From assembly GCA_002683135.1 (NCBI GenBank), contig NYSS01000005.1, positions 104,834 to 168,833 of the forward strand: a DNA stretch of 64,000 bases, written 5' to 3'. Positions within the stretch are counted from its first letter, which is position 1, and the number at the start of each line of letters is the position of its first letter. Both the position numbers and the translations under genes were made by a program. Positions 1 through 64,000 of this stretch are shown piece by piece. The stretch comes from Planctomycetota bacterium (lineage in GTDB: Bacteria; Planctomycetota; GCA-002687715). The notes below the pieces were generated by a model. The model saw only the letters and a program-made list of their open reading frames with translations, was not told the DNA's origin and did not search any database.

Positions 1-96
1 ATGGCGGCGGACCACCTCTTGGCGGTCGCAGACAGGAACCTATACCTGGCCAAGGAAGCGGGCCGCGACCGCTGTGTCGTGACGGAGTTTTCCTGA
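1..96 (+). CDS. C-terminal end of a GGDEF (diguanylate cyclase) domain protein, truncated by window start
   Basis: Frame 1 reads ...ADHLLAVADRNLYLAKEAGRDRCVVTEFS*, typical AD.aLY.AK..GRdrv end of GGDEF domains. Confidence 0.75.
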   Translation: MAADHLLAVADRNLYLAKEAGRDRCVVTEFS

Positions 97-117
97 CACG
101 CCGACGCCGCCCGCGTG

Positions 118-630
118 TCAGCCCCGGTCGGTGCCTTCGTCGTCCTTGAGGTACTCCGGATCGGCGTAGACGGTAGTGTCCTCCGCGTCGCTGCTTGTTG
201 AGGTTGTCGGTTCGGGGTCGGCGTCCGGTTGCGGGTCCCCTCCGAACTCAGGGCCAGGCTCCTGCGCAGGGTCGTCGGCGTACTCCTCGCCGGTGCCCTC
301 CTCGTCGTCGACATCAGGATCTTCGTAGTCTTCGTCCCCGTAGTGGGGGTCGTAGGAGTCGAGGTCGTCCTTGTAAGGGGCGTTTTCTTCAGCGGGGTTC
401 GTCGGCAACGCGCGGCGGCCGATCTCGTCGTCTACCTGCCGGTCGGCTTCTCGATCAACGTCGTCAAGCTGATCCTGCATGCCTCGCAGGCCGCGCTTGA
501 ATTCCATGAGGCCTTTGCCGAGCGAGCGGCCGACCTCAGGCAGGCGTGCGCCGAAGATCAGCAGGCCCACGAAAAGGATGATCAGGATCTCGAAGGGGCC
601 CAGGGGGCCGATTAAGAGAGGAGCGAGCAT
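118..630 (-). CDS. tatA: Twin-arginine translocase TatA/TatB-like protein with long acidic C-terminal tail
   Basis: MLAPLLIGPLGPFEILIILFVGLLIFGARLPEVGRSLGKGLMEFKRGLRG matches TatA/B N-terminal TM-hinge-amphipathic helix; start trimmed from the longer ORF. Confidence 0.9.
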   Translation of the reverse strand: MLAPLLIGPLGPFEILIILFVGLLIFGARLPEVGRSLGKGLMEFKRGLRGMQDQLDDVDREADRQVDDEIGRRALPTNPAEENAPYKDDLDSYDPHYGDEDYEDPDVDDEEGTGEEYADDPAQEPGPEFGGDPQPDADPEPTTSTSSDAEDTTVYADPEYLKDDEGTDRG

Positions 631-638
631 GGCCGTAC

Positions 639-667
639 ATTCTACGGGGCGCCGCGTGGACACCCAA
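639..667 (-). promoter_or_regulatory. Putative promoter of tatA (TTGGGT-N17-TAGAAT)
   Basis: -35 ACCCAA complement at 662-667, -10 ATTCTA complement at 639-644, 17-nt spacer, -10 ends 8 nt before ATG. Confidence 0.5.
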
Positions 668-690
668 CTCTCATGGTAGCGTGACGTCGC

Positions 691-2175
691 ATGCTGCCGC
701 TTTGCGACAGGCCCGGGAGATCCGCCCTTCTGCTCTCCGCGCTCGTGGTGATCGGGGCATTTGCCGTCTTTCCGTTCGGATGTGACGCGGAGTACGTCGT
801 TTTCGACCCGGTCTGGTACGCGGTCGGCGCCGAGAGAGACCTGGCGGCGACCACGGTCAAGGCGCACCACCCCCTGTTTCACCTCCTGGTCGCGGGGATC
901 GCCGCGCCCCTCGACCTCGCTGGGGTTCCGCGCCCGGGACACATCGGGACGCGGCTGCTCTCGGGGCTGGGTGCAGGGATGATCCTGCTGCTGCTCGCTG
1001 GCTTGGCCGGACGAGAGCGGTGGCGCGTGGGGGCGGGCCTCGGCCTGCTCCTCCTCACGGGCCGCGCGTGGTTTCTCGAGGCGTTCACCGGAGAGAATGT
1101 CCTGCCGGCCATCGCCGCGGGGATGGCCGCGTTGTTCGCGGCCCTCGACGAACGCAGATCATTGGTGACGGTGGGGCTCTGGACGTTCGTCGCGCTCCTG
1201 TTCCGGCAAGACAACGTGTTGCTTGTTCCGGCGATCGCCTTGGCGCTCCACTGGCGCGCGGCGCCTCCGACCTTGGCGCGGCTGGCCTCATGGCTCGCGG
1301 TTGTCGGTGGGGCGACGGCGATGGCGTACGTCGGGATCTGGGCCGGGCTGGTTTGGGTGGGGCCGGACGTCGGGCTCTTGGACTGGATGTGGGGCATCGC
1401 GAAGGACGACTATTCGATCGCGCAGCGTCCGGTGCTGGTGCATGGTGCGGCGTTCGGCGTCGCGGTGGCGGGCAAGCAATGGGCGGCCTCCGAGCCGTGG
1501 TCCCATGTCGGGGTCGGGGCTGGGGCGCTCTGCCTCGTGCTGGCCTTCGGCGCCCTCTTCCGCGGTGATGCGGGCTGGGGCCGTATGGCGACCCTCGCGG
1601 CGATCACCGCCGCGTTGCGGTTCGCCTTCTACAGCTGGTTCGAGCCGACCAACGCGGAGTGGACGCTCTTTACCTTCGCGTTCGCTGCGGCGATCGCTGC
1701 GCGGGCCGCGAACGGAAGACCCAGGACGACCCCCATCGTCCGGCGCGCCGCGGCGCTCGGGCTCACGCTCGCCGCGGTCTTCACGTGGGGCTCCCACGGG
1801 AGCGACACGCTGTCGTTCCGTGACCACCGCTACGAGCCCGCCGGGCGATGGGTGGCGGAGCACACCCGGAAGGGCTGGCGGCACTTTGGTTACCAGAACC
1901 GCGGCGTCCTCGCCGTGGAGATGCAGGGGATCCCTTGCAGCCCGCTCTACACGGACTTCGACCGCGCCCGGCAGCATCTGATGGACGTCGCCACGAACGC
2001 ACCGGCGACGCCGCTGCTCGCGGTCGTCGACCTCGCGATCCAGACCGGGATGCCGTACGACATGCGCGAGCTGGAGCGGCGCTGGAGAGGTCGAGAGCCC
2101 TCCGACCCACCGCGCGCGCGCATCCTCTGGAGCAAAGGGGGCGTCTACGTGGTCGGGTTCCTTGTCCCGAGGTGA
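691..2175 (+). CDS. Multi-pass membrane protein, possibly glycosyltransferase-39-like
   Basis: 494-aa ORF with many hydrophobic segments and early acidic/aromatic loop (CDAEYVVFDPVWYAVG); no specific family motif recognised. Confidence 0.65.
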   Translation: MLPLCDRPGRSALLLSALVVIGAFAVFPFGCDAEYVVFDPVWYAVGAERDLAATTVKAHHPLFHLLVAGIAAPLDLAGVPRPGHIGTRLLSGLGAGMILLLLAGLAGRERWRVGAGLGLLLLTGRAWFLEAFTGENVLPAIAAGMAALFAALDERRSLVTVGLWTFVALLFRQDNVLLVPAIALALHWRAAPPTLARLASWLAVVGGATAMAYVGIWAGLVWVGPDVGLLDWMWGIAKDDYSIAQRPVLVHGAAFGVAVAGKQWAASEPWSHVGVGAGALCLVLAFGALFRGDAGWGRMATLAAITAALRFAFYSWFEPTNAEWTLFTFAFAAAIAARAANGRPRTTPIVRRAAALGLTLAAVFTWGSHGSDTLSFRDHRYEPAGRWVAEHTRKGWRHFGYQNRGVLAVEMQGIPCSPLYTDFDRARQHLMDVATNAPATPLLAVVDLAIQTGMPYDMRELERRWRGREPSDPPRARILWSKGGVYVVGFLVPR

Positions 2176-2184
2176 CCGCGGTGC

Positions 2185-3153
2185 TCAGGATTCCCGGGCG
2201 GCGGCGAGCAAGGACGCCATGACGCGGGCGTTGTGCAGCCCCTCGTCGGGGGGCAGCAGGGGCGGGCGTCCGACCCTGATGGAATCGGAGAGATCCTCAA
2301 TCTCGCATTGGAATGTGTCTACCGGCCCGCACGCGAAGGACTCAGATCCGGATGCGTTCTCGAGGATGACCGAGGTTGTCTGCCCGGGGAAGGTGAGGAA
2401 GGCCTCCGGCACGCGGATGATCCCTTCGGTTCCCGAGAGCAACGCAGGGTGGCGCAGCCCCGAGTCGAACCCGCACGAGACGACACCGAAGCGGCCGTCG
2501 CCGTAATCGAGGACGCCGTGGAGACTCATGTCCACGTCGTGCTCGGGGTGGAAGGCCGCGCGCGCGCGCACGGCGACGGGTTGGTCGCCGAGGAACAGGC
2601 GGCACCAGTTGACGCAGTAGCAGCCCACATCGAGTAACCCGCCCCCGCCCCACTCGGGGTTCAGGCGGACATCGTCCTCTCCCTCCAGGTGGAAGCTGAA
2701 CGAGGCCTCGACCACCTTCAATTCGCCGATCGCGCCGGCCTTCACGAGCTCCGCAGCCTTGGCGACCTGCGGATGATGGCGGTACATGAATGCCTCGACC
2801 AGATGGAGGTTCGCGGCCTGGGCTGCGTTGATGACCTCCTCGCACTCCGCGGCGCTCCGACCCAGAGGCTTCTCGCAGAGCACGTGCTTTCCGGCGGCGA
2901 GCGCCTGCAATGTCAGGTCCCTGTGCAGGCCGTTGTGTGTCGCGATGTAGACGGCCTCGACATCGCCGTCGGCGATGAGGTCGTCATAGCGGCCGTACGC
3001 CTTCGCGCCCAGGGCTGCGGCGCGCGCTTCGTCACGGCTCGCCGCGGCGACCAGCGTCGCGTTCGAGGCGTTGGCCAAGGCAGGGGCGAAACGGTTTTGC
3101 GTAATCCGTCCGACGCCGATGACGCCGAAACGGACCGGGTCTGTTGCGGTCAT
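2185..3153 (-). CDS. Gfo/Idh/MocA family oxidoreductase
   Basis: N-terminal FGVIGVGRITQNRFAPAL Rossmann motif and HVLCEKPLGRSAAE (EKP motif). Confidence 0.92.
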   Translation of the reverse strand: MTATDPVRFGVIGVGRITQNRFAPALANASNATLVAAASRDEARAAALGAKAYGRYDDLIADGDVEAVYIATHNGLHRDLTLQALAAGKHVLCEKPLGRSAAECEEVINAAQAANLHLVEAFMYRHHPQVAKAAELVKAGAIGELKVVEASFSFHLEGEDDVRLNPEWGGGGLLDVGCYCVNWCRLFLGDQPVAVRARAAFHPEHDVDMSLHGVLDYGDGRFGVVSCGFDSGLRHPALLSGTEGIIRVPEAFLTFPGQTTSVILENASGSESFACGPVDTFQCEIEDLSDSIRVGRPPLLPPDEGLHNARVMASLLAAARES

Positions 3154-3172
3154 GGGCGGGAGGATACGCGGC

Positions 3173-4357
3173 TCAACAGGCTTCGAATACCCCCGCGGCC
3201 CCCATGCCGGTTCCGACGCACATGGTCACCATGCCGTATTTTTTGCCGGAGCGGCGCAGCGCGTGAACGAGGGTGGCCGTGCGGATGGCCCCGGTTGCGC
3301 CGAGGGGGTGCCCCAGCGCGATCGCGCCCCCTAGCGGATTGACGCGCTGCGGGTCGAGCTGGAGGTCTTTCATGCATGCGAGGGTCTGGGCGGCGAAGGC
3401 CTCGTTGAGCTCGACGTGATCCAGATCGTCCACGGCGATGCCGGCGCCATGGCAGGCCCTGGGGACGGCCTCCACGGGGCCAATCCCCATGACCTCGGGG
3501 GCCACGCCGCAGACGCTGAAGCTCGCGACTCGCGCGAGCGGCTGCAAGTTCAGCTCGCCCATTGTCTTCTCGTCCATGAGGACGATCGCCGCGGCGCCAT
3601 CGCTCATCTGTGACGCGGTGCCCGCGGTAACCGACCCCTGCGCGGCGAAGACCGGGCGCAGCTTGGCGAGCGCTTCAATGGAAGTGTCGCGCCGCGGGCC
3701 CTCGTCGACGGAGACGGTCCTGTGATGAACAGCAACGGAGCCATCCGTGTCTGGGCGGTGGGCGGTGGCCGAGAAGGGGGCGATCTCGTCGCTAAACGCG
3801 CCGTCATCAATGGCGCGGCTGGCGCGGCGGTGGCTCTCGAGCGCGAACGCGTCCTGGTCTTCGCGGCTGATGCTCCAGCGTTTGGCGACGCGCTCTGCGG
3901 TGATACCCATGCCGTAGGCGATCGCGACGTTCTCGTCGTCGAAGATCTTCGGGTTGAGCTCCGGGCGATGGCCCATCATCGGGATGAGGCTCATGCTCTC
4001 GGTGCCGGCGGCGATCATGACGCTCGCTTCGCCGAGGCGGATGCGATCCGCGGCCCACGCGACGGCCTGCAGTCCGGACGCGCAGAATCGGTTGACCGTC
4101 ACCCCCGGGACGCTCTCGGGGAGGCCCGCGAGGAGCAGGCCGATGCGCGCGACGTTCATGCCCTGTGGGCCCTCCGGCATGGCGCAGCCGACGATGACAT
4201 CGCCGATGCGTTGCGGGTCGAGACCTGGGCAGCGGTCAATCGCGGCGCGGAGCGAATGCGCGAGCATGTCATCCGGCCGTGTGTGCGCGAGGGCGCCCCG
4301 GAACGCCTTGCCGACAGGGGTCCGGGTCGCCGCGACGATGTATGCCTGGTTCGCCAT
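3173..4357 (-). CDS. Thiolase / acetyl-CoA C-acyltransferase (FadA-like)
   Basis: AATRTPVGKAFRGAL, VNRFCASGLQAV active-site Cys, LGGAIALGHPLGATGA, MCVGTGMGAAGVFE. Confidence 0.95.
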   Translation of the reverse strand: MANQAYIVAATRTPVGKAFRGALAHTRPDDMLAHSLRAAIDRCPGLDPQRIGDVIVGCAMPEGPQGMNVARIGLLLAGLPESVPGVTVNRFCASGLQAVAWAADRIRLGEASVMIAAGTESMSLIPMMGHRPELNPKIFDDENVAIAYGMGITAERVAKRWSISREDQDAFALESHRRASRAIDDGAFSDEIAPFSATAHRPDTDGSVAVHHRTVSVDEGPRRDTSIEALAKLRPVFAAQGSVTAGTASQMSDGAAAIVLMDEKTMGELNLQPLARVASFSVCGVAPEVMGIGPVEAVPRACHGAGIAVDDLDHVELNEAFAAQTLACMKDLQLDPQRVNPLGGAIALGHPLGATGAIRTATLVHALRRSGKKYGMVTMCVGTGMGAAGVFEAC

Positions 4358-4361
4358 CCGA

Positions 4362-6719
4362 TCAGTTCCGAAGCGGTTTTCCAGTCTTTAGCATGTGCGC
4401 GATTCGATCGCGCGTCTTCTCGGTTCCGCACAGCTCGACGAAGGCGTGCCGTTCGCGGTCGAGCAACCACTGCTCGTCGACGGCGACGCCTGGGTCGACG
4501 TCGCCGCCACACAGGACCTCGGCGATGCGCGTGGCGCACAGTGCGTCGTGGTCAGATGCAAAGCCGCCGGTGTGCAGGTTCGCGATCACCCCCTTGAGGT
4601 TGGCGAGCCCGGTCGAGCCAGCGACGACGACCTGGCCTGGCAGGGGAGGGCGATAGCCCGTCTCAGCCATGCCGTGGGCCGTGGCGAGGGCTGCGTGCAA
4701 GACCTCGTGCGTGTTCATGACGACCACGTCCGCCTCCCGAAGGTAACCAAGTCGACGTGCGTCGTCGGCGCTCGCCGAGGCCGAGGCCTTGGCGATGTAT
4801 CCGAAGCGCTCCATCAAGGTCTTCAGGGGGTCCGCCGTGAGGGCGGCGCGGCGCGCCGTCTCTTTCAGGCCTGCGCCGGCGGGGAGCAGGCCGACGCCGA
4901 TCTCGACCAATCCGGCATAGGTTTCGATCGCTGCGACGAGGCGGTCGCAATGCATGAGGATCTCACAGCCACCGCCGAGGGCCATGCCGTGGGGGGCTCC
5001 GACGACCGGGATCGGCGCGTGGCGCAGCTGCATGGTCATTTGCTGGAATTGTCGGACGAGCGCGTCCACCTTCTCGAGCTCGCCGGAGGCGAGCACGCGG
5101 CCGACTTCAGACAGGTCGGCGCCAGCGCAGAAGGGGGCATCCTTCCTCCACAGCACGAGCGCGGATGCGCGATCGCATGCGACGCCGATCGCCTCGACGA
5201 TCCCGTCAAGGGCCGCAGTGCCCAGGGTGCCCATCTTGGTCTGGACCGAGAGGATGCCGACCTCCCCATCGAGTGTCCACAGGCGGACGGCGTCGTTCTC
5301 CAGCCACGCTTCGCCAGGGTCGTCGATCGCTTCGCCCACGACCCGGTCAGGGAAGCGCTGCCGTTTGTAGACAGGGAGCGTTGAACGGGGGACGGTCGCG
5401 CCGTTTCCCGCGTCCCATGACCCCGCGGGCACGTGGACTGCGTCCTGCTCCATTACCCACGGGGGCAGCAACGCGTCGGCGAGCGCGCGTCCTTCAGTGA
5501 TGTCGTCGGAGATCCACGCTGCGACGCGCCCCCAGCCCGTCTCCTGCCACTGCTCGAATGGCCCGCGGGCCCATCCGAATCCCCACCGGATCGCGAGGTC
5601 GACATCTCGGGCCGTGTAGGCGATGTCTTCTAGATGTACGGCGGCGTAGTGCCACACGTCACGGTGGATCCGCCAAAGTAGCTGTGCCTCCGGGTGGTCG
5701 GATTCGCGCAGGGCGCCCATGCGAACGAGGGGGTCCGGCGCCGCGAGTAACGCCTTTACTTCGTCTGCGATGCCGGGTGCGTTGGGGCGGTAGGCTCCGG
5801 AGCTCGGGTCGATGACCTCGATGCCTCCCCTGGTCTTGCGATAGATCCCGGCCCCCGCCTTTTGCCCAACTGCGCCGTTCTCGATGAGGCTGGCGATCCA
5901 CTGCGGGAGGGCGTAGTGGCGATGCCAGGGGTCCTGCGCGAGGGTGCGTGCGGAGGTGTCGACGACGTGTCCGAGGGTGTCGAGCCCGACGACGTCAGCG
6001 GTTCGGTACGTCGCGCTCTTGGGCCGACCGATGGCGGGGCCGGTCAGCGCGTCGACGACGTCGGGGGGGATGTCGAGCTCTGTCGCGTGGTGGAACGTCG
6101 ACAGCATGGAGAACACGCCGACCCTGTTGGCGACGAAATTTGGGACGTCCTTCGCACGGACCACGCCTTTGCCGAGACGGGTAACGAGGAACGCCTCGAG
6201 GCGGTCGGCGAGGTCGCCGTCTGTTTCCGGGCCAGGAACGAGCTCCACGAGGTGCATGTAGCGAGGCGGGTTGAAGAAATGGATTCCCAGGAACCGGGCG
6301 CGCATGGCCGGCGGGAGCGTCTCCTGCAGCGTCGCCAGCGAGAGACCTGACGTGTTGGATGCGAGCACCGCCTCCGGACCGAGGTGGGGGACGACACGTT
6401 CGTAGAGCGCGTGCTTCAGGTCGATGCGCTCAGCGATGGCCTCGATGACGAGGTCGCAATGGGCGAGGGCGCTGAGCCCGTTGTCGTAGGAGAGGGGCTC
6501 TACGAGGGGGAGCGCCTCCAGGTTTGCGAGCGGCGGCGGCTTGAGCTTGGCGAGGCGGGCGGCCGCGGCGCGCGCCCCTGCGTCGGGGTCGTCGCCGTCC
6601 GACGCGAGTTCGAGCAAGAGGACCGGCAACCCGGCGTTGGCGAGGTGGGCCGCGATCTGCGCGCCCATGACACCCGCGCCTAGGACGGCGCAGCGCCTCG
6701 GCCGGAAGGGTCTTGTCAT
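4362..6719 (-). CDS. Fused 3-hydroxyacyl-CoA dehydrogenase / enoyl-CoA hydratase (HAD domain first, FadN-like order)
   Basis: N-term CAVLGAGVMGAQIAAHLANAGLPVLLLE NAD-binding; C-term crotonase motif VVGAPHGMALGGGCEILMHCDR. Confidence 0.93.
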   Translation of the reverse strand: MTRPFRPRRCAVLGAGVMGAQIAAHLANAGLPVLLLELASDGDDPDAGARAAAARLAKLKPPPLANLEALPLVEPLSYDNGLSALAHCDLVIEAIAERIDLKHALYERVVPHLGPEAVLASNTSGLSLATLQETLPPAMRARFLGIHFFNPPRYMHLVELVPGPETDGDLADRLEAFLVTRLGKGVVRAKDVPNFVANRVGVFSMLSTFHHATELDIPPDVVDALTGPAIGRPKSATYRTADVVGLDTLGHVVDTSARTLAQDPWHRHYALPQWIASLIENGAVGQKAGAGIYRKTRGGIEVIDPSSGAYRPNAPGIADEVKALLAAPDPLVRMGALRESDHPEAQLLWRIHRDVWHYAAVHLEDIAYTARDVDLAIRWGFGWARGPFEQWQETGWGRVAAWISDDITEGRALADALLPPWVMEQDAVHVPAGSWDAGNGATVPRSTLPVYKRQRFPDRVVGEAIDDPGEAWLENDAVRLWTLDGEVGILSVQTKMGTLGTAALDGIVEAIGVACDRASALVLWRKDAPFCAGADLSEVGRVLASGELEKVDALVRQFQQMTMQLRHAPIPVVGAPHGMALGGGCEILMHCDRLVAAIETYAGLVEIGVGLLPAGAGLKETARRAALTADPLKTLMERFGYIAKASASASADDARRLGYLREADVVVMNTHEVLHAALATAHGMAETGYRPPLPGQVVVAGSTGLANLKGVIANLHTGGFASDHDALCATRIAEVLCGGDVDPGVAVDEQWLLDRERHAFVELCGTEKTRDRIAHMLKTGKPLRN

Positions 6720-9136
6720 GCGGTTGTTTCCTCCCGGCGTCGCTGGCGTCGCCAGGGGGCGCCGCCGAACTCATCCTCGCCGAAGTCGTCGACGGCGATA
6801 GCGAATGCCGTGGCTTCGCGTGCGGCGCCGACGATGCTCATCTCGTTGTCGTTCAGTTCGTCGCCCTTGCGAAGCCGACGTTCGTACGGCTCGGCCTCGA
6901 TCGAGGCGCGCATCGCGTGTTCGAGCCGCCCCGTGGGGTCATCCTTGTCCATGGAGACGTACGTGCCGCGACACAGCCGGTCGCGGGCCTCGCTGGGCTC
7001 GAGGAGAATTCGGGCGACCCGCTGCCCCATGCTGTCGGGCGGCGGCTGCCGGCGCCCCCCCAGGGGGAACAGGGCAAGGCGAAGGGCCCACGCGAGCGGC
7101 CGCGCGGGGAGGTTTTGGAGCACCCCCTGAAGCGCATCCTGGATACGGCAGAGCGCGCGTCGCAGATACCAGTGGACGAGGGCTTGATCAGCGGGCGGCC
7201 GACCATCGTCCTCGAATCGCTTGAGGACACAACTCGACAGGTATAGCTCGGCGAGCGCGTCCGCGAAGCGCCCGGAGAGCTTCTCCTTGCGCTTCAGCGC
7301 CCCGCCCAGCGACAGGAATGCGAAGTCCGCCGCGATCGCAAAGGACGCGCTGGCGCGAGTGAGCTGCCGATACCAGTGGCGGGTCTCGGCCGATGCGGCC
7401 GATGGGGCGGAAGCGAACCGACCCCCGGTAAGGTTGTGGAACGTCGCTCGGGACAGGTTCGCCAGCACGTGCCGGATGTGCCCGCCTATCGCCCGGTCCA
7501 TGGCGCGCACGGCGGCTCCGCGGTCCGCTTCCGCGGCGGCCTCCATCTCCTTCAGCAACCATGGGTGACAGCGGATGGCGCCTTGCCCGAAGACGATCAG
7601 CGTGCGAGTGAGGATGTTCGCGCCTTCGACGGTGATGCTGACGGGGACGAACTGGTATGCGTTTGAGAGGTAGTTGGATGGCCCTTCGCAAATGGCGCGA
7701 CCGCCATGTATGTCCATCGCGTCGTTAACGACGGAGCGCATGCGCTCAGTGCTCTCGTATTTCAGGAGGGCAGAAATGACAGAGGGCTTCTCGCCGGCGT
7801 CAACGGACGCGGCCGTGATGCCGCGGGCGGCCTCCAGGGCGTAGGACTGGCCGGCGATGTTGGCCAGCTTCTCTTCGACGCCCTCGAACTTCCCGATGGG
7901 TGTTTTGAACTGCTTGCGGACGCGAGCGTACGCGCCGGTGTTACGGGCGCAGAACTTGGTGGCCGCGGCGCTCGTCGCGGGGAGGGACACGGAGCGGCCC
8001 GCGGACAAGCAGTCCATGAGCATCCGCCAGCCTTGCCCGATGCGCTCCTCGCCGCCGACGATCTGCTCCATGGCGATGAACACGTCCTCGCCGCGGGTGG
8101 GTCCGTTGAGCATGGCCTGCTTGCTGACATCGTGACGCCGCCCGACGTCGACACCCGGGAGATCAGCTGGGACCAGCGCCAAGGTGATGCCCAGATCTTC
8201 GCCGCGGCCGAGGAGGCCGTCCGGGTCGACGGCGCGGAACGCGAGCCCCAGCAACGTCGTTATGGGGGCCAGGGTGATGTATCGCTTGTCCCAGGTGACG
8301 CGGAGCCCGAGGACGTCGTCCTGGCCCTTCCAGCGTCCTCGGCACACCACGCCCCGATCCGGCATGGCGGCGGCGTCCGAGCCCGCTGCCGGAGACGTGA
8401 GCGCGAACGACGGGATCTCCTCCCCACCGGCGAGGCGGGGGAGGTAGCGTGCTCGTTGCGCTTCGGTGCCGTAGTGAAGCAGCAGCTCCGCCGGGCCGAG
8501 GGAGTTTGGGACCATCACGGAGATGGCCGCGGTGCTGGAGCGGGTGGAGATCTTGTGGACGATGGCGGAGTGCCCCTGCGCGGAGAAGCCAAGCCCACCG
8601 TGCTCCTTTGGGATGATCATCCCGAGAAAGCCCCGCGTCTTGATGAATGACCAGACGGCTTCGGGCAGATCGCGCAGCTCATGCGTGATCCGCCAGTCGT
8701 CGAGCATCCCGCACAACTCCTCGGTCGGCCCCTCGAGGAAGGCCCGCTCTTCGGGGCTCAGCGACGGCGCGGGCTCGCTGAGAAAGTGATCCCATCGCGG
8801 CGCGCCGGAGAACAGGTCGGCGTCGAACCAAACGGTGCCAGCCTCCAAGGCCTCTCGCTCCGTGTTTGATACCGGCGGCAGCAGGTTCCTTATCGCGTTC
8901 AGGGCAGGGCTCGCGACCAGGGCGCGCCGGATCGGGGGGATCATCAGCGCCGCGGCGAGGCCGTAGAGGCTCCAGAGCACCAGGAGGGGGGCGCCTAGGG
9001 GCGCAGCCGAGGATGTGACCGTCGCGCCGGCGAGCGCGCCGCCGCTTGCGAGCACCCACACCCAATACGGCGCAGCGAGGCCAGAGAGGAGCCATGCGCT
9101 GCCGAGAACCCCGGCGATTGTGATGGCTGTGTGCAT
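6716..9136 (-). CDS. FadE-like acyl-CoA dehydrogenase with N-terminal TM segments
   Basis: TEELCGMLDDWRITHELRDLPEAVWSFIKTRGFLGMIIPKEHGGLGFSAQGHS..., DIHGGRAICEGPSNYL; overlaps downstream start by 4 nt. Confidence 0.92.
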   Translation of the reverse strand: MHTAITIAGVLGSAWLLSGLAAPYWVWVLASGGALAGATVTSSAAPLGAPLLVLWSLYGLAAALMIPPIRRALVASPALNAIRNLLPPVSNTEREALEAGTVWFDADLFSGAPRWDHFLSEPAPSLSPEERAFLEGPTEELCGMLDDWRITHELRDLPEAVWSFIKTRGFLGMIIPKEHGGLGFSAQGHSAIVHKISTRSSTAAISVMVPNSLGPAELLLHYGTEAQRARYLPRLAGGEEIPSFALTSPAAGSDAAAMPDRGVVCRGRWKGQDDVLGLRVTWDKRYITLAPITTLLGLAFRAVDPDGLLGRGEDLGITLALVPADLPGVDVGRRHDVSKQAMLNGPTRGEDVFIAMEQIVGGEERIGQGWRMLMDCLSAGRSVSLPATSAAATKFCARNTGAYARVRKQFKTPIGKFEGVEEKLANIAGQSYALEAARGITAASVDAGEKPSVISALLKYESTERMRSVVNDAMDIHGGRAICEGPSNYLSNAYQFVPVSITVEGANILTRTLIVFGQGAIRCHPWLLKEMEAAAEADRGAAVRAMDRAIGGHIRHVLANLSRATFHNLTGGRFASAPSAASAETRHWYRQLTRASASFAIAADFAFLSLGGALKRKEKLSGRFADALAELYLSSCVLKRFEDDGRPPADQALVHWYLRRALCRIQDALQGVLQNLPARPLAWALRLALFPLGGRRQPPPDSMGQRVARILLEPSEARDRLCRGTYVSMDKDDPTGRLEHAMRASIEAEPYERRLRKGDELNDNEMSIVGAAREATAFAIAVDDFGEDEFGGAPWRRQRRREETTA

Positions 9137-9191
9137 CGGAAACCCGAGGAACTATAACCCCACGGGCGGACCGATCGCTACGTGGTTTCAG

Positions 9192-11468
9192 TCACTTGCC
9201 GAAGCCGGTGCCGAGATAGTGAAGGCGTGGCTCGGACCGGATGTGCCTCGACCGAGGGGCCGGGTCGAAGAACATGCGCGGCTCGAACGAAATGAAGACC
9301 GAGAAGTCGTCCTCGCCGACGTCCGCCTTGAGGCCCAACTCGAAGACCCACTCCGCGCCGATGTGGGAGACGCCGAACCGGTGGTCGATGCCGCGGCTGC
9401 GGAGGAAGTCGTAGGAGGACTCCACGGTGAGCATCCACTTTTCGTCGACACGCCAATTCGCCTGCGCGAACACCGCGTCGTACTCATCGTGGAAATGGCG
9501 GAAGCCCGCAAATGTTTGGAAGTCTCGCGAAGGCGTGTAGCCCACGGCCACATTGCCAACCTCGATGTCGTGGCCGTACCAGTCGACCTCGAAGTCGGTG
9601 ATCAACTGGAGGGCATCACTGAATTTTATGAGCATGTCGACATCCAGGTTGCCCCACACTTCGCCGCGGTTGTCTCGCGGATTGGGGAAGTAGGGAACCT
9701 CGAGCTCGAGATCGATGAACGTGTCGACCTCAGTGCCGTGGGCGCGGTGCCGCACGGTCTGCAAGAGGTTGCGGAGCCGAAGCTCAAATGCCTGTAGGTT
9801 GTCGAATGTCTCGATGTCGTCCAACGGGATCAGGCTCTCGGGCGGCGTGTCGACCCCGACGGTGTTCCTGAATGTGATCTCTGGGATCATCACGTGACGC
9901 AGGCCGTCCAGATCGAACAGCCCGCCGTGGGCTTCGAAGACCTTCCATGCCTGCAGGTTCAGGGTGCCGCCGAAGGTGAGACCGACGCGGTCCTTGTTCT
10001 TGTCGTTGAAGAGGTCCCTCTCGAAGTAGCTGTAGCGAACCCCCGCGAAGGGGGTGACCTTGAAGGGTCCCACCGGCATCGCGTATTCGAGCAGGGCGTC
10101 AACGTCCGAGCGCCAGGTATCCGGTGAGTCGAGATTCAGGTCGTCGTCATACTCAATGCGACCGTGGCCGCCGCGGGCGGTGACCGTGAGGTAGAGGGGG
10201 TGAGGGCCCAGATCGAACAGCGGCTCGGTCACCAGGTCGTAGCGAAGCTCGGGCTGGTGTTCGACCCGCGTGAACCAGTCGTTGATCCGTGTCGAATAGA
10301 GCCCGCTGACCATCGAATTGAAGAACACCTTCTTCAGGTAGATCAGGTTCTCCGGCGGCTTGAGCTGCTTGTCGTCGTCTTCGAACCACGTGGGGAGGTA
10401 CCCGCGGTCGCTGAACAACTGGAACTCGACGTCCATCTGGACGCCCGCGGGCAGCAGTTGCCGATGCCACCAAGACAGCCTCCCGCGGTTGTTTGTCGGA
10501 GGGGGGCCGAAGAAGCGGTCCCGGCCTTTGTCACGCTGATAGCGGGTGATCAACTCCCCCCGGTAGGTGGGCGTGGCGTACACGAGGTCGACGCCCGCCC
10601 CCGCTCCGCGCCTGGAGTACCAGTCGAAGTGCGTGCGCCACGAGCCCCAGCGCCGGCGGTCCTCTCCGTGGGTGATGTCGGTGCCCAATGAAAGCCCGAC
10701 CTCACGGCCGAATTCGCTGCTGTTGTGCAGCCGCACGGACTGGATGAGCAGCGCGTTCTGATAGGAGGCGGTGTCCACAGCGAAATCGGGGAACCACATA
10801 ACCGGGAACGTGCCCAGGCGCATGACGTTGCCCTGCGTGGCGACGTGGTAGTTCTCCGGGAGCTCGGGGTAGAGTTGATCGCTGCCCAGCAACGGGCTCC
10901 CTTCGGCGAAGATCTCGAGCGTATCGGACGTCACGTTCGTGAACGGGCGTCCGAATGGGCTGGCCCATGTCTGTACGCCGGAGCCCTGAACCCGTCCACG
11001 TCCGAGGATGCGCAGCTCCTCGGCGCGCAGCACGAGCGGGACCTGGCCGTCCCGGGTGGTCAACGGGATCGCCATGGTCGCGTCGATGACGAGGCCGCGT
11101 TCGTGTTGCAGGTCGAGGAACAGCCGGTCGCCGTGAATCCACTCCCCTTCTCGGGAGTAGATGACGTTCCCCTCCGCGTACACCTCCTTGACGTACTGGC
11201 TCGCCTGCTCCTGGGCCGTGGGGGCGGGCTCGCCTGGGGCGCGCTTCCGCGCCACGTCCAACCACGCGACCAGGTTGTCGCAGCGCAGGTAGCGTCCGTC
11301 CAGCTCGACCTCCACGTCACCGACGATGTAGAGCATGCCGAGGCCGACGTCCAGCTGAATGAACCGCGGCGTCGAGAGTCCCCTCAGCACCCCCTTGTCC
11401 CTGTCCTGGGCGGGGGCGACTGCGATGAGGACGGCGAGCGCGGAGAGCAGGAGCCCGGCGCGGGTCAC
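9192..11468 (-). CDS. LptD/OstA-like outer-membrane LPS assembly protein
   Basis: Signal peptide, OstA-like early region (VEVELDGRYLRCDNLVAWLD), long beta-rich C-terminal half; follows kdsD-kdsC-lptC-like genes. Confidence 0.75.
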   Translation of the reverse strand: MTRAGLLLSALAVLIAVAPAQDRDKGVLRGLSTPRFIQLDVGLGMLYIVGDVEVELDGRYLRCDNLVAWLDVARKRAPGEPAPTAQEQASQYVKEVYAEGNVIYSREGEWIHGDRLFLDLQHERGLVIDATMAIPLTTRDGQVPLVLRAEELRILGRGRVQGSGVQTWASPFGRPFTNVTSDTLEIFAEGSPLLGSDQLYPELPENYHVATQGNVMRLGTFPVMWFPDFAVDTASYQNALLIQSVRLHNSSEFGREVGLSLGTDITHGEDRRRWGSWRTHFDWYSRRGAGAGVDLVYATPTYRGELITRYQRDKGRDRFFGPPPTNNRGRLSWWHRQLLPAGVQMDVEFQLFSDRGYLPTWFEDDDKQLKPPENLIYLKKVFFNSMVSGLYSTRINDWFTRVEHQPELRYDLVTEPLFDLGPHPLYLTVTARGGHGRIEYDDDLNLDSPDTWRSDVDALLEYAMPVGPFKVTPFAGVRYSYFERDLFNDKNKDRVGLTFGGTLNLQAWKVFEAHGGLFDLDGLRHVMIPEITFRNTVGVDTPPESLIPLDDIETFDNLQAFELRLRNLLQTVRHRAHGTEVDTFIDLELEVPYFPNPRDNRGEVWGNLDVDMLIKFSDALQLITDFEVDWYGHDIEVGNVAVGYTPSRDFQTFAGFRHFHDEYDAVFAQANWRVDEKWMLTVESSYDFLRSRGIDHRFGVSHIGAEWVFELGLKADVGEDDFSVFISFEPRMFFDPAPRSRHIRSEPRLHYLGTGFGK

Positions 11469-14374
11469 CGATTGCCTCTGTCGGGCGGAGAGAGCGTCGA
11501 GATCACGCGGGGATTGTCGGGGTCTCGCAGGTGGAGGTCAAACCGCGGCCGCGGGATCTGCCACTGACCCTGCCACAACAGCGCCGCGTTACCACGGTGG
11601 CGGTAGAGGGTGATGACCTTCTCGTCGCGGTCGAACTCGATGACGTCACCCTTGCCCTCCAGTTCGGGGGAGACGAACGAGACCGCTCCCTTCACGACGG
11701 CTCTCGTGACATCGAGGGCGCGCAGCGCCGCGAATCGCTTCGTTGGGGAGCCGTCGTCGCTCTCGGGCTTCTTGAGGAACAGGACGATGCGTTCGCCGTT
11801 GAGCCTGAAGCCGTCTTCGCTGGGGTCTCCCTGGGTGATGACGGCGGGCCCGCGAGCTTGCAGGCGGGCCTCGGACAAGCAGAGGTCTTGTTCGGCGACG
11901 ATGTCGATTGAGATCATGGTGTTCGGCCGGGCGGCCTCGCGCCGCTCGCCCGCCACCTTCATGGCGAGGCCCTTGGAGCTTGAATGCAGCCGTGCCTGTA
12001 CCGGTCCCCCCAGCATCGCTTCGCCGTTGGCGGAGACCATACTCGGTGCGATGACCCACTCCTTCAGGAGTTTGCCGTTCTCGACGCGCACGAAATCAAG
12101 CCGCGCGGGGCGTCCGCGCACGACGGTCTCGTCGCGGATCAGATCCACCCGAAGGAGGTCGCATCCGATACCGGCGCCGGATTCTTGCTTGGCGGTGACG
12201 TCTCCTTGGGCCAGGAGTTCCACCAGGCCGCTCCCCTGGCCCGGGGTGTTGAGCCAGGCGGTCACCGCGGCGGCGCGCACCTCGGTCTCTACCGACTCCT
12301 TTGAGCGTCCGCCTCCATACGCGATGGTCGGCATCTTCACCGTCGCGAGAACGCCTCCGGTCGCCTCGACAACCCGAGTCGCTTGTCGGTACAGCAGGCT
12401 CGGGGCCCGCAGCGTCTGCTTCCGACCTTCGCCGTCCGTCACGACGACCAGCGCCGGCTTCGCCACCGGGCGCATGAGCCGCAGGTCACCCGCGTCGCCA
12501 TCCCAAATCAAGACATCGCCTTGACCCTCGATCCGGTCGGGGACCCACAGGCGGACGTCCCTCCTCGCGGCGGCCCGGCGCGCGCGCCGCGTCGTCTTTA
12601 CGCGAACACCGACCGCATCCAGGTCCGGCGCGAACCGCTCGACGAGCACGAGGTCGATCTCCTCGGCGCCGAGTCGGCCACGCTCGAGGTCGGGGTCCTC
12701 GGGATCGAATCGCTGCATGCGGACGGCGCCCCGCGCCTCCGCCTCGATGGGTCCGGTGCGCAGCGGGTCCAGGGCGACGGTGATGGTGTTCTCCGCGCGG
12801 AGCTGAAGCGGCCCATTGCCTGACAGGAGATCTCGGACGCGCCCGGTGTCCCCGTCCTCCGCGTCAGCCCCTGCGGATGAAGGCAGATAGCGGAGCACCG
12901 GCCCTTGGCTGAGGGTCACGCGATCGCGTGTCGGTCGACCATCGGTTGCGATGGTGCGTTCGTACTCCAGCTTCCCGCAGCTGAACGAACCTGTAGAACC
13001 CTGCCCGCGGACCCGGCCGTCGAGGACGACCTTGACCGGATACAGCTCGGTGTCCGCCGCGGGCTTGTCGGCGCGGTTGGACGCGACGTGACGGAGCGAG
13101 ATCTGAACCGAGCGCGCGTCGACGCGCGCCCCGTCATGGCTCGTCATGGTGACGGCGGGGCCGATGCTGATCTTGCGCTCCTCTCCTTCGGGCAGGTCAA
13201 CGCCGTCGAACACGATCTCCCCGTCGGTGGACAGGTCCAGGTCCCCTTGCGCGCCGATCCCCGGGAGCGCCCGCGCCGCGTCCTTGAGCGTCGCCTTGAC
13301 GGGTGCCCCGGAGAGGACGAGCCTCGCCCGCTCCCCGTCGGCTTGCGTCCAGGTGACGAGGCCGCCGGCGAAGACCCCCTCTGGTGCCGTCACGGTTACG
13401 GCCCCTTCCAGGTCGAGGCTTTCGATAGCGGGGCGCCCCTTGCGGGTGCGAACCTTCAGCTTTTGCCCACCAATGGCGTACGCGCCTTGCTCGATGACGA
13501 CGTCGTTCTCGACCTCGAACGAGCCGACGGGGCGGAGCGCCTCGCGGTTGTCGGGCGCGCTCTTCGGTCGATACAGCAGGGGCCCCTTCGCGGTCAGGCT
13601 GGCGGGGAGCCCCGTTCGATCGCCGAGCTGCAGGTCCTTCAGGGCACCCGAGATGTCATGGTCGATGCGAAGCACGCCGGTCTCCGTGACGAACGAGAGC
13701 CCTCGCCCGCGGATGACGCCGTCCGCCGTCGTGATGCTGACCGGGCCCTCTGTCGAGCCCTGAACGATGCGGCCATGGTCCAGCTCGACCTGCATCGATT
13801 CGCACTCGATCTTGCCCTTGCGGTCGGGGTCTCTCGGGTCGCGCAAGTGGACCGTGACGCCGCCCTGCATGGAAATCTTGCTCGCGGTCTCGAGGTCCCG
13901 ACCTCCTTCGAAGAGGGCGGTGGCCGCGCGGATCCCGGAGGCCCTCCGTCCCATCGCGCCGGACAACAGGTCGCCGATGTGTTCGGGTCGCGTCTGCGGA
14001 GGGATGACGACGTGCTTGCCGAGGTCTTCTCGGGTGAGGGGCTTGTCATTCATGATGACGCGGACGTCTTCGACGCGGAACCGGTCATCCGTGATCGCGT
14101 CGAAGCGAGCGCACCAGACCAGCAGGGCGCCGTATGGCACCTCCTCCCCTTCGTCGATGGTGGCGGTCGCGGATCGTGGCGTGAAGACGTTCGTCCCGTG
14201 GGCACCGGCGACCTCCAGCGGTCCGCTCGATGGTGGCCTGACGACGCTCGGCATTTCGCTTCCCCCGCGCTGCCGCTGTAGGTCGGGAGGAGGGCCCTCG
14301 TCCTTGGCGGTCAACACGAACACGAGCGCGATACCGCCGCCCGCGGCGATAAGGAGAGCGAGCGCCAACCTCAC
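11465..14374 (-). CDS. Very large LptC/OstA-like periplasmic protein (969 aa)
   Basis: Single N-terminal TM anchor then repeated short beta-strand segments with OstA-like phrases (GKIECESMQVELDHGRIVQGSTEGPVSI); sits between kdsC and lptD-like genes. Confidence 0.6.
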   Translation of the reverse strand: MRLALALLIAAGGGIALVFVLTAKDEGPPPDLQRQRGGSEMPSVVRPPSSGPLEVAGAHGTNVFTPRSATATIDEGEEVPYGALLVWCARFDAITDDRFRVEDVRVIMNDKPLTREDLGKHVVIPPQTRPEHIGDLLSGAMGRRASGIRAATALFEGGRDLETASKISMQGGVTVHLRDPRDPDRKGKIECESMQVELDHGRIVQGSTEGPVSITTADGVIRGRGLSFVTETGVLRIDHDISGALKDLQLGDRTGLPASLTAKGPLLYRPKSAPDNREALRPVGSFEVENDVVIEQGAYAIGGQKLKVRTRKGRPAIESLDLEGAVTVTAPEGVFAGGLVTWTQADGERARLVLSGAPVKATLKDAARALPGIGAQGDLDLSTDGEIVFDGVDLPEGEERKISIGPAVTMTSHDGARVDARSVQISLRHVASNRADKPAADTELYPVKVVLDGRVRGQGSTGSFSCGKLEYERTIATDGRPTRDRVTLSQGPVLRYLPSSAGADAEDGDTGRVRDLLSGNGPLQLRAENTITVALDPLRTGPIEAEARGAVRMQRFDPEDPDLERGRLGAEEIDLVLVERFAPDLDAVGVRVKTTRRARRAAARRDVRLWVPDRIEGQGDVLIWDGDAGDLRLMRPVAKPALVVVTDGEGRKQTLRAPSLLYRQATRVVEATGGVLATVKMPTIAYGGGRSKESVETEVRAAAVTAWLNTPGQGSGLVELLAQGDVTAKQESGAGIGCDLLRVDLIRDETVVRGRPARLDFVRVENGKLLKEWVIAPSMVSANGEAMLGGPVQARLHSSSKGLAMKVAGERREAARPNTMISIDIVAEQDLCLSEARLQARGPAVITQGDPSEDGFRLNGERIVLFLKKPESDDGSPTKRFAALRALDVTRAVVKGAVSFVSPELEGKGDVIEFDRDEKVITLYRHRGNAALLWQGQWQIPRPRFDLHLRDPDNPRVISTLSPPDRGNR

Positions 14375-14886
14375 CGATCAAACCTCGAGACGATGTCGAC
14401 CCACCGGCCTTGGGCCTTCAGGATGTGCTCGATGACCTCTCGCACGGCGCCCTCACCTCCGCGGCGTTGGGTGACGAGGTCCGCGGCGCCGCGCACCTCG
14501 ACGGGGGCGTCGGGGACGGTGGCGGCGAAGCCTGCGGCGCGGAGCAGCGGCAGGTCCGGGAGGTCGTCTCCCATGGCGGCGACCTGTCGGGCCTCCAGTC
14601 CGTGGCGCTGCAAGAGTTCGTTGAATGGGGGGGTCTTGTCCAGGGCGCCGACGATGACGTCTTCGACGCCGAGCCCGCGGAAGCGGTGGACCGTGGCTTC
14701 GGACGCGTGCCCGGAGATGATGGCCACCCCGAGGCCGGCCTCCATCGCGATCTTGATGCCGAGGCCGTCCTTGATGGAGAAGCGCTTGGTGTCCGAGCCG
14801 TCCGCCGCGATGTAAACGCCAGCGTCCGTCAGGACGCCGTCGACGTCGAGGACCAGCAGCCGAATGTCAGACAATGCGTCGGTCAT
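14371..14886 (-). CDS. kdsC: 3-deoxy-D-manno-octulosonate 8-phosphate phosphatase, HAD family
   Basis: IRLLVLDVDGVLTDAGVYI, GVAIISGH, VAAMGDDLPDLPLLRAAGFAATVPDA. Confidence 0.92.
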   Translation of the reverse strand: MTDALSDIRLLVLDVDGVLTDAGVYIAADGSDTKRFSIKDGLGIKIAMEAGLGVAIISGHASEATVHRFRGLGVEDVIVGALDKTPPFNELLQRHGLEARQVAAMGDDLPDLPLLRAAGFAATVPDAPVEVRGAADLVTQRRGGEGAVREVIEHILKAQGRWVDIVSRFDR

Positions 14887-15863
14887 CAGACGATCCGCGC
14901 GTCCAGCAGGTCCTGCACGTCGACGAGCCCGATGGGTTTTCCCGCGTCATCGACGACGGGGAGCTGATCGATGCGCTTCTCGCGCAGGAGCCGATATGCC
15001 TCAGCGGCGAGCGCTTCCGGGGAGATGGCGACGGGGTCGCTCATCATGACGTCATCCACCGGTTTCCCCAGGAACTCGGTGTCGTCCTGGAGGTTGCGGG
15101 CCAGGTCCCCGTCGGTGAAGAAGCCCGCCAGCATTCCGTTGTCGTCGACGACCGCCGCGGCGCCCGGTCGTCCGACCGTCGCGTTCATGGCGATCAGCGT
15201 CTCGCGGGCGGTGGAGCCGGTCGTGACGATGGTCATTCCGTCGCCCTGCCGCATGATCTCGCGCACCTTCATGAGTTGGCGCCCCAGCGCCCCGCCGGGA
15301 TGGAAGCGCGCGTAGTTCTCGGTGTCGAATTTGCGTTCCTCGAGCAGGGACATGGCGAGCGCGTCACCGAGCGCGAGCAACGCCGCGGTGCTCGTGGTGG
15401 GGGCCAGGCCCATGGGGCACGCTTCCGGCGCTTGTCCGCAATCGAGGACGACGTCCACGTTCTTTGCGAGCGTGGATTCCGGTTGCCCGGTCATGCCGAT
15501 CAGGCTCACTCCGATCTTGCGCAACGGATCGATGAGGTTCATCACCTCGTTGCTCTCGCCGCTGTTGGACAGCAGCAGGACGACGTCCTCCTTGCGCACG
15601 CGGCCGAGGTCGCCGTGGATGCCGTCGGCGGGGTGTAGATAGAAGCTCGGCGTCCCGGTGGAAGCGAGGGTCGCGCTGATCTTCGTCGCGATGATGCCGG
15701 CCTTGCCGATCCCGGTGACGACGACGTGTCCCTGGCAGGCGAGCAAGAGGTCGAGCGCTCGCTCGAAAGGCTCCCCGAGGGTGGGGACGAGGCCCTTGAT
15801 GGCGCGGGCCTCCATCTCGAGGACCGTACGGGCACGAGCCAGGCGATCTTCCCCCTGGGGCAT
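14886..15863 (-). CDS. kdsD: Arabinose-5-phosphate isomerase (KpsF/GutQ family; SIS + CBS pair)
   Basis: GHVVVTGIGKAGIIATKISATLASTGTPSFYLHPADGIHGDLG, two C-terminal CBS domains. Confidence 0.94.
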   Translation of the reverse strand: MPQGEDRLARARTVLEMEARAIKGLVPTLGEPFERALDLLLACQGHVVVTGIGKAGIIATKISATLASTGTPSFYLHPADGIHGDLGRVRKEDVVLLLSNSGESNEVMNLIDPLRKIGVSLIGMTGQPESTLAKNVDVVLDCGQAPEACPMGLAPTTSTAALLALGDALAMSLLEERKFDTENYARFHPGGALGRQLMKVREIMRQGDGMTIVTTGSTARETLIAMNATVGRPGAAAVVDDNGMLAGFFTDGDLARNLQDDTEFLGKPVDDVMMSDPVAISPEALAAEAYRLLREKRIDQLPVVDDAGKPIGLVDVQDLLDARIV

Positions 15864-15868
15864 GGCGG

Positions 15869-15896
15869 ATTATACGCACGTCTGTAAGCCCATCAA
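15869..15896 (-). promoter_or_regulatory. Putative sigma70-type promoter of kdsD (TTGATG-N16-TATAAT)
   Basis: CATCAA at 15891-15896 and ATTATA at 15869-15874 on + strand; perfect -10 placed 5 nt upstream of ATG. Confidence 0.65.
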
Positions 15897-15952
15897 CGCA
15901 CCGAACCCTTCTTCGTGAAAGGACTTCGGGATAGACTGCCTCCCGGAGGCGT

Positions 15953-16687
15953 ATGAATCTCGACGGCTTGCTGAAGGGGCCAGGCGGCTGGGGGGCGGTC
16001 GCGGCCATCATCTTCCTGATTCTCATGACGAACGCGTGCCACGAAGGCGGTCACGCGCTCGTGGCTTGGTTGGCAGGGGATCGTCGCGGGTCCATACGCA
16101 GGAGGTGCACCCTCAACCCGATCACGCACTTCCACTGGTTCCTGACGCTCGTTTTGCCCCTTATTTCCCTGTACCTGGCGGGGGTGATTTTCGGTGGCGC
16201 GAGGCCGGTCCTCATCGATCGGAGCAGGACCGGGCGGCTTGGGATGGCGCTGGCGGCGCTCGCCGGGCCGACGGGCAACCTCCTGTGCGCCGGGTTTTTG
16301 GGCGTGATCCTCGCCGTCGCGGTCCGCATGGAGTGGTGGGGCCTGTCAGATGCGGACCGGGTGCACTCGCCGGCGTGGATGATCTTCAAGGTCCCGATCT
16401 GGTTCTCCCTGTTCTTGATGTGCTTGAACCTGCTGCCGTTACCGGGGCTGGACGGAGGCCATGTGGTGGGCATGTGCCTCCCGGATCGGGTCCAGCGCGT
16501 CTGGTATTGGTGCACGCCGCTGGGATTCCTTACGGTTCTCGCCGGGCTCTTCTACTACGCCGGTTATCTTCATCACTGGGGCTGGATGGACGGGCCGCCG
16601 CCAGAGCCGTGGCCGTTCCAGACCCTCTACGAGGTCGCGAGTCGTTACCTCGATGTCCTGATCAAGTGGATGGGAACCGCGCTATGA
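15953..16687 (+). CDS. Site-2 protease-like (M50) membrane metalloprotease
   Basis: NACHEGGHALVAW HExxH in TM helix and NLLPLPGLDGGHVV second motif. Confidence 0.88.
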   Translation: MNLDGLLKGPGGWGAVAAIIFLILMTNACHEGGHALVAWLAGDRRGSIRRRCTLNPITHFHWFLTLVLPLISLYLAGVIFGGARPVLIDRSRTGRLGMALAALAGPTGNLLCAGFLGVILAVAVRMEWWGLSDADRVHSPAWMIFKVPIWFSLFLMCLNLLPLPGLDGGHVVGMCLPDRVQRVWYWCTPLGFLTVLAGLFYYAGYLHHWGWMDGPPPEPWPFQTLYEVASRYLDVLIKWMGTAL

Positions 16688-17457
16688 CCGACGGTGACTA
16701 CAGGGTTGAACTCGACAACTTCGCGGGGCCGCTCGATCTCCTTCTGCATCTGATCAAGAAGGAAGAGCTCGACATCCACGACATCCCCATCTCGCGCATC
16801 CTCGAGCAGTACATGCACTACATGGGGCTCATGAAGGAGCTCGACCTCGATGACGCAGGCGAGTTCCTGGTCATGGCCGCCACGCTGATGGTCATCAAGT
16901 CGAAGATGCTGTTGCCCGCGGAGGAGATCGACCTATCGGAGGAGATTGACCCGCGCTACGAGCTCGTTCAGCAGCTCCTCGAATACAAACGACTGAAGGA
17001 CTCCGGCACGGTCCTGGTAGACCAGGCGCACAAGGCCGCTCGCCGGGTCGGCCGGCCCGACACCGCGCGGCCTGAGCCCATCAAGCATGAAGACAAATCA
17101 CTCGAAGAGCTCGGCCTGTTCGACCTCCTCGAGGCGTTCTCGAAGATCCTCGAGTCCATCGGTCACGGACGGTCGGATAAGTCGAGGCGTGTGCAGGTGG
17201 ACGACAAGCCCGTTCGCCACTACGTCGATACGCTGCAGGCGCGCTTGAGCGCGGACCGCTCCTTCCTGCTCTCGGAGCTCATGGCCGGCCACGATCGCTC
17301 CGAGGCCATCGGTTATTTCTTGGCGCTCTTGCTCCTCCTCAAGCAGGAGGTGGCGGCCTGTGCCCAGGACGGTCAGTTTGGCGAGATCCGCGTCCTCTGG
17401 CGGGGGGCGAGCGAACAACAGCAGGTCGAGATGGATCTCGCGGACGATTTCCGCTGA
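16684..17457 (+). CDS. scpA: Segregation and condensation protein A
   Basis: YRVELDNFAGPLDLLLHLIKKEELDIHDIPISRILEQYMHYM; start by ATGA overlap with upstream gene. Confidence 0.95.
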   Translation: MTDGDYRVELDNFAGPLDLLLHLIKKEELDIHDIPISRILEQYMHYMGLMKELDLDDAGEFLVMAATLMVIKSKMLLPAEEIDLSEEIDPRYELVQQLLEYKRLKDSGTVLVDQAHKAARRVGRPDTARPEPIKHEDKSLEELGLFDLLEAFSKILESIGHGRSDKSRRVQVDDKPVRHYVDTLQARLSADRSFLLSELMAGHDRSEAIGYFLALLLLLKQEVAACAQDGQFGEIRVLWRGASEQQQVEMDLADDFR

Positions 17458-17460
17458 GCG

Positions 17461-19374
17461 ATGTGCGGAATCGCGGGCATCTTCGACACGCGAGAGCGAA
17501 GAGCGATCGATCGGTCGCTCCTCAACGCGATGACAGATGTCATCGCCCATCGCGGTCCGGACGGGGACGGGACGCACGTTGAACCTGGGGTCGGGTTGGG
17601 CCACCGGCGCTTGTCGATCATCGATCTTGCGGGCGGGCGCCAGCCCATGGGTAACGCGGACGGCTCTGTCGTCGTCGTCTACAACGGCGAGATCTACAAC
17701 TTCCAGGCATTGAGGCGCGAGCTCTCCGATGCCGGATACCAGTTCGCGACGCGCTCTGATACGGAGGTCATCGTCCACGGCTGGCAGGAGTGGGGCCCGG
17801 CGTGCGTGGAGCGCTTCAACGGGATGTTCGCGTTCGCCCTCTGGGACAGGAACAGGGAGGCGTTGTTCCTTTGCCGCGACCGGCTGGGCATCAAGCCGCT
17901 GCACTACGGAGTCCTGCCGGACGGGCACCTGGTGTTCGGATCGGAGCTGAAGTCCCTTTACCTGCACCCAGGGCTGTCGCGGGAGATCGACCCTCACGCA
18001 GTCGAGGATTACTTCACCTACGGGTACGTCCCCGATCCGCGGACGATCCTCAAGCAACTCAAGAAGCTCCCACCTGGGGAGTCGCTCCTCATCGAGCGAG
18101 GCAAGCCGGTGCCGAGCCCGACGGCATACTGGGACGTGCCCTTCCCCTCGCTCGGCTCGATGGACGACGCCGAGGCGTGTGAAGAGCTGGTTGCTCGCCT
18201 GTCCGATGCGGTCGAGCGACGGCTCATCTCGGACGTGCCGCTTGGTGCGTTTCTGTCAGGGGGCGTCGACTCCAGCGCCGTCGTGGCGATGATGAGCGAG
18301 CTGTCCTCCGGTCCGGTCAAGACGTGCAACATTGCATTCGACGCCGACGCATTCGATGAATCCGCGCATGCGTCACTCGTTGCCCGACACTGCAAGACGG
18401 ATCACCGCACGGAGAAGGTCGCCGTCGACGACTTCGACCTCCTCGACCGGCTCGCGGATCTGTACGACGAGCCGTATGCGGACAGCTCGGCGATCCCCAC
18501 GTATCGGGTCTGCGAGCTGGCTAAAAAGGACGTCACGGTTGCCCTGTCCGGGGATGGTGGCGACGAGGCCATCGCAGGCTACCGGCGTTATCAGCGTCAC
18601 CTGTCGGAGGAGCGCTCACGGAGCGGGTTGCCGGGTGTGATCCGCCGACCCGTGTTCGGGGCGCTCGGGTCGATCTACCCACGGATGCGTTGGGCGCCCC
18701 GGTTTCTCCGTGCGCGCTCCACTCTTCAGATGCTCGGTCGCGATGGCGTCGAGGGCTACGCTGCGATCCAGAGCGTGCTGCAGGAGGATTTGCGGCAGCG
18801 GATTTACTCGGACGGGTTCCGGCGCGAGCTGGGGGGCTACCGCGGCGCCCAGGTCTTGCACGACCATGCTCATCGCGCCCCAACGGAGGACCCCCTCTCA
18901 CTGATTCAGTATCTCGACATGAAGACGTACCTCGTCGGGGACATCCTGACCAAGGTCGACAGGGCGAGCATGGCGCACAGCCTCGAAGTGCGTGTCCCTT
19001 TCCTCGACCACGAGCTCGTCGGCTGGCTTACGGGGCTCCCGCGGCGCATGAAGTTGCGTGATGGCGAGGGCAAGTGGGTCCTCAAGCGCGGGTTGGGGCG
19101 ACACCTTCCTCGGGATATCCTCTACCGCCGCAAGCAGGGGTTCGCGGTCCCGTTGGCCTCGTGGTTCAGGGGCCCCCTCCGCGCCCGCGTGGCGGACGCC
19201 GTTCGCAGCCCAGCGTTGTTGGATACGGGCTGGTTCGAGGGCGGCGTCCTTAAAAAGCTCGTCGACGAGCACGTAGGTGAGAGGCAGGATCACAGCGCTG
19301 CGATCTGGTCGATCCTCATGTTTGAAGCGTTCTTGCGTAGGGTCATGTCAGGGTCAGCCGCTGGATCAAGTTGA
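17461..19374 (+). CDS. asnB: Asparagine synthase (glutamine-hydrolysing)
   Basis: MCGIAGIFDTRER N-terminal Cys, VPLGAFLSGGVDSSAVVAMM, VALSGDGGDEAIAGYRRY. Confidence 0.96.
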   Translation: MCGIAGIFDTRERRAIDRSLLNAMTDVIAHRGPDGDGTHVEPGVGLGHRRLSIIDLAGGRQPMGNADGSVVVVYNGEIYNFQALRRELSDAGYQFATRSDTEVIVHGWQEWGPACVERFNGMFAFALWDRNREALFLCRDRLGIKPLHYGVLPDGHLVFGSELKSLYLHPGLSREIDPHAVEDYFTYGYVPDPRTILKQLKKLPPGESLLIERGKPVPSPTAYWDVPFPSLGSMDDAEACEELVARLSDAVERRLISDVPLGAFLSGGVDSSAVVAMMSELSSGPVKTCNIAFDADAFDESAHASLVARHCKTDHRTEKVAVDDFDLLDRLADLYDEPYADSSAIPTYRVCELAKKDVTVALSGDGGDEAIAGYRRYQRHLSEERSRSGLPGVIRRPVFGALGSIYPRMRWAPRFLRARSTLQMLGRDGVEGYAAIQSVLQEDLRQRIYSDGFRRELGGYRGAQVLHDHAHRAPTEDPLSLIQYLDMKTYLVGDILTKVDRASMAHSLEVRVPFLDHELVGWLTGLPRRMKLRDGEGKWVLKRGLGRHLPRDILYRRKQGFAVPLASWFRGPLRARVADAVRSPALLDTGWFEGGVLKKLVDEHVGERQDHSAAIWSILMFEAFLRRVMSGSAAGSS

Positions 19375-19387
19375 GCCCATCGCGCCG

Positions 19388-20311
19388 ATGTTCTTTCGAC
19401 TCAGACGATCTCTTCAGGTGCGCCGCTACAACAAGGAGGTGCGGGCCATCCTTGACGCGCCCCCCCTGCGCCTCGACCCGACCAGCCAGTACACCCTCGT
19501 TTCCCAGATCTGCCACTTCGATGTCCTGATGTGGCTGGTTGCGGCGAAATCATGGGCGAGATACGCGCCCCCGCGCAGGGTCTGGTTGCTGGACGATGGC
19601 TCCTTGACCCCCGCCGACATCGGGCTCCTGAACGAGCACGTCGCTGGCCTTACGGTGGTCACCCGCGGTGACGTGGAGAACCCTCGCTGCCCCAAGGGCT
19701 TCTTCTTCGAGCGCATCTTGCTGATCGCCGACCTGGTTGCGGACAGCTACGTGATGCAACTCGATTCGGACACGGTGACGACCTCGGAGCCGACCGAGGC
19801 CGTGACCTGCATCCATGGGGGGACCTGCTTTACCCTCGGCACCGACTTCGTTCCAGAGGTCGTTCCGATCCTGGAAGCCCAGCAGATCTGCGCCGATCGC
19901 GACTGGACGGCGCGACAGCTCCAGCACGAGCAGGTGCAATCCGAGCTCGCGTTCGACAAGCTCTCGAACCCGGAGACCCGACGCTATGTCCGGGCCAACG
20001 CGGCGTTCGCGGGTTTTGCCCGTGGGGCCATCTCGCGGGACGACGTGGAGTCCTTTTCGGAGGAGATGGAGGCGCTCCTGGGGGAGCGATGGACCGCCTG
20101 GGGTACCGAGCAGGTCACCTCCAACTACCTGATCGCCAACCAGCTCGAGGCCAAGATCTTCCATGAGCCGCGCTACGCCTGGCACGCGCCGGGGCACGAC
20201 TTGACCGCGGCGTGTTTTGTCCATTTCATCGGGACCCATCGGTTTGAAAACGGCACTTACGGGAGGCTCTCCCGGCAGGTGGCCGAGGAGTTGATTGACG
20301 CCGGGGAATAA
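19388..20311 (+). CDS. Hypothetical glycosyltransferase-like protein
   Basis: 308-codon ORF; YVMQLDSDTVTTSEP resembles DxD segment of nucleotide-sugar transferases. Confidence 0.55.
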   Translation: MFFRLRRSLQVRRYNKEVRAILDAPPLRLDPTSQYTLVSQICHFDVLMWLVAAKSWARYAPPRRVWLLDDGSLTPADIGLLNEHVAGLTVVTRGDVENPRCPKGFFFERILLIADLVADSYVMQLDSDTVTTSEPTEAVTCIHGGTCFTLGTDFVPEVVPILEAQQICADRDWTARQLQHEQVQSELAFDKLSNPETRRYVRANAAFAGFARGAISRDDVESFSEEMEALLGERWTAWGTEQVTSNYLIANQLEAKIFHEPRYAWHAPGHDLTAACFVHFIGTHRFENGTYGRLSRQVAEELIDAGE

Positions 20312-20347
20312 GCCCGGTTGGTTCGTCGTCCCAGGTAGCATCCAGCC

Positions 20348-20881
20348 ATGCGAAAGACCGCGATCATCCTCTCCTGTCTCCTTCTGTGTGGGGCGTGCCG
20401 CACGCGTGGCGTGGATCCGCGGACAGAGGACACTCAGTGGACTCTGGCCCGGATGGAGCTGGACAAGTCGCTTCTTGGGAACCTGGGCGCGCTGCCCACG
20501 TTCCAGGCGCCGGCGGGCTCGGTGGGGGCGGGCGTTCCCCGCGCGAAGGGGACTCTGCGCGTCAACGACTACGGCAAGGTGGCTTGTGAGATCGCGGTCT
20601 TCGAGCCGGTTGTCGGGCTCGGCGGGACGCGAGCGGTCATCGAGCATCGGCTCGTGCGGTTTTACGGACGCATGGTCGATGGCGGTCGCCTGTTCGTCCG
20701 TGAGGACCGCAGCCAGTCAGCGCGGCTGGGAGACGCCACGGTGTTGCATGTCGAGCAGCGGCCCGACGGTTACGTGAAGCTCACGGCGGCGACCGGGGCG
20801 AAGAAGCTCCCCTACGTTTATTGGTTCAGGCAGGGGGCCCGCCCGGCGCCGCCGATTAACATCCCCTACGACGACGGCTGA
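20348..20881 (+). CDS. Hypothetical exported protein (possible lipoprotein)
   Basis: MRKTAIILSCLLLCGACRTRG signal with Cys near cleavage position; otherwise no motif. Confidence 0.55.
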   Translation: MRKTAIILSCLLLCGACRTRGVDPRTEDTQWTLARMELDKSLLGNLGALPTFQAPAGSVGAGVPRAKGTLRVNDYGKVACEIAVFEPVVGLGGTRAVIEHRLVRFYGRMVDGGRLFVREDRSQSARLGDATVLHVEQRPDGYVKLTAATGAKKLPYVYWFRQGARPAPPINIPYDDG

Positions 20882-20891
20882 GCACCTCTTT

Positions 20892-21590
20892 ATGCGTTTC
20901 GACCCGCCGCTCGCTACCGGGGTCTTGTTGCGTCGCTACAAGCGCTTCATGGCGGACGTCCGCCTCAAGGACGGTTCGGTCGTCGTCGCGCATATCGCCA
21001 ACACGGGGTCGATGGCTGGCTGCTCGACGCCGGGCAGTCGGGTCGCGCTCTCCCATCATCCGGATTCGGGACGCAAGCTGCTTTGGAGCTGGGAGCTCAT
21101 CGACGTTGATGGGTCTTGGATTTGCGTCAACACGTCGCTGCCGAACCGCATCGTCGAGGAGGCGATCCGGGCTGGGCGCCTCGGCCCGCTGCGCGGGTAC
21201 AAGGAGCTCGCTCGGGAGGTCCCGTACGGAGCCAACAGCCGCATCGATATCAAGTTGATGGGGAAGGACCGGCCGTGTTTCGTGGAGGTGAAGAACGCGA
21301 CGATGCGCGTCGGTCGTCAGGCTCGATTCCCGGATTCGGTGACTGAGCGCGGGCGTAAGCACCTGGAGGAGCTCTCGCAGCAGGTCCGTGAGGGCGCCCG
21401 GGCCGTCATGCTGTTCCTCGTTAATCGTGGCGATTGCGGAGCGCTGGCGCCGGCGGATGACGTGGACCCCGCTTACGGCGAGACCCTGAGGCGGGCGCAC
21501 GGGGAGGGCGTGGAGTTGCTGGCGTACAGGACGCGTCCGACGCTGCATGGGATCGCCATCGAGAAGAAGCTCCCGGTTCGCCTCCCCTGA
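20892..21590 (+). CDS. sfsA: SfsA family protein
   Basis: LLRRYKRFMADVRLKDGSVVVAHIANTGSMAGCSTPGSRVALS, EVKNATMRVGRQARFPDSVTERGRKHLEEL. Confidence 0.95.
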   Translation: MRFDPPLATGVLLRRYKRFMADVRLKDGSVVVAHIANTGSMAGCSTPGSRVALSHHPDSGRKLLWSWELIDVDGSWICVNTSLPNRIVEEAIRAGRLGPLRGYKELAREVPYGANSRIDIKLMGKDRPCFVEVKNATMRVGRQARFPDSVTERGRKHLEELSQQVREGARAVMLFLVNRGDCGALAPADDVDPAYGETLRRAHGEGVELLAYRTRPTLHGIAIEKKLPVRLP

Positions 21591-21707
21591 CCACAAAGGC
21601 GCCTCGGGTGCGCGGTGCGGCACGGCGCTGGCGGCGATGGCCAGGCGCCCGATCATGATCTTTGGTCGTCGGATACGATGGCCCTTCGCTCTGCTGGAGG
21701 CATCTCG

Positions 21708-23768
21708 ATGATCCGACTTGCGCAGGTCGCTCTCGCCCTCTCCGTGTTGCTCACCTCCGCCGCGGCGGACCCGGGGCAAACGCACCTGATCTACACGGCT
21801 ACCGTGAAGCCTGGCGGTCCCCGGCACCTCCACCTCTCGATCGAGGTGCGCAATCCTCGACATGAAACGCTGACTTTCATTGTCCCGCACTGGGCCCCCG
21901 GTGCTTACCGGGAGCTCACGGTGGGGGCGCGCAGCCGCACCGTCGCCTGGAAGCAGCTCTCTGGCTTCAAGGCCGTCGATGACAAGGGGAAGCAGCGGAA
22001 GGTGCGCGCCGATGGGGACCGCCGCTGGCAGGTCGACGCGAAGGGCGCGACGACGATCACCTTCACCTACACCAACACGGAGCCCGGGCGCCCCTCCAAC
22101 AATCGTTCCTATCTGGGCTCGGGATCCGGGCTGATAGATGGTCCGCGCAACTGGGTGTACGTCGAGGGCATGAAGGACCTGCCGGTGCACGTTCACTTTG
22201 ATCTCCCCGACGGATGGGAGGTCGGCAGTGGGCTCGACCCGACGTTCGACCCCATGGTCTTCAGCGCCAAGGACTACGACCGGCTGATCGATTGCCCGAC
22301 CCTCGTGGGCAAGATGCGGAGCTGGTCATTCCTTTATCGCGGAGTACCGCACCGGATCGTCGTGGACGACGGGCAGCGTGTGGCGCGGTTCGACGTAGAG
22401 CCGTTCTTGGACATGGTGAAGCGGGTGGTGAAGGTGTACGTGGACATGTTTGACGACGTCCCGTACGACCACTACACCTTCATCTTCACCCCCGGAGGCG
22501 GTGGCCTGGAGCACCTGACGTCGACGACCATTGGGGGCGTCCGCAGGCTGACGCCCCGCGGCCTGATGGGGGTCACGGCGCACGAGTTCTTTCACGCTTG
22601 GAACGTGAAGCGATTGCGACCGTTGCGCCTCGGTCCGTTCGATTACACGGGGCCGCAGCCCGTGGACGATCTTTGGATCTGCGAGGGGTTGACGAGTTAC
22701 TACACGCCGCTCGGGTTGTGGCGCGCGGGGCTCTACCAGGACGAGGAGTTCCTGCAGAGCCAGGCCGGTGGCATCAGGAGCTGGGAGAGCAACCCGGCGC
22801 ACCTCGTGCAGTCGCCTCAGGAGTCATCCCGTGGCGTTTGGACGAACGACACGCGGATCTCGTATTACCTGCAAGGCCAGGTGCTCGGGATGATGATCGA
22901 CCTCGCCATCCGAGACGAGAGCGACAACAAGTACAGCCTGGACGACGTCATGCGGCATATGTATCGCAAGCATGGGGGCTATTATCGGCACCACCCGCCG
23001 CGGCCAGGGTTCAAGTCCGAAGACTGGCCGCGGGAGATCAAGGCGCTGACCGGGGTCGATCTCAAGGATTTCTGGGACGCGCACATTCGCGAGTCCCAAC
23101 CGGTCGACTGGAACCGCTACCTGGCCGCCGCTGGGTGGAAGCTCGAGCTTGAGACGAAGAAGGCGTCCGCGCTCGCGGCGGCGCAGACGCGTCGGGTTGA
23201 AGGCGGCGACACGGTGCTGGAGGTGCAGCGCGGTGGGGCGCTCTTTCGCGCGGGGTTCCGTGACGGCGACAGGGTGAAGGCGTTCAACGGAGCCGAGGTG
23301 CGTGGCCGCTTCGGATTGAGGCGGTCCTTGCGAGCGGTGGACGCCGGCGCCTCTTTTGTCGCCGACGTGATCCGGTCCGGGAAGAGCGTGAAGGTGAAGG
23401 GCAAGGCCGAAGCGGCGAACGAATTCGGATTGCTCGACTACACCGACGTCCCCGGCGGGGTGCGCGTGGGGGAGGTCCCACGCGGGACGGCGCTCTACGG
23501 CGGCGGGCTTCGGGACAAGGACGTCGTCACGGCGGTCGACGGGAAGAGCGTTGGAACTCGGGGGGAGTTGCGGGCACGCCTCGCCGGACGATCTGTCGGT
23601 GAGACCGCGACGTTCTCGGTCAAGCGGGGCAATGACGCGGCTACGTGCGCGGTGAAGGTGCAGCCTGCCGAGAGCCGGAAGGTCGGGCGCATGCAGGTGC
23701 TGAAGGGCGTGACCAGCAAGCAGGAGCGTGTCCGTCGCGGCATGAAGGCGGGGACGACGGACCGGTAG
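21708..23768 (+). CDS. M61 glycyl aminopeptidase-like protease with C-terminal PDZ domains
   Basis: GLMGVTAHEFFHAWNVKRLRP catalytic helix; WICEGLTSYY; two PDZ-like segments at C-terminus; SD ctggagg upstream. Confidence 0.93.
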   Translation: MIRLAQVALALSVLLTSAAADPGQTHLIYTATVKPGGPRHLHLSIEVRNPRHETLTFIVPHWAPGAYRELTVGARSRTVAWKQLSGFKAVDDKGKQRKVRADGDRRWQVDAKGATTITFTYTNTEPGRPSNNRSYLGSGSGLIDGPRNWVYVEGMKDLPVHVHFDLPDGWEVGSGLDPTFDPMVFSAKDYDRLIDCPTLVGKMRSWSFLYRGVPHRIVVDDGQRVARFDVEPFLDMVKRVVKVYVDMFDDVPYDHYTFIFTPGGGGLEHLTSTTIGGVRRLTPRGLMGVTAHEFFHAWNVKRLRPLRLGPFDYTGPQPVDDLWICEGLTSYYTPLGLWRAGLYQDEEFLQSQAGGIRSWESNPAHLVQSPQESSRGVWTNDTRISYYLQGQVLGMMIDLAIRDESDNKYSLDDVMRHMYRKHGGYYRHHPPRPGFKSEDWPREIKALTGVDLKDFWDAHIRESQPVDWNRYLAAAGWKLELETKKASALAAAQTRRVEGGDTVLEVQRGGALFRAGFRDGDRVKAFNGAEVRGRFGLRRSLRAVDAGASFVADVIRSGKSVKVKGKAEAANEFGLLDYTDVPGGVRVGEVPRGTALYGGGLRDKDVVTAVDGKSVGTRGELRARLAGRSVGETATFSVKRGNDAATCAVKVQPAESRKVGRMQVLKGVTSKQERVRRGMKAGTTDR

Positions 23769-24202
23769 TGTTCCTCTACGGGACCTCCAGCTGGCACGAG
23801 AAATCCTGGGTCGGCCCGTTCTATCCCGAGGGGATGAGGTCCCCGGATTGGCTGTCTCACGACGCCACCCAGTTCAGCACGGTGGAGGTCGACTCGACGT
23901 ACTACGGCACCCCCAAGCCGGCGACGGTCGACAATTTGCGGGCGCGGACACCGGACGGCTTCGTCATGTGCGTGAAGTTCCCACGGGGCATCGTGCACGG
24001 TGGCGACACCGCCAGGCCGGACGCCGACGTCGCGCTCGTCCTCGACAAGGTCGGCAAGAAGCGAGATGCGTTCCTCGATGTCATCGGTCGGCTAGGCGAC
24101 CGATGTGGGCCGCTTGTCATGCAGCGCCCTTACTTCAGCGGGGACGCTCGTTCGTGTGGGGCGGGGCCGGCCTCGGCCCAGGGGCGTTGTCACCGCAGGT
24201 AG
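23768..24202 (+). pseudogene. 3'-truncated DUF72 family protein
   Basis: LYGTSSWHEKSWVGPFYPEGM...FSTVEVDSTYYGTPKPATVDNLRARTPDGFVMCVKFPRGIVH is DUF72 N-half; family similarity stops near LVMQRPYF and ORF ends overlapping the 3' end of the Lon-family gene. Confidence 0.7.
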
Positions 24203-26580
24203 TCGCGCACCGTGTCTGCGTACTTCTTGAGCGTGGCGTCGCAGGCCAGCAGCACCTCGTCCGCTGACCGCCCCGTCATCAGCGCAAGCGCGCTGCGGAC
24301 GTCGGTGGCGGGCCAGAGGTGGAACTGTCCCGCCTCGACGGCCGCGCAGATCTCCCGGTCCAGGTGGAGATCAGAGACGTTGGACGCCGGCAGCATCACG
24401 CCCTGGGTCCCGGTCAAGCCCCTGAACTTGCATGCGCGGAAGAAGCCCTGCGTCTTCTCCGTCACGCCGCCCACGGGCTGGACCTGGCCGTGCTGGTTCA
24501 GTGATCCGGTGACCGCGACGTCTTGCCGCAGGGGCACGCCCGACAGCGCCGAGAGCAGGGAGACGAGCTCGGCCAGCGAGGCGGAGTCGCCGTCGACCAT
24601 GGCGTATGACTGCTCGAAGGCGATGTTCGCGTGGAGCGAGAGCGGCTTGTCTTGGGCGAACGTCGACGACAGAAAGCCCGACAGGATCAGGACGCCCTTG
24701 TCGTGGACGCGCCCGGAGAGATCGGCCTCGCGCTCGATGTTGACGACGCCCCGATGCCCCATGGCGCAGGTGGCGCTGATGCGCGCGGGCAGACCGAATT
24801 GGGCGTCATCCAGGTCGTAGTACCCCAGCCCGTTGACCTGGCCGACTTGCGAGCCTTCGACCTGGAGCAGGACCTTGCCGTCCTCGATCATCTCGAGCAT
24901 CTTGCGCTCGACGAGGTTATGCCGCGCCAGGCGGCGACCCAGGGCTGCCTCCTGGTCGTCCCTGGTGACGCATTCGCCGCCGCGGTCCCTGGTCACGTGG
25001 TTGGCCTCGCGCATGAGATCCGCAAGCTCGGAGAAGCGTGTCGTGAGGTGATCGCGGTGTCCGCTCGCCCGGACGCCCTCCTCAAGCAGGCTCGCGAGCG
25101 CTCCTGCGTCGAAGGACGCGAGGTCTTCGCGGTCGATGATTCGCTTGAGGACGGCAAGGAAGGCGCCCACGTTGTCGCCGTTGCGGGGCATGTCGTCTTC
25201 GAACTCGACCTTGACCTTGAAGAGCGAAGCGAAGTCAGGATCCATCGCGTGCAGCGTGTCGTACGAATGACGCTCACCCACGAGCACGACCTTGACCTTG
25301 ATCGGAATCGGCATTGGCTTAAGGGCAAACGGAGCGTGCGGGCCTTCCTGCTGTGGCCCGATCTCGATCTCGCCCTTGCGCAGGATCCGCTTGAGGTTCT
25401 CGTAGACGCCGCGCTCCCTCAGGGCTTCACTCGCGTAGAGCACGAGGAAGCCCCCGTTGGCTCGGAGCAGGGCGCCGGGCTTGATGTCCATGAACGTTGG
25501 GATCGGCGGGTCACCCGCGGCCTCGACGGTGCCGAAGAGGTTGCGCCACGTCGGCCAGCTTTCTTCGACGACCGGGCTCGGGTTGTTCTCGTCCTCTTCG
25601 GCCGGGTCCCAGAGCAGATTCGTGCGGACAAACCACAAGAAGCCCTCCATCGTCGGGCCCGGCGGCGGCGACGCTTCTTGCGCGGGGGGGCGAAAGAGCT
25701 CGAGGTTCTGCAGGAGCTCGTCCCGGAGGCCGGCAATCCAGCCGACGATGTTCGCGTCGTGCTTGTCGAAGCGCTCAAGGAGCGGCGCGAACAAGGGGTC
25801 GATCGCGTCGCCCACCTTGCGCGTTTCGGAGTCTCGCACGAGGCCGCGGTAACGCTCCCCGAGGGTGCGATGGGTGGACACGAGCGACCCCAGCTCACCC
25901 TTGAAGGAGCGGTGTTGCGCCTGCATTTCGGCGAATTTCGCTTCGTCGAGCCCGGCCTCCTCCAGGTCGGCCTCGACCTGCTCCATCGAGACCGGGTCCC
26001 CTTCCACGATGGGGAAGATCTCCGACATGCGAACGGTACCGGTCGCGGTCTGCGATTGAGCGACCGCGAATCCGGCCTGGTCTATGCGGCCCTCGAAGGA
26101 CGAGAACAGCCGTTTCGATTCGCGTTCGAACTTCTCCAGGAGGCGTTGCCGGCTCTTCGACATGACATCGCTGCCGAGGAGGGCGGGGATCTCGTCCGCC
26201 AGTGCTGCCCGGAGGTCGTCGACCGCGGTTTGAAATTCGCGCCCCATTCCGGGCGGGAGGGTGATGAGCAGCGCCCGGTCCGGGTGGGTGAAGTCGTACA
26301 TGTACGACTGGCTTGATGGCGCCTCGCACTCGAGATCGCACATGCCGATCATCTGGCGAACCGCCGCGAATCGACCGGTGCCCTTGCTGCCAGCGAGGTA
26401 GACGTTGAAGCCCGGAGCATCTATGTCGAGGCCCGTCCCCAGCGCGTCGAGCGCCGCGCCTTGGCCGACGATCGCATCCGCGGCGGAGAGGTCGTCGCTC
26501 GAGTCGATGCCGAGGACGGACGGATCCACGCGGAAGCGTACGGCGTCAACGGACAGGGGCTCAATCGCGGGTTCGGTCAT
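24190..26580 (-). CDS. Lon-family (S16) ATP-dependent protease, AAA_32/LonB-like
   Basis: Protease dyad regions YAMVDGDSASLAELVSLLSALSGVPLRQDVAVTGSLNQHGQVQPVGGVTEK; start may be MTEPAIEP (26580) or 26607. Confidence 0.9.
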   Translation of the reverse strand: MTEPAIEPLSVDAVRFRVDPSVLGIDSSDDLSAADAIVGQGAALDALGTGLDIDAPGFNVYLAGSKGTGRFAAVRQMIGMCDLECEAPSSQSYMYDFTHPDRALLITLPPGMGREFQTAVDDLRAALADEIPALLGSDVMSKSRQRLLEKFERESKRLFSSFEGRIDQAGFAVAQSQTATGTVRMSEIFPIVEGDPVSMEQVEADLEEAGLDEAKFAEMQAQHRSFKGELGSLVSTHRTLGERYRGLVRDSETRKVGDAIDPLFAPLLERFDKHDANIVGWIAGLRDELLQNLELFRPPAQEASPPPGPTMEGFLWFVRTNLLWDPAEEDENNPSPVVEESWPTWRNLFGTVEAAGDPPIPTFMDIKPGALLRANGGFLVLYASEALRERGVYENLKRILRKGEIEIGPQQEGPHAPFALKPMPIPIKVKVVLVGERHSYDTLHAMDPDFASLFKVKVEFEDDMPRNGDNVGAFLAVLKRIIDREDLASFDAGALASLLEEGVRASGHRDHLTTRFSELADLMREANHVTRDRGGECVTRDDQEAALGRRLARHNLVERKMLEMIEDGKVLLQVEGSQVGQVNGLGYYDLDDAQFGLPARISATCAMGHRGVVNIEREADLSGRVHDKGVLILSGFLSSTFAQDKPLSLHANIAFEQSYAMVDGDSASLAELVSLLSALSGVPLRQDVAVTGSLNQHGQVQPVGGVTEKTQGFFRACKFRGLTGTQGVMLPASNVSDLHLDREICAAVEAGQFHLWPATDVRSALALMTGRSADEVLLACDATLKKYADTVRDYLR

Positions 26581-26626
26581 GGGAAGGAACTCCGGGGAGC
26601 GGGTCATCGTACCCTGCTCGGCCAGT

Positions 26627-26632
26627 TAGTAT
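26627..26632 (+). promoter_or_regulatory. Putative -10 element (TAGTAT) of dapF
   Basis: TAGTAT 6 nt upstream of GTG start, in a short divergent gap. Confidence 0.4.
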
Positions 26633-26638
26633 GCAAGC

Positions 26639-27436
26639 GTGCGGTTCTTGAAGGTGGAGGGTGCGGGGAATGATTTCGTTTGCGTGGATGCGCTGCGAGG
26701 CTCCGCCCCCGCTGACCCGGAGTCCCTCGCCCGTGAGATTTGTGATCGGCAGCGTGGCGTCGGTGGGGATGGACTGTTGGTCATCGAGCGGGCCGCGTCA
26801 TCCGACGCACGGATGGTTATGTGGAATGCGGATGGGAGCAGATCTGACATGTGCGGCAACGCGTTGCGTTGTGTCGCGCTCGTCCTCGCCCGCGATCACG
26901 GTCACGGTGCGGCGAACGCCGTCGCGACCGACAGTGGGGTTTTTGCGACCGAGGTGGTCACCTTGAACGGCGGCGTCGCTTCAGTGCGGACCTCGGTGGG
27001 GCGGCCTGTGCGGACAGGAGAGCAGGTGATCGAGGTCGAGGGTGTTCGCGTGCGTGTGGATGCGTTGCGCGTAGGAAACCCCGTGTGCGTCATCTGGACG
27101 GACGACGTGGCGGCGGCGCCCGTTGCGACCGTCGGCCCCCACCTGGAGGTCCACGAGGCTTTCCCCGACGGGACGAACGTCGCGTTTGCGGAGGTGGTTG
27201 ATAGGGGACACGTTCGGCAGCGCACCTGGGAGCGCGGATGCGGGGAGACCCTCGCCTGCGGCACGGGCGCGGCCGCGGTCTGCGCGTCGGGGGTCCTGTC
27301 GGGCCGGCTCGATAGGGCCGTCACGGTCGCGTTGCCCGGCGGGCCGCTCGCGCTGGAGTGGCCGGCCGACGAAGCGGAGGTGTGCCTGACGGGACCGGCG
27401 CGGGTTGTGTTCGAGGGGGATTGGCCGTGGAGATGA
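26639..27436 (+). CDS. dapF: Diaminopimelate epimerase
   Basis: GTG start; FLKVEGAGNDFV, WNADGSRSDMCGNALRC, ERGCGETLACGTGAAAV. Confidence 0.94.
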   Translation: MRFLKVEGAGNDFVCVDALRGSAPADPESLAREICDRQRGVGGDGLLVIERAASSDARMVMWNADGSRSDMCGNALRCVALVLARDHGHGAANAVATDSGVFATEVVTLNGGVASVRTSVGRPVRTGEQVIEVEGVRVRVDALRVGNPVCVIWTDDVAAAPVATVGPHLEVHEAFPDGTNVAFAEVVDRGHVRQRTWERGCGETLACGTGAAAVCASGVLSGRLDRAVTVALPGGPLALEWPADEAEVCLTGPARVVFEGDWPWR

Positions 27437-29379
27437 TCCAGCCGATCGTCGCTCTCATGATGATGAGCCTGGCCCGTGGCTTCACGCCCTTGTTTCCCGA
27501 GGCGTGGACGGGTCCGGTCGCGGTCGCGGCGTACCTTGCGATGGGTTGGTTCGTTACGCGGCGGTCCGCTGATGCGGCTGCGCGGGCTGCCGACGCGGGT
27601 GACGCCTGGCGCGGCGGCGGGCATGGCGCGCTGCACCTGGCGGCTTGGGGGATGGTCGTGTTCGGGTCGGGTTGGCTCGGCTTGATCTGGGAGCTCACGG
27701 CCGCGACTCCTGGGCTGGCGCACCTCCTGGCGTTCACCCCCTACGTGGCGCATCGGGTGGCCCGGTGCTTGGGGCAGTGGCCGCTGGAGGCTCGCAACGC
27801 CAACCGGTCATGGTCTCGTCGCGACTACGTCGTGTTCCACGTGCGGGTGTTGATGCTGGCTGTTGTGCCGATCCTTATCGCGCAGACGCTGCTCGAGCTG
27901 CTGCAGACGGCTCCGGGCATTTCTATGTTCGTGGCCTCCTACGAGACCCTGGTCGTCCCCGTCGCCTCGGCAGGCGTCCTGGCGATGGTGTTCACCTGCG
28001 CGCCCCTGTTGATCCGCTGGATCCTCGGGGCGCGCCCGCTCGAGGCGGGGCCGCTGCGCGCCCGCCTCGAAGCGTACGGCACGCGCACCGGGTTTCGGCC
28101 CAACGACATCCTCGTGTGGCGCACGGGGAACGCCATCACCAACGCGCTCTATATCGGCATCGTGCCGGGTCTTCGCTATGTGGTCGTGACGGACGCCTTG
28201 ATCTCCAGGTTCCAGCCGGCGCAGGTCGAGGCCGTGTACGCGCACGAAGCGGGGCACGGGGTGCGGCGACACACGCTCCTGTTCATGCTCCTGGCGATCA
28301 GTCTCGTCTTCGGGGCGCACTCCACCAGCCTTGTCCTTGGCGAGTGGCTCGGGCCTATTCTCTCGAGCTTGGACCCGGAGGTCGCGGCGTACACCGGATT
28401 GGCGCTGACCATCGGCGTCTACGTCTCGTTGCTCGCGTTGTTCTTTCTTGTCGGCATGGGGTGGTTGTCCCGACGCTTCGAGACCGAGGCCGACCTGCAC
28501 GCGGTCCGGACGATGGACGACCCCGCCCCGTTTGTCAGCGCGCTGGAGGCGATCGGGTTGCACATGGGCGCGCTCAAGGCGGGCAAGGGGGGGATGCGAC
28601 ACTTCGGCATCGGTACGCGGATCGGGCTGGTCAACCGGTACACGTGCGAAACGGAGTTCCGGGTGTCGTTCGATCGGTTGTTGCGTCGGTGCCGTTGGGG
28701 CATCGCCCTGCTCTTGGTCCTCTCGACAATTCCCGTCATGGTCGCGGCGCCGGAGGCGCTGGTCATGGGCGGCTTCGACATGCGGCTCGGACGGGCCCGT
28801 GAGGCCGAAGAGGGCGGTCATCGTGGCGAGGCGGCGAGCCTCTACGGCGGCCTGTCGGCTTCTTTGCGGGCGTCGGAAGCGGAGCACCCGGAGTACTCGT
28901 CTGCGCTGCGCCTGCGCGAGGTCGCGGTGCTCGCGTCGCTCGCGGACGTCCACCTGAAAGAGGGGCGCTACGGCGACGCGCGCGCGGTCCTCGCGATGAT
29001 GGATGACCGGGTTCAGTCCGGTGACACCTTCGGCTTGTTCAACACCACCAACCTGGAGGTGATCCTCGGGGCGATTGACGGTGAAGAGGTCTTGTCTTCG
29101 GCGCGCTCACTCATCGTCCGGCTGGATGAGTTGATGGAGCGATACGGGTGGAACGCGTCGATCGACCAGACCTACTCAGACCTGTTCTTGGTCCTGCGCG
29201 CGGGCGGAGCGGCGGACAGGCCCCCCGGGCGTCCGCTGCGCTACTCCCCGATCGCTCGCCTTCTTCTCGCGTTCGACGAGGGACTCGTCGACGCGGCGAG
29301 AGAGGATATGGACCAGAGCGTGTATCGGCGCAAATTAGTCGAGCGGGCCAAGCCGGCTTTGTTGAACAAGCTGCGGTGA
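27433..29379 (+). CDS. M48 family membrane metalloprotease
   Basis: AVYAHEAGHGVRRHTLLFMLLA (HExxH) between TM segments; ATGA overlap with dapF. Confidence 0.88.
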   Translation: MIQPIVALMMMSLARGFTPLFPEAWTGPVAVAAYLAMGWFVTRRSADAAARAADAGDAWRGGGHGALHLAAWGMVVFGSGWLGLIWELTAATPGLAHLLAFTPYVAHRVARCLGQWPLEARNANRSWSRRDYVVFHVRVLMLAVVPILIAQTLLELLQTAPGISMFVASYETLVVPVASAGVLAMVFTCAPLLIRWILGARPLEAGPLRARLEAYGTRTGFRPNDILVWRTGNAITNALYIGIVPGLRYVVVTDALISRFQPAQVEAVYAHEAGHGVRRHTLLFMLLAISLVFGAHSTSLVLGEWLGPILSSLDPEVAAYTGLALTIGVYVSLLALFFLVGMGWLSRRFETEADLHAVRTMDDPAPFVSALEAIGLHMGALKAGKGGMRHFGIGTRIGLVNRYTCETEFRVSFDRLLRRCRWGIALLLVLSTIPVMVAAPEALVMGGFDMRLGRAREAEEGGHRGEAASLYGGLSASLRASEAEHPEYSSALRLREVAVLASLADVHLKEGRYGDARAVLAMMDDRVQSGDTFGLFNTTNLEVILGAIDGEEVLSSARSLIVRLDELMERYGWNASIDQTYSDLFLVLRAGGAADRPPGRPLRYSPIARLLLAFDEGLVDAAREDMDQSVYRRKLVERAKPALLNKLR

Positions 29380-29381
29380 CG

Positions 29382-29446
29382 CCCGCGAGGGTTGGGCCCG
29401 CGACACCCCCGGGTTGGTTCGACCGGCTGAGGGCCTTCCTCGCGGG
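29382..29446. terminator. Putative hairpin between convergent M48 and ftsH genes (CCCGCGAGG...CCTCGCGGG)
   Basis: Perfect 9-bp inverted repeat 29382-29390 / 29438-29446 flanking a 47-nt loop; no clear T-tract. Confidence 0.35.
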
Positions 29447-29449
29447 TCC

Positions 29450-31651
29450 CTATGCCCCTTGCGGGAGCGGGCTGGGGCTGATGGGCGGGGGCTCGGGCAT
29501 CGGCGGAGAGTCGATGTCCGGGAGATCTTCGTCGGGCTTACGGGACTCCTTGAGGAGATCCTTGCGCAAGGGCGGCGGCGCCACCGTGGCGAAGTTCTGA
29601 ACGGCGGCCTCGAAGTCCACCAGGTCGAGGACCTCATTCTCGATCAGGTGGTCTGCGAGCTTGTCGATGAGGTCGCGGTTCTTCGTGATGATTTCCACGG
29701 CCTCTTTGTGGCAAGTCTCGATGATGTCCCGTACCGCGCGGTCGATATCACCCGCGGTCTTCTCGGAGATGACATCAGGGTTGGCCATCTCCCGTCCGAG
29801 GAACGGGCTGCCGGGTGATCGGTCGTAGGTCATTGGGCCGAGCGCGTCCGTCATCCCCCAGCGGCAGACGAGAGAGCGGGCGAGGCTGGTGGCCTTCTGC
29901 AGGTCGTCTTCGGCGCCGGTTGACTGGTGTCCGAACACGACTTCCTCGGCGCTGCGGCCACCCATGGTCACCCGGATGCGCGCCATCAACTCATCCTTGG
30001 TGATGATGTAGCGGTCCTCTTCGGGGAGGGTCAGGGTGTAGCCGAGGGCTCCTCGGCCGCGCGGAATAATGCTGACCTTGTGGACCGGGTCGGCTCGCTC
30101 GGAGAACCGGGCCACGAGCGCGTGCCCGAGCTCGTGGAACGCGAGGATCCGCTTCTCGCCGTCCTTGATGATCCGGCTTCGGCGTTCAGGTCCGGCGACG
30201 ACGCGCTCGACGGCCTCCTCGCACTCGTTCCGGCCAATCTCCTTACGGCGTCGCCGGGCAGAGAGCAGCGCTGCTTCGTTCATGACATTGGCAAGGTCGG
30301 CGCCGGTGAACCCGGGGGTGCGTCGGGCGACGATCTCGAGGTCAACGTCGTCAGCGAGAGGCTTGCCCCGGGAGTGAATCTTCAGGATCGCATGCCGCCC
30401 CGCGAGGTCGGGGGCATCAAGCGTGACCTGACGGTCGAACCGACCTGGCCGCAGGAGCGCGGGATCGAGGATGTCGGGCCGGTTCGTCGCCGCGATGACG
30501 ATGACGCCCTTGCGCCCGTCGAAGCCGTCCATCTCGACGAGCAGCTGGTTCAACGTCTGTTCGCGCTCGTCGTGCCCGCCGCCGAGACCGGCCCCACGGT
30601 GGCGACCGACGGCGTCGATTTCGTCGACGAAAACGATGCACGGGGCCTTTTGCTTGGCGGTGTTGAACAGGTCGCGGACGCGGGCGGCGCCCACGCCGAC
30701 GAACATCTCCACGAAATCCGAACCGGAGATGGAGAAGAACGGGACAGCCGCTTCACCCGCGACGGCGCGCGCCAGCAGTGTCTTGCCGCAGCCCGGGGGG
30801 CCCATGAGTAGGCAGCCCTTGGGGATCTTCCCGCCGAGGGCCGTGAATCGCTCTGGTTCCTTGAGGAACTCGACGATCTCCTCCAGCTCTTCCTTGGGCT
30901 CGTCTGCTCCGGCGACATCCCCGAAGGTGACGCCTGTCTTGTCTTCTCCGACGATCTTGGCGCGGGATCGACCGAAGGACAGGACGTTTTCGCCCTGCAT
31001 GCGCGACGAGCGAAACATCATCATCATGATGAAGATGAAGAACAGGAGTGGGAGGCCCCACAGCCACATCGTCGCCCAGTCGGTCGGCCGGTCGTACTTG
31101 AATACGGCTCCCTTGGACTCGAGCATCGAGATGAGCTCGTCATCCTGCCCCTGGTGCTCGACGACGAACTGGATGAACCCATCCCACTTGCTGTCGCCCG
31201 TGATGCGCTTGCTGTCCCAGTCTTTCGGCAGGTTCTTGTTGTCAGGGGCCGGGAACAGCTTTCCGAGCACCTTGTCGGGCTGAATGGTCGCCTCGTAGAT
31301 GCCGAACCGTGGGCCGTCGCCCGACTCCGCGTCTTCGATCGTGTCCTGCTTCGGATCGAGGACGCGCTGCTTCTCGGGGTCTTCGATCGGTGGCTCGGCC
31401 CCTCGCTCCGGCGGATAGCGACCCTCGTTGAGCGTCGCCATCGCGCGCAGCTCGGCCTTGAACTGGTCGTAGGTCAACTCGACCGCTCGGCCCGTCCCCC
31501 AGATGGCGCTTCCAAGGATGGCCGCGGCCAGGATCAGAATGATGAAGAGGAAGGGGTTGCGGGCAAACAGGCCCTTGCGAGGAGGCTGTCGCTGGTCCGA
31601 GCCCTTGCCCGGGGATTGATTGCCTCCGCCTTCTGGTTGCCGATCGCTCAT
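29450..31651 (-). CDS. ftsH: ATP-dependent zinc metalloprotease FtsH
   Basis: [84 protein letters not shown] upstream. Confidence 0.96.
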
Positions 31652-31816
31652 GGACCTCCTCGTCCAAGACCCCGGATGCTCGGGAGCGGAGCATAACACT
31701 GGCTTCAGAGCCCTCCACGGAACCGCCCTGCATGGCGAAACGGGCCCCCTCCGAATGGCCCCGGAGCGCCCCTTCGGCGCCCCCTGGATCCGCGTTGGCC
31801 TGAGGCCGTTAAGTCG

Positions 31817-31844
31817 TTGAAAAACCAGGGCCTTACGTTAGAAT
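31817..31844 (+). promoter_or_regulatory. Putative gyrA promoter (TTGAAA-N16-TAGAAT)
   Basis: -35 at 31817-31822, -10 at 31839-31844. Confidence 0.6.
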
Positions 31845-31859
31845 TTGGCTATCGCGCGA

Positions 31860-31905
31860 GTGGCCCCCTCGAGGTCACACAGGGGGGGTCAGAACCCCCG
31901 GCCAC
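31860..31905 (+). promoter_or_regulatory. Structured gyrA 5' leader with mutually exclusive stems
   Basis: GTGGCC 31860-31865/GGCCAC 31900-31905 outer stem; GGGGGT/ACCCCC inner stem; alternative CCCCCT 31864-31869/AGGGGG 31881-31886. Confidence 0.5.
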
Positions 31906-31922
31906 CATAGGGATTAGGAGAG

Positions 31923-34472
31923 ATGTCAGACACCACGCCGCCGGCCCAGCCTCCGGTCGAACGGATCAAGGACCACCTCCTCGATGAGGAGATGCGGAGT
32001 TCCTATCTCACCTACGCGATGAGCGTCATCATCCAGCGTGCGTTGCCGGACGCTCGGGATGGTTTGAAGCCCAGTCAGCGCCGGATTCTCGTGGCCATGG
32101 ACGACCTGAATCTGGGCCCTCGATCCAAGTTCCGCAAGTGCGCCAAGATCGCCGGCGACACCTCTGGCAACTACCACCCTCACGGTGAGGCGGTGGTGTA
32201 TCCGACCCTGGTCCGGATGGCGCAGGACTTCAACATGCGCTACGCGCTCGTCGACAAGCAGGGCAACTTCGGGGCCATCGATGGGTCTCCGCCGGCGGCC
32301 ATGCGATACACGGAGGCTCGGCTCGGCTTCCCTGCGGTCGACATGATGGACGACCGGGACAAGGAGACGGTCGACGAGGAGCGCAACTACGACGACACCC
32401 GCTGGGAGCCCTCGGTCCTCCCCGCGCGCTTCCCCAACTTGATCTGTAACGGGTCGCAGGGCATCGCTGTCGGCATGGCGACGTCGATCCCGCCGCACAA
32501 CCTGGCGGAGGTCTGCGAGGCGCTCGAGACGCTCATCGAGAATCCGCAGGTCACGGTTCTCGAGCTCATGGACATCATCAAGGGTCCAGATTTCCCCACA
32601 GGCGGGGTGATCCTTGGGCGCCAGGGGATCTATCGGGCATACACCACCGGGCGCGGCATCATCGCTGTGCGCGCGCGCGCGACGATTGAGTCGAAGGGCA
32701 AGGACCGGGAACAGATCGTCGTCACCGAGATCCCATACCAGGTCAACCCGAACAACATCTTTGACAAGGTGAAGGCCCTCATCTCGGAGAAGGTGATAGA
32801 GGGGATCAGCTACGTCAACGACGAGACCGACCGTCGCGACGGCCTACGGCTCGTGTTCGAGATCAAGAAGGGGCATCAGGCCGACGTCGTCCTCAATCAA
32901 CTCTATCGCTACACGCAGCTCCAGGGCACCTTCTCCATGATCCTGCTTGCGCTGGATAAGCAACGTCCGCGCACGTTCAACCTCAAGGAGATGCTGCAGG
33001 CGTTCAAGGACCACCGGGTCGAGGTGATCCAGCGGCGAACGCGGTACCTCAAGCGGAAGGCCGAGGAGCGCCTCCACATTGTCGAGGGCCTGCTGATTGC
33101 GATCGCGGACATCGACGAGGTCGTCCGGATCGTCCGCGCCTCCAAGTCGCCGGAAGACGCCAAGGTCAGCCTCACGGAGACGTTTGAGCTGACGACCCGT
33201 CAGGCCGAGGCCATCCTGGCGATGCGCCTCGCGCGGCTGACCGGCCTTGAGGTTGAGAAGCTACAGCAGGAGCAGACGGATCTCGAGGCGTCGATCGCGC
33301 GCTACAACGAGATCCTGGGCGACATCCGGGAGGTCCACGCGCTCATCATTGAGGAGCAGCGGGATCTCCGCGCGCGTTATGCCGGCGCGCGCCGCACCGA
33401 GATCTCCGAGGAGGAGATGGAGATCGAGGATGAGGCGCTCATCCCCGAGGGGCGCATGCTCGTAACGCTGTCTCACTCCGGCTACATCAAGCGGGTGTCG
33501 CCGGACATCTACCGGGCTCAGGGCCGCGGGGGAAAAGGCATCACCGGCGCCGACACGAAGGACGGCGACTTCATCGAGCGGCTCATCCTCGCGGACAACA
33601 AGGATTTTCTTTTGATCTTCACGACCTGGGGTTGGGTCCACTGGCTCAAGGTCTACAAGATCCCCGAGCTTGGTCGAAACAGCCTCGGGCGGTTTATAGA
33701 GAACCTCATCCCTTTGCGGGAAGCGGAGGGTGATGACGGCCGAGGAAAAGAGCGCATCGCGTCCATCATCCCCGTGTCAGCGTTCGCGCCCGATCACTTC
33801 CTGTGCACCGTGTCGCGAGGGGGCTACATCAAGAAGACGTCGCTGCAGGATTACAGCAGGCCGAAGCGCGGCGGCATTATCGGCGCCGGCCTCAAGGAGG
33901 ACGACATCCTCGTCCGCGCCGTCCTGACCAACGGTGACACCAACCTGATGGTCTCCACGACCCAGGGCCAGACGATCCGGTTCGCGGAGGGCGACGTCCG
34001 CGGCACGGGGCGGAGCGCCGCCGGCGTCATCGCGGTCAAGTTCAAGAAGCAGGCGGACCATGTGGTTGACATGGTGGTGGCGGATGACGACGCCATGCTC
34101 CTCTCGGTCTGTAAGAACGGATACGGCATGCGTACCCGCATGGCGGACTACCCGAAGAAGAACCGCGGCGGGCTGGGGGTGGTCAACGTCAAGGGGCTCG
34201 CGCGCAACGGAGAGGTGGTCCTGGTACGCCGCATTGATGAAGGTGACGACGTCATCCTCATGTCCGAAGGCGGCACCCTCATTCGTACGCCCGGCGACGA
34301 GATCCGCCTGGTGGGCCGCGGCGCCGCCGGTGTGCGCGTGATGCGCCTGAAGGCGGGGGACAAGGTGGCGTCCGCGGTGGTCGTGAAGCCTGAGGATTCG
34401 GCCATCGACCCCGAAGAGGGCGTGGGCGTGGGCGTGGGCGACGACGACGCGGGCGACGACGCGGGCGAGTAG
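31923..34472 (+). CDS. gyrA: DNA gyrase subunit A
   Basis: YAMSVIIQRALPDARDGLKPSQRRILVAM, AAMRYTEARL catalytic Tyr, GyrA-box-like AQGRGGKG, C-terminal beta-pinwheel repeats. Confidence 0.96.
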   Translation: MSDTTPPAQPPVERIKDHLLDEEMRSSYLTYAMSVIIQRALPDARDGLKPSQRRILVAMDDLNLGPRSKFRKCAKIAGDTSGNYHPHGEAVVYPTLVRMAQDFNMRYALVDKQGNFGAIDGSPPAAMRYTEARLGFPAVDMMDDRDKETVDEERNYDDTRWEPSVLPARFPNLICNGSQGIAVGMATSIPPHNLAEVCEALETLIENPQVTVLELMDIIKGPDFPTGGVILGRQGIYRAYTTGRGIIAVRARATIESKGKDREQIVVTEIPYQVNPNNIFDKVKALISEKVIEGISYVNDETDRRDGLRLVFEIKKGHQADVVLNQLYRYTQLQGTFSMILLALDKQRPRTFNLKEMLQAFKDHRVEVIQRRTRYLKRKAEERLHIVEGLLIAIADIDEVVRIVRASKSPEDAKVSLTETFELTTRQAEAILAMRLARLTGLEVEKLQQEQTDLEASIARYNEILGDIREVHALIIEEQRDLRARYAGARRTEISEEEMEIEDEALIPEGRMLVTLSHSGYIKRVSPDIYRAQGRGGKGITGADTKDGDFIERLILADNKDFLLIFTTWGWVHWLKVYKIPELGRNSLGRFIENLIPLREAEGDDGRGKERIASIIPVSAFAPDHFLCTVSRGGYIKKTSLQDYSRPKRGGIIGAGLKEDDILVRAVLTNGDTNLMVSTTQGQTIRFAEGDVRGTGRSAAGVIAVKFKKQADHVVDMVVADDDAMLLSVCKNGYGMRTRMADYPKKNRGGLGVVNVKGLARNGEVVLVRRIDEGDDVILMSEGGTLIRTPGDEIRLVGRGAAGVRVMRLKAGDKVASAVVVKPEDSAIDPEEGVGVGVGDDDAGDDAGE

Positions 34473-34488
34473 ACCTTAGGATGGTGCC

Positions 34489-35763
34489 ATGACGCGCATC
34501 ACTCGACGGCACTTCCTGATCACATCCGCGGCGACCGCCGCATCGGTCGCCTGCATCCGTCCCTCGCTCTCCAGGCTCACGGGGAGCGACAAGCTCCGGC
34601 TCGGGGTGGTTGGCGTCGGCGGCCGCGGGGCGTCCAACCTGAGCGGCGTGCAGCACGAAGAGGTCGCTGCCCTATGCGACGTCGATGAGGGCAGGCTTGA
34701 CGGTGCGATGAAGAAGCACCCGAAGGCCGGCCGCTTCGTTGACTTCCGCAAGATGCTGGACGAAGTGAAACTCGACGGCGTGGTGGTGAGCACGGCGGAT
34801 CACACGCACGCGGTGATCGGACTGGCGGCGATGGAGCGGGGGAAGCACCTGTACTGCGAGAAGCCGATGAGCTGGTCGGTGGATGAGTCGCGGCGGATGC
34901 AGGAGATGGCTCGCAGCAACAAGCTCGTCACCCAGATGGGAACGCAGATCCATGCGAACGAGCCGTACCGGCGCACCGTGGAGCTCGTGCGAGCCGGCGC
35001 GATTGGGGCCATCCGAGAGGTGCACGTGTGGGTCGGCAAGGCGTGGGTCGGGAGCGATCGGCCGGAAGCAACGCCCCCTGTCCCGAAGGGCCTTCACTGG
35101 GATCTGTGGCTCGGCCCGGCGCCGGCGCGGCCGTACCACCCGGCCTACCATCCGGCGAGGTGGCGCGGCTGGTGGGATTTCGGCGGCGGGACATTGTCTG
35201 ACATGGCGTGCCACCACATGGATCTGCCGTTCTGGGCTCTCGATCTCGATCACCCGACGTCGGTGGAGCCGCGGAGCGCGGAGCAGGTGCATCCGGAGTC
35301 GGCGCCGCGGAAGCTCGAGGTCACGTGGACGTTCCCCACGAAGGGAGGCCGACCACCCGTCGCGCTGACCTGGTACCAGGGCGGCCCCCGTCCGAAGTAC
35401 TTCGAGAACGGGGGGCTCCCCCGTTGGGGTGACGGCACCCTGTTCGTCGGCGATAAGGGGATGATGCTCGCCGATTACGGTCGCAACGCGCTGCTCCCGG
35501 AGGCGAACTTCAAGGACTATCAGCGCCCGCCCCAGTCGATCGAGCGATCCAAGGGGCACCACAGGGAGTGGACGGAAGCGATCAAGGGCAACGGGACGAC
35601 GACCTGTCGCTTCGACTATTCCGGTCCGCTGACGGAGACCGTGCTGCTCGGGAACGTCGCGTTTCGCGCCGGAGAGAAGCTCCAGTGGGATGCGCAGAAG
35701 ATGACCACGGGTTCCGCGAAGGGTGACAGCTACATCCGCCGCGAGGCGCGCAAGGACTGGTAG
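34489..35763 (+). CDS. Exported Gfo/Idh/MocA family oxidoreductase (Tat signal)
   Basis: MTRITRRHFLITSAATAASVAC twin-arginine signal; LGVVGVGGRGASN; HLYCEKPMSWSVDE. Confidence 0.92.
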   Translation: MTRITRRHFLITSAATAASVACIRPSLSRLTGSDKLRLGVVGVGGRGASNLSGVQHEEVAALCDVDEGRLDGAMKKHPKAGRFVDFRKMLDEVKLDGVVVSTADHTHAVIGLAAMERGKHLYCEKPMSWSVDESRRMQEMARSNKLVTQMGTQIHANEPYRRTVELVRAGAIGAIREVHVWVGKAWVGSDRPEATPPVPKGLHWDLWLGPAPARPYHPAYHPARWRGWWDFGGGTLSDMACHHMDLPFWALDLDHPTSVEPRSAEQVHPESAPRKLEVTWTFPTKGGRPPVALTWYQGGPRPKYFENGGLPRWGDGTLFVGDKGMMLADYGRNALLPEANFKDYQRPPQSIERSKGHHREWTEAIKGNGTTTCRFDYSGPLTETVLLGNVAFRAGEKLQWDAQKMTTGSAKGDSYIRREARKDW

Positions 35764-35791
35764 AGCGGTCGAGCCGCGGTCGCCGCGCGGG

Positions 35792-36739
35792 CTAGGATCG
35801 CCAGGGAGCGTTTTTCCATCGGCCCAGGCTGAGCCCGATCTCGGTGTAGGTCAGGAACCCGTACGCGAACAGACGGCGCGAGGAGCGGGTGTGCGGTCGC
35901 AGGAAGGTCCGCAACGACCCGTAGAAGCCGAGTCGCTGGATGCGTTGGGCAGAGCGGCCGTAGTCACCGAGGATGTCGCCGACATTGCGGCCCAGAAACT
36001 TCAGCGTCGCGGTCGTCCCGACCGCGGCGCCGACGATCACGGTCCCTGTGGTTTCCAGGGCACCGGTCGCCACGGCGGCGGTCGTCTGCAGCAGGGACCG
36101 GTTGGTTTTGCCTGCTGTGGCCCGGACATCCTTGATGAGGCTCTCTACATCAGCGGCGTCCAGGGTTGAACCGGCGACGCTGCCGATCTCGTCACGCAGG
36201 CCAGTGACCGTCTTCTTCATCTCGCTGAGGGAGAAGGGGGGCATGTCGACCGTGTCGGCCATGCGCTCGGAGAGCTTGGAGAGCCCCGCGAGGATGTCAT
36301 CGACGCTATCGAGGCGGGAGCCGTCTTCCATCACCCCGGCGTCCTTCAGCTCTTGCCCCACGTCCTGCACGAAGGCCTGGGCACCCTTGCAGACGTCGGT
36401 CGCTGCGAGCAGCAGCCACAGGGGTGATGCGTGCAGGGTGAGGACGAGCAGGTTGTCGACGGCGCCGCCGATCCCGAGCCGCGTAGCCGTGCGTGCGTCG
36501 AGTTCAGGGGCGTTCTTGTAAAGCTGCGCTTGGCCGACGTCGTCCGTGAGCATCTTGATCTGGCGCTCGACCGCGGTCTTGAAGAAGCGCCCTTCACGGA
36601 GAGGTCGTGGGAGCATCCACGTTGCCGTGCGCAGCAGTCCGCCGACCAATCCGGAGAACCAGCGGAGAAGCCGTTCGGGCACAGACAGGGACCACGCGAT
36701 GACGTGGTGAAATGCGCGCGGCCGTGGCGTTCGCTCCAT
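35792..36739 (-). CDS. Hypothetical protein with hydrophobic segments
   Basis: 315-aa ORF co-directional and ATGA-overlapping with def. Confidence 0.6.
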   Translation of the reverse strand: MERTPRPRAFHHVIAWSLSVPERLLRWFSGLVGGLLRTATWMLPRPLREGRFFKTAVERQIKMLTDDVGQAQLYKNAPELDARTATRLGIGGAVDNLLVLTLHASPLWLLLAATDVCKGAQAFVQDVGQELKDAGVMEDGSRLDSVDDILAGLSKLSERMADTVDMPPFSLSEMKKTVTGLRDEIGSVAGSTLDAADVESLIKDVRATAGKTNRSLLQTTAAVATGALETTGTVIVGAAVGTTATLKFLGRNVGDILGDYGRSAQRIQRLGFYGSLRTFLRPHTRSSRRLFAYGFLTYTEIGLSLGRWKNAPWRS

Positions 36740-37296
36740 CAGTCTTCGTTCACCTCCTCGACGATCCGAGGTCGCACGAATCGGTCAAATTCCCCTAGGA
36801 ACGTCAGGCTCTCCATGGACTCCATACGGTCGACGTAGAGTCTCCCGTCCAGGTGGTCGCATTCGTGCTGAACGACGGCGGCGGGGAACCCGTCCAGGGT
36901 GACGTCGATGGGCTCTCCATCTCGGCCGAGCCCGGTCAGGCGAACGGCTGACGATCGGGGGACCTGGCCGCGGAGATCCGGTACGGACAAGCACCCTTCC
37001 CAGACCATTTGCCGTGTCGGGTCGATGTGCTCCACCTCCGGGTTGACGACGACGGTCAAGGCGAGCTCCGGCGCGTCGGGATATCGCGGATTGTCGTAGA
37101 CCTCCATGACAACGACGCGCTTCGAGACGTGAACCTGGGGAGCGGCCAACCCGGCGCCAGAGTATTCGCGGCACGTGTCGATCATGTCGCCGATGAGCCG
37201 CTGGATCTCGTCGGAGCCGACGTGGTTGCTCGGCACCGGATCCGCGACTCGCCGGAGCACCGGGTGGCCCATTCGCGCGACCTTGAGGATCGGCAT
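36739..37296 (-). CDS. def: Peptide deformylase
   Basis: GAGLAAPQVHVSKRVVV, WEGCLSVPDLRGQVPR, VVQHECDHLDGRLYVDRM. Confidence 0.96.
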   Translation of the reverse strand: MPILKVARMGHPVLRRVADPVPSNHVGSDEIQRLIGDMIDTCREYSGAGLAAPQVHVSKRVVVMEVYDNPRYPDAPELALTVVVNPEVEHIDPTRQMVWEGCLSVPDLRGQVPRSSAVRLTGLGRDGEPIDVTLDGFPAAVVQHECDHLDGRLYVDRMESMESLTFLGEFDRFVRPRIVEEVNED

Positions 37297-37304
37297 TCCT
37301 TCTC

Positions 37305-38288
37305 CTATTCGCTCGCTGTCAGTCGGCGGGCGAGGTCTCTGTAGACGGCGAAGTGGTACTCGAACGCATGTGAGGGTCCATGCGCGATCCGGCTCGCCGC
37401 GACTTGAAACGGGTTCATGATCAGCCCGACGCCCCCGATCTCGGTGAGCACCAGGCCCTCGTCCGGGTCGACCTCCCAGTGGCCGCCGAGGTTCGTCGCT
37501 ACGGTTTGTCCGAACGTCGCTCCGAGGGCGTGCGCGATTTGTTCGGCCTCGGGGCCTTCGACGTCGTCGCACCAGCCCTCCTGGTCTGCCTCGATCATGA
37601 GCAGATCTAGATGCTCGATGCTGGATGAAGACCGGTCGAAGTCCAGGCCGAAGCCCCCGTATCGGGTCGCCAGCCATGTCTCCAGTTCGTCGAGGAGCTC
37701 GCGGTGTTCGTTGCTCAGCGGAGGGCATTCTCTTGCTTGCTCGCGTATGGGTATGCCCCCGATGGCGAGCGGAGCGCCCGGTTCGCGCAATGTCCGGCTC
37801 CGCTCGAGGATGCGGACCCACGCCGCATCGGTCGCGAGCTCGAGCGCGGCGGCGTCACCGGTGGTGAAGAAGCCGGTCTCGTCATCGACCTCGAGATCGG
37901 GCACGAACCGTTCCTTCAGTGTCGCCAAGAACTGGCACACCTCTGCGTGGACTGTCGGGCCCGCGAACTGGGTCTTGACGAGGACCTCGCTCTGCAGGCG
38001 GACATCGCCGTTGCCTTCGTCGAAGAAGAAGGCGTCGACCAACTGTCCCGTGCTCTGCAGGAAGAGCAACGGGACGGGCTCGCAAGCGAAATGGGGGGTG
38101 AAGGTCAGCCCGAGGACCTTGGGGGCCTCAAGCACCTGGTCTCCGAGAAATCCCCGCGCCCTCTCGATGCAGACCGTGTCGGCTACAACCCACTGAGTTT
38201 CTTTGGCGAAGGTGCGGGCCCACGTGAGGGCCGCGTCCCTGGCGCCGGACTCCGGCTGATGGCCGGTGAACGAGACGGTCACTCCCAT
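37305..38288 (-). CDS. Hypothetical protein
   Basis: 327-aa ORF immediately upstream of and co-directional with def; no motif recognised. Confidence 0.6.
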   Translation of the reverse strand: MGVTVSFTGHQPESGARDAALTWARTFAKETQWVVADTVCIERARGFLGDQVLEAPKVLGLTFTPHFACEPVPLLFLQSTGQLVDAFFFDEGNGDVRLQSEVLVKTQFAGPTVHAEVCQFLATLKERFVPDLEVDDETGFFTTGDAAALELATDAAWVRILERSRTLREPGAPLAIGGIPIREQARECPPLSNEHRELLDELETWLATRYGGFGLDFDRSSSSIEHLDLLMIEADQEGWCDDVEGPEAEQIAHALGATFGQTVATNLGGHWEVDPDEGLVLTEIGGVGLIMNPFQVAASRIAHGPSHAFEYHFAVYRDLARRLTASE

Positions 38289-38425
38289 GCCCGGATGCTA
38301 ATGGGTTCGACTCAAGGGCAGAAGGAACTCCGCGAGCGCCGATCGCTCACCTCCCGGAGGCTATCTTGTTGTTTTCCAGTGGATTGTGACGACCCTTCCC
38401 CACCGCTCCGCCCGCTCCGGGGCCC

Positions 38426-38480
38426 GGCTCGATGACAAAAACGGAGTTTTCTTCGCCGTTTTCGCGGGGCTCGATGACAA
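38426..38480. repeat. 13-bp direct repeat GGCTCGATGACAA, two copies 42 bp apart, flanking an AAAACGG/CCGTTTT inverted repeat
   Basis: Copies at 38426-38438 and 38468-38480; inverted arms at 38438-38444 and 38456-38462. Confidence 0.75.
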
Positions 38481-38516
38481 GAGGTAGTGGGAAAAAAGGT
38501 GTTACTAGGGCTCGTG

Positions 38517-38552
38517 GATAGCGCTGGAGCGTTTCGATGCTTCAGCGCTATC
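38517..38552 (+). terminator. Strong hairpin GATAGCGCTGGAGC-gtttcgat-GCTTCAGCGCTATC (terminator/attenuator or ncRNA 3' end)
   Basis: 14-bp stem with one G-U pair, 8-nt loop, followed by TTATTTCC. Confidence 0.6.
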
Positions 38553-38609
38553 TTATTTCCGGTCTGCCGCCGCGGTCCCCGTCCCGGGGCCGTTGCGCCC
38601 CGGCCCGCC

Positions 38610-38638
38610 TTGACAGCCGTTCCCAGCCTTCGCAGACT
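38610..38638 (+). promoter_or_regulatory. Putative promoter of TPR gene (TTGACA-N17-CAGACT)
   Basis: Perfect -35 at 38610-38615; weak -10 at 38633-38638. Confidence 0.4.
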
Positions 38639-38676
38639 CCCTACCCCACGTTCCGTGGAACCTGGAGAGACGCGCC

Positions 38677-39783
38677 ATGATCACGGGCTATAAGACCCTT
38701 GTAGTTTCAGCATTTGCGTTCGTTGCGACGACGATTTTGAGCTTTGCCCAGGAGGCCACCGTTGTCTCGCAGCGCGCCGGCAAGGTGCGGGAAGACAGCG
38801 GGGTCCGGATCACCAAGGACCAGTATGACGGCGTCACGGGCAAGAAGGCGGGGCAAGGGAGCCAGTCCTGGCGGGCCCACGCGGTCATCGAGATCAAGTG
38901 GCGCATCGCTCCGGCGGCCTACAAGAAGGGGATGAACCTCTATCGCGACGGCGATCACAAAGAGGCCGCGGAGTTTCTGAAGGCATCCCTGGAAAAGGCT
39001 GGCAACTACCCGTGGCTCCCGGCGTACGCCAATTACTACATGGGTCTCGCCGCTGCCCGCGCGGGGTATTTGAAGGACGCGATCGCGGCCCTCGAGGCGC
39101 TCGTCAAGGACAACCCGATGCATCGCTTTGTGCCGGATGCGTACATCGAGCTCGCGAAGATTCACTTGCGACCGGGGAGCACGGGGCCCAAGGCGGCGAA
39201 GGCCGCGCTTCAGCGGATCGCCAAGATCGCAAGCAAGCTCGACGCGAGCTATCAGATCAAGGTCGACCTCGGCCTGGCGAAGCTTGAGGTGATGGCGGGG
39301 GACGCGACCAAGGGACTGACTCTGCTCGAGGGCTTGGAGAGAAAGACCCGGGACGAGTCCCTGCTCAATCTCATCGCCATGGAGAAAGGGCAGGCCTACG
39401 TCAAGCTGAGCCAGTTCCCCATGGCCGAGAGGGCGTTTGAGCGCATCCTCGGCTCGAAGAAGATCAAGAACCCCGAGGTCATCGCCGGCGCCGCCAATGG
39501 CCTCGGTGACTGCCAGTTTGCGCAGCAGAAGTACGACCTCGCCATGTGGTCCTACTCGCGGACCTATTCGTTGTTTACCGATCGGGAGGACCTCTCCCGC
39601 GCAGTCGGCTGGGCGCTCTTCCGCGGTGGTGAGTCATTTCACATGCAGGCCGGCAAGGTGTCGGGTGCGGACCGACAGAAATTGCAGCGCTATGGCAATC
39701 GGGTCCTCCGTCGCGCGGCGACCGAGTTCCGGGGTACGCCCGGAGGTCGGGCAGCGCGCAAGAAGCTCGGCCTTTCGAACTGA
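38677..39783 (+). CDS. Exported TPR-repeat protein
   Basis: N-terminal signal peptide, multiple helical repeats (YKKGMNLYRDGDHKEAAEFLKASLEKAGNYPWLPAYANYYMGLAAARAGYLKDAIAALEALV). Confidence 0.8.
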   Translation: MITGYKTLVVSAFAFVATTILSFAQEATVVSQRAGKVREDSGVRITKDQYDGVTGKKAGQGSQSWRAHAVIEIKWRIAPAAYKKGMNLYRDGDHKEAAEFLKASLEKAGNYPWLPAYANYYMGLAAARAGYLKDAIAALEALVKDNPMHRFVPDAYIELAKIHLRPGSTGPKAAKAALQRIAKIASKLDASYQIKVDLGLAKLEVMAGDATKGLTLLEGLERKTRDESLLNLIAMEKGQAYVKLSQFPMAERAFERILGSKKIKNPEVIAGAANGLGDCQFAQQKYDLAMWSYSRTYSLFTDREDLSRAVGWALFRGGESFHMQAGKVSGADRQKLQRYGNRVLRRAATEFRGTPGGRAARKKLGLSN

Positions 39784-39806
39784 CCGCCCGGCGTGAAGCT
39801 GTGGGC

Positions 39807-40442
39807 ATGAGTTCGCCGCTGCGGTCGTCATTGTGGCTCCACGCGCTGCGCGAAGTAGCGCTTGGCCTGTTTTACTTCGCCAAGACGCCGTGGTTCTCCG
39901 TGCAGGTGGAGAACCGGCCGGCGATCGAAAACATGGGGCCGGTGATCATCGCGCCGAACCACGTGTCGTTTCTCGACCCGCTGGTGCTGCAAGGGGCGCT
40001 GCGCTCCCACGTGACGTTCATGATGACCGAGGGCATCTACAAGAGGCCGTTCATCCACTGGTTCTTCCGGCTCTGGGGCGTGATCCCGGTTCCCGACGAC
40101 CGGAACCCGGCGGGGGCGATCAGGAGTGTCCTGAGGACGCTGCGCGCCGGCCGACCCATCGTCATCTTCCCGGAAGGCCGGGTGTCGTCGGACGGCCTCC
40201 TTAAGAAGGGCAGGGGTGGCGTGGGCATGATCCTCTCGAGGTGCCGTGTCCCGGTTATCCCCGTCGCCATCATGGGCACCTACGAGGTCTTGCCCAGGCA
40301 CGGCCGCTGGCCGCGTCCGCATCGTGTCACCGTGCGCTTTGGGGAGCCCATAGACCCTGGTGATCTGGCAAAGACGGAGTCTCAGGCCTTCGTTGATCGC
40401 GTCATGGACGCGATCGCCGCCGAGGGCGCCCCGCGAAGATGA
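39807..40442 (+). CDS. 1-acyl-sn-glycerol-3-phosphate acyltransferase family (PlsC-like)
   Basis: IIAPNHVSFLDPLVL (Hx4D), IVIFPEGRVSSDG; GTG at 39801 also possible start. Confidence 0.9.
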   Translation: MSSPLRSSLWLHALREVALGLFYFAKTPWFSVQVENRPAIENMGPVIIAPNHVSFLDPLVLQGALRSHVTFMMTEGIYKRPFIHWFFRLWGVIPVPDDRNPAGAIRSVLRTLRAGRPIVIFPEGRVSSDGLLKKGRGGVGMILSRCRVPVIPVAIMGTYEVLPRHGRWPRPHRVTVRFGEPIDPGDLAKTESQAFVDRVMDAIAAEGAPRR

Positions 40443-41621
40443 TCAGGCCAGCTCGCTGAGCAGCTCGCCGATTCTGCGGACACCCTCGCGGATGTCTTCT
40501 TCTGAGGTGCAGTAGGTGAGGCGAATGTGGCCAGGCGCGCCGAAGGCATCGCCGGCGACGGCCGCCACGAGCTTCGCTTCGAGCAGCGCCTTGGTGAACG
40601 CGATGGCGTCGGGGACGCCGCTCTTGCCCAGGTAGGCGGAGATGTCGGGGAAGGCGTAGAACGCGCCGCGGGGCTCGGGGCAGGTGACGCCGTCGATCTT
40701 CGCCAGCTCGCCCATGAGGAGGCGGCGACGTGCGTCGAGGCTCGCGAGTCGATCGGGCGCGGGTGGGTTCGCGAGCGCGGCCAGGGCGGCGTGTTGGGTG
40801 ATTGACGGAGGGCTGCCGGCGATCTGGCTCTGCGTGCGCGACATGGCCTGGATGAGGGCCTTCGGGCCGCCGGCGAAGCCCATGCGCCACCCGGTCATGC
40901 TGTGCGACTTGGACAGCCCGTTGATCACCAGGGTTCGGTCGGCGAGGTCGGGGGCGACGTGTAGCAGATTGGTGAAGGGCTCGTCCGTATAGATGAGGTG
41001 CTCGTAGATGTCGTCCGTGATGACGACGAGGTCGCGTTCGCGGACAACCTCTGCGATAGCGAGCAGTGTTTCCCTGGAGTAGACCGTCCCCGTCGGATTG
41101 TTCGGGCTGTTCAAGAGCAGCACCCGAGTTCGGTCAGTCAGGGTCTCGCGCAAGCGGTCGGCGTCCGGCTGGAAGTCGTCGCCGGCGGATGTCGCGAGGA
41201 TGACGGGGGTGCCGCCGCCCGCCTTCACCATCTCTGTGTAGCTGCTCCAATAGGGAGCGGGGAAGACGCATTCATCGCCCTCGTTCAGCAGCGCGTAGAA
41301 AGCGAGGAACAACGCGGACTTGGCGCCGGCCGTGACCATCACCTGGTCGGCGGGCAACGGAAATCCGTCAGCTTGGAAGCGGGCGGAAAGGGCCTCGCGC
41401 AAAGCTGGGATGCCGGCTGCCGGAGTGTAGCGGCCTCGGCCTTCCCGGATCGCCTGCACCGCGGCGTCCTGGACGACATCAGGCGTTGGGAGGTCTGGTT
41501 CGCCAGCGCCGAATGCGATGACATGATGACCCTCGGCCCGCATGCGTCCCGCGATCGCGGACACCTCCAGCGTGATCGAACTCTCGATCGCCGAGACCTT
41601 CCGACTGAGTCTTTCTTTCAT
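40443..41621 (-). CDS. Class I/II aminotransferase (aspartate aminotransferase-like)
   Basis: VIAFGAGEPDLPTPDVV, LLLNSPNNPTGTVYSRE, VINGLSKSHSMTGWRMGF PLP-lysine motif. Confidence 0.94.
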   Translation of the reverse strand: MKERLSRKVSAIESSITLEVSAIAGRMRAEGHHVIAFGAGEPDLPTPDVVQDAAVQAIREGRGRYTPAAGIPALREALSARFQADGFPLPADQVMVTAGAKSALFLAFYALLNEGDECVFPAPYWSSYTEMVKAGGGTPVILATSAGDDFQPDADRLRETLTDRTRVLLLNSPNNPTGTVYSRETLLAIAEVVRERDLVVITDDIYEHLIYTDEPFTNLLHVAPDLADRTLVINGLSKSHSMTGWRMGFAGGPKALIQAMSRTQSQIAGSPPSITQHAALAALANPPAPDRLASLDARRRLLMGELAKIDGVTCPEPRGAFYAFPDISAYLGKSGVPDAIAFTKALLEAKLVAAVAGDAFGAPGHIRLTYCTSEEDIREGVRRIGELLSELA

Positions 41622-41754
41622 CGCGCCGTATGGGGGAGAGAAACTTGAAAGCGAGGGGGCCCCTTCGCAGCGCGGAAGGTACCCGACTATGTGCTGGTAG
41701 ACCAGGGAGTTAACCTGTGGCTCGGATGGAGTCGGGGCGGACCGGGGTAGAGAT

Positions 41755-43827
41755 GTGACGCGCAGAACGACCACCCACGAGAAGGTCAGGCCGCGTAGCC
41801 GGCTACGGAGGTTCATCGTCTTCGGCACGCTCGGCGTCCTGCTCGGCGTCCTGGCGGTTCTGTTCTTCTCCCACATCCACAACCCCTTCGGGGAGCAAAT
41901 CGAGTCGCCGTTGGTGCTGATTCCGGAGTCGGCGGATTTCGTGCTGAGCATCCCCGACTTCCCCGATTTTCTCGGCAAGCTGCGCGATCGGCCGTTTGTG
42001 GAGTCGCTTGATGACCACGACGGATTTCAGGCATTCCTCAAGACCAAGGCCGCGCGAGATACGGGGGTCGTCGACGCACTCCGTGCTGGCTTCGCGGCGC
42101 TGGATGAGGTCGGCACGTCGCTCCCCTTGGGCCTCGACCTGCTGGGCGACGTCTCCGGCGCGCATGTGCTGGTCTGCGGATATCTGCGAGACCGCGTTGC
42201 CGGATCCGGGCCCGATGCCATTGGCAAGAAGAAGACCCGATCCGACGCGGACGTTCGGTTCATGCTCGTGTTCCAGCCGGACTCCTGGAAGTCCCTGGCC
42301 GGAGTGAACATCCTGTTGGACGAGACCCTCTGCGGCTGGTTCATGCGGGACTCCATCGAATCGCAGGGGCTGCGCATAGAACACCGGCGCGACCTCGCCA
42401 TGATCGAGCTGCCGGCGGAGCCCCCCGGGGCATCACCTAGGCAACTGTGGATCACCCGGATCGCCGATACTGTTCTGGTCAGCACCGAGGAGCGGGAGCT
42501 GGCGCGCATCTTCAACTTCGTCCAGCAAAAGGGCCTGCCGCGTAGCCCGGCGAGTCGCTACCAGTCTTTGCGCGACCGGTATGGCGGGGCCCAGGCGAAG
42601 CTCCTGTTTCGCCGTAAGCGGATGGACCGGTATTTGAAGCACAAGGAGCGCCTGCTCGCGCTCTGGGGCTCAGCCACGCTGAACTTCGCAGAATCCCTGC
42701 TCCCGCGCATGGGGGGCGAGGACATGGTCGTCGAGCTCGATGTCGGACGTGGGTTCGGGATGGCGTTTGCCGGGCAGGTTGGCGCTGAAAAGGAGGGTGA
42801 CCTGGCCACGGTCCTGCGGCCGTTCAGTGCCCCAGCCCTGCGCGCGGATCATGGAGCGCTGAAGGACTTCCTGCCGAATCAGGTGTTCGCGACGATTCGA
42901 CTGGAGGCACCGCTCGGAGAGGTGTGCCAGGTCCTGATCAAGCGCGACAATCTGTTAACCGCTGAGGACCGCAAGGACTTGCGGAAGACGTTCCAGGCGG
43001 TGCCGGGGCTCGGCGGATTAGAGGGGCTGCTCCGGAAGCTGACGGAGGTGACAGAGCCGGAGCTCACGGTGGCGTTTTTCAAGCAGGATCGAGAGGTCCT
43101 CGCTGAGGAGGCGGAGCCCGGCCAGGCCATCGTCGCGCCGATCACAGATGAGGCGGGTTTGCGGCAACTCCTGAGTCTCATCGACCGCGATGTGCAAAAC
43201 CGCCGCGGCGAGGGGACGATCAAGCAGATCTACACGGAAGAGCGCGGGGGGGTCAGCCTCTACAAGCCGGTCCTGATTGCGGGGGCCGTGGATGATCCCC
43301 GCGTGACGATCCCCGGGCTGGCGATCGTGGCCGGCCACCTCGTCATCACGAACTTCTTTCCGTTCCTCAGAGACGTCCCCAAGGTTCTTGACGGCACCAT
43401 GGAGCCGATGGGGGGGGCCGGGTTCGACGTGGCGCTTTCTTACGCTCCCCAGAGCATGCTGTTCGCCGCCGTGATCGACAACGGCCGCCTGCAGCCCTAT
43501 CTCGAGCAATCTGCCCCTGGCTGGGCGTTTCTCCAGACCAGTCCGACCCAGGATGACATGGGGGCCTGGCGCGAAGAATTTGCGGCCCGCGCGGTGAAGC
43601 AAGGCATCCCCAAGGGCACCCGGCAGTTCAGCGACTTCGTTGATAGCGCGTTTCGCCGCCGGTACGCGGATTTGACGGAGGTCCAGCGCGAGGCGAAGCT
43701 CCGGGGCATCGAGGGGCACCTCCAGCACTTCGATGGTCTCATTCGCGGAACGGGGCTCTTCGTGGAGACCGGGACCGGTGACGTCCGCATGTCTTTGCGG
43801 ATCGAGCTGGAAACCCCTGAAAAGTAG
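41755..43827 (+). CDS. Hypothetical membrane-anchored protein (690 aa)
   Basis: N-terminal TM (FIVFGTLGVLLGVLAVLFFSHI) and large soluble domain; GTG start. Confidence 0.7.
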   Translation: MTRRTTTHEKVRPRSRLRRFIVFGTLGVLLGVLAVLFFSHIHNPFGEQIESPLVLIPESADFVLSIPDFPDFLGKLRDRPFVESLDDHDGFQAFLKTKAARDTGVVDALRAGFAALDEVGTSLPLGLDLLGDVSGAHVLVCGYLRDRVAGSGPDAIGKKKTRSDADVRFMLVFQPDSWKSLAGVNILLDETLCGWFMRDSIESQGLRIEHRRDLAMIELPAEPPGASPRQLWITRIADTVLVSTEERELARIFNFVQQKGLPRSPASRYQSLRDRYGGAQAKLLFRRKRMDRYLKHKERLLALWGSATLNFAESLLPRMGGEDMVVELDVGRGFGMAFAGQVGAEKEGDLATVLRPFSAPALRADHGALKDFLPNQVFATIRLEAPLGEVCQVLIKRDNLLTAEDRKDLRKTFQAVPGLGGLEGLLRKLTEVTEPELTVAFFKQDREVLAEEAEPGQAIVAPITDEAGLRQLLSLIDRDVQNRRGEGTIKQIYTEERGGVSLYKPVLIAGAVDDPRVTIPGLAIVAGHLVITNFFPFLRDVPKVLDGTMEPMGGAGFDVALSYAPQSMLFAAVIDNGRLQPYLEQSAPGWAFLQTSPTQDDMGAWREEFAARAVKQGIPKGTRQFSDFVDSAFRRRYADLTEVQREAKLRGIEGHLQHFDGLIRGTGLFVETGTGDVRMSLRIELETPEK

Positions 43828-43855
43828 CGCCTTACGCTTGCTCTGGCCCTCGGCC

Positions 43856-43883
43856 TTGGGCGCAGCCCTCCCGTCTCTATAAT
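43856..43883 (+). promoter_or_regulatory. Putative promoter of tRNA-Leu (TTGGGC-N16-TATAAT)
   Basis: Perfect TATAAT at 43878-43883. Confidence 0.6.
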
Positions 43884-43898
43884 GTCCGTCCACTTCGA

Positions 43899-43984
<86 letters not shown>

Positions 43985-43992
43985 TTTCACTG

Positions 43993-44010
43993 GCCCCGCC
44001 TGCGCGGGGC
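43993..44010 (+). terminator. GC hairpin after tRNA-Leu (GCCCCGC-ctgc-GCGGGGC)
   Basis: Perfect 7-bp stem, 4-nt loop, no U-tract. Confidence 0.35.
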
Positions 44011-44026
44011 GCCCCGCGGCAGGCGC

Positions 44027-44263
44027 CTACAGGCGAGCGTGGGACCCGTCACAGAAGGCGCCGTTGCCAGAGCGGCGGCACCCACACCACGCGACGGTCT
44101 TCTTCTCCTCGATCTGCACGATGGTGGGTTTCATGCCGGTGCCAGCGTGGGTGCCGTCGCAGTAGGGCTGGTTGGCGCTCCTGCCGCACGCGCACCAGGC
44201 TCTGGTCCCGGCTTCTTCTTCCACCACGTAGGGCTTCTTCTGGGTGCACTCAGGCTCGGACAT
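44027..44263 (-). CDS. Dual CDGSH iron-sulfur domain protein
   Basis: WCACGRSANQPYCDGTH and WCGCRRSGNGAFCDGSH. Confidence 0.9.
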   Translation of the reverse strand: MSEPECTQKKPYVVEEEAGTRAWCACGRSANQPYCDGTHAGTGMKPTIVQIEEKKTVAWCGCRRSGNGAFCDGSHARL

Positions 44264-44302
44264 GGGGTTTTCCTCTCGGTGGGGGTGTGCCAAGGTTATT
44301 CC

Positions 44303-44614
44303 ATGAGCGCGGACGCGGCCAGCCTAGCGGACGACGTGCGCCAGGTCCTGTTCCCGGAGATAGCGGCGGGTGCCTTTGACCCGATCGTTTGCTGGGAGGA
44401 CTTTGGGCGGATGATCGAGGCGTTGGAATCGCGAGGCTGCTTTTTGATGACCAATACGGTGAGTGACCCCGCGGTGCGCCGCATGGCGTCGTTTCACAAG
44501 TCGACCGACCAGGGGTACCCGTGCGTGGGCGCCTCTGAGTGGGGGCCGTTTGCGCGGCTGGGCGAGGCCGTTCTGATGGCAGCGCATGAGGCCGTGCTGG
44601 AACCTCGGGCGTAA
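44303..44614 (+). CDS. Hypothetical protein
   Basis: 104-codon ORF directly abutting purM start. Confidence 0.55.
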   Translation: MSADAASLADDVRQVLFPEIAAGAFDPIVCWEDFGRMIEALESRGCFLMTNTVSDPAVRRMASFHKSTDQGYPCVGASEWGPFARLGEAVLMAAHEAVLEPRA

Positions 44615-45724
44615 GTGACGGAGCACGAGATGGCGGAGTCGAACGAAGGCATGACCTATGGTGCGTCGGGCGTGGATACGGGCGCGGCCGGCCGCGCGCT
44701 CAAGGGGCTCGCCGACTGCGTCGTCGAGACACATAGCTTTCGGGATGCGGCGGGCGTCGGGAGGCCGCTGCGCGGCCTCGGCTACTACGCCAACGTACTT
44801 GACATGGGTGACGGCCGTGGCCTGGCCGTCGCCGCGGATGGCGTCGGCACCAAGCTCATCGTGGCGGAGATGGTCGGTCGCTACGACACGGTCGGCATCG
44901 ATTGCATCGCGATGAACGTCAACGATCTCATCTGCGTTGGCGCGGAGCCCATCGCGATGTTGGATTACGTGGCTGTCGGGACCGCTGACCAGGATGTCCT
45001 CGCCCAGGTGGGGCAGGGGCTCCTTGAGGGGGCGCGCCAGTGCGAGATCACGATCCCCGGCGGCGAGCTGGCGCAGGTCAAGGAGATGCTGCGAGGCGAA
45101 GGCGCGACCGAGGGCTTCGACCTCGTGGGCACGGCGGTCGGCACGGTGCCGCTCGACAGGGTCATGTGGGGACAGGATATCGTCCCGGGTGACGTCGTCG
45201 TCGGGATCGCGTCGAAGGGATTGCACAGCAACGGCTACACGCTCGCGCGCAAGGCCCTGTGCCCGGATGGAGATTACTCGCGGCATGACGACGACCTGGG
45301 ACGCACGGTCGGAGATGAACTCCTCGAGCCGACTGCGCTATACGTCGCGTTTGCCAAGGACCTGTTTCGACAGGACATCCCGTTGCATGCCATCTGTCAC
45401 ATCACCGGCGATGGCTACATGAACCTGACGCGGGTCGAGGCCGACGTCGGATTTTGCCTGGACGATTTCCCCGACCCCCTCCCGGTCTTCAAGGCGATCC
45501 AGAGTCGAGGTAACGTCGACTTGGCCGAGATGTACACCGTCTTCAATATGGGGATCGGCCTGTGCGTCATCTTGCCTGCCGACCACGCTGACGCCGTCGT
45601 CGCGACGTCGACGCGCCACGGCTATGCGGCGCGCGTCCTCGGACAGGTCACGGATCGCGCCGGCCTCGTCGAGATCCCCCAGCACGGACTGGCAGGCCGC
45701 GGCGGCAAGCTCGAACGCGTCTAG
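44615..45724 (+). CDS. purM: Phosphoribosylformylglycinamidine cyclo-ligase (AIR synthase)
   Basis: MTYGASGVDTGAAGRAL, AADGVGTKLIVAEM, GIDCIAMNVNDLICVGAEP, GIASKGLHSNGYTLAR; GTG start. Confidence 0.95.
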   Translation: MTEHEMAESNEGMTYGASGVDTGAAGRALKGLADCVVETHSFRDAAGVGRPLRGLGYYANVLDMGDGRGLAVAADGVGTKLIVAEMVGRYDTVGIDCIAMNVNDLICVGAEPIAMLDYVAVGTADQDVLAQVGQGLLEGARQCEITIPGGELAQVKEMLRGEGATEGFDLVGTAVGTVPLDRVMWGQDIVPGDVVVGIASKGLHSNGYTLARKALCPDGDYSRHDDDLGRTVGDELLEPTALYVAFAKDLFRQDIPLHAICHITGDGYMNLTRVEADVGFCLDDFPDPLPVFKAIQSRGNVDLAEMYTVFNMGIGLCVILPADHADAVVATSTRHGYAARVLGQVTDRAGLVEIPQHGLAGRGGKLERV

Positions 45725-45789
45725 TTGATCTTCGGCGCTTCGATTTCTTCGAAGCGGGTCACGAGCGGGACGACGACCGTCTTTGTCAC
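45721..45789 (-). CDS. Possible 22-aa translationally coupled small ORF (VTKTVVVPLVTRFEEIEAPKIN)
   Basis: GTG start overlaps the TGA stop of the upstream CPBP gene; stop CTAG shared with purM on opposite strand. Confidence 0.2.
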   Translation of the reverse strand: MTKTVVVPLVTRFEEIEAPKIN

Positions 45790-46676
45790 GACCCCACCTC
45801 TCGCTTCGCGGCCCGTACCCTGAGCCACCATATAAGAGCCAACGTGAACAAGAGCGCGGCCCAGCCCAGCAGCCCGTCGTACAGCCGCTTTGTTCCCAGT
45901 AGCCAGAGGTCCTCGTTGATGCGCTCGTCCACGTCTTCGAGCGTCTTGTTGGAGGTGAAGCGGACCCAGACCCAGCCAGCGTGGACGCCCATGGCGAGGA
46001 AGATCGTCCGGCGGCCTTCTCGCACGATGGCGAGGATGAGTCCGACGAGCAGAAGGCCCACCACCTCTCGCCAGCGCAGGGTGAACATCTCGCCGAGCCC
46101 CGCGAAGCACGCGGGCATTGTGTCCCACCACGCCTCCGGCGGGCGGCTCTTCGGTGGGCGCAGGAAGTGGGACACGGCGAAGATGGTGCTGCCGAGGATG
46201 ATCGCGACGGTGGGGCCGAATGTGGCGCGCAGCCGACCGTGCAACAAACCGCGGAACAGGGACTCCTCGAGCAGAGCGAGGGCGAGGGCCTGCAGCAGGT
46301 ACAGGACGGTCTTCAGCAACAGCATGGCCGGCCCCATCTCGGGCTCGATCAGCCGCGCTCCGAGGAGCAGCAGGACGCCGTTCAGGATGACGAGGCTGAG
46401 GACGCCGCAAAGGAGTCCGCCGGCGATGTCCCGCACGGGCTGTCGGCCACCAGCCAGCCCGAGCACCTTTGTGAGTCCGGACCGCGGCACGCGGGCGACG
46501 AGGAGCCAGCAGATGACCACCAGTGGGACCAGGCCCTTGCGGCCGATCCGATCCGGCTCCTGGGCCCCGGCGATGGCGGCGATTCCCGCGATTAAGGTCA
46601 CGGCCGCGCTGGCCAACGTCAGGGCCAAAAAGAGTCGAAATAGCTCCCGAAGGGGATTTAGTGGGGTTTTGGGCAC
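45786..46676 (-). CDS. CPBP (CAAX-like) family intramembrane metalloprotease
   Basis: ALALLEESLFRGLLHGRL (EExxxR), TIFAVSHF, multiple TM segments. Confidence 0.85.
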   Translation of the reverse strand: MPKTPLNPLRELFRLFLALTLASAAVTLIAGIAAIAGAQEPDRIGRKGLVPLVVICWLLVARVPRSGLTKVLGLAGGRQPVRDIAGGLLCGVLSLVILNGVLLLLGARLIEPEMGPAMLLLKTVLYLLQALALALLEESLFRGLLHGRLRATFGPTVAIILGSTIFAVSHFLRPPKSRPPEAWWDTMPACFAGLGEMFTLRWREVVGLLLVGLILAIVREGRRTIFLAMGVHAGWVWVRFTSNKTLEDVDERINEDLWLLGTKRLYDGLLGWAALLFTLALIWWLRVRAAKREVGS

Positions 46677-46837
46677 GCCAGGACGCTACCCTGCCGCGCC
46701 TGACACGCAAATGCGGCGCTTGATCGTTGCTGTTTCAGAGGGTTAGGATCGAGCCCCCGGCTTGGTGGCTACATCCCGCTGCTGGTCGGCCAGAAGGTCC
46801 ATCCACGCCGAGGCCCGGGCCTCGGGAGGGAGGCTGC

Positions 46838-47962
46838 ATGAATCGCGCTTTTATCGTCTGCCTGTGTACGGCGCTCCTCGGCGGAGGGGTTTTTGCCCAG
46901 CAACCGAACGGCCCCAACGCGACCCAGACGATCAATGGCCAGAGCGGGCCGCCTTACCCGATAACGAACGCCCCGGTGCCGCTGGGGGTTCCCAGCCTTG
47001 GCTTGCTCCAGGGCCTGCCGAACGCCCCGTTCGTGACGTTCGAGGCGGCCGGTCTCGCCCCGAGCGGCTGGACGGTGCTGGGGAACCAGCTGTTCGATCT
47101 GGACTGGGCAACGACGACGATCCTCGTTGATGGCATCAGTTCGCCCGCATACACCCTGGATGGGACCGGACAGTTCCAGGTGCCCTTCCAGGCGGATGCG
47201 CCGGGCGCGACCGTTGGTGCCACCCGCGCCTTTCAGACGGGCATCATCGACCCGACCGCGCCCGCGGGCGCCAGCTTGACGGCGGCGACGGAGATACAGA
47301 TCGTCCCCGGCATCACCACGATCGCGGGCCCCGTGGGCGACGATACGAGCGCATTGGTGACCCTCACGCCTTTCGGGTTCACGTTGCCGTTCTACAACAA
47401 CACCTATTCCCAGTTCAACGTGGCGTCTAACGGGTTCGTGTCGTTCAACTCGACGACGACGGACTTCACCTCGACACCCACGGAGATGCTCTCTCAGATG
47501 CCGCGCATCTCGCTGTTCTGGTGTGACCTGTCGCCCAACACCGGTGGCCTCATTTCCATCCAGGTCGACGAGAGCACGCCGATCCAGGTCGTGCGGGTGA
47601 TCTACGACAACGTCCCGGAATTCGGCGCTGGCCCGAATCACACGTTCAGCATGGATATCGATGTGCTCGGCAACATCAACATCATCAGCAGCGCGTTCAA
47701 CCCGCCACCTCCGACGTTCGCGGTCCTGACCGGGATCAGCCCGGGCGGTAACCAGAGCGGCGTGACCTCCTGCATGGACATCTTCCCGACCCTCTCGGGT
47801 GCGCCATTCGCCGGCGCGACCAACGACGCCGTGTTCGAGTGGTTCGGCACCTCCGCCGCCACGTATTACACCGCCGCAGCCGCGAACCCGTATGACCTGA
47901 CTGGCCGGACCTTCTCCGCGACCAACATCGGGGCGGGGCAGTACTTCTGCACCAGTTACTGA
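46838..47962 (+). CDS. Secreted hypothetical protein with nidogen-like region
   Basis: Signal peptide ending VFAQQ; FTLPFYNNTYSQFNVASNGFVSFNS and VIYDNVPEF resemble NIDO-type beta-rich extracellular domains. Confidence 0.65.
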   Translation: MNRAFIVCLCTALLGGGVFAQQPNGPNATQTINGQSGPPYPITNAPVPLGVPSLGLLQGLPNAPFVTFEAAGLAPSGWTVLGNQLFDLDWATTTILVDGISSPAYTLDGTGQFQVPFQADAPGATVGATRAFQTGIIDPTAPAGASLTAATEIQIVPGITTIAGPVGDDTSALVTLTPFGFTLPFYNNTYSQFNVASNGFVSFNSTTTDFTSTPTEMLSQMPRISLFWCDLSPNTGGLISIQVDESTPIQVVRVIYDNVPEFGAGPNHTFSMDIDVLGNINIISSAFNPPPPTFAVLTGISPGGNQSGVTSCMDIFPTLSGAPFAGATNDAVFEWFGTSAATYYTAAAANPYDLTGRTFSATNIGAGQYFCTSY

Positions 47963-47984
47963 TCTCCACCTGCGAGCCGGATCG

Positions 47985-48015
47985 AGGGCCGGCCAGGCAT
48001 CCTGGTCGGCCCTTT
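47985..48015 (+). terminator. Intrinsic terminator AGGGCCGGCCAGG-cat-CCTGGTCGGCCCTTT
   Basis: 13-bp stem (one G-U), 3-nt loop, short T run. Confidence 0.75.
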
Positions 48016-48068
48016 GCGTCTGTCCGCCGACAGCGCCCTGCTCGATCGCAGCCTCAGCACGATCACCC

Positions 48069-48527
48069 ATGAACGAGGACACCGTCACCAGATTCACGCC
48101 ACCCCGGCCGAAGGGCGACGGCAAGGCGCTCCTGGTCGTGATCGAGGGGGCCGCATGCGGGCAGACCCTGGCGCTCGAGGATGGCGAGGTGACGCTCGGG
48201 CGCCGCCCCGACAACGACCTGGTCCTCGCGTCTCCCGCCATCAGCAAGTACCACGCCCGTGTCTGCGCCCGCGGGGATCAGTTCTCCATAGAAGACCTCG
48301 AGTCCACCAACGGCTCGATCGTCAACCAGGTCCGCCTCAAGCCTCACCAGGTTCGTCGTCTCTACCACGGTGACGTGGTCAACCTCGGCGACCACACGAT
48401 CATGTTTCGCTATGAGAACGGCGGCTTCGCGGACAAGACCGGCATGTCGACCATCTCTTTCGATATGTCGGAGGTGCGGGAGGAGGCAGAGAAGCTGCTC
48501 GGCGGCTGGATGAGGTCGGGGAAGTAG
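48069..48527 (+). CDS. FHA domain protein
   Basis: LEDGEVTLGRRPDNDLVLASPAISKYHARVCARGDQFSIEDLESTNGSIVNQ. Confidence 0.94.
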   Translation: MNEDTVTRFTPPRPKGDGKALLVVIEGAACGQTLALEDGEVTLGRRPDNDLVLASPAISKYHARVCARGDQFSIEDLESTNGSIVNQVRLKPHQVRRLYHGDVVNLGDHTIMFRYENGGFADKTGMSTISFDMSEVREEAEKLLGGWMRSGK

Positions 48528-48542
48528 TTGGCGACGGGCCCC

Positions 48543-49256
48543 TCAGGCGACGATCGCCGTGAGCAGGCCGATCAGTCCCCCGAAGACGCCTCCCCAGACG
48601 ACCAGCCAGCCCAGGTGGGCGCGGATCATGTCTTGAACGATGCGCTTCACGTCATCGGGGGTGAGCTCCTCGAGGCGCCCAGCGACGATCTTGTCCACCT
48701 TTGCGGTGATGGACTCAGCCACATCGTGTCCGCCGATGTTCTGCGTGACCGCGTCGCGGAAGCCCTCTGACGTGGCGATGTCTTCCACGACGTCCCTGAG
48801 GACCGCCTCCACCGGATCTTGCATCGCAGACAGAGCGGACTTGCCGCCGAACATCCCGAGCATGGACCCGAGCCGCGACTCCATCACCGCGTCCGAGATC
48901 TTGTCGAACACGCGGTCGTAATCGACCGCCTCCTTCAGCGCGTTCGGATCAATGGACCCGATGCCCGCGGCCGATTCCGACGCGAGCAGGCGTTCCACGT
49001 TTTCCGTGGTGAAGAACTGCTCCATGATCAGCTCGTGGATCGCGCTCTTGAACTCCTCGAACCGGGTAGGGATGACCCCGGACCCGTATAGCAGCGGCAC
49101 CTTCTCGAACAGCATGTACACCGCCAGCCAGTTGGTGATCGCGCCGGACAGCGCGAACAGGCCGGTGAACAGCACAGGTTCACGCCACACGGGCGTCACC
49201 AAGCCCGCGGTGACCAGGGCCGCGGCGGCGAGATTCGTAAGGAGAGATTTGTTCAT
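48543..49256 (-). CDS. DUF445 family membrane protein
   Basis: GLFALSGAITNWLAVYMLFEKVPLLYGSGVIPTRFEEFK. Confidence 0.85.
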   Translation of the reverse strand: MNKSLLTNLAAAALVTAGLVTPVWREPVLFTGLFALSGAITNWLAVYMLFEKVPLLYGSGVIPTRFEEFKSAIHELIMEQFFTTENVERLLASESAAGIGSIDPNALKEAVDYDRVFDKISDAVMESRLGSMLGMFGGKSALSAMQDPVEAVLRDVVEDIATSEGFRDAVTQNIGGHDVAESITAKVDKIVAGRLEELTPDDVKRIVQDMIRAHLGWLVVWGGVFGGLIGLLTAIVA

Positions 49257-50239
49257 CGCACGCCGAACGCCAAGGCGAGCTTGGCGTTCTGTAGGGTGTC
49301 GGACAGGACCTCGCGCGCGCGCAGGTAGTTGCGTTCGACGCGGGAAAAATCGAACAGCGCGGGATCGTCGATCCTCGGGTTCAAGATGAGCAGGTCGACG
49401 TTTGGTGTCTCACGCACTTCGCGAATCTGATATTCCCACGCGAGGTTCTCCAGGGCGTTGATGGAGACGAGGAATCGCATCAGGAACCCACTGGCCGCGG
49501 ATGGGCGCGGGTCATTGCCGAAGTGGGTGCCGATCAGGATCAACTTCTTGTCGGGGTGACGACGGTTGTGCTCGGCGATGGGTGAGATGAGCGGGGTCTT
49601 CTCGACCAGTCCGCCATCGTAAAATCCGGTCTCTTCGCCGTCGTGTTGCCTCGGAATGACGATCCCGGGGATGCTCATGGACTGGAAGATCGCCGACAGC
49701 AGCGGCCCGCGGCGAAAGACCTTGCGCATGCAGCGGCCGTCGTCGGTGCAGGCGATGCAGCGGAAGGGCCGCGGGCAATCCTCGAACGTCTTGGCGGTGA
49801 GCGCGTTGTCGATGGCCCGGGCGAAGTACTCCCCACGGATGAGCCCGTTCGGGAGCTTGTGCCCAAACGGCTTCAGGAGGAGGGCGATGGCGAGCCGAGC
49901 CCAGGGGACATCGACCGATCCCTTGCGATTCAAGGACGCGACCGACTCGTAGACGCGGTCGATGGGCGTCCCGCTTGCCCAGGGCCCACCGATGGCGGCG
50001 CCGGCGCTCGTGCCCCAGACCTCGTCGACGTGGGCGTCGATGCCGAGCTCTTCCAGGATCTTGCCGAACGCCAGGTTGCCGCAAAGGCCGGGCACCGAAC
50101 CGCCCCCGAATGACGCGACGATGCGGTGCTGGGGGGCGGCGACGAGTCGCATGAGCGCCGTGTATCGCTCCGGGTCGAGCGGCGCCAGGATCTGCTCCTT
50201 GCGTTCCAGGACATCGGCGCTGTTGTGGGGATGGGTCAC
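49253..50239 (-). CDS. Patatin-like phospholipase
   Basis: SFGGGSVPGLCGNLAFGKILEELG, VWGTSAGAAIG (GxSxG), YDGGLVEKTPL; GTG start. Confidence 0.9.
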   Translation of the reverse strand: MTHPHNSADVLERKEQILAPLDPERYTALMRLVAAPQHRIVASFGGGSVPGLCGNLAFGKILEELGIDAHVDEVWGTSAGAAIGGPWASGTPIDRVYESVASLNRKGSVDVPWARLAIALLLKPFGHKLPNGLIRGEYFARAIDNALTAKTFEDCPRPFRCIACTDDGRCMRKVFRRGPLLSAIFQSMSIPGIVIPRQHDGEETGFYDGGLVEKTPLISPIAEHNRRHPDKKLILIGTHFGNDPRPSAASGFLMRFLVSINALENLAWEYQIREVRETPNVDLLILNPRIDDPALFDFSRVERNYLRAREVLSDTLQNAKLALAFGVR

Positions 50240-51168
50240 GTCGCGGCCCCGCTCAGATCGGGTGGGTCGGCGAACGCGGTGTCGGGCTCGACGATGATCT
50301 CGGTTTCGAACGTTCGCACCGCTGGTCCTGCTTCCTGCGGGGCTCCCCGGAGCCACGATTCAAGCCGGTGCAGCAGCGCGTCACGTGGGAGGGTGGAGGG
50401 GATCACGTGCGGCGCCCCCAGGAATGTCTCGATCCACCTCGGCTCTCCGCTCCCGCTCTCGACCACCCTCCGCACGCCAGCGTTGTCGATGACCTGGTCG
50501 TCCTCTGCGAGCATGCAATACGTGGGGACCTTTATCCGCCAGAACTGCCGTGACGTGAATCGCTGGCACCTGAACATGGAGGTGAGGAACCTGGCGGAGA
50601 CCCGTCGTGTCCGCAATGCGTCGCCCTCGAGGGCTGTTCGCCAGTCGTCCCGGTTCACGATTTCCTTGGGGCCGAACGGCAAATCGTAGAGCTTGGTCGG
50701 GTTTGTAAACGACCTGCGCAGCACGCGCAGCCGCCGCGCGAGCGGGACGTTGACGGTCGACGCGAACGCGGGCGCCGGCAGGATCAGGGTGTCGCAGAGG
50801 TCGGGGTGACGGATGGCCAAGGCGGCAGCGAAAACGCCGCCAAGGGATAGACCAATGATGCCCAGGGGCGCCCCGGGGTGCCGCCCGCGGACCTCTTCGC
50901 AGACGCGCCGCACATCATCCACGAGGATCGACCAGTCTTCGGCGTGGCCGCGCTCACCGCCGGAGATCCCACACCCACGTCGGTCGGGGAGGTAGGCCGA
51001 AATACCCCGCGCCTGCAAAGCCCGCGCGACGCCGTCGTACCAGCCCATGTGGCTGGCGATGCCGTGAACGACCACGACGGCCGGCCCGTCCGCGTTCGCC
51101 GCAGGGCGCGCCCCGACGGCCAGCTCGACGCCATCGCGCGCCAGGATCCGGATCACCTCGCCGTCCAT
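50236..51168 (-). CDS. Alpha/beta hydrolase (monoacylglycerol lipase-like), paralogue of 54003..54860
   Basis: VVVVHGIASHMGWYDGVARAL, LPDRRGCGISGG, IIGLSLGGVFAAA. Confidence 0.9.
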   Translation of the reverse strand: MDGEVIRILARDGVELAVGARPAANADGPAVVVVHGIASHMGWYDGVARALQARGISAYLPDRRGCGISGGERGHAEDWSILVDDVRRVCEEVRGRHPGAPLGIIGLSLGGVFAAALAIRHPDLCDTLILPAPAFASTVNVPLARRLRVLRRSFTNPTKLYDLPFGPKEIVNRDDWRTALEGDALRTRRVSARFLTSMFRCQRFTSRQFWRIKVPTYCMLAEDDQVIDNAGVRRVVESGSGEPRWIETFLGAPHVIPSTLPRDALLHRLESWLRGAPQEAGPAVRTFETEIIVEPDTAFADPPDLSGAAT

Positions 51169-51169
51169 G

Positions 51170-52867
51170 TCAGTCGAGGGACGTGATGTCTTCGAGCCAG
51201 TCATCCTTGTCGAGGTCCTTCTTGGTCGACAGGAGCACGGTCTTGGCCTGGAAGAGCCGCTTGCCCGATGCGACCAGCTTCTTTTTTTCGGCGTCGTACC
51301 AGCCGGTCTTCATGGAGTGCAGCAACGGAGAGTTCAGGCGGAGGCTCTTACGCTTTGCTTCGTATTCGAGGTTGAGATCGGACAGGTGCCGGTCGATTGC
51401 CCCAAGGAACGAGCGCCGTTTGTCGGGCGGTAGCCCCGCCGCGGACTCTACCTTGAATACGTATCGCGCTGTGTCGACATCAGCCTCCGCCTTGAAGTGG
51501 TCGACGGCGATGGCGAACTCCTTCGAGGCCCGCTCGACGGCGTCGATGACCTGATTGACGCTGACCTTCTCGCCAGTGATCGACGTCATGCCCCTTCCCT
51601 TGCGGCGGAACACGACGACGGGGGCGGAGTTGTACCACCCGATGACCTCGATGACGTCATTGATGTCGTACCGGTACAGGCCGCCGGTGGTCGTGAAGAA
51701 GATGTAGTACTCCTGGCCTTCTTTGATCTGGTTTACGGAGAGGAAGTTCCAGACCTCACGGTCGTCGGGGTTGGCCTCCAGGTCGTCTACGGCGACGAAC
51801 TCGTATACGTTCGTCGCGACCGTGAGGACGCCGCCCGACCCGTCGTCGCTGAGGGGGATGCTGCCGCGGGCTTCGGACGACAGGTAGCCCCAGTCGCGGA
51901 CCGGGACGCCCTTGCGGCCATCCGGGTCAAACCAACCGGGGAACCGGTCCACGTACGCGCCCACGGTGCCACCCTTCCAGCAACCGATGAGATCGAGGCC
52001 CGGCCAGTAGTCTGCGGGCAGGAGCATCCCCGCGCGCCGCTCGCGAGCCCGCTCGAGTCGCTTTGCGCGCTCTGGGTCACGCCGCATGCGTGGCTGGAGG
52101 AGGGCTCGCAGTTCCGGCGGGATGGAGAGCTTCGGGTTCAGGGTGCCGTCGTGCAGGTCCTTCAGCAGCACGTCGGCATTGTCGTTCGCGATCTCGCACA
52201 TCTTGATGATCGACGACGGGTTGGCCGTCGCGAGGAACGAGACATCCGCGCCGATGCCGAGGCGCATGATGATGTAGTACTTGGCCTCGTAGTCCTCGAG
52301 CTCGAAGACCTCGTACGGCACCAGATAGGTGCTGCGGACGAGCCCGGGCATGTTCTTGTAGATGTGGCCGCTGGTCGATCCGTAGGGGACGCCAGAGGGT
52401 GCGTAGCCTTCAATCGCCGGCGACACGAGGCTCAGGACCTTGCCGCTGAAGATGCGGGGGTGTGCCACCGCCGCGTGATGAAACCACGTGCGCATCTGGT
52501 CGCTGTGGTCGCGCCCCTGGCATGTCCGTGTGAGGGGGACGTATTTCGCGTCACCGGTGGTGCCGGACGTACGCGCGAACATCACGGGGTCTTCAGCCGT
52601 CAGGACGTTCGATTCACCTCGCGTGACGCGGTCCACGCGGTCCTTGATATCTTCGTAGGTGATGACCGGCACGGCGTTCTGCCAGTCCTCCAGGCTACGG
52701 ATCGACCGGAAGCCGAACTCCCTTCCGTATTCCGTGTCCTGGTTGCGCTGGACAATGTCCATCAGCTTGCGCAGCTGGGTGTCCACGGCGTCCCTGGTCG
52801 CGGCCTCGAAGCGCTTCGCGGCCGAGCGTCCGACGGTCTTGATGACAACCGATGCGATGAAACCCAT
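51170..52867 (-). CDS. GH3 family acyl-adenylating enzyme
   Basis: DTEYGREFGFRSIRSLEDWQNAVPVITYEDIKDRVDRVTRGESNVLTAEDPVMFARTSGTTGDAKYVPLT; YYIFFTTTGGLYRYDINDVIEVIG. Confidence 0.9.
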   Translation of the reverse strand: MGFIASVVIKTVGRSAAKRFEAATRDAVDTQLRKLMDIVQRNQDTEYGREFGFRSIRSLEDWQNAVPVITYEDIKDRVDRVTRGESNVLTAEDPVMFARTSGTTGDAKYVPLTRTCQGRDHSDQMRTWFHHAAVAHPRIFSGKVLSLVSPAIEGYAPSGVPYGSTSGHIYKNMPGLVRSTYLVPYEVFELEDYEAKYYIIMRLGIGADVSFLATANPSSIIKMCEIANDNADVLLKDLHDGTLNPKLSIPPELRALLQPRMRRDPERAKRLERARERRAGMLLPADYWPGLDLIGCWKGGTVGAYVDRFPGWFDPDGRKGVPVRDWGYLSSEARGSIPLSDDGSGGVLTVATNVYEFVAVDDLEANPDDREVWNFLSVNQIKEGQEYYIFFTTTGGLYRYDINDVIEVIGWYNSAPVVVFRRKGRGMTSITGEKVSVNQVIDAVERASKEFAIAVDHFKAEADVDTARYVFKVESAAGLPPDKRRSFLGAIDRHLSDLNLEYEAKRKSLRLNSPLLHSMKTGWYDAEKKKLVASGKRLFQAKTVLLSTKKDLDKDDWLEDITSLD

Positions 52868-54006
52868 CAGGGCTCTCTCATCTCGAGGGTGCTAACGACC
52901 ATGGGAGCAAGCTTCTCCGTGTCGACGTCGACGCCGAGCCCCGGCCCATCCAGGGCGCGCGCGCAGGCCCGCGGACGGAGGGTGAGGTCCTGCTTGCCAA
53001 TATCTGTCGCGAGGAGGATCGTACCGAACGAGCCCTCGGCGAACAGCAGTCCCTCTGTCCTGGATGCGAACAGGTTGCCTGCGGCCGAGAGGAGCACGGT
53101 TTCACCTACCTGCGCGCCCAACTGGCAGCCGAGGCCAGCGTCGTGGGCGGCGTCTCTCAGCCGTCGCGAGTTGACGATGCCACCGCACTTGGAGATGCGG
53201 ATGTTGAAGTGATGACAGGCCCGCCGCTCAATGAGCGTCCTCGCGTCGTCGAGGGAGGCAAGAGACTCGTCGACGATGACCGGGATAGGCGATCGCGCGG
53301 TCAACTGGACGAGCCCCTCGATGTCGTCGCCCGCCAGCGGTTGCTCGACGGCTTCGATGCCGAGGTCCGTGAAGTCCTCGATGCGGCGCAGGGCCTGCTC
53401 CCAGGTCCACGCACAGTTCGCGTCTATTCGGAGACGGCAGTCGGGACCTAGGATGTCGCGCGCATGGCGGAGGAGGGCCTCGTCCTCCGCGTCGTCGGCG
53501 CCGACCTTGACCTTCACTTGCCCGAACCCGAAGTCACGGATGAGCTCGATGATCTTCAGGGAGGTCTCGGCGCCGTCCGCCGACACCACGCCGCTGTAGG
53601 CGATCTCGTCTCTGACTCGCGGACCGAAGACGCTCCCTGCGGAGCGACCGAAGGCTCTCCCAGCTGCGTCGAGGATGGCGAGCTCGAGAGCGCAGTGGGC
53701 GGCGTGCTGGTCGCGGGGCAGCCCGACGAGCCCGGTTTCTATGTGTGCAACCGCGTCTTCGAAGCTCGCCAGCTCGAGTCCGAGCCACGGAAGAGCCAGA
53801 GACCCATGGATAGCTTGCTTGACCGAGTCCGGAGTCTCGCCGGTCACGTAGCTGCGTGGGACGCACTCTCCGTATCCGACGTTCCCGCCGTCGTCGGTTA
53901 CGCGGACGAGGATGCCGTGACCCTCGCTGCGCGCAGCGAGGGAATGGCGAAAGGTGAATCGAAACGGGATCTTCGTCTCGAGAATTTCAAGCCGGGTGAT
54001 CCTCAC
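52867..54006 (-). CDS. Enolase-superfamily enzyme (muconate-lactonising/dipeptide-epimerase-like)
   Basis: VKVKVG, LRIDANCAWTWEQAL, GIEAVEQPL, PVIVDESLASLDD, NIRISKCGGI; GTG start with GTGA overlap. Confidence 0.9.
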   Translation of the reverse strand: MRITRLEILETKIPFRFTFRHSLAARSEGHGILVRVTDDGGNVGYGECVPRSYVTGETPDSVKQAIHGSLALPWLGLELASFEDAVAHIETGLVGLPRDQHAAHCALELAILDAAGRAFGRSAGSVFGPRVRDEIAYSGVVSADGAETSLKIIELIRDFGFGQVKVKVGADDAEDEALLRHARDILGPDCRLRIDANCAWTWEQALRRIEDFTDLGIEAVEQPLAGDDIEGLVQLTARSPIPVIVDESLASLDDARTLIERRACHHFNIRISKCGGIVNSRRLRDAAHDAGLGCQLGAQVGETVLLSAAGNLFASRTEGLLFAEGSFGTILLATDIGKQDLTLRPRACARALDGPGLGVDVDTEKLAPMVVSTLEMREP

Positions 54007-54860
54007 GGGCGCTCCCTGTCGTCCAGGAATTTGACGATGTCCCCTACCATTCGGTCGACCTGATCGAACTGGATCGAGTGAGTCGCATCGTCGTACATCC
54101 GCGTCACCAGGCGTTCTTCGGGCAATGGAGACAGCATGTTCAGTACGCCGGCATTGTCGATGATTCGTTCTCCACCCGCCAGAAAGAGCAGCACGGGCAC
54201 GTCGAGATCGCGCATCCCCCGCTTGAGGATCTTGTCCAGCTTGAGGCTCGCAAGGAAGAACCTGGCGGTCGCGTGTCGGAGCCTCCAGGTGTCATTCTCG
54301 ATGAACTCGAGATAGCGGTTCGTCTCCGTGAACATGTCGGATGAGATGGGGATCGGTATCTTGGCCCGACCTCCAAACGGCAGGCTCGCGAGGAGCCTCA
54401 ACTTCTGTCCGATTGTCAGGTCGACGATGGCCTTGAGGCCGGGAGTGATGAGGATCAGGCTCTTGACGCCCCCCGGACTCGCGATGGCGGAGGCCGTCGC
54501 GAGTTTGCCGCCCCAGGACAATCCGACGAGATGCAGGCTTGGATCGCCGACGTGGCGGCGAAAAGCCCCGATGTCTCTCAGCAGGACGCCTTCTGTTCGC
54601 GCGTCGCCGGGAGCATGGCTGCGGTTGAGCCCCGACCCGCGCCGATCCAACAGCCACGTCGTAATCCCCCGCTGGGCGAGGCGCTCGGCGGCGGGCAAGA
54701 ACCAGGTCCCGTGGCTCTCGATCCCGTGGCAATAGAGGAGGTGGTGCCGTGGGGCGTCCGCCTCGACGGCCCGATAACGCAGGGTCAGCCCGTCCGCGCC
54801 CTCGAAGTTCTCGATCCGCCCGGGGTGGTCGGCTCCCGGCGGGAGGAGGGCATCAATCAC
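54003..54860 (-). CDS. Alpha/beta hydrolase (lysophospholipase-like)
   Basis: HHLLYCHGIESHGTWFLPAAERLAQRGITTWLLDRRGSG, LVGLSWGGKLATA; GTG start overlapping upstream stop by 8 nt. Confidence 0.88.
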   Translation of the reverse strand: MIDALLPPGADHPGRIENFEGADGLTLRYRAVEADAPRHHLLYCHGIESHGTWFLPAAERLAQRGITTWLLDRRGSGLNRSHAPGDARTEGVLLRDIGAFRRHVGDPSLHLVGLSWGGKLATASAIASPGGVKSLILITPGLKAIVDLTIGQKLRLLASLPFGGRAKIPIPISSDMFTETNRYLEFIENDTWRLRHATARFFLASLKLDKILKRGMRDLDVPVLLFLAGGERIIDNAGVLNMLSPLPEERLVTRMYDDATHSIQFDQVDRMVGDIVKFLDDRERP

Positions 54861-55656
54861 CGCTGTCGTCGCCTTCCGAAGTCAGGGCGATGAGGCGCGC
54901 GGCGATGCTGCGCAGTTCATGGGTGATTTGGTGCTCGGGGTTGAGCTTGGTGAACAGCCCGCGGCTCCCGAGGTTGGCCATCTCCTCGTCCAACGGCAAG
55001 ACGCCCAAGACCTCGTATCCGAAAGCCTCGGTGATCTTTGCCTTCACGTCGTCGTGGTCGATTCGGCTGACGACCTTGTTCGCGACCATGGCTACGTTGG
55101 GCACCCCCAGTCGTCCGGCGACCTCCACCATGACCGCGGTGCCGTGAAAGTCCTGTTTGTCGGGCCGGATGAGCAGGACAAGCACGTCAGAGATCGCCGT
55201 CGTGAGCATGGTCTCCCGATTTAATCCCGGGTGGGTGTCGATCAGGAGTAGGTCGAGCCCGAGGGCATGGTTGAGGGCGTTGAACTCCGTGTGCAGCTTG
55301 CCCACGTCGTAGCCATCGTCGAGGACTCTCATGATGTCCTCGATCCGCATGCTCGAGGGGAGCAGCCACACCTCGCCGTCGCCCTCGCCGTCGCCCTCGC
55401 CGTCGAGCCCGAGGTCCGACGACATCTGGTAAGCGCACTCCTCGAGTTCACACTTGTTCTGTACGAAGTCGGTCAGCGTATGGGTGATCCGGTCCTTCTC
55501 CATCCCGAACACGACATGCACACCGGGCGATTGCAGGTCGGTGTCGAGGACGGCGACGCGCTTGCCTTCGAGCGCGGCGAGGTACGCGAGGTTCGCCGTG
55601 ATGTTGCTCTTGCCGGTGCCGCCGCGATACGAGTGGATGCTGACGATGGTCGCCAT
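54853..55656 (-). CDS. ParA/MinD-like P-loop ATPase
   Basis: IVSIHSYRGGTGKSNITANLAYLAALEGKRVAVLDTDLQSPGVHVVFG deviant Walker A; LLLIDTHPGLNRETML. Confidence 0.9.
   Translation of the reverse strand: MATIVSIHSYRGGTGKSNITANLAYLAALEGKRVAVLDTDLQSPGVHVVFGMEKDRITHTLTDFVQNKCELEECAYQMSSDLGLDGEGDGEGDGEVWLLPSSMRIEDIMRVLDDGYDVGKLHTEFNALNHALGLDLLLIDTHPGLNRETMLTTAISDVLVLLIRPDKQDFHGTAVMVEVAGRLGVPNVAMVANKVVSRIDHDDVKAKITEAFGYEVLGVLPLDEEMANLGSRGLFTKLNPEHQITHELRSIAARLIALTSEGDDSGD
55371..55406. repeat. 12-bp tandem repeat (3 copies of cctcgccgtcgc) inside ParA-like gene, encoding GEGD repeats
   Basis: Direct reading 55371-55382, 55383-55394, 55395-55406 (last base differs). Confidence 0.8.
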
Positions 55657-55665
55657 GACCACGGC

Positions 55666-55671
55666 AGTATA
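55666..55671 (-). promoter_or_regulatory. Putative -10 element (TATACT) of ParA-like operon
   Basis: AGTATA on + strand, 9 nt upstream of ATG; no good -35 seen. Confidence 0.4.
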
Positions 55672-55693
55672 CGGGCTACGTGCCAGGCCCTGG

Positions 55694-57223
55694 TTAGGGG
55701 TGGCCGGGCGTCACGCGCTTGATGAGCGCGTCCGAACTCAGGTCAAGCCCGGTGGTCTTGCTGACATGTTCAGTCCAGGACCGTCCGCCGGCATGGCGAA
55801 TGAGGAGGTCTTTCAGCGCCGCGGACCCCTCCCGATGTCGCAGGATGTCAGATCCCGCCGGGTTCGAAGGGAGGGCGTCCCTGATCTGCGCGGCGATCAT
55901 GGCGCCTATGGTGCGTTCGATGCCTGCGCCCGTCGGGCCGAGCACCTCTGGGGCGATTGCCCAGACGGCGTGCCCGCCTTCGTCGCGCGGGTCGATTCTG
56001 AGCGACTGCTTGAGCAGGCCCCACCAAAGAGTGGTGAGGTCTTGCCCAGGGTTCGCGTATAGGGCTTTCTCGAATCTCACCGTCGCGAGCCCGTGGTGCA
56101 CCAGCAGCAAGGTCTCGCGCCGGTGACGTTCGAGGAAACGCTCGCGGAGTTTTGCTGCGGCCGTGGGTTTGAGGCCCATCGCGTCCTCGAGCACGTCTGG
56201 TGAGGCGATCTCCTCGACCAAGATGTACCACAGAGCCCAGGACATGACGGGATGAGGTGACGACCGCAGGGTCTCCGGAAGCTCCGGGTCCGCGTGAGCT
56301 TCGAAGAGCGCCTCTGCGGCTTTGACGAGAACGCGGCCCACGTCGACGAGGGTTGACCACGGGTCGGGTTTGGGGCTGCGGCCCGTAACTTCTGCAGGGC
56401 GGATCTTGTCCGCGGCGAGCGAGAGTCCGCGGTGGCGCAGGAAGGCGAGCGCGGCGCTGACGGCTTCGCGGCGCGGCGGCAGGTTGGTCTCGAGATCCCA
56501 CGATGGCAGCAGTCGCATCGGATGCGGATAGTGCCAGGGCCCCATGAACCCGCGTCGTGTCCCGAACCAATCCGCGAGGTTCTTATCCAGGCTGTCCTTC
56601 AGTCCACCGAAGAGCTTGTGTGTGTGTTTGGCGGCGTCTCGGAGCAGGTCCTCTACAGGAGCCGTGTCCAGCTCCCGCAATGCAAGGGCGAGCTCGAAGT
56701 GGCTGTCGAATCCCTGTGCGCGAGCGGCCCGGTTGCGCGATGCGACGACCTCAAGCAGGGCCGGCGCGAGATGGTCGGCCAGATCCACCAGCTTGGACCA
56801 CGCTTCGCGGCGGACGCGCACGTCGTCACACCCGACGAACATGGGCCAGATGTCATCCCACCCGAGAGGGCCAGAACCCAGGTCGCAACGGAAGTTCTGG
56901 ATCTCCATGCGGACCTCGCCTTCCAGCGCCGCAGTCGCCTCGTCTAGACGCGGTTCACACTGGTGAGCGAGGTAGAGTCGGTAGAGTCGCTGCGCCTGAC
57001 GCCGCTGCGTGGGGGACATGTCGACGTTTGCCCGGGAGTACGTCCGGATGCGGCTGAAGGCGTCGCGATCGGACAGCACCCGCCGCATGCTCTCGGATGT
57101 CCCGTTAACAGGCGGGTGTTCCGGCAGGAGGTTGCTGCGCCTGAGGGTTGTCCCCATTGCGTTGCCGAAGGCATCAACGCGGCTCTCGTGCTGAATAATG
57201 AAGTCTGCGAGTTGCTCTCGCAT
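55694..57223 (-). CDS. M2/M3 peptidase-like helical protein apparently lacking HExxH
   Basis: REAWSKLVDLADHLAPALLEVVASRNRAARAQGFDSHFELALALRELD resembles M2/M3 metallopeptidase helices; no HExxH anywhere in the ORF. Confidence 0.65.
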   Translation of the reverse strand: MREQLADFIIQHESRVDAFGNAMGTTLRRSNLLPEHPPVNGTSESMRRVLSDRDAFSRIRTYSRANVDMSPTQRRQAQRLYRLYLAHQCEPRLDEATAALEGEVRMEIQNFRCDLGSGPLGWDDIWPMFVGCDDVRVRREAWSKLVDLADHLAPALLEVVASRNRAARAQGFDSHFELALALRELDTAPVEDLLRDAAKHTHKLFGGLKDSLDKNLADWFGTRRGFMGPWHYPHPMRLLPSWDLETNLPPRREAVSAALAFLRHRGLSLAADKIRPAEVTGRSPKPDPWSTLVDVGRVLVKAAEALFEAHADPELPETLRSSPHPVMSWALWYILVEEIASPDVLEDAMGLKPTAAAKLRERFLERHRRETLLLVHHGLATVRFEKALYANPGQDLTTLWWGLLKQSLRIDPRDEGGHAVWAIAPEVLGPTGAGIERTIGAMIAAQIRDALPSNPAGSDILRHREGSAALKDLLIRHAGGRSWTEHVSKTTGLDLSSDALIKRVTPGHP

Positions 57224-57227
57224 CCCA

Positions 57228-57296
57228 ATTCCCCCAAACGACCTACTCCCTGGCACTCCTCTGATCGGCGAACTTGATGAGGGTCCTTGGGGGAAT
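57228..57296 (-). promoter_or_regulatory. Candidate structured 5' UTR sequestering the RBS of 55694..57223
   Basis: Perfect 10-bp inverted repeat ATTCCCCCAA (57228-57237)/TTGGGGGAAT (57287-57296), G-rich arm 4 nt upstream of ATG; inner GACC/GGTC helix. Confidence 0.55.
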
Positions 57297-57306
57297 CTCG
57301 GCCGCA

Positions 57307-57327
57307 TTGCGGACAAAATAGCCGCAA
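57307..57327. repeat. Inverted repeat TTGCGG-N9-CCGCAA, possible operator
   Basis: Direct reading: TTGCGGACAAAATAGCCGCAA. Confidence 0.45.
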
Positions 57328-57515
57328 GTCATTTACTTATATGGGCTTGTGGAATTGTCCGGCGACGGCAATGGCCTGGTTGTGGGCTCCCCCTGGGGGC
57401 GATTCCCGCGCGGCGACGCCGGTTTTCCTCCTTTTGATACGGCCGGAGGGCGGTTTCGTGGGGCCCAACCTGTCCGTTCAGCGCGGCGGGAAGTCCGGGC
57501 GCCGAGGGAGATCGG

Positions 57516-58043
57516 TCAGGCGAGGGCGCGGTCGATCAACCCCTGGGGGAGAGGGGTCTGGGCTGCCCGCGCGTCCATGGCTTCGCGAAGGGCATTGCGA
57601 TCGAGGTCGGCCGCTCGCAGCCCGGCTGCGCACAGATCCAGGGCGGTCCGCCCGTCAACCTGGAGGGCGTAGGCCAGCTCGTCGTCTTCCAGGTCGCAGG
57701 CGAGGGCTGCGAGGAGGGCGCGGCGCTGATCGGCGTCGAGGGCGGCCATGGCGCGGTCCAAGGCTGTTCCGTCGGGCAGGGGGGCAGCCTCGTCGCCCGA
57801 GCCAAGGACGCCCCGGACGGCCTCGGCGACGGGGCTCGATTCCGGGCCGCCGCTGCGGATACCTGTCGCCAGGGCGCGCAGCCCGTCGATGGCGGCTCGC
57901 TCGGCTCGCTCGGGTTGTCGATATCGATGCAGGGCCAGATCAAAAACAGGAGCGATGACATATCCCAGGACCTTGTCGAGCGCTTCCTCGTCGCCAGCCC
58001 GAGCCAGCTCGAGCGGGTCGGGATTCTTGTCGGGCTTACCCAC
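57516..58043 (-). CDS. Hypothetical protein with sigma-70/ECF-like arrangement
   Basis: DPLELARAGDEEALDKVLGYV...; ALDADQRRALLAALACDLEDDELAYALQVDGRTALDLCAAGLRAADLD resembles region 4; GTG start 7 nt after upstream stop. Confidence 0.45.
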   Translation of the reverse strand: MGKPDKNPDPLELARAGDEEALDKVLGYVIAPVFDLALHRYRQPERAERAAIDGLRALATGIRSGGPESSPVAEAVRGVLGSGDEAAPLPDGTALDRAMAALDADQRRALLAALACDLEDDELAYALQVDGRTALDLCAAGLRAADLDRNALREAMDARAAQTPLPQGLIDRALA

Positions 58044-58050
58044 GGGGGAA

Positions 58051-58881
58051 TTAGGAATCGAACAAGGCGCGGTACTCGGGCACGACATCTGCGCAGAACG
58101 TGTTCATGCCCTCAACCGTCTTCGGATGGTCGACGATGTCGCGGATGACGGCGAACGGAATTGTCGCGACGTCCGCGCCGACGAGCGCGCACTCACGCAC
58201 CTGTCTCGGGTTGCGGAGTGAGGCGGCGAGCACTTCGCAATCGAAGTCGAACGTCTGGAAAATATCGACGCATTGTTCGACCAGGTGAACACCGGAGTGG
58301 ACTCCGTTGTCATCAATCCTCGGCGCACCGTCACTGTTACGCAGTCCCTCCGCGGGGAAGTACTCCGTCTTGTCGAAGGCTCCGCCCATGTTCTTACGCA
58401 ACAGGTCATCGATGCGTCCGGCGAATGGAGATACGAAGGCGGCCCCCGCCTTCGCCGCCGCCCACGCTTGCTCGGCCGTGAATATCAACGTGCAATTGAT
58501 CGGGATACCGGCGGAGCTCAACGTCCGTATGGCCTTTAGCCCGTCGTAACGGTGATCGCTGTTTGCCTCCAAGCTCGGGCTGATGGGGATCTTCACCACC
58601 ACATTGCTCGCGACCTTGTTGAACGTGTCGTAGAGGTAGCGACCCTCAGAAGTCATCTCTCTTTCCGAGGTGCCGATCACCTCGAGACTCACCGGCGCGT
58701 CGCCGGCGGTTTCGAGAATCTGGCAGAGGTAGTCGTGCATGGAGATGTTCTCTCCCGACGCCTTGACTTTCTCGTATGCCTTCTTGATCAGCGACGGATT
58801 GGTTGTGATGCCGTCGACGATGCCCCAGGAAAAAGCTTCTTGGATCTGACCGATGTCCGCCGAGTCGATGAAGATCTTCAT
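58051..58881 (-). CDS. Transaldolase / fructose-6-phosphate aldolase family
   Basis: MKIFIDSADIGQIQEAFSWGIVDGITTNPSLIKK, VVVKIPIS, NCTLIFTAEQAWAAAKAGAAFVSPFAGRIDD. Confidence 0.95.
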   Translation of the reverse strand: MKIFIDSADIGQIQEAFSWGIVDGITTNPSLIKKAYEKVKASGENISMHDYLCQILETAGDAPVSLEVIGTSEREMTSEGRYLYDTFNKVASNVVVKIPISPSLEANSDHRYDGLKAIRTLSSAGIPINCTLIFTAEQAWAAAKAGAAFVSPFAGRIDDLLRKNMGGAFDKTEYFPAEGLRNSDGAPRIDDNGVHSGVHLVEQCVDIFQTFDFDCEVLAASLRNPRQVRECALVGADVATIPFAVIRDIVDHPKTVEGMNTFCADVVPEYRALFDS

Positions 58882-58991
58882 TGGTTGGTTCTCTCGGTGC
58901 GCATTGTAGATCAGGGAGCGCGCCGCACCATGGCGGGGCGTTGTGGAGAAGCTGTTGAATAAGGATAGCGGCCGGGTGCCGGGTGCCGGGC

Positions 58992-59717
58992 TCACTCGAT
59001 GCGCACGACCACGGATGGCTCAAGCCTCGATAGGAGCGCCTGTTTCGCCGCCGCGACGACCTCCGCGTCCTTGCACTCGAGGGTTATCTCGGTCTCGTGA
59101 TCGACGGGAGCGAATACCGGGTAGGAGCCTATATCGACGGAGGGGAACGCGGCGTCGACGGCCTGGAGGTCCGCGGCGATCGCGGCCTCGTCAATCCCGA
59201 GGTAGATGCGGCAAAGCACAAACGGAGATGCGCGGAACCGTTCGCGGATAGCGCGCCACTTCTTTTCGACGAGCTCGGGGGACCCGGGCAGGGCGAGGAC
59301 GTTGCGAATGTAGGTGGCCGGCCACGGGAGGCCCTCGGCCCACAGTAGCTCCGTTCCCTCAGGGAGCTTCGTCATCCGCAGGTGGGCATCGGTGATCCGC
59401 TCGCCGACGTGTTCGCGGATGACGCGCTCGAGAGCAGGCTCGGGACGGAGGGGGAGATCGAAGGCGCGGGCGATGCCCTCGAACGTGACGTCATCGAGGG
59501 TCGGGCCAATGCCGCCGCAGGTGATGACGTGGGCGAACCGGTCAGCGTATCTACGGACCGTTTCCCCGATGACGTCCACTTCGTCCGGGATCGTAGCGAC
59601 GCGCTTGACCGGAACCCCCAACTCTCGCAACTCGCGGATGAGAAATGGGCTGTTTCGATCCTGCACCTTCCCGGAGAGGATCTCGTTGCCGATGACGACG
59701 ATGGCCGCCGCGTTCAT
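58992..59717 (-). CDS. Molybdopterin-binding (MoaB/CinA N-terminal-like) protein
   Basis: AAIVVIGNEILSGKVQDRNSPFLIRELRELGVPVKRVATIPDE, ITCGGIGPTLDDVT. Confidence 0.92.
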   Translation of the reverse strand: MNAAAIVVIGNEILSGKVQDRNSPFLIRELRELGVPVKRVATIPDEVDVIGETVRRYADRFAHVITCGGIGPTLDDVTFEGIARAFDLPLRPEPALERVIREHVGERITDAHLRMTKLPEGTELLWAEGLPWPATYIRNVLALPGSPELVEKKWRAIRERFRASPFVLCRIYLGIDEAAIAADLQAVDAAFPSVDIGSYPVFAPVDHETEITLECKDAEVVAAAKQALLSRLEPSVVVRIE

Positions 59718-59733
59718 GTCTGCATGCTACGCA

Positions 59734-60339
59734 TCAGAGGAGCTCCTCGACGACGATGTCCTGGTCTAGGGGGAAATCTTCCTCCGGGGCTTCGTCCGTC
59801 ATGCCTGGCCCACCGATTCGCCAGTACCAGCGCAGGACCAGGGAGGAGATGTTGGCTGCTGGGTCCTCTTCAAGATAGAAGACCTCGTGGCGTTCGCCCA
59901 TCTCGTAGAAGGCCGCGTTCTTACGAGACGTGACCAGCGCTCCAGTCCATTCGCGGCCCTGCTCATCGTGGAAGCGAAAGGTGACCTCGAGGGCCGACAC
60001 GAACGGGTAGCCCTCCCTGCGTAATCCGAAGTCGGCGCGCCCGGCCCTCGAGAGCCGGGTGAGCTTCGAACCCAGCACGTGCCCGTGTGCAATGGAGCCC
60101 GTGAGCGCCAGGTGGCGGAGACGTCGGAGCCGCCGGAGATGTTGGAGGTCCCGGAGCAGCAGCAGCCCGGCGAGGCCGATCGCCGTGGCGGCGAGCTCCG
60201 GGTGGTCACGCTGAAACAGGGTCCAGGCGAGAAACAGGCCCAAGAACAGGATCACCACGTCCACGAGGAGCTTCATCTCGAGTGCCCGCACTCTGGGCCC
60301 GGGGTTGAGAACCCTCGGGTGGCGAGGTGCGATGGTCAT
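59734..60339 (-). CDS. Small membrane protein (DUF3592-like)
   Basis: N-terminal TM segments followed by VTFRFHDEQGREWTG...YEMGERHEVFYLEEDPA. Confidence 0.6.
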   Translation of the reverse strand: MTIAPRHPRVLNPGPRVRALEMKLLVDVVILFLGLFLAWTLFQRDHPELAATAIGLAGLLLLRDLQHLRRLRRLRHLALTGSIAHGHVLGSKLTRLSRAGRADFGLRREGYPFVSALEVTFRFHDEQGREWTGALVTSRKNAAFYEMGERHEVFYLEEDPAANISSLVLRWYWRIGGPGMTDEAPEEDFPLDQDIVVEELL

Positions 60340-60416
60340 TCGGCGCGGTTCCGTCACGTTGCCTGATGATACGTGAGTGGGAAGAGGTGTGGGTGGGCTG
60401 CTATCGTCGGGTGCAG

Positions 60417-61475
60417 ATGAAAGACGCGCCACACAACCTGACTGCGCGTGACCGCATGGTCCGGGCGGCCTCCCGCCAGCCGGTTGACGGCCCTCCGGTT
60501 TGGATTATGCGCCAGGCGGGCCGCTACCTTCCGGAGTACCACGAGATCCGCCAACTTGGCACGTTCATGGAGACGTGTCGGCACTCGGATCGGGCGGCCG
60601 AGATCACTTGTCAGCCGATCCGGCGCTTTGGGATGGACGCGGCTGTGGTCTTCTCGGACATCCTCGTGCCCGCCGAAGCCATGGGTATGGACGTCTCCTT
60701 TGAGGAGGGCAAGGGGCCGAAGCTGGGGCCTGCGTTGCGCAGCCGGGCAGATATCGAGCGGTTGCACGCGTTCGATCCTGAAGAATCAACGGGCTTTCTG
60801 GGCGACGCGATCCGCAAGGTGCGGGCGGAGCTCGGAGAAGACCGGGCGATCATTGGGTTCTGTGGCGCCCCGTTCACCACCGCGTCCTACATGATCGAGG
60901 GTGGGAGCTCGCGCAACTTTGAGCACACGAAGGCGATGCTCCACGGCTCCCCCGAGGCCTTCCGAGAGTTGCTGGAGCGCATTGTCGATGCGCTCGTTCC
61001 GTATCTCGGTATGCAGGTGGAGGCGGGAGCCGACGTGCTGCAGGTCTTCGACTCGTGGGGGGGGGCGCTCTCCGCGGCGACCTATACGGAGATGTTGCGT
61101 GCGCCGATGGAGCGGCTGATCTGCTCCGCGAAGGCGCTGAACGTCCCCGTGATCGTGTACGTCAACGGGGGCGGACACCTGCTCGAGCTGCTCGCCGACC
61201 TGGGCCCAGATTGTGTTTCGATTGATTGGCGTGTAGATCCCGCGGACGCGCGCGCGCGGGTCGGCGACCGGGTCGCGTTGCAGGGCAACCTCGACCCGTC
61301 GGCCCTCTTTGCGCCGTCGGATGTGGTGGCGCGGCTCACCGGCGAGACCCTGGATGGGTTTGGCCCGGAGCCTGGGTACATCTTCAATCTCGGGAGCGGG
61401 ATCCTGCCGAAGACGCCGGTGGAGTGCGTTCAGGCTGTCGTCGAGACGGTGCGAGCGCGGAGAGGCACGGCGTGA
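60417..61475 (+). CDS. hemE: Uroporphyrinogen decarboxylase
   Basis: PPVWIMRQAGRYLPEYHEIR, GFCGAPFTTASYMIEGG, VLQVFDSWGGALS, LQGNLDPSALFAP, FNLGSGILPKTPVE. Confidence 0.97.
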   Translation: MKDAPHNLTARDRMVRAASRQPVDGPPVWIMRQAGRYLPEYHEIRQLGTFMETCRHSDRAAEITCQPIRRFGMDAAVVFSDILVPAEAMGMDVSFEEGKGPKLGPALRSRADIERLHAFDPEESTGFLGDAIRKVRAELGEDRAIIGFCGAPFTTASYMIEGGSSRNFEHTKAMLHGSPEAFRELLERIVDALVPYLGMQVEAGADVLQVFDSWGGALSAATYTEMLRAPMERLICSAKALNVPVIVYVNGGGHLLELLADLGPDCVSIDWRVDPADARARVGDRVALQGNLDPSALFAPSDVVARLTGETLDGFGPEPGYIFNLGSGILPKTPVECVQAVVETVRARRGTA

Positions 61476-62860
61476 GCGCACGGGTGCTCGTCGCTGGAGC
61501 GGGCATCAGCGGCCTGGCCGCCGCGTGGGATCTCATGCGGGCGGGCGTCGACGTAACCGTCATCGAGGCCACGGGTGAAGCTGGCGGGGTCGTGGGCTCC
61601 TGGGATGTGGATGGCTACAGCTTCGAGAATGGGCCCGCCGCCGTGCAGGGCAATGCGCTCGCGTTCCGATCGCTCGTGCAGGACCTCGGGCTCGAGGACC
61701 AGGTCGTAACGGCGTCCGCTGATCACCGCGAGCGGCACCTGTACTACAAGGGGTCCATGAAGAAGCTCCCACGCACGTTTCGGGACTTCTTTGCATCGAA
61801 GCTGTTTACGGCTGGGCAAAAGACGCGCGCCGTAATGGAGCCCTGGGTGCGCGCGGGACGCCCGGATCGCGAGGAGACCGTCGCCGAGTTCTTCGGGCGG
61901 CGGGTCGGGCGCGGGGTCACCATGACCTGGGTCGACGTCATCGTGTCCGGGGTCTATGCCGGCAATCCAAACCGGCTCGGTATCCGCAGCGCGTTTCCCG
62001 ACCTCGCTGATATGGAGGCCGAGCACGGCAGCATTCTCAAGGGGATGAGGAGCCGGGAGCGGGAACGTCGAGACGATGCGGGCCGCGTCGTCCCGTCGCC
62101 GCTGTGGTCTCTGCGTGGCGGGCTTGGCGCCGCCGTCCAGAAGATGGTCGCCGACCTCGGGGATCGCATTCGATACAACTGCAGGGTGACGAATATCGTG
62201 CGGCGGCCGGGGGGCGGTCTTCAGGTTGGGCTGACCTCCGACACCGGCGACGAAGTGGTGGAGCCCGACCGCATGATCCTCGCCGTCAGCGCCGCGACGG
62301 CGGGGATCCTCATTGCTCCGCTTGCGCCGGATGCCGCGGATCTACTGTTCGAGGTCGAGTCCTCTCCCCTCATCGTTGCGCAGGCAGGATTCGATCGCGA
62401 GCAGCTTCCTGGGTTGCCGAAGGGCTACGGCTACCTCGTGCCACGATGCACTCGCTTGCGCACATTGGGTTGGATCTTCGAGTCCCAGCTGTTCCCGGAA
62501 CGCGCGCCCGAGGGCAAGGTCGCCATGTGCGGGTTCCTCGGGGGCATCCTCGACCCGCACGCCATCGACCAGCCAGACGAGGTGACCCGTCACCTGTTGC
62601 TGGGCGAACTGGCTCTCGCCCTTGGGCAGAGAAAGCTCCCGATCCCCGAGGTCTTTCGAATCGTCAGGTGGAAGAACCGCTTGCCCCAGTACAACGTGGG
62701 TCACCTGCGCCGCATGGTCGCCGTTCGGCGGCTGGTGGAGAAGGATGTGCCGGAGGTGGCCCTGGCGGGCAACTGGATCGAGGGCATCACGGTCGACGCT
62801 TGCGTGAAGCGTGGCCGGGAGGCGGCCCAGGAATCGCTCGACGCGCTCCCGGTGGCATGA
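61472..62860 (+). CDS. hemG: Protoporphyrinogen/coproporphyrinogen oxidase (HemG/HemY type)
   Basis: VLVAGAGISGLAAAWDLMRAGVDVTVIEA, DPNRLGIRSAFP-like VYAGNPNRLGIRSAFPDL, ALAGNWIEGITVDACVKRGREAA; GTGA overlap with hemE. Confidence 0.92.
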   Translation: MSARVLVAGAGISGLAAAWDLMRAGVDVTVIEATGEAGGVVGSWDVDGYSFENGPAAVQGNALAFRSLVQDLGLEDQVVTASADHRERHLYYKGSMKKLPRTFRDFFASKLFTAGQKTRAVMEPWVRAGRPDREETVAEFFGRRVGRGVTMTWVDVIVSGVYAGNPNRLGIRSAFPDLADMEAEHGSILKGMRSRERERRDDAGRVVPSPLWSLRGGLGAAVQKMVADLGDRIRYNCRVTNIVRRPGGGLQVGLTSDTGDEVVEPDRMILAVSAATAGILIAPLAPDAADLLFEVESSPLIVAQAGFDREQLPGLPKGYGYLVPRCTRLRTLGWIFESQLFPERAPEGKVAMCGFLGGILDPHAIDQPDEVTRHLLLGELALALGQRKLPIPEVFRIVRWKNRLPQYNVGHLRRMVAVRRLVEKDVPEVALAGNWIEGITVDACVKRGREAAQESLDALPVA

Positions 62861-62864
62861 CGAC

Positions 62865-62939
62865 ATGATCTTGACCGCCCAAGCGCTTACGACCTTGCTC
62901 CCTGTTCTCTACCTGCTCGCTGCGTCGCGGAGGAGCTGA
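62865..62939 (+). pseudogene. Truncated N-terminus of a HemX/CcsA-like membrane protein
   Basis: MILTAQALTTLLPVLYLLAASRRS* resembles the first TM helix of HemX/CcsA-type proteins, then stops at an apparent deletion junction. Confidence 0.5.
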
Positions 62940-63325
62940 TCCGGCGAGGCGCGACTTCGGTTCTGTGGTTGTGCGGCGACCGTGCCTTGCCGACCCTGGG
63001 TGCTCGACTCGCGGGAGCGGGCGCGGAGGTGGCGAAGCTCGTTGTTTACCGCACCGTCCTGCTGTGCCCCGGGGAAGCGGAGATTGATGACGCGCTCCTG
63101 GGGCTCGCTGCGGCCACCTTCACGAGCCCGAGCACCGTCGAGGCGCTGGCCGCTTGCGCGAAGACGCCGTGGCTGGAGGCGGCTCGGGCTTCGCTTCGCT
63201 GCGTCGCCCTCGGGGCGACGACGTCAAGCGCCCTGTCGGCCTCAGGCTTCTCTCGCGTCGTGGTCGCTGCGTCGCCGACGAACGCGGCGCTCGCCGCGGC
63301 GGCCTCAGGTGATCTCGGCCTTTAG
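62921..63325 (+). pseudogene. hemD: C-terminal half of uroporphyrinogen-III synthase (hemD), 5' truncated
   Basis: VAEELIRRGATSVLWLCGDRALPTLGARLAGAGAEVAKLVVYRTVLL...AATFTSPSTVEALAACA...LGATTSSALSASGF matches only the second half of the HemD fold. Confidence 0.75.
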
Positions 63326-63354
63326 CCAGCTCCCCTGCCTCGCTAACCTCGCCC

Positions 63355-64000
63355 ATGACCCTCGACCTCACCAACAGCGAGGCCTTGCTCGGTCGCGCTC
63401 GAGAGTTGATCCCCGGAGGCGTGAACAGCCCTGTGCGCGCTTATCGTGGCGTTGGAGGGACGCCCCCCTTTGTGGAGAGGGGCGACGGCTGCCGGGTCGT
63501 CGACGCGGACGGCAATCAGTACGTCGACCTGGTGCTCTCATACGGGCCGCTGATCCTCGGTCACGGACACCCCGACGTGTTGGCTGCGCTCAAGGGAGCG
63601 CTCGAGCGTGGTACGGCGTTCGGTGCTCCGACCGAGTCGGAGATCAACCTCGCGGCTGCGATCTCTGAGCGCGTCCCATCCGTCGAGTGCGTGCGGCTCG
63701 TGAACTCGGGCACTGAAGCCACGATGTCTGCCTTACGCCTGGCGCGGGCAGCGACCGGGAGGAGCGCGTTCGTCAAGTTCAGCGGGTGCTACCACGGACA
63801 CGGTGACGCGTTCCTTGTAAAAGCAGGATCGGGCGCGCTGACGCACGGATCGCCGGACTCGCCGGGGGTCCCCGAGAGCGTCGTCGCTGACACGCTTGTC
63901 GCCGACTACAACGACCTGGCGTCGGTCGCGCGGCTGTTTGAAGAACGGGGAGACGAAATCGCCGCCGTGTTCGTCGAGCCGGTCGCTGGCAACATGGGGT
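63355..64000 (+). CDS. hemL: Glutamate-1-semialdehyde 2,1-aminomutase, truncated by window end
   Basis: [83 protein letters not shown]. Confidence 0.96.

Follow-up and report, generated by a model that had tools for sequence, protein, structure and literature searches.

A Planctomycete Operon Pairing a GH3 Enzyme with an Enolase-Superfamily Partner and Its Possible Role in Aminolipid Synthesis

A seven-gene planctomycete operon encodes a GH3 enzyme together with an enolase-superfamily enzyme, two alpha/beta hydrolases, and a patatin-like phospholipase, and we find that this cluster is real, conserved, and functionally linked. GH3 enzymes are common in bacteria. To our knowledge, no known pathway of such a GH3 aminolipid kind has an amino-acid-inverting step, and ornithine lipid synthesis is the only bacterial GH3 pathway that we found worked out in the literature searched. 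An earlier note on this DNA did not recognize the combination as a described system, which holds for the whole set, absent from the literature searched, but not for its GH3-hydrolase half, published in 2025 (PMC12493201). That half resembles the pathway described there; the new element is the enolase-superfamily partner, which is found phylum-wide.

RESULTS AND DISCUSSION

Organization of the operon

The window analyzed here is a 64,000-nucleotide stretch of a Planctomycetota contig. Seven open reading frames (ORFs) lie head to tail on its minus strand between positions 48543 and 55662, and all seven products match Pfam families above the curated cut-offs, which bears out both the tightly coupled seven-gene unit and the protein families originally proposed. 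The leading gene (54853 to 55656) encodes a ParA/MinD-like ATPase that begins with ATG and carries a deviant Walker A motif, RGGTGKS, at residues 11 to 17; an alternative upstream start, GTG, lies at 55662, so the operon end of 55671 given previously is slightly too far. It is followed by a monoglyceride-lipase-like alpha/beta hydrolase, ABH_a (54003 to 54860; PF12146, 96 bits), with the nucleophile elbow GLSWGG and a conserved His261, and by an enolase-superfamily enzyme of the muconate-lactonizing (MLE) subgroup, ENO (52867 to 54006; MR_MLE_C, 145 bits). The GH3 acyl-adenylate/amide synthetase (51170 to 52867) scores 244.5 bits to PF03321, 61 to GH3_M, and 48.6 to GH3_C. Downstream are a second alpha/beta hydrolase, ABH_b (50236 to 51168; PF12146, 152 bits; GLSLGG), a patatin-like phospholipase (49253 to 50239; PF01734, 67 bits) with a GGG oxyanion hole, GxSxG in the form GTSAG, and a D-G-G dyad, and a short-form DUF445 membrane protein (48543 to 49256; PF04286, 70.9 bits against a cut-off of 33.8). 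The catalytic motifs of GH3, ABH_a, ABH_b, the patatin, and ENO are intact. The two hydrolases are paralogous, as had been suggested, with 29% identity and a shared PF12146 domain.

The junctions from ParA to DUF445 consist of an 8-nt overlap, GTGA (4 nt), TGATG (1 nt), a 1-nt gap, GTGA, and ATGA. The statement that every junction overlaps is thus correct for five of the six (8, 4, 1, 4, and 4 nt) but not for the one with the gap, and the ENO/GH3 junction, formerly read as ATGA, is in fact TGATG with a 1-nt overlap. A gene for an FHA-domain protein (48069 to 48527, plus strand; 71.7 bits) converges on the far end of the operon. At the other end, an ORF for a 540-amino-acid protein (55694 to 57316, likewise on the minus strand) stops only 31 to 37 nt short of ParA, suggesting that the transcript may start further upstream and that this ORF is possibly the first gene of the operon. 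Copies occur upstream of ParA in two other genomes, G003 (49% identical) and G002 (26%), and searches of Pfam, NCBIfam, and the PDB (the last at E ≤ 1) returned no match for this protein.

Conservation across the Planctomycetota

Conservation was assessed in 392 Planctomycetota genomes. A contig scan recovered only two close relatives, and the many antisense shadow ORFs that arose when neighboring ORFs were clustered were disregarded. The order ParA-ABH_a-ENO-GH3-ABH_b-patatin is present in the window and in five further genomes, which together represent three families. Four of these five (G002, G003, G029, and G139) have the six-gene order, and the fifth, G192, has every part of the operon that fits on its short contig. 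Of the 392 genomes, 6 have the patatin subfamily and 5 have ParA at E ≤ 1e-140, in each case within the ParA-to-patatin operon. The earlier note would have given up its reading had the cluster shown neither conservation nor co-occurrence beyond close relatives; the cluster survives this search, both through the three families and through the co-occurrence of GH3 and enolase described below.

Conservation is less uniform at the edges of the operon. DUF445 belongs to its Pfam family as claimed, but it was observed in only two of the six operons, those of the window and G003, which represent two genera. The operon reaches the contig end in G029 and G192, and both contigs stop before the position of DUF445; in G139, the FHA gene directly meets the patatin gene and leaves no space for it, and no DUF445-like gene was found in G002. 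The AlphaFold (AF2) model of DUF445 (pLDDT 54) was too poor for a fold search. Within the window's lineage, 10 genomes keep ABH_b next to GH3. Four reduced relatives (G001, G005, G007, and G011) retain only GH3 and ABH_b, with no linked enolase, an observation that counts against the pathway proposed below.

The ATPase scores 61.4 bits to PF01656 (CbiA) and 82 bits, below the cut-off, to minD_arch; in its RGGTGKS motif, Arg replaces the signature Lys of the deviant Walker A consensus KGGxxK[ST]. Its membership in the operon is conserved, but its nearest relatives elsewhere (46 to 47% identity) belong to planctomycete FHA-ParA-glutaminase modules, with a glutaminase gene adjoining in all five loci and an FHA gene in four. 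The window shares with these modules the related ParA and the nearby FHA gene, which also converges on the operon in G003 and G139; it differs in that the glutaminase is missing and ParA heads a lipid operon. These relationships favor a role for ParA as an accessory regulator over one in the core chemistry. The FHA protein is probably its partner, and we infer that in this lineage the two were recruited to the lipid operon as a pair with a regulatory function.

Association of GH3 with the enolase

The grouping of GH3 with the enolase proves far stronger than a single sequence could reveal. GH3 is found in 113 of the 392 genomes and the enolase family (E ≤ 1e-70) in 40, spread over 13 families; all 40 enolase genomes also have GH3 (Fisher's P of about 7e-25, with relatedness ignored). 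In 13 genomes from 10 families, no more than 4 kb separates GH3 from the enolase gene; in others, such as most of family f26, both genes are present but not as neighbors. Twelve genomes have a strong GH3 match and no enolase detected at E ≤ 1e-60, indicating that the link is not absolute in the direction from GH3 to enolase.

A maximum-likelihood tree of GH3 sequences places the OlsH-like enzymes of ornithine lipid synthesis in one clade (100/100 support). The ten members of a second clade come from genomes that lack the enolase, and almost every GH3 outside these two clades comes from an enolase genome. The enolase therefore tracks one part of the GH3 tree and not the OlsH clade. The same contrast is visible within a single family (f7), where G015 has the enolase and an enolase-type GH3, while G046 has the other kind of GH3 and no enolase.

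The enolase-superfamily enzyme

Enolase-superfamily enzymes abstract a proton alpha to a carboxylate. The AlphaFold and active-site check suggested in the earlier note was carried out for the enolase. Residues K165-x-K167, D195, E221, D246, and K273 are invariant in 31 aligned homologs, and they supply the features of the MLE subgroup, namely, the KxK motif on strand 2, the D/E/D metal ligands, and the Lys on strand 6. The closest PDB fold match of the AF2 model (pLDDT 93.7) is the N-succinyl-Arg/Lys racemase of Bacillus cereus (2p88; TM-score 0.90), which a profile search likewise ranks first. Ala-Glu epimerase, muconate enzymes, and N-acylamino acid racemases follow with similar scores; those of muconate cycloisomerases (0.86 to 0.89) almost equal that of 2p88, which counts against a racemase assignment. 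By model score, the enolase falls short of muconate cycloisomerase (TIGR02534; 162.6 bits against a cut-off of 334.95) and of the o-succinylbenzoate synthase MenC (99.5 bits against 200.65).

The enolase and 2p88 have in common their fold, lysine pair, and metal ligands, but they are only 27% identical and differ in the residues of the substrate-capping loop. Capping-loop residues H21, R26, R51, and Y53 are invariant in the enolase family and absent from 2p88 in the alignment as printed, suggesting that the substrate is not simply that of 2p88 and that, with so family-specific a substrate side, the headgroup could be something other than a basic amino acid. The GH3/lipid context of the locus also sets it apart from 2p88 and the N-acylamino acid racemases. 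Since the predicted GH3 product carries an alpha-C-H beside a carboxylate, racemization of an N-acyl amino acid is the simplest chemistry that the two enzymes would share. On sequence and modeled structure, we thus regard the enolase as a candidate N-acyl amino acid racemase or epimerase.

In dipeptide epimerases, the eighth strand ends in a DxD motif. We rejected this assignment because the enolase family reads E-G-S where the Bacillus subtilis enzyme has D-F-D. The acyl-dipeptide product considered in the earlier note finds no support.

Lipid genes around enolase-type GH3s

The neighborhoods of enolase-type GH3s point to lipid metabolism. In G086, a fatty-acid-hydroxylase domain is fused to GH3 in a single ORF of 849 amino acids, followed by ENO. 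In G064, a FabA-FabG-ACP-FabA-KS-KS cassette leads into GH3, and ENO and ABH_a follow. GH3 of G320 adjoins a polyketide synthase (PKS; KR, dehydratase, and AAT domains), a phosphopantetheinyl transferase, and an SDR, and G215 has a similar PKS and SDR. The hydrolases, whose closest relatives are monoglyceride lipases, fit this picture: the 23 matches of their profile in about 1 Mb of neighborhoods all lie no more than 3 kb from a GH3 or ENO gene, and nearly all adjoin one, a result that is partly circular, as 11 of the 23 matches were used to build the profile. The idea of an acyl-amide product is well supported by these fatty acid genes around or fused to GH3 relatives and by the planctomycete precedent of ornithine lipid synthesis through GH3 and a hydrolase.

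In G062 and G240, a ketopantoate-reductase-type domain forms a fusion with the hydrolase beside ENO, and in G309 ENO adjoins a reductase-type ORF; a keto or hydroxy acid may be involved. This fusion, found in several lineages, is not accounted for by an aminolipid model and counts against it.

Relationship to ornithine lipid synthesis and alternative functions

Ornithine lipid synthesis in the planctomycete Singulisphaera acidiphila relies on two enzymes: the GH3 enzyme OlsH couples ornithine to a free fatty acid with ATP and Mg, and the alpha/beta hydrolase OlsI attaches the second acyl chain (PMC12493201). The operon could be this ordinary pathway under another name, with the enolase and patatin as accessories that have no stereochemical role, a reading that we consider rather unlikely. 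The same pairing of GH3 with a hydrolase in a planctomycete host speaks for it, as does the survival of GH3 and ABH_b alone in the four reduced relatives. The locus GH3 has the N-terminal, middle, and C-terminal domains of the family (E = 1.5e-29 to plant GH3 structures) and the three nucleotide-binding motifs TSGTTGDAK (100 to 108), YLSSE (328 to 332), and GLYRYDIND (396 to 404), which it shares with OlsH, including the Ser essential there. However, it scores only 105 bits to the OlsH equivalog model (NF052613; cut-off of 620), and for OlsI (NF052614; cut-off of 385), ABH_a scores 18.8 bits and ABH_b has no match. The locus GH3 also falls in a separate clade with full support, and G376 encodes both an OlsH (888 bits, above the cut-off) and a separate enolase-linked GH3 (49 bits). 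Furthermore, the operon lacks the OlsG methyltransferase and adds a conserved enolase-superfamily enzyme, a patatin, ParA, and sometimes DUF445. The model scores, the tree, and the presence of both types in G376 lead us to reject an assignment to OlsH/OlsI, although ornithine lipid synthesis as chemistry is still conceivable.

Lipid breakdown or remodeling, in which the patatin and lipases free acyl groups, GH3 stores or detoxifies them as amides, and the enolase racemizes these for a stereospecific amidase, seems unlikely. The nearest PDB structures of both hydrolases are monoglyceride lipases (human and Mycobacterium tuberculosis enzymes; profile matches at E of about 1e-41 to 1e-39), with the catalytic Ser and His in common, and the patatin is likewise catalytically intact. 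Unlike those lipases, the locus hydrolases are encoded in an operon with GH3 and the enolase and may be acyltransferases; the operon has no amidase, and the fatty acid synthesis cassette of G064 and the hydroxylase fusion of G086 favor synthesis over breakdown. A substrate other than an N-acyl amino acid, such as a hydroxy acid, a lactone, or a cycloisomerase substrate, with the enolase tied to GH3 by a shared acyl chain, appears quite improbable. The reductase-type fusions and ORF beside ENO (G062, G240, and G309) and the absence of H21, R26, R51, and Y53 from known racemases in the alignment as printed favor such a substrate, while N-acyl amino acid racemases are indicated by the two-lysine active site as well as by the best fold match, and GH3 would itself deliver an N-acyl amino acid as product. 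An enolase, a hydrolase, and an adenylating enzyme are also the three kinds of enzyme represented by MenC, MenH, and MenE, and the enolase has its subthreshold match to MenC. A role in menaquinone or a related quinone is nevertheless highly improbable and largely refuted by the distribution of MenD and MqnC: among the 40 enolase genomes, MenD exceeds its cut-off in only 1, whereas MqnC of the futalosine route does so in 26 and falls no more than about 40 bits below it in three more, including that of the window. The route to stieleriacine, a planctomycete N-acyl tyrosine, was also considered and rejected; the paper describing it names NasY, an adenylyltransferase/cyclase, and a nitroreductase, but neither a GH3 nor an enolase.

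Proposed pathway

We judge the chances to be about even that the operon makes an aminolipid, with GH3 N-acylating an amino acid, the enolase epimerizing the product, and the hydrolases and patatin handling acyl chains. The order of reactions, the racemization, and the partners' roles that we infer are as follows, with the identities of the acyl chain and amino acid left general. GH3 would use ATP to adenylate a free fatty acid and, as OlsH does, attach the acyl group to an amino acid through its alpha-amine. This N-acyl amino acid would offer the free carboxylate and adjoining acidic alpha-C-H that the enolase needs in a substrate, and the enolase could then epimerize it with lysines on two faces, K165/K167 and K273. 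Of the two alpha/beta hydrolases, ABH_b, encoded immediately downstream of GH3, is the likelier to add a second acyl chain to the lyso-lipid in the manner of OlsI or to remove it; by sequence, ABH_b is a candidate for either an OlsI-like O-acyltransferase or a lipase. Fatty acids for GH3 may be freed from membrane lipids by the patatin and by the remaining monoglyceride-lipase-like hydrolase. DUF445 may serve as a membrane anchor or helper, and regulation or placement of the system may fall to the MinD-like ATPase with the FHA protein.

More broadly, we tentatively propose, as a possibility short of a probability, a widespread aminolipid pathway of the Planctomycetota in which an N-acyl L-amino acid made by GH3 is inverted by a dedicated enolase-superfamily racemase, giving membrane lipids with D-amino acid headgroups. 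The pairing of a second, phylum-wide type of GH3 with a single uncharacterized enolase gives each of the two families a definite partner that can be put to the test. N-acyl amino acid racemase activity is often called physiologically orphan. If the enolase is such a racemase, this pathway would give that activity a natural role and would imply membrane lipids that contain D-amino acids.

Gene neighborhoods of the operon and its homologs

The ParA gene (54853-55656) is preceded, 31-37 nt upstream, by a gene for a 540-amino-acid protein without a family match (55694-57316), which is kept adjacent to ParA in G002 and G003, two relatives with the six-gene operon core. The operon's vicinity in the window also holds a transaldolase gene (58051-58995) and, on the operon's strand, a gene for a CPBP (Rce1-like) membrane protease (45786-46676). 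In G001 and G005, two of the relatives with a reduced cluster, the transaldolase gene directly adjoins GH3 (neighborhoods L039 and L040).

Elsewhere among the compared Planctomycetota, the enolase gene of G062 and G240 is directly adjoined by a fusion of an alpha/beta hydrolase with a ketopantoate-reductase-type (PanE/ApbA) domain (L118:3472-5313 and L147:2822-4684), the position held in G309 by a reductase-type open reading frame (L140:2776-3633). An LCM-type methyltransferase and a heme-oxygenase-like iron enzyme flank GH3 and enolase in a tight run in G015 (L045:8231-12724). Adjoining the enolase gene of G086, a single open reading frame joins a fatty-acid hydroxylase domain to GH3 (L043:9315-11864); this is the sole enolase genome that both scores above the MenD cut-off and lacks an MqnC match. 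A second GH3 paralog adjoins a large polyketide synthase (PKS) with a KR, a tandem dehydratase and a penicillin acyltransferase-like AAT domain (L127:142-5157 and L130:124-7110).

ParA also occurs in a conserved FHA-ParA-glutaminase gene module of distant Planctomycetota (L181, L182, L184 and L185), with a ParA-glutaminase version, FHA not detected, at L183. The window's ParA shares 46-47% identity with the ParA proteins of the module loci.

Follow-up and report, generated by a model that had tools for sequence, protein, structure and literature searches.

The window analysed here, 64 kb of a Planctomycetota contig, closes with a group of heme biosynthesis genes on the forward strand. The first, hemE (uroporphyrinogen decarboxylase; 60417..61475), is intact at 352 aa and scores 401 bits over the cut-off of TIGR01464. 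It is followed by a hemG/hemY-type protoporphyrinogen oxidase gene (61472..62860) that is likewise intact (462 aa; 262 bits over the cut-off of TIGR00562). The last is hemL (glutamate-1-semialdehyde aminomutase; 63355..64000; NF000818/TIGR00713), which extends beyond the window end and is intact at 428 aa. The first-pass annotation had hemL following normally, and its coordinates and readings of the whole hemG–hemL interval are correct. The only congener compared is a separately deposited MAG, Planctomycetota bacterium DT_84 (JABSRK01; hereafter G001). Between the window's genome (G000) and G001, HemG is 80% identical and HemL is full length and 90% identical. The dS of the heme genes is about 0.9–1.05, and their dN/dS is 0.062 for hemE, 0.116 for hemG and 0.063 for hemL (the part inside the window), similar to the 0.04–0.16 of the other genes compared. 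Thus, hemE, hemG and hemL are under strong purifying selection.

Between hemG and hemL, the remains of two genes are joined. The first is a 24-codon open reading frame (62865..62939, forward strand) with the translation MILTAQALTTLLPVLYLLAASRRS*, of which the first ~20 codons correspond to the N-terminus of a HemX/CcsA-like protein and the final codons lie beyond a deletion junction. This product has no match in Pfam. Its reading as the start of a HemX/CcsA-type protein rests on alignment to the HemX N-termini of three relatives (G001, G004 and G003), for instance ALTTLLPVLYLLAA in the window, ALMTLLPVLYLLAA in G001 and ALATLLPVLYLIAT in G004. The similarity extends to the DNA level, and the fragment holds the same operon position as HemX of the relatives. 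It is far from a full-length polytopic HemX/CcsA-like protein, with 24 codons against 276 in G004. The second remnant (62924..63325, forward strand) is the C-terminal half of hemD (uroporphyrinogen-III synthase), 133 codons uninterrupted by a stop. It lies in a different frame from the 24-codon reading frame, one that stays open from 62861 until it meets a stop at 63325. As the initial reading had it, the HemD frame begins mid-protein: it covers only positions 105–230 of the 231 of the Pfam profile HEM4 (PF02602; E 9e-19 genome-wide, 1.1e-19 alone), where an intact HemD has both domains. The junction, which had been placed near 62920–62930, maps to ~62919..62928 (a position to which no strand applies) and coincides with the ten-base word GCTGCGTCGC. 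Two further copies of this word, at 63198 and 63266, lie within the hemD remnant; three copies against 0.8 expected is weakly above chance (5 of 100 shuffles reach three), and the word is thus a possible, weak candidate for microhomology at the junction.

That the half-HemD is a working protein was considered and rejected. No ATG or GTG stands in frame ahead of a TTG at 62969, so a normal start is lacking, about half of the profile is gone, and the congener retains just ~20 hemD codons. The remnant shows no sign of decay. It is 46–53% identical to the intact HemD of G004, G003 and G002, which are 41–47% identical among themselves, and in simulations, neutral drift amounting to 0.2 substitutions per site would lower its identity to 33–37%. 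This comparison was used to judge recency because the persistence of an open frame has little power as a test (the probability of no stop is still 0.14 at 0.5 substitutions per site). With no decay apparent in the remnant, the break in hemD looks recent compared with the divergence of the two species. A close-relative search with the HemD remnant as query returned no match.

What has been removed can be read from the relatives. In G004 (isolate ARS1434, of the same family but a different genus), the operon is intact in the order hemE–hemG–hemX (276 aa)–hemA–hemC–hemD. The hemE–hemG–hemX order is the same as in the window, to whose products HemE is 80% and HemG 66% identical, whereas the window lacks the segment from hemX to the middle of hemD; the flank at hemL is common to G001. 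Genes for hemX, hemA, hemC and hemD are also carried by G003, G002 and G006. Calculated from G004 coordinates, the missing part begins near hemX codon 20 and ends near hemD residue 113, a length of ~3.2 kb. It had been proposed from the window alone that most of hemX and the 5' half of hemD were missing, and probably hemA and hemC with them, and comparison with the relatives' hem operon supports this, as precisely those genes are intact in G004. A grouping of hem genes is also found in the hemAXCDBL operon of B. subtilis. There, hemX, hemA, hemC, hemD and hemL are neighbours as in this group, but in another order and with other partners, hemB being on separate contigs in G004, G003 and G002.

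The congener G001 has lost the same stretch with other breakpoints. Between its hemG and hemL, ~36 hemX codons run into the ~20 final hemD codons, so that the window retains more of hemD and less of hemX. Because each deletion spares some sequence that the other removed, the two either arose separately or grew in different ways from one smaller ancestral deletion.

Scars of the same kind are present at two further heme loci. Both hemB (PF00490) and hemH (PF00762) are full length in G002, G003, G004 and G006. In G000, hemB is absent, with at most a possible few last codons left; at its site, the neighbouring methyltransferase gene is retained, with an Hsp33 gene upstream. In G001, a 38-aa C-terminal scrap of hemB lies directly before a thiopurine-methyltransferase-like gene (annotated by eye), which adjoins hemB in G004 too. 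Directly upstream of the G001 scrap are ChlI (Mg-chelatase-like) and VWA-domain ChlD-type genes (L105:9363-12102, contig C246); similar genes occur on the hemB contig of G004, and none was found in G000. Of the hemH profile, complete in the four relatives, only positions 224–314 are left in G000 and 264–314 in G001. These tails, still 62–72% identical, lie in syntenic positions, with an amidohydrolase-like gene as common neighbour. In G004, a single open frame encodes an N-terminal membrane domain followed by hemH (L159:2753-4318, contig C93), and the two may form a fusion protein of this group. In G000, the start of the membrane domain remains and runs out of frame into the HemH tail, which places the deletion inside that gene. 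A complete HemH on contig C2 (L106) was set aside: with a GC content of 53% there against 61–67% in other sampled stretches, it is probably foreign and the contig probably a contaminant, which would fit the stated contamination of 5.2%.

The lost genes were sought elsewhere in the G000 assembly (5.07 Mb in 209 contigs, 91.4% complete, 5.2% contaminated), which like G001 is a draft MAG of 90–91% completeness. Profile searches of G000 found no hemC, no hemA over the cut-off and no hemD besides the remnant, and likewise no hemC in G001. A hemA candidate on contig C49 (46 positions, 23 bits) was under the cut-off and was rejected. Homolog searches combined HemX, HemA, HemC, HemD, HemN and HemH of the relatives as queries. 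With the first four, G000 gave only the HemD half and a weak CcsA match on contig C190, and G001 gave only the HemX N-terminus. No ortholog of canonical hemN was found in this search, the HemN-like matches of G000 being HemW and a sub-cut-off radical-SAM protein. The latter HemN-like protein (L109:1203-2540, G000 contig C97; L110, G001 contig C556) is conserved in both species and falls under the hemN and HutW cut-offs. The first-pass annotation had left three explanations side by side, namely loss of part of the early pathway, relocation of the genes and collapse of the assembly. Loss is the one favoured; relocation of hemA, hemC or hemD within the assembled genome was not seen by profile or close-homolog searches, and collapse is unlikely for the reasons given below. 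The extent of the loss is as had been supposed at this operon but wider in the genome, with hemB and hemH gone or broken and canonical hemN not found. Scattered N occur in contigs C30 and C33 of G000 (L107, L140), with none in the window, and suggest mixed-strain consensus or polishing.

The assembly therefore holds no complete heme pathway (hemA, hemB and hemC absent, hemD and hemH truncated), with MAG incompleteness as the caveat, and still encodes heme users. Both G000 and G001 have an intact COX1, the heme-copper oxidase, and cytochrome-c assembly proteins (PF01578) are present in G000. In a sample of 41 genomes from the phylum, G000 and G001 are the only ones in which hemE is present and hemC missing, and nine have neither, so within this sample heme genes are usually retained or lost together and this genus is the exception. 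Three genomes of the same family or order (G005, G008 and G010) have no hemC, no hemE and no close hemG but an intact COX1; G005 belongs to the same genus as G002 and G006, both of which have the pathway.

These observations are probably best explained by a real deletion of ~3.2 kb, together with the deletions at hemB and hemH, in a genus that has lost heme synthesis. A chromosomal deletion would have removed hemX from codon ~20 through mid-hemD, taking hemA and hemC with it, and the same gene set would have been lost separately in the sister species. Since the oxidase (in both) and the cytochrome-c assembly proteins (in G000) are retained, the two species are most likely heme auxotrophs, probably dependent on outside heme, and the cells would live on heme or hemoproteins from their neighbours. 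The intact hemE, hemG and hemL would then be not-yet-decayed remains of a recent loss. The strong purifying selection on these three genes weighs against this explanation, and the survival of the same non-consecutive set in both species is not well predicted by random recent loss.

Both features would be accounted for if the pathway were complete, with a cluster of hemA, hemB, hemC, hemD and hemH (and hemN) on a plasmid or island outside both bins. Such a cluster would have made the chromosomal copies redundant, so that the same genes could be deleted separately while hemE, hemG and hemL, which it lacks, stayed under purifying selection. Unbinned plasmids are a common failure of MAGs, and hemC occurs on some plasmids of other phyla. 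However, neither assembly holds a trace of such a cluster by profile or close-homolog search, searches of viral contigs with HemG and HemC found no relative, and the plasmid matches to HemC are all below 60% identity, with no planctomycete among the matches listed. Moreover, G005, G008 and G010 keep COX1 without hemC, hemE or a close hemG. This main alternative is considered unlikely, and somewhat less likely still is a takeover by a mobile or extrachromosomal cluster with hemA, hemB, hemC, hemD and hemH, in a pathway split with chromosomal hemE, hemG and hemL.

An assembly artefact, in which the missing segment exists here and was collapsed or dropped, is conceivable in a draft MAG of 209 contigs, some with scattered N, but is very improbable. 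The congener, which was deposited separately, carries the same loss at other cut points, and two separate assemblies are unlikely to have collapsed differently at one operon; the scars lie at three loci on different contigs, all in heme genes; and the window is free of N, with the missing genes nowhere else as fragments. Least probable of all is porphyrin salvage, in which imported uroporphyrinogen or coproporphyrinogen would be processed by HemE and HemG: both are intact and constrained, but the truncated ferrochelatase in both species and the lack of an ortholog of canonical hemN leave no consecutive lower block, and hemL has no role in such a route.

Heme auxotrophy through gene loss is already known. 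Heme is a growth factor for marine sediment bacteria without the pathway, which has been lost independently in many lineages (PMC11139205, whose main text does not name Planctomycetota), and auxotrophy by gene loss is described in free-living aquatic bacteria (Kim et al., 2021, PNAS, as cited in PMC12381374). The genus described here resembles these cases in having lost heme synthesis genes. It differs in that the scars can still be read in both of two sister species, whose breakpoints are not the same, and in that hemE, hemG and hemL are intact; what is unusual is the pair of fresh scars. The usual grounds for calling heme auxotrophy are missing genes, and in a MAG a gene may seem lost when the assembly is simply incomplete. 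Here, the deletion joints themselves can be seen in two species at matching loci, so that the loss is open to checking by PCR or long reads. The surviving set of hemE, hemG and hemL raises the question of recent decay versus a complementing replicon. For heme auxotrophy as the preferred reading, there is also a practical hint for cultivation: these bacteria may need to be supplied with heme.
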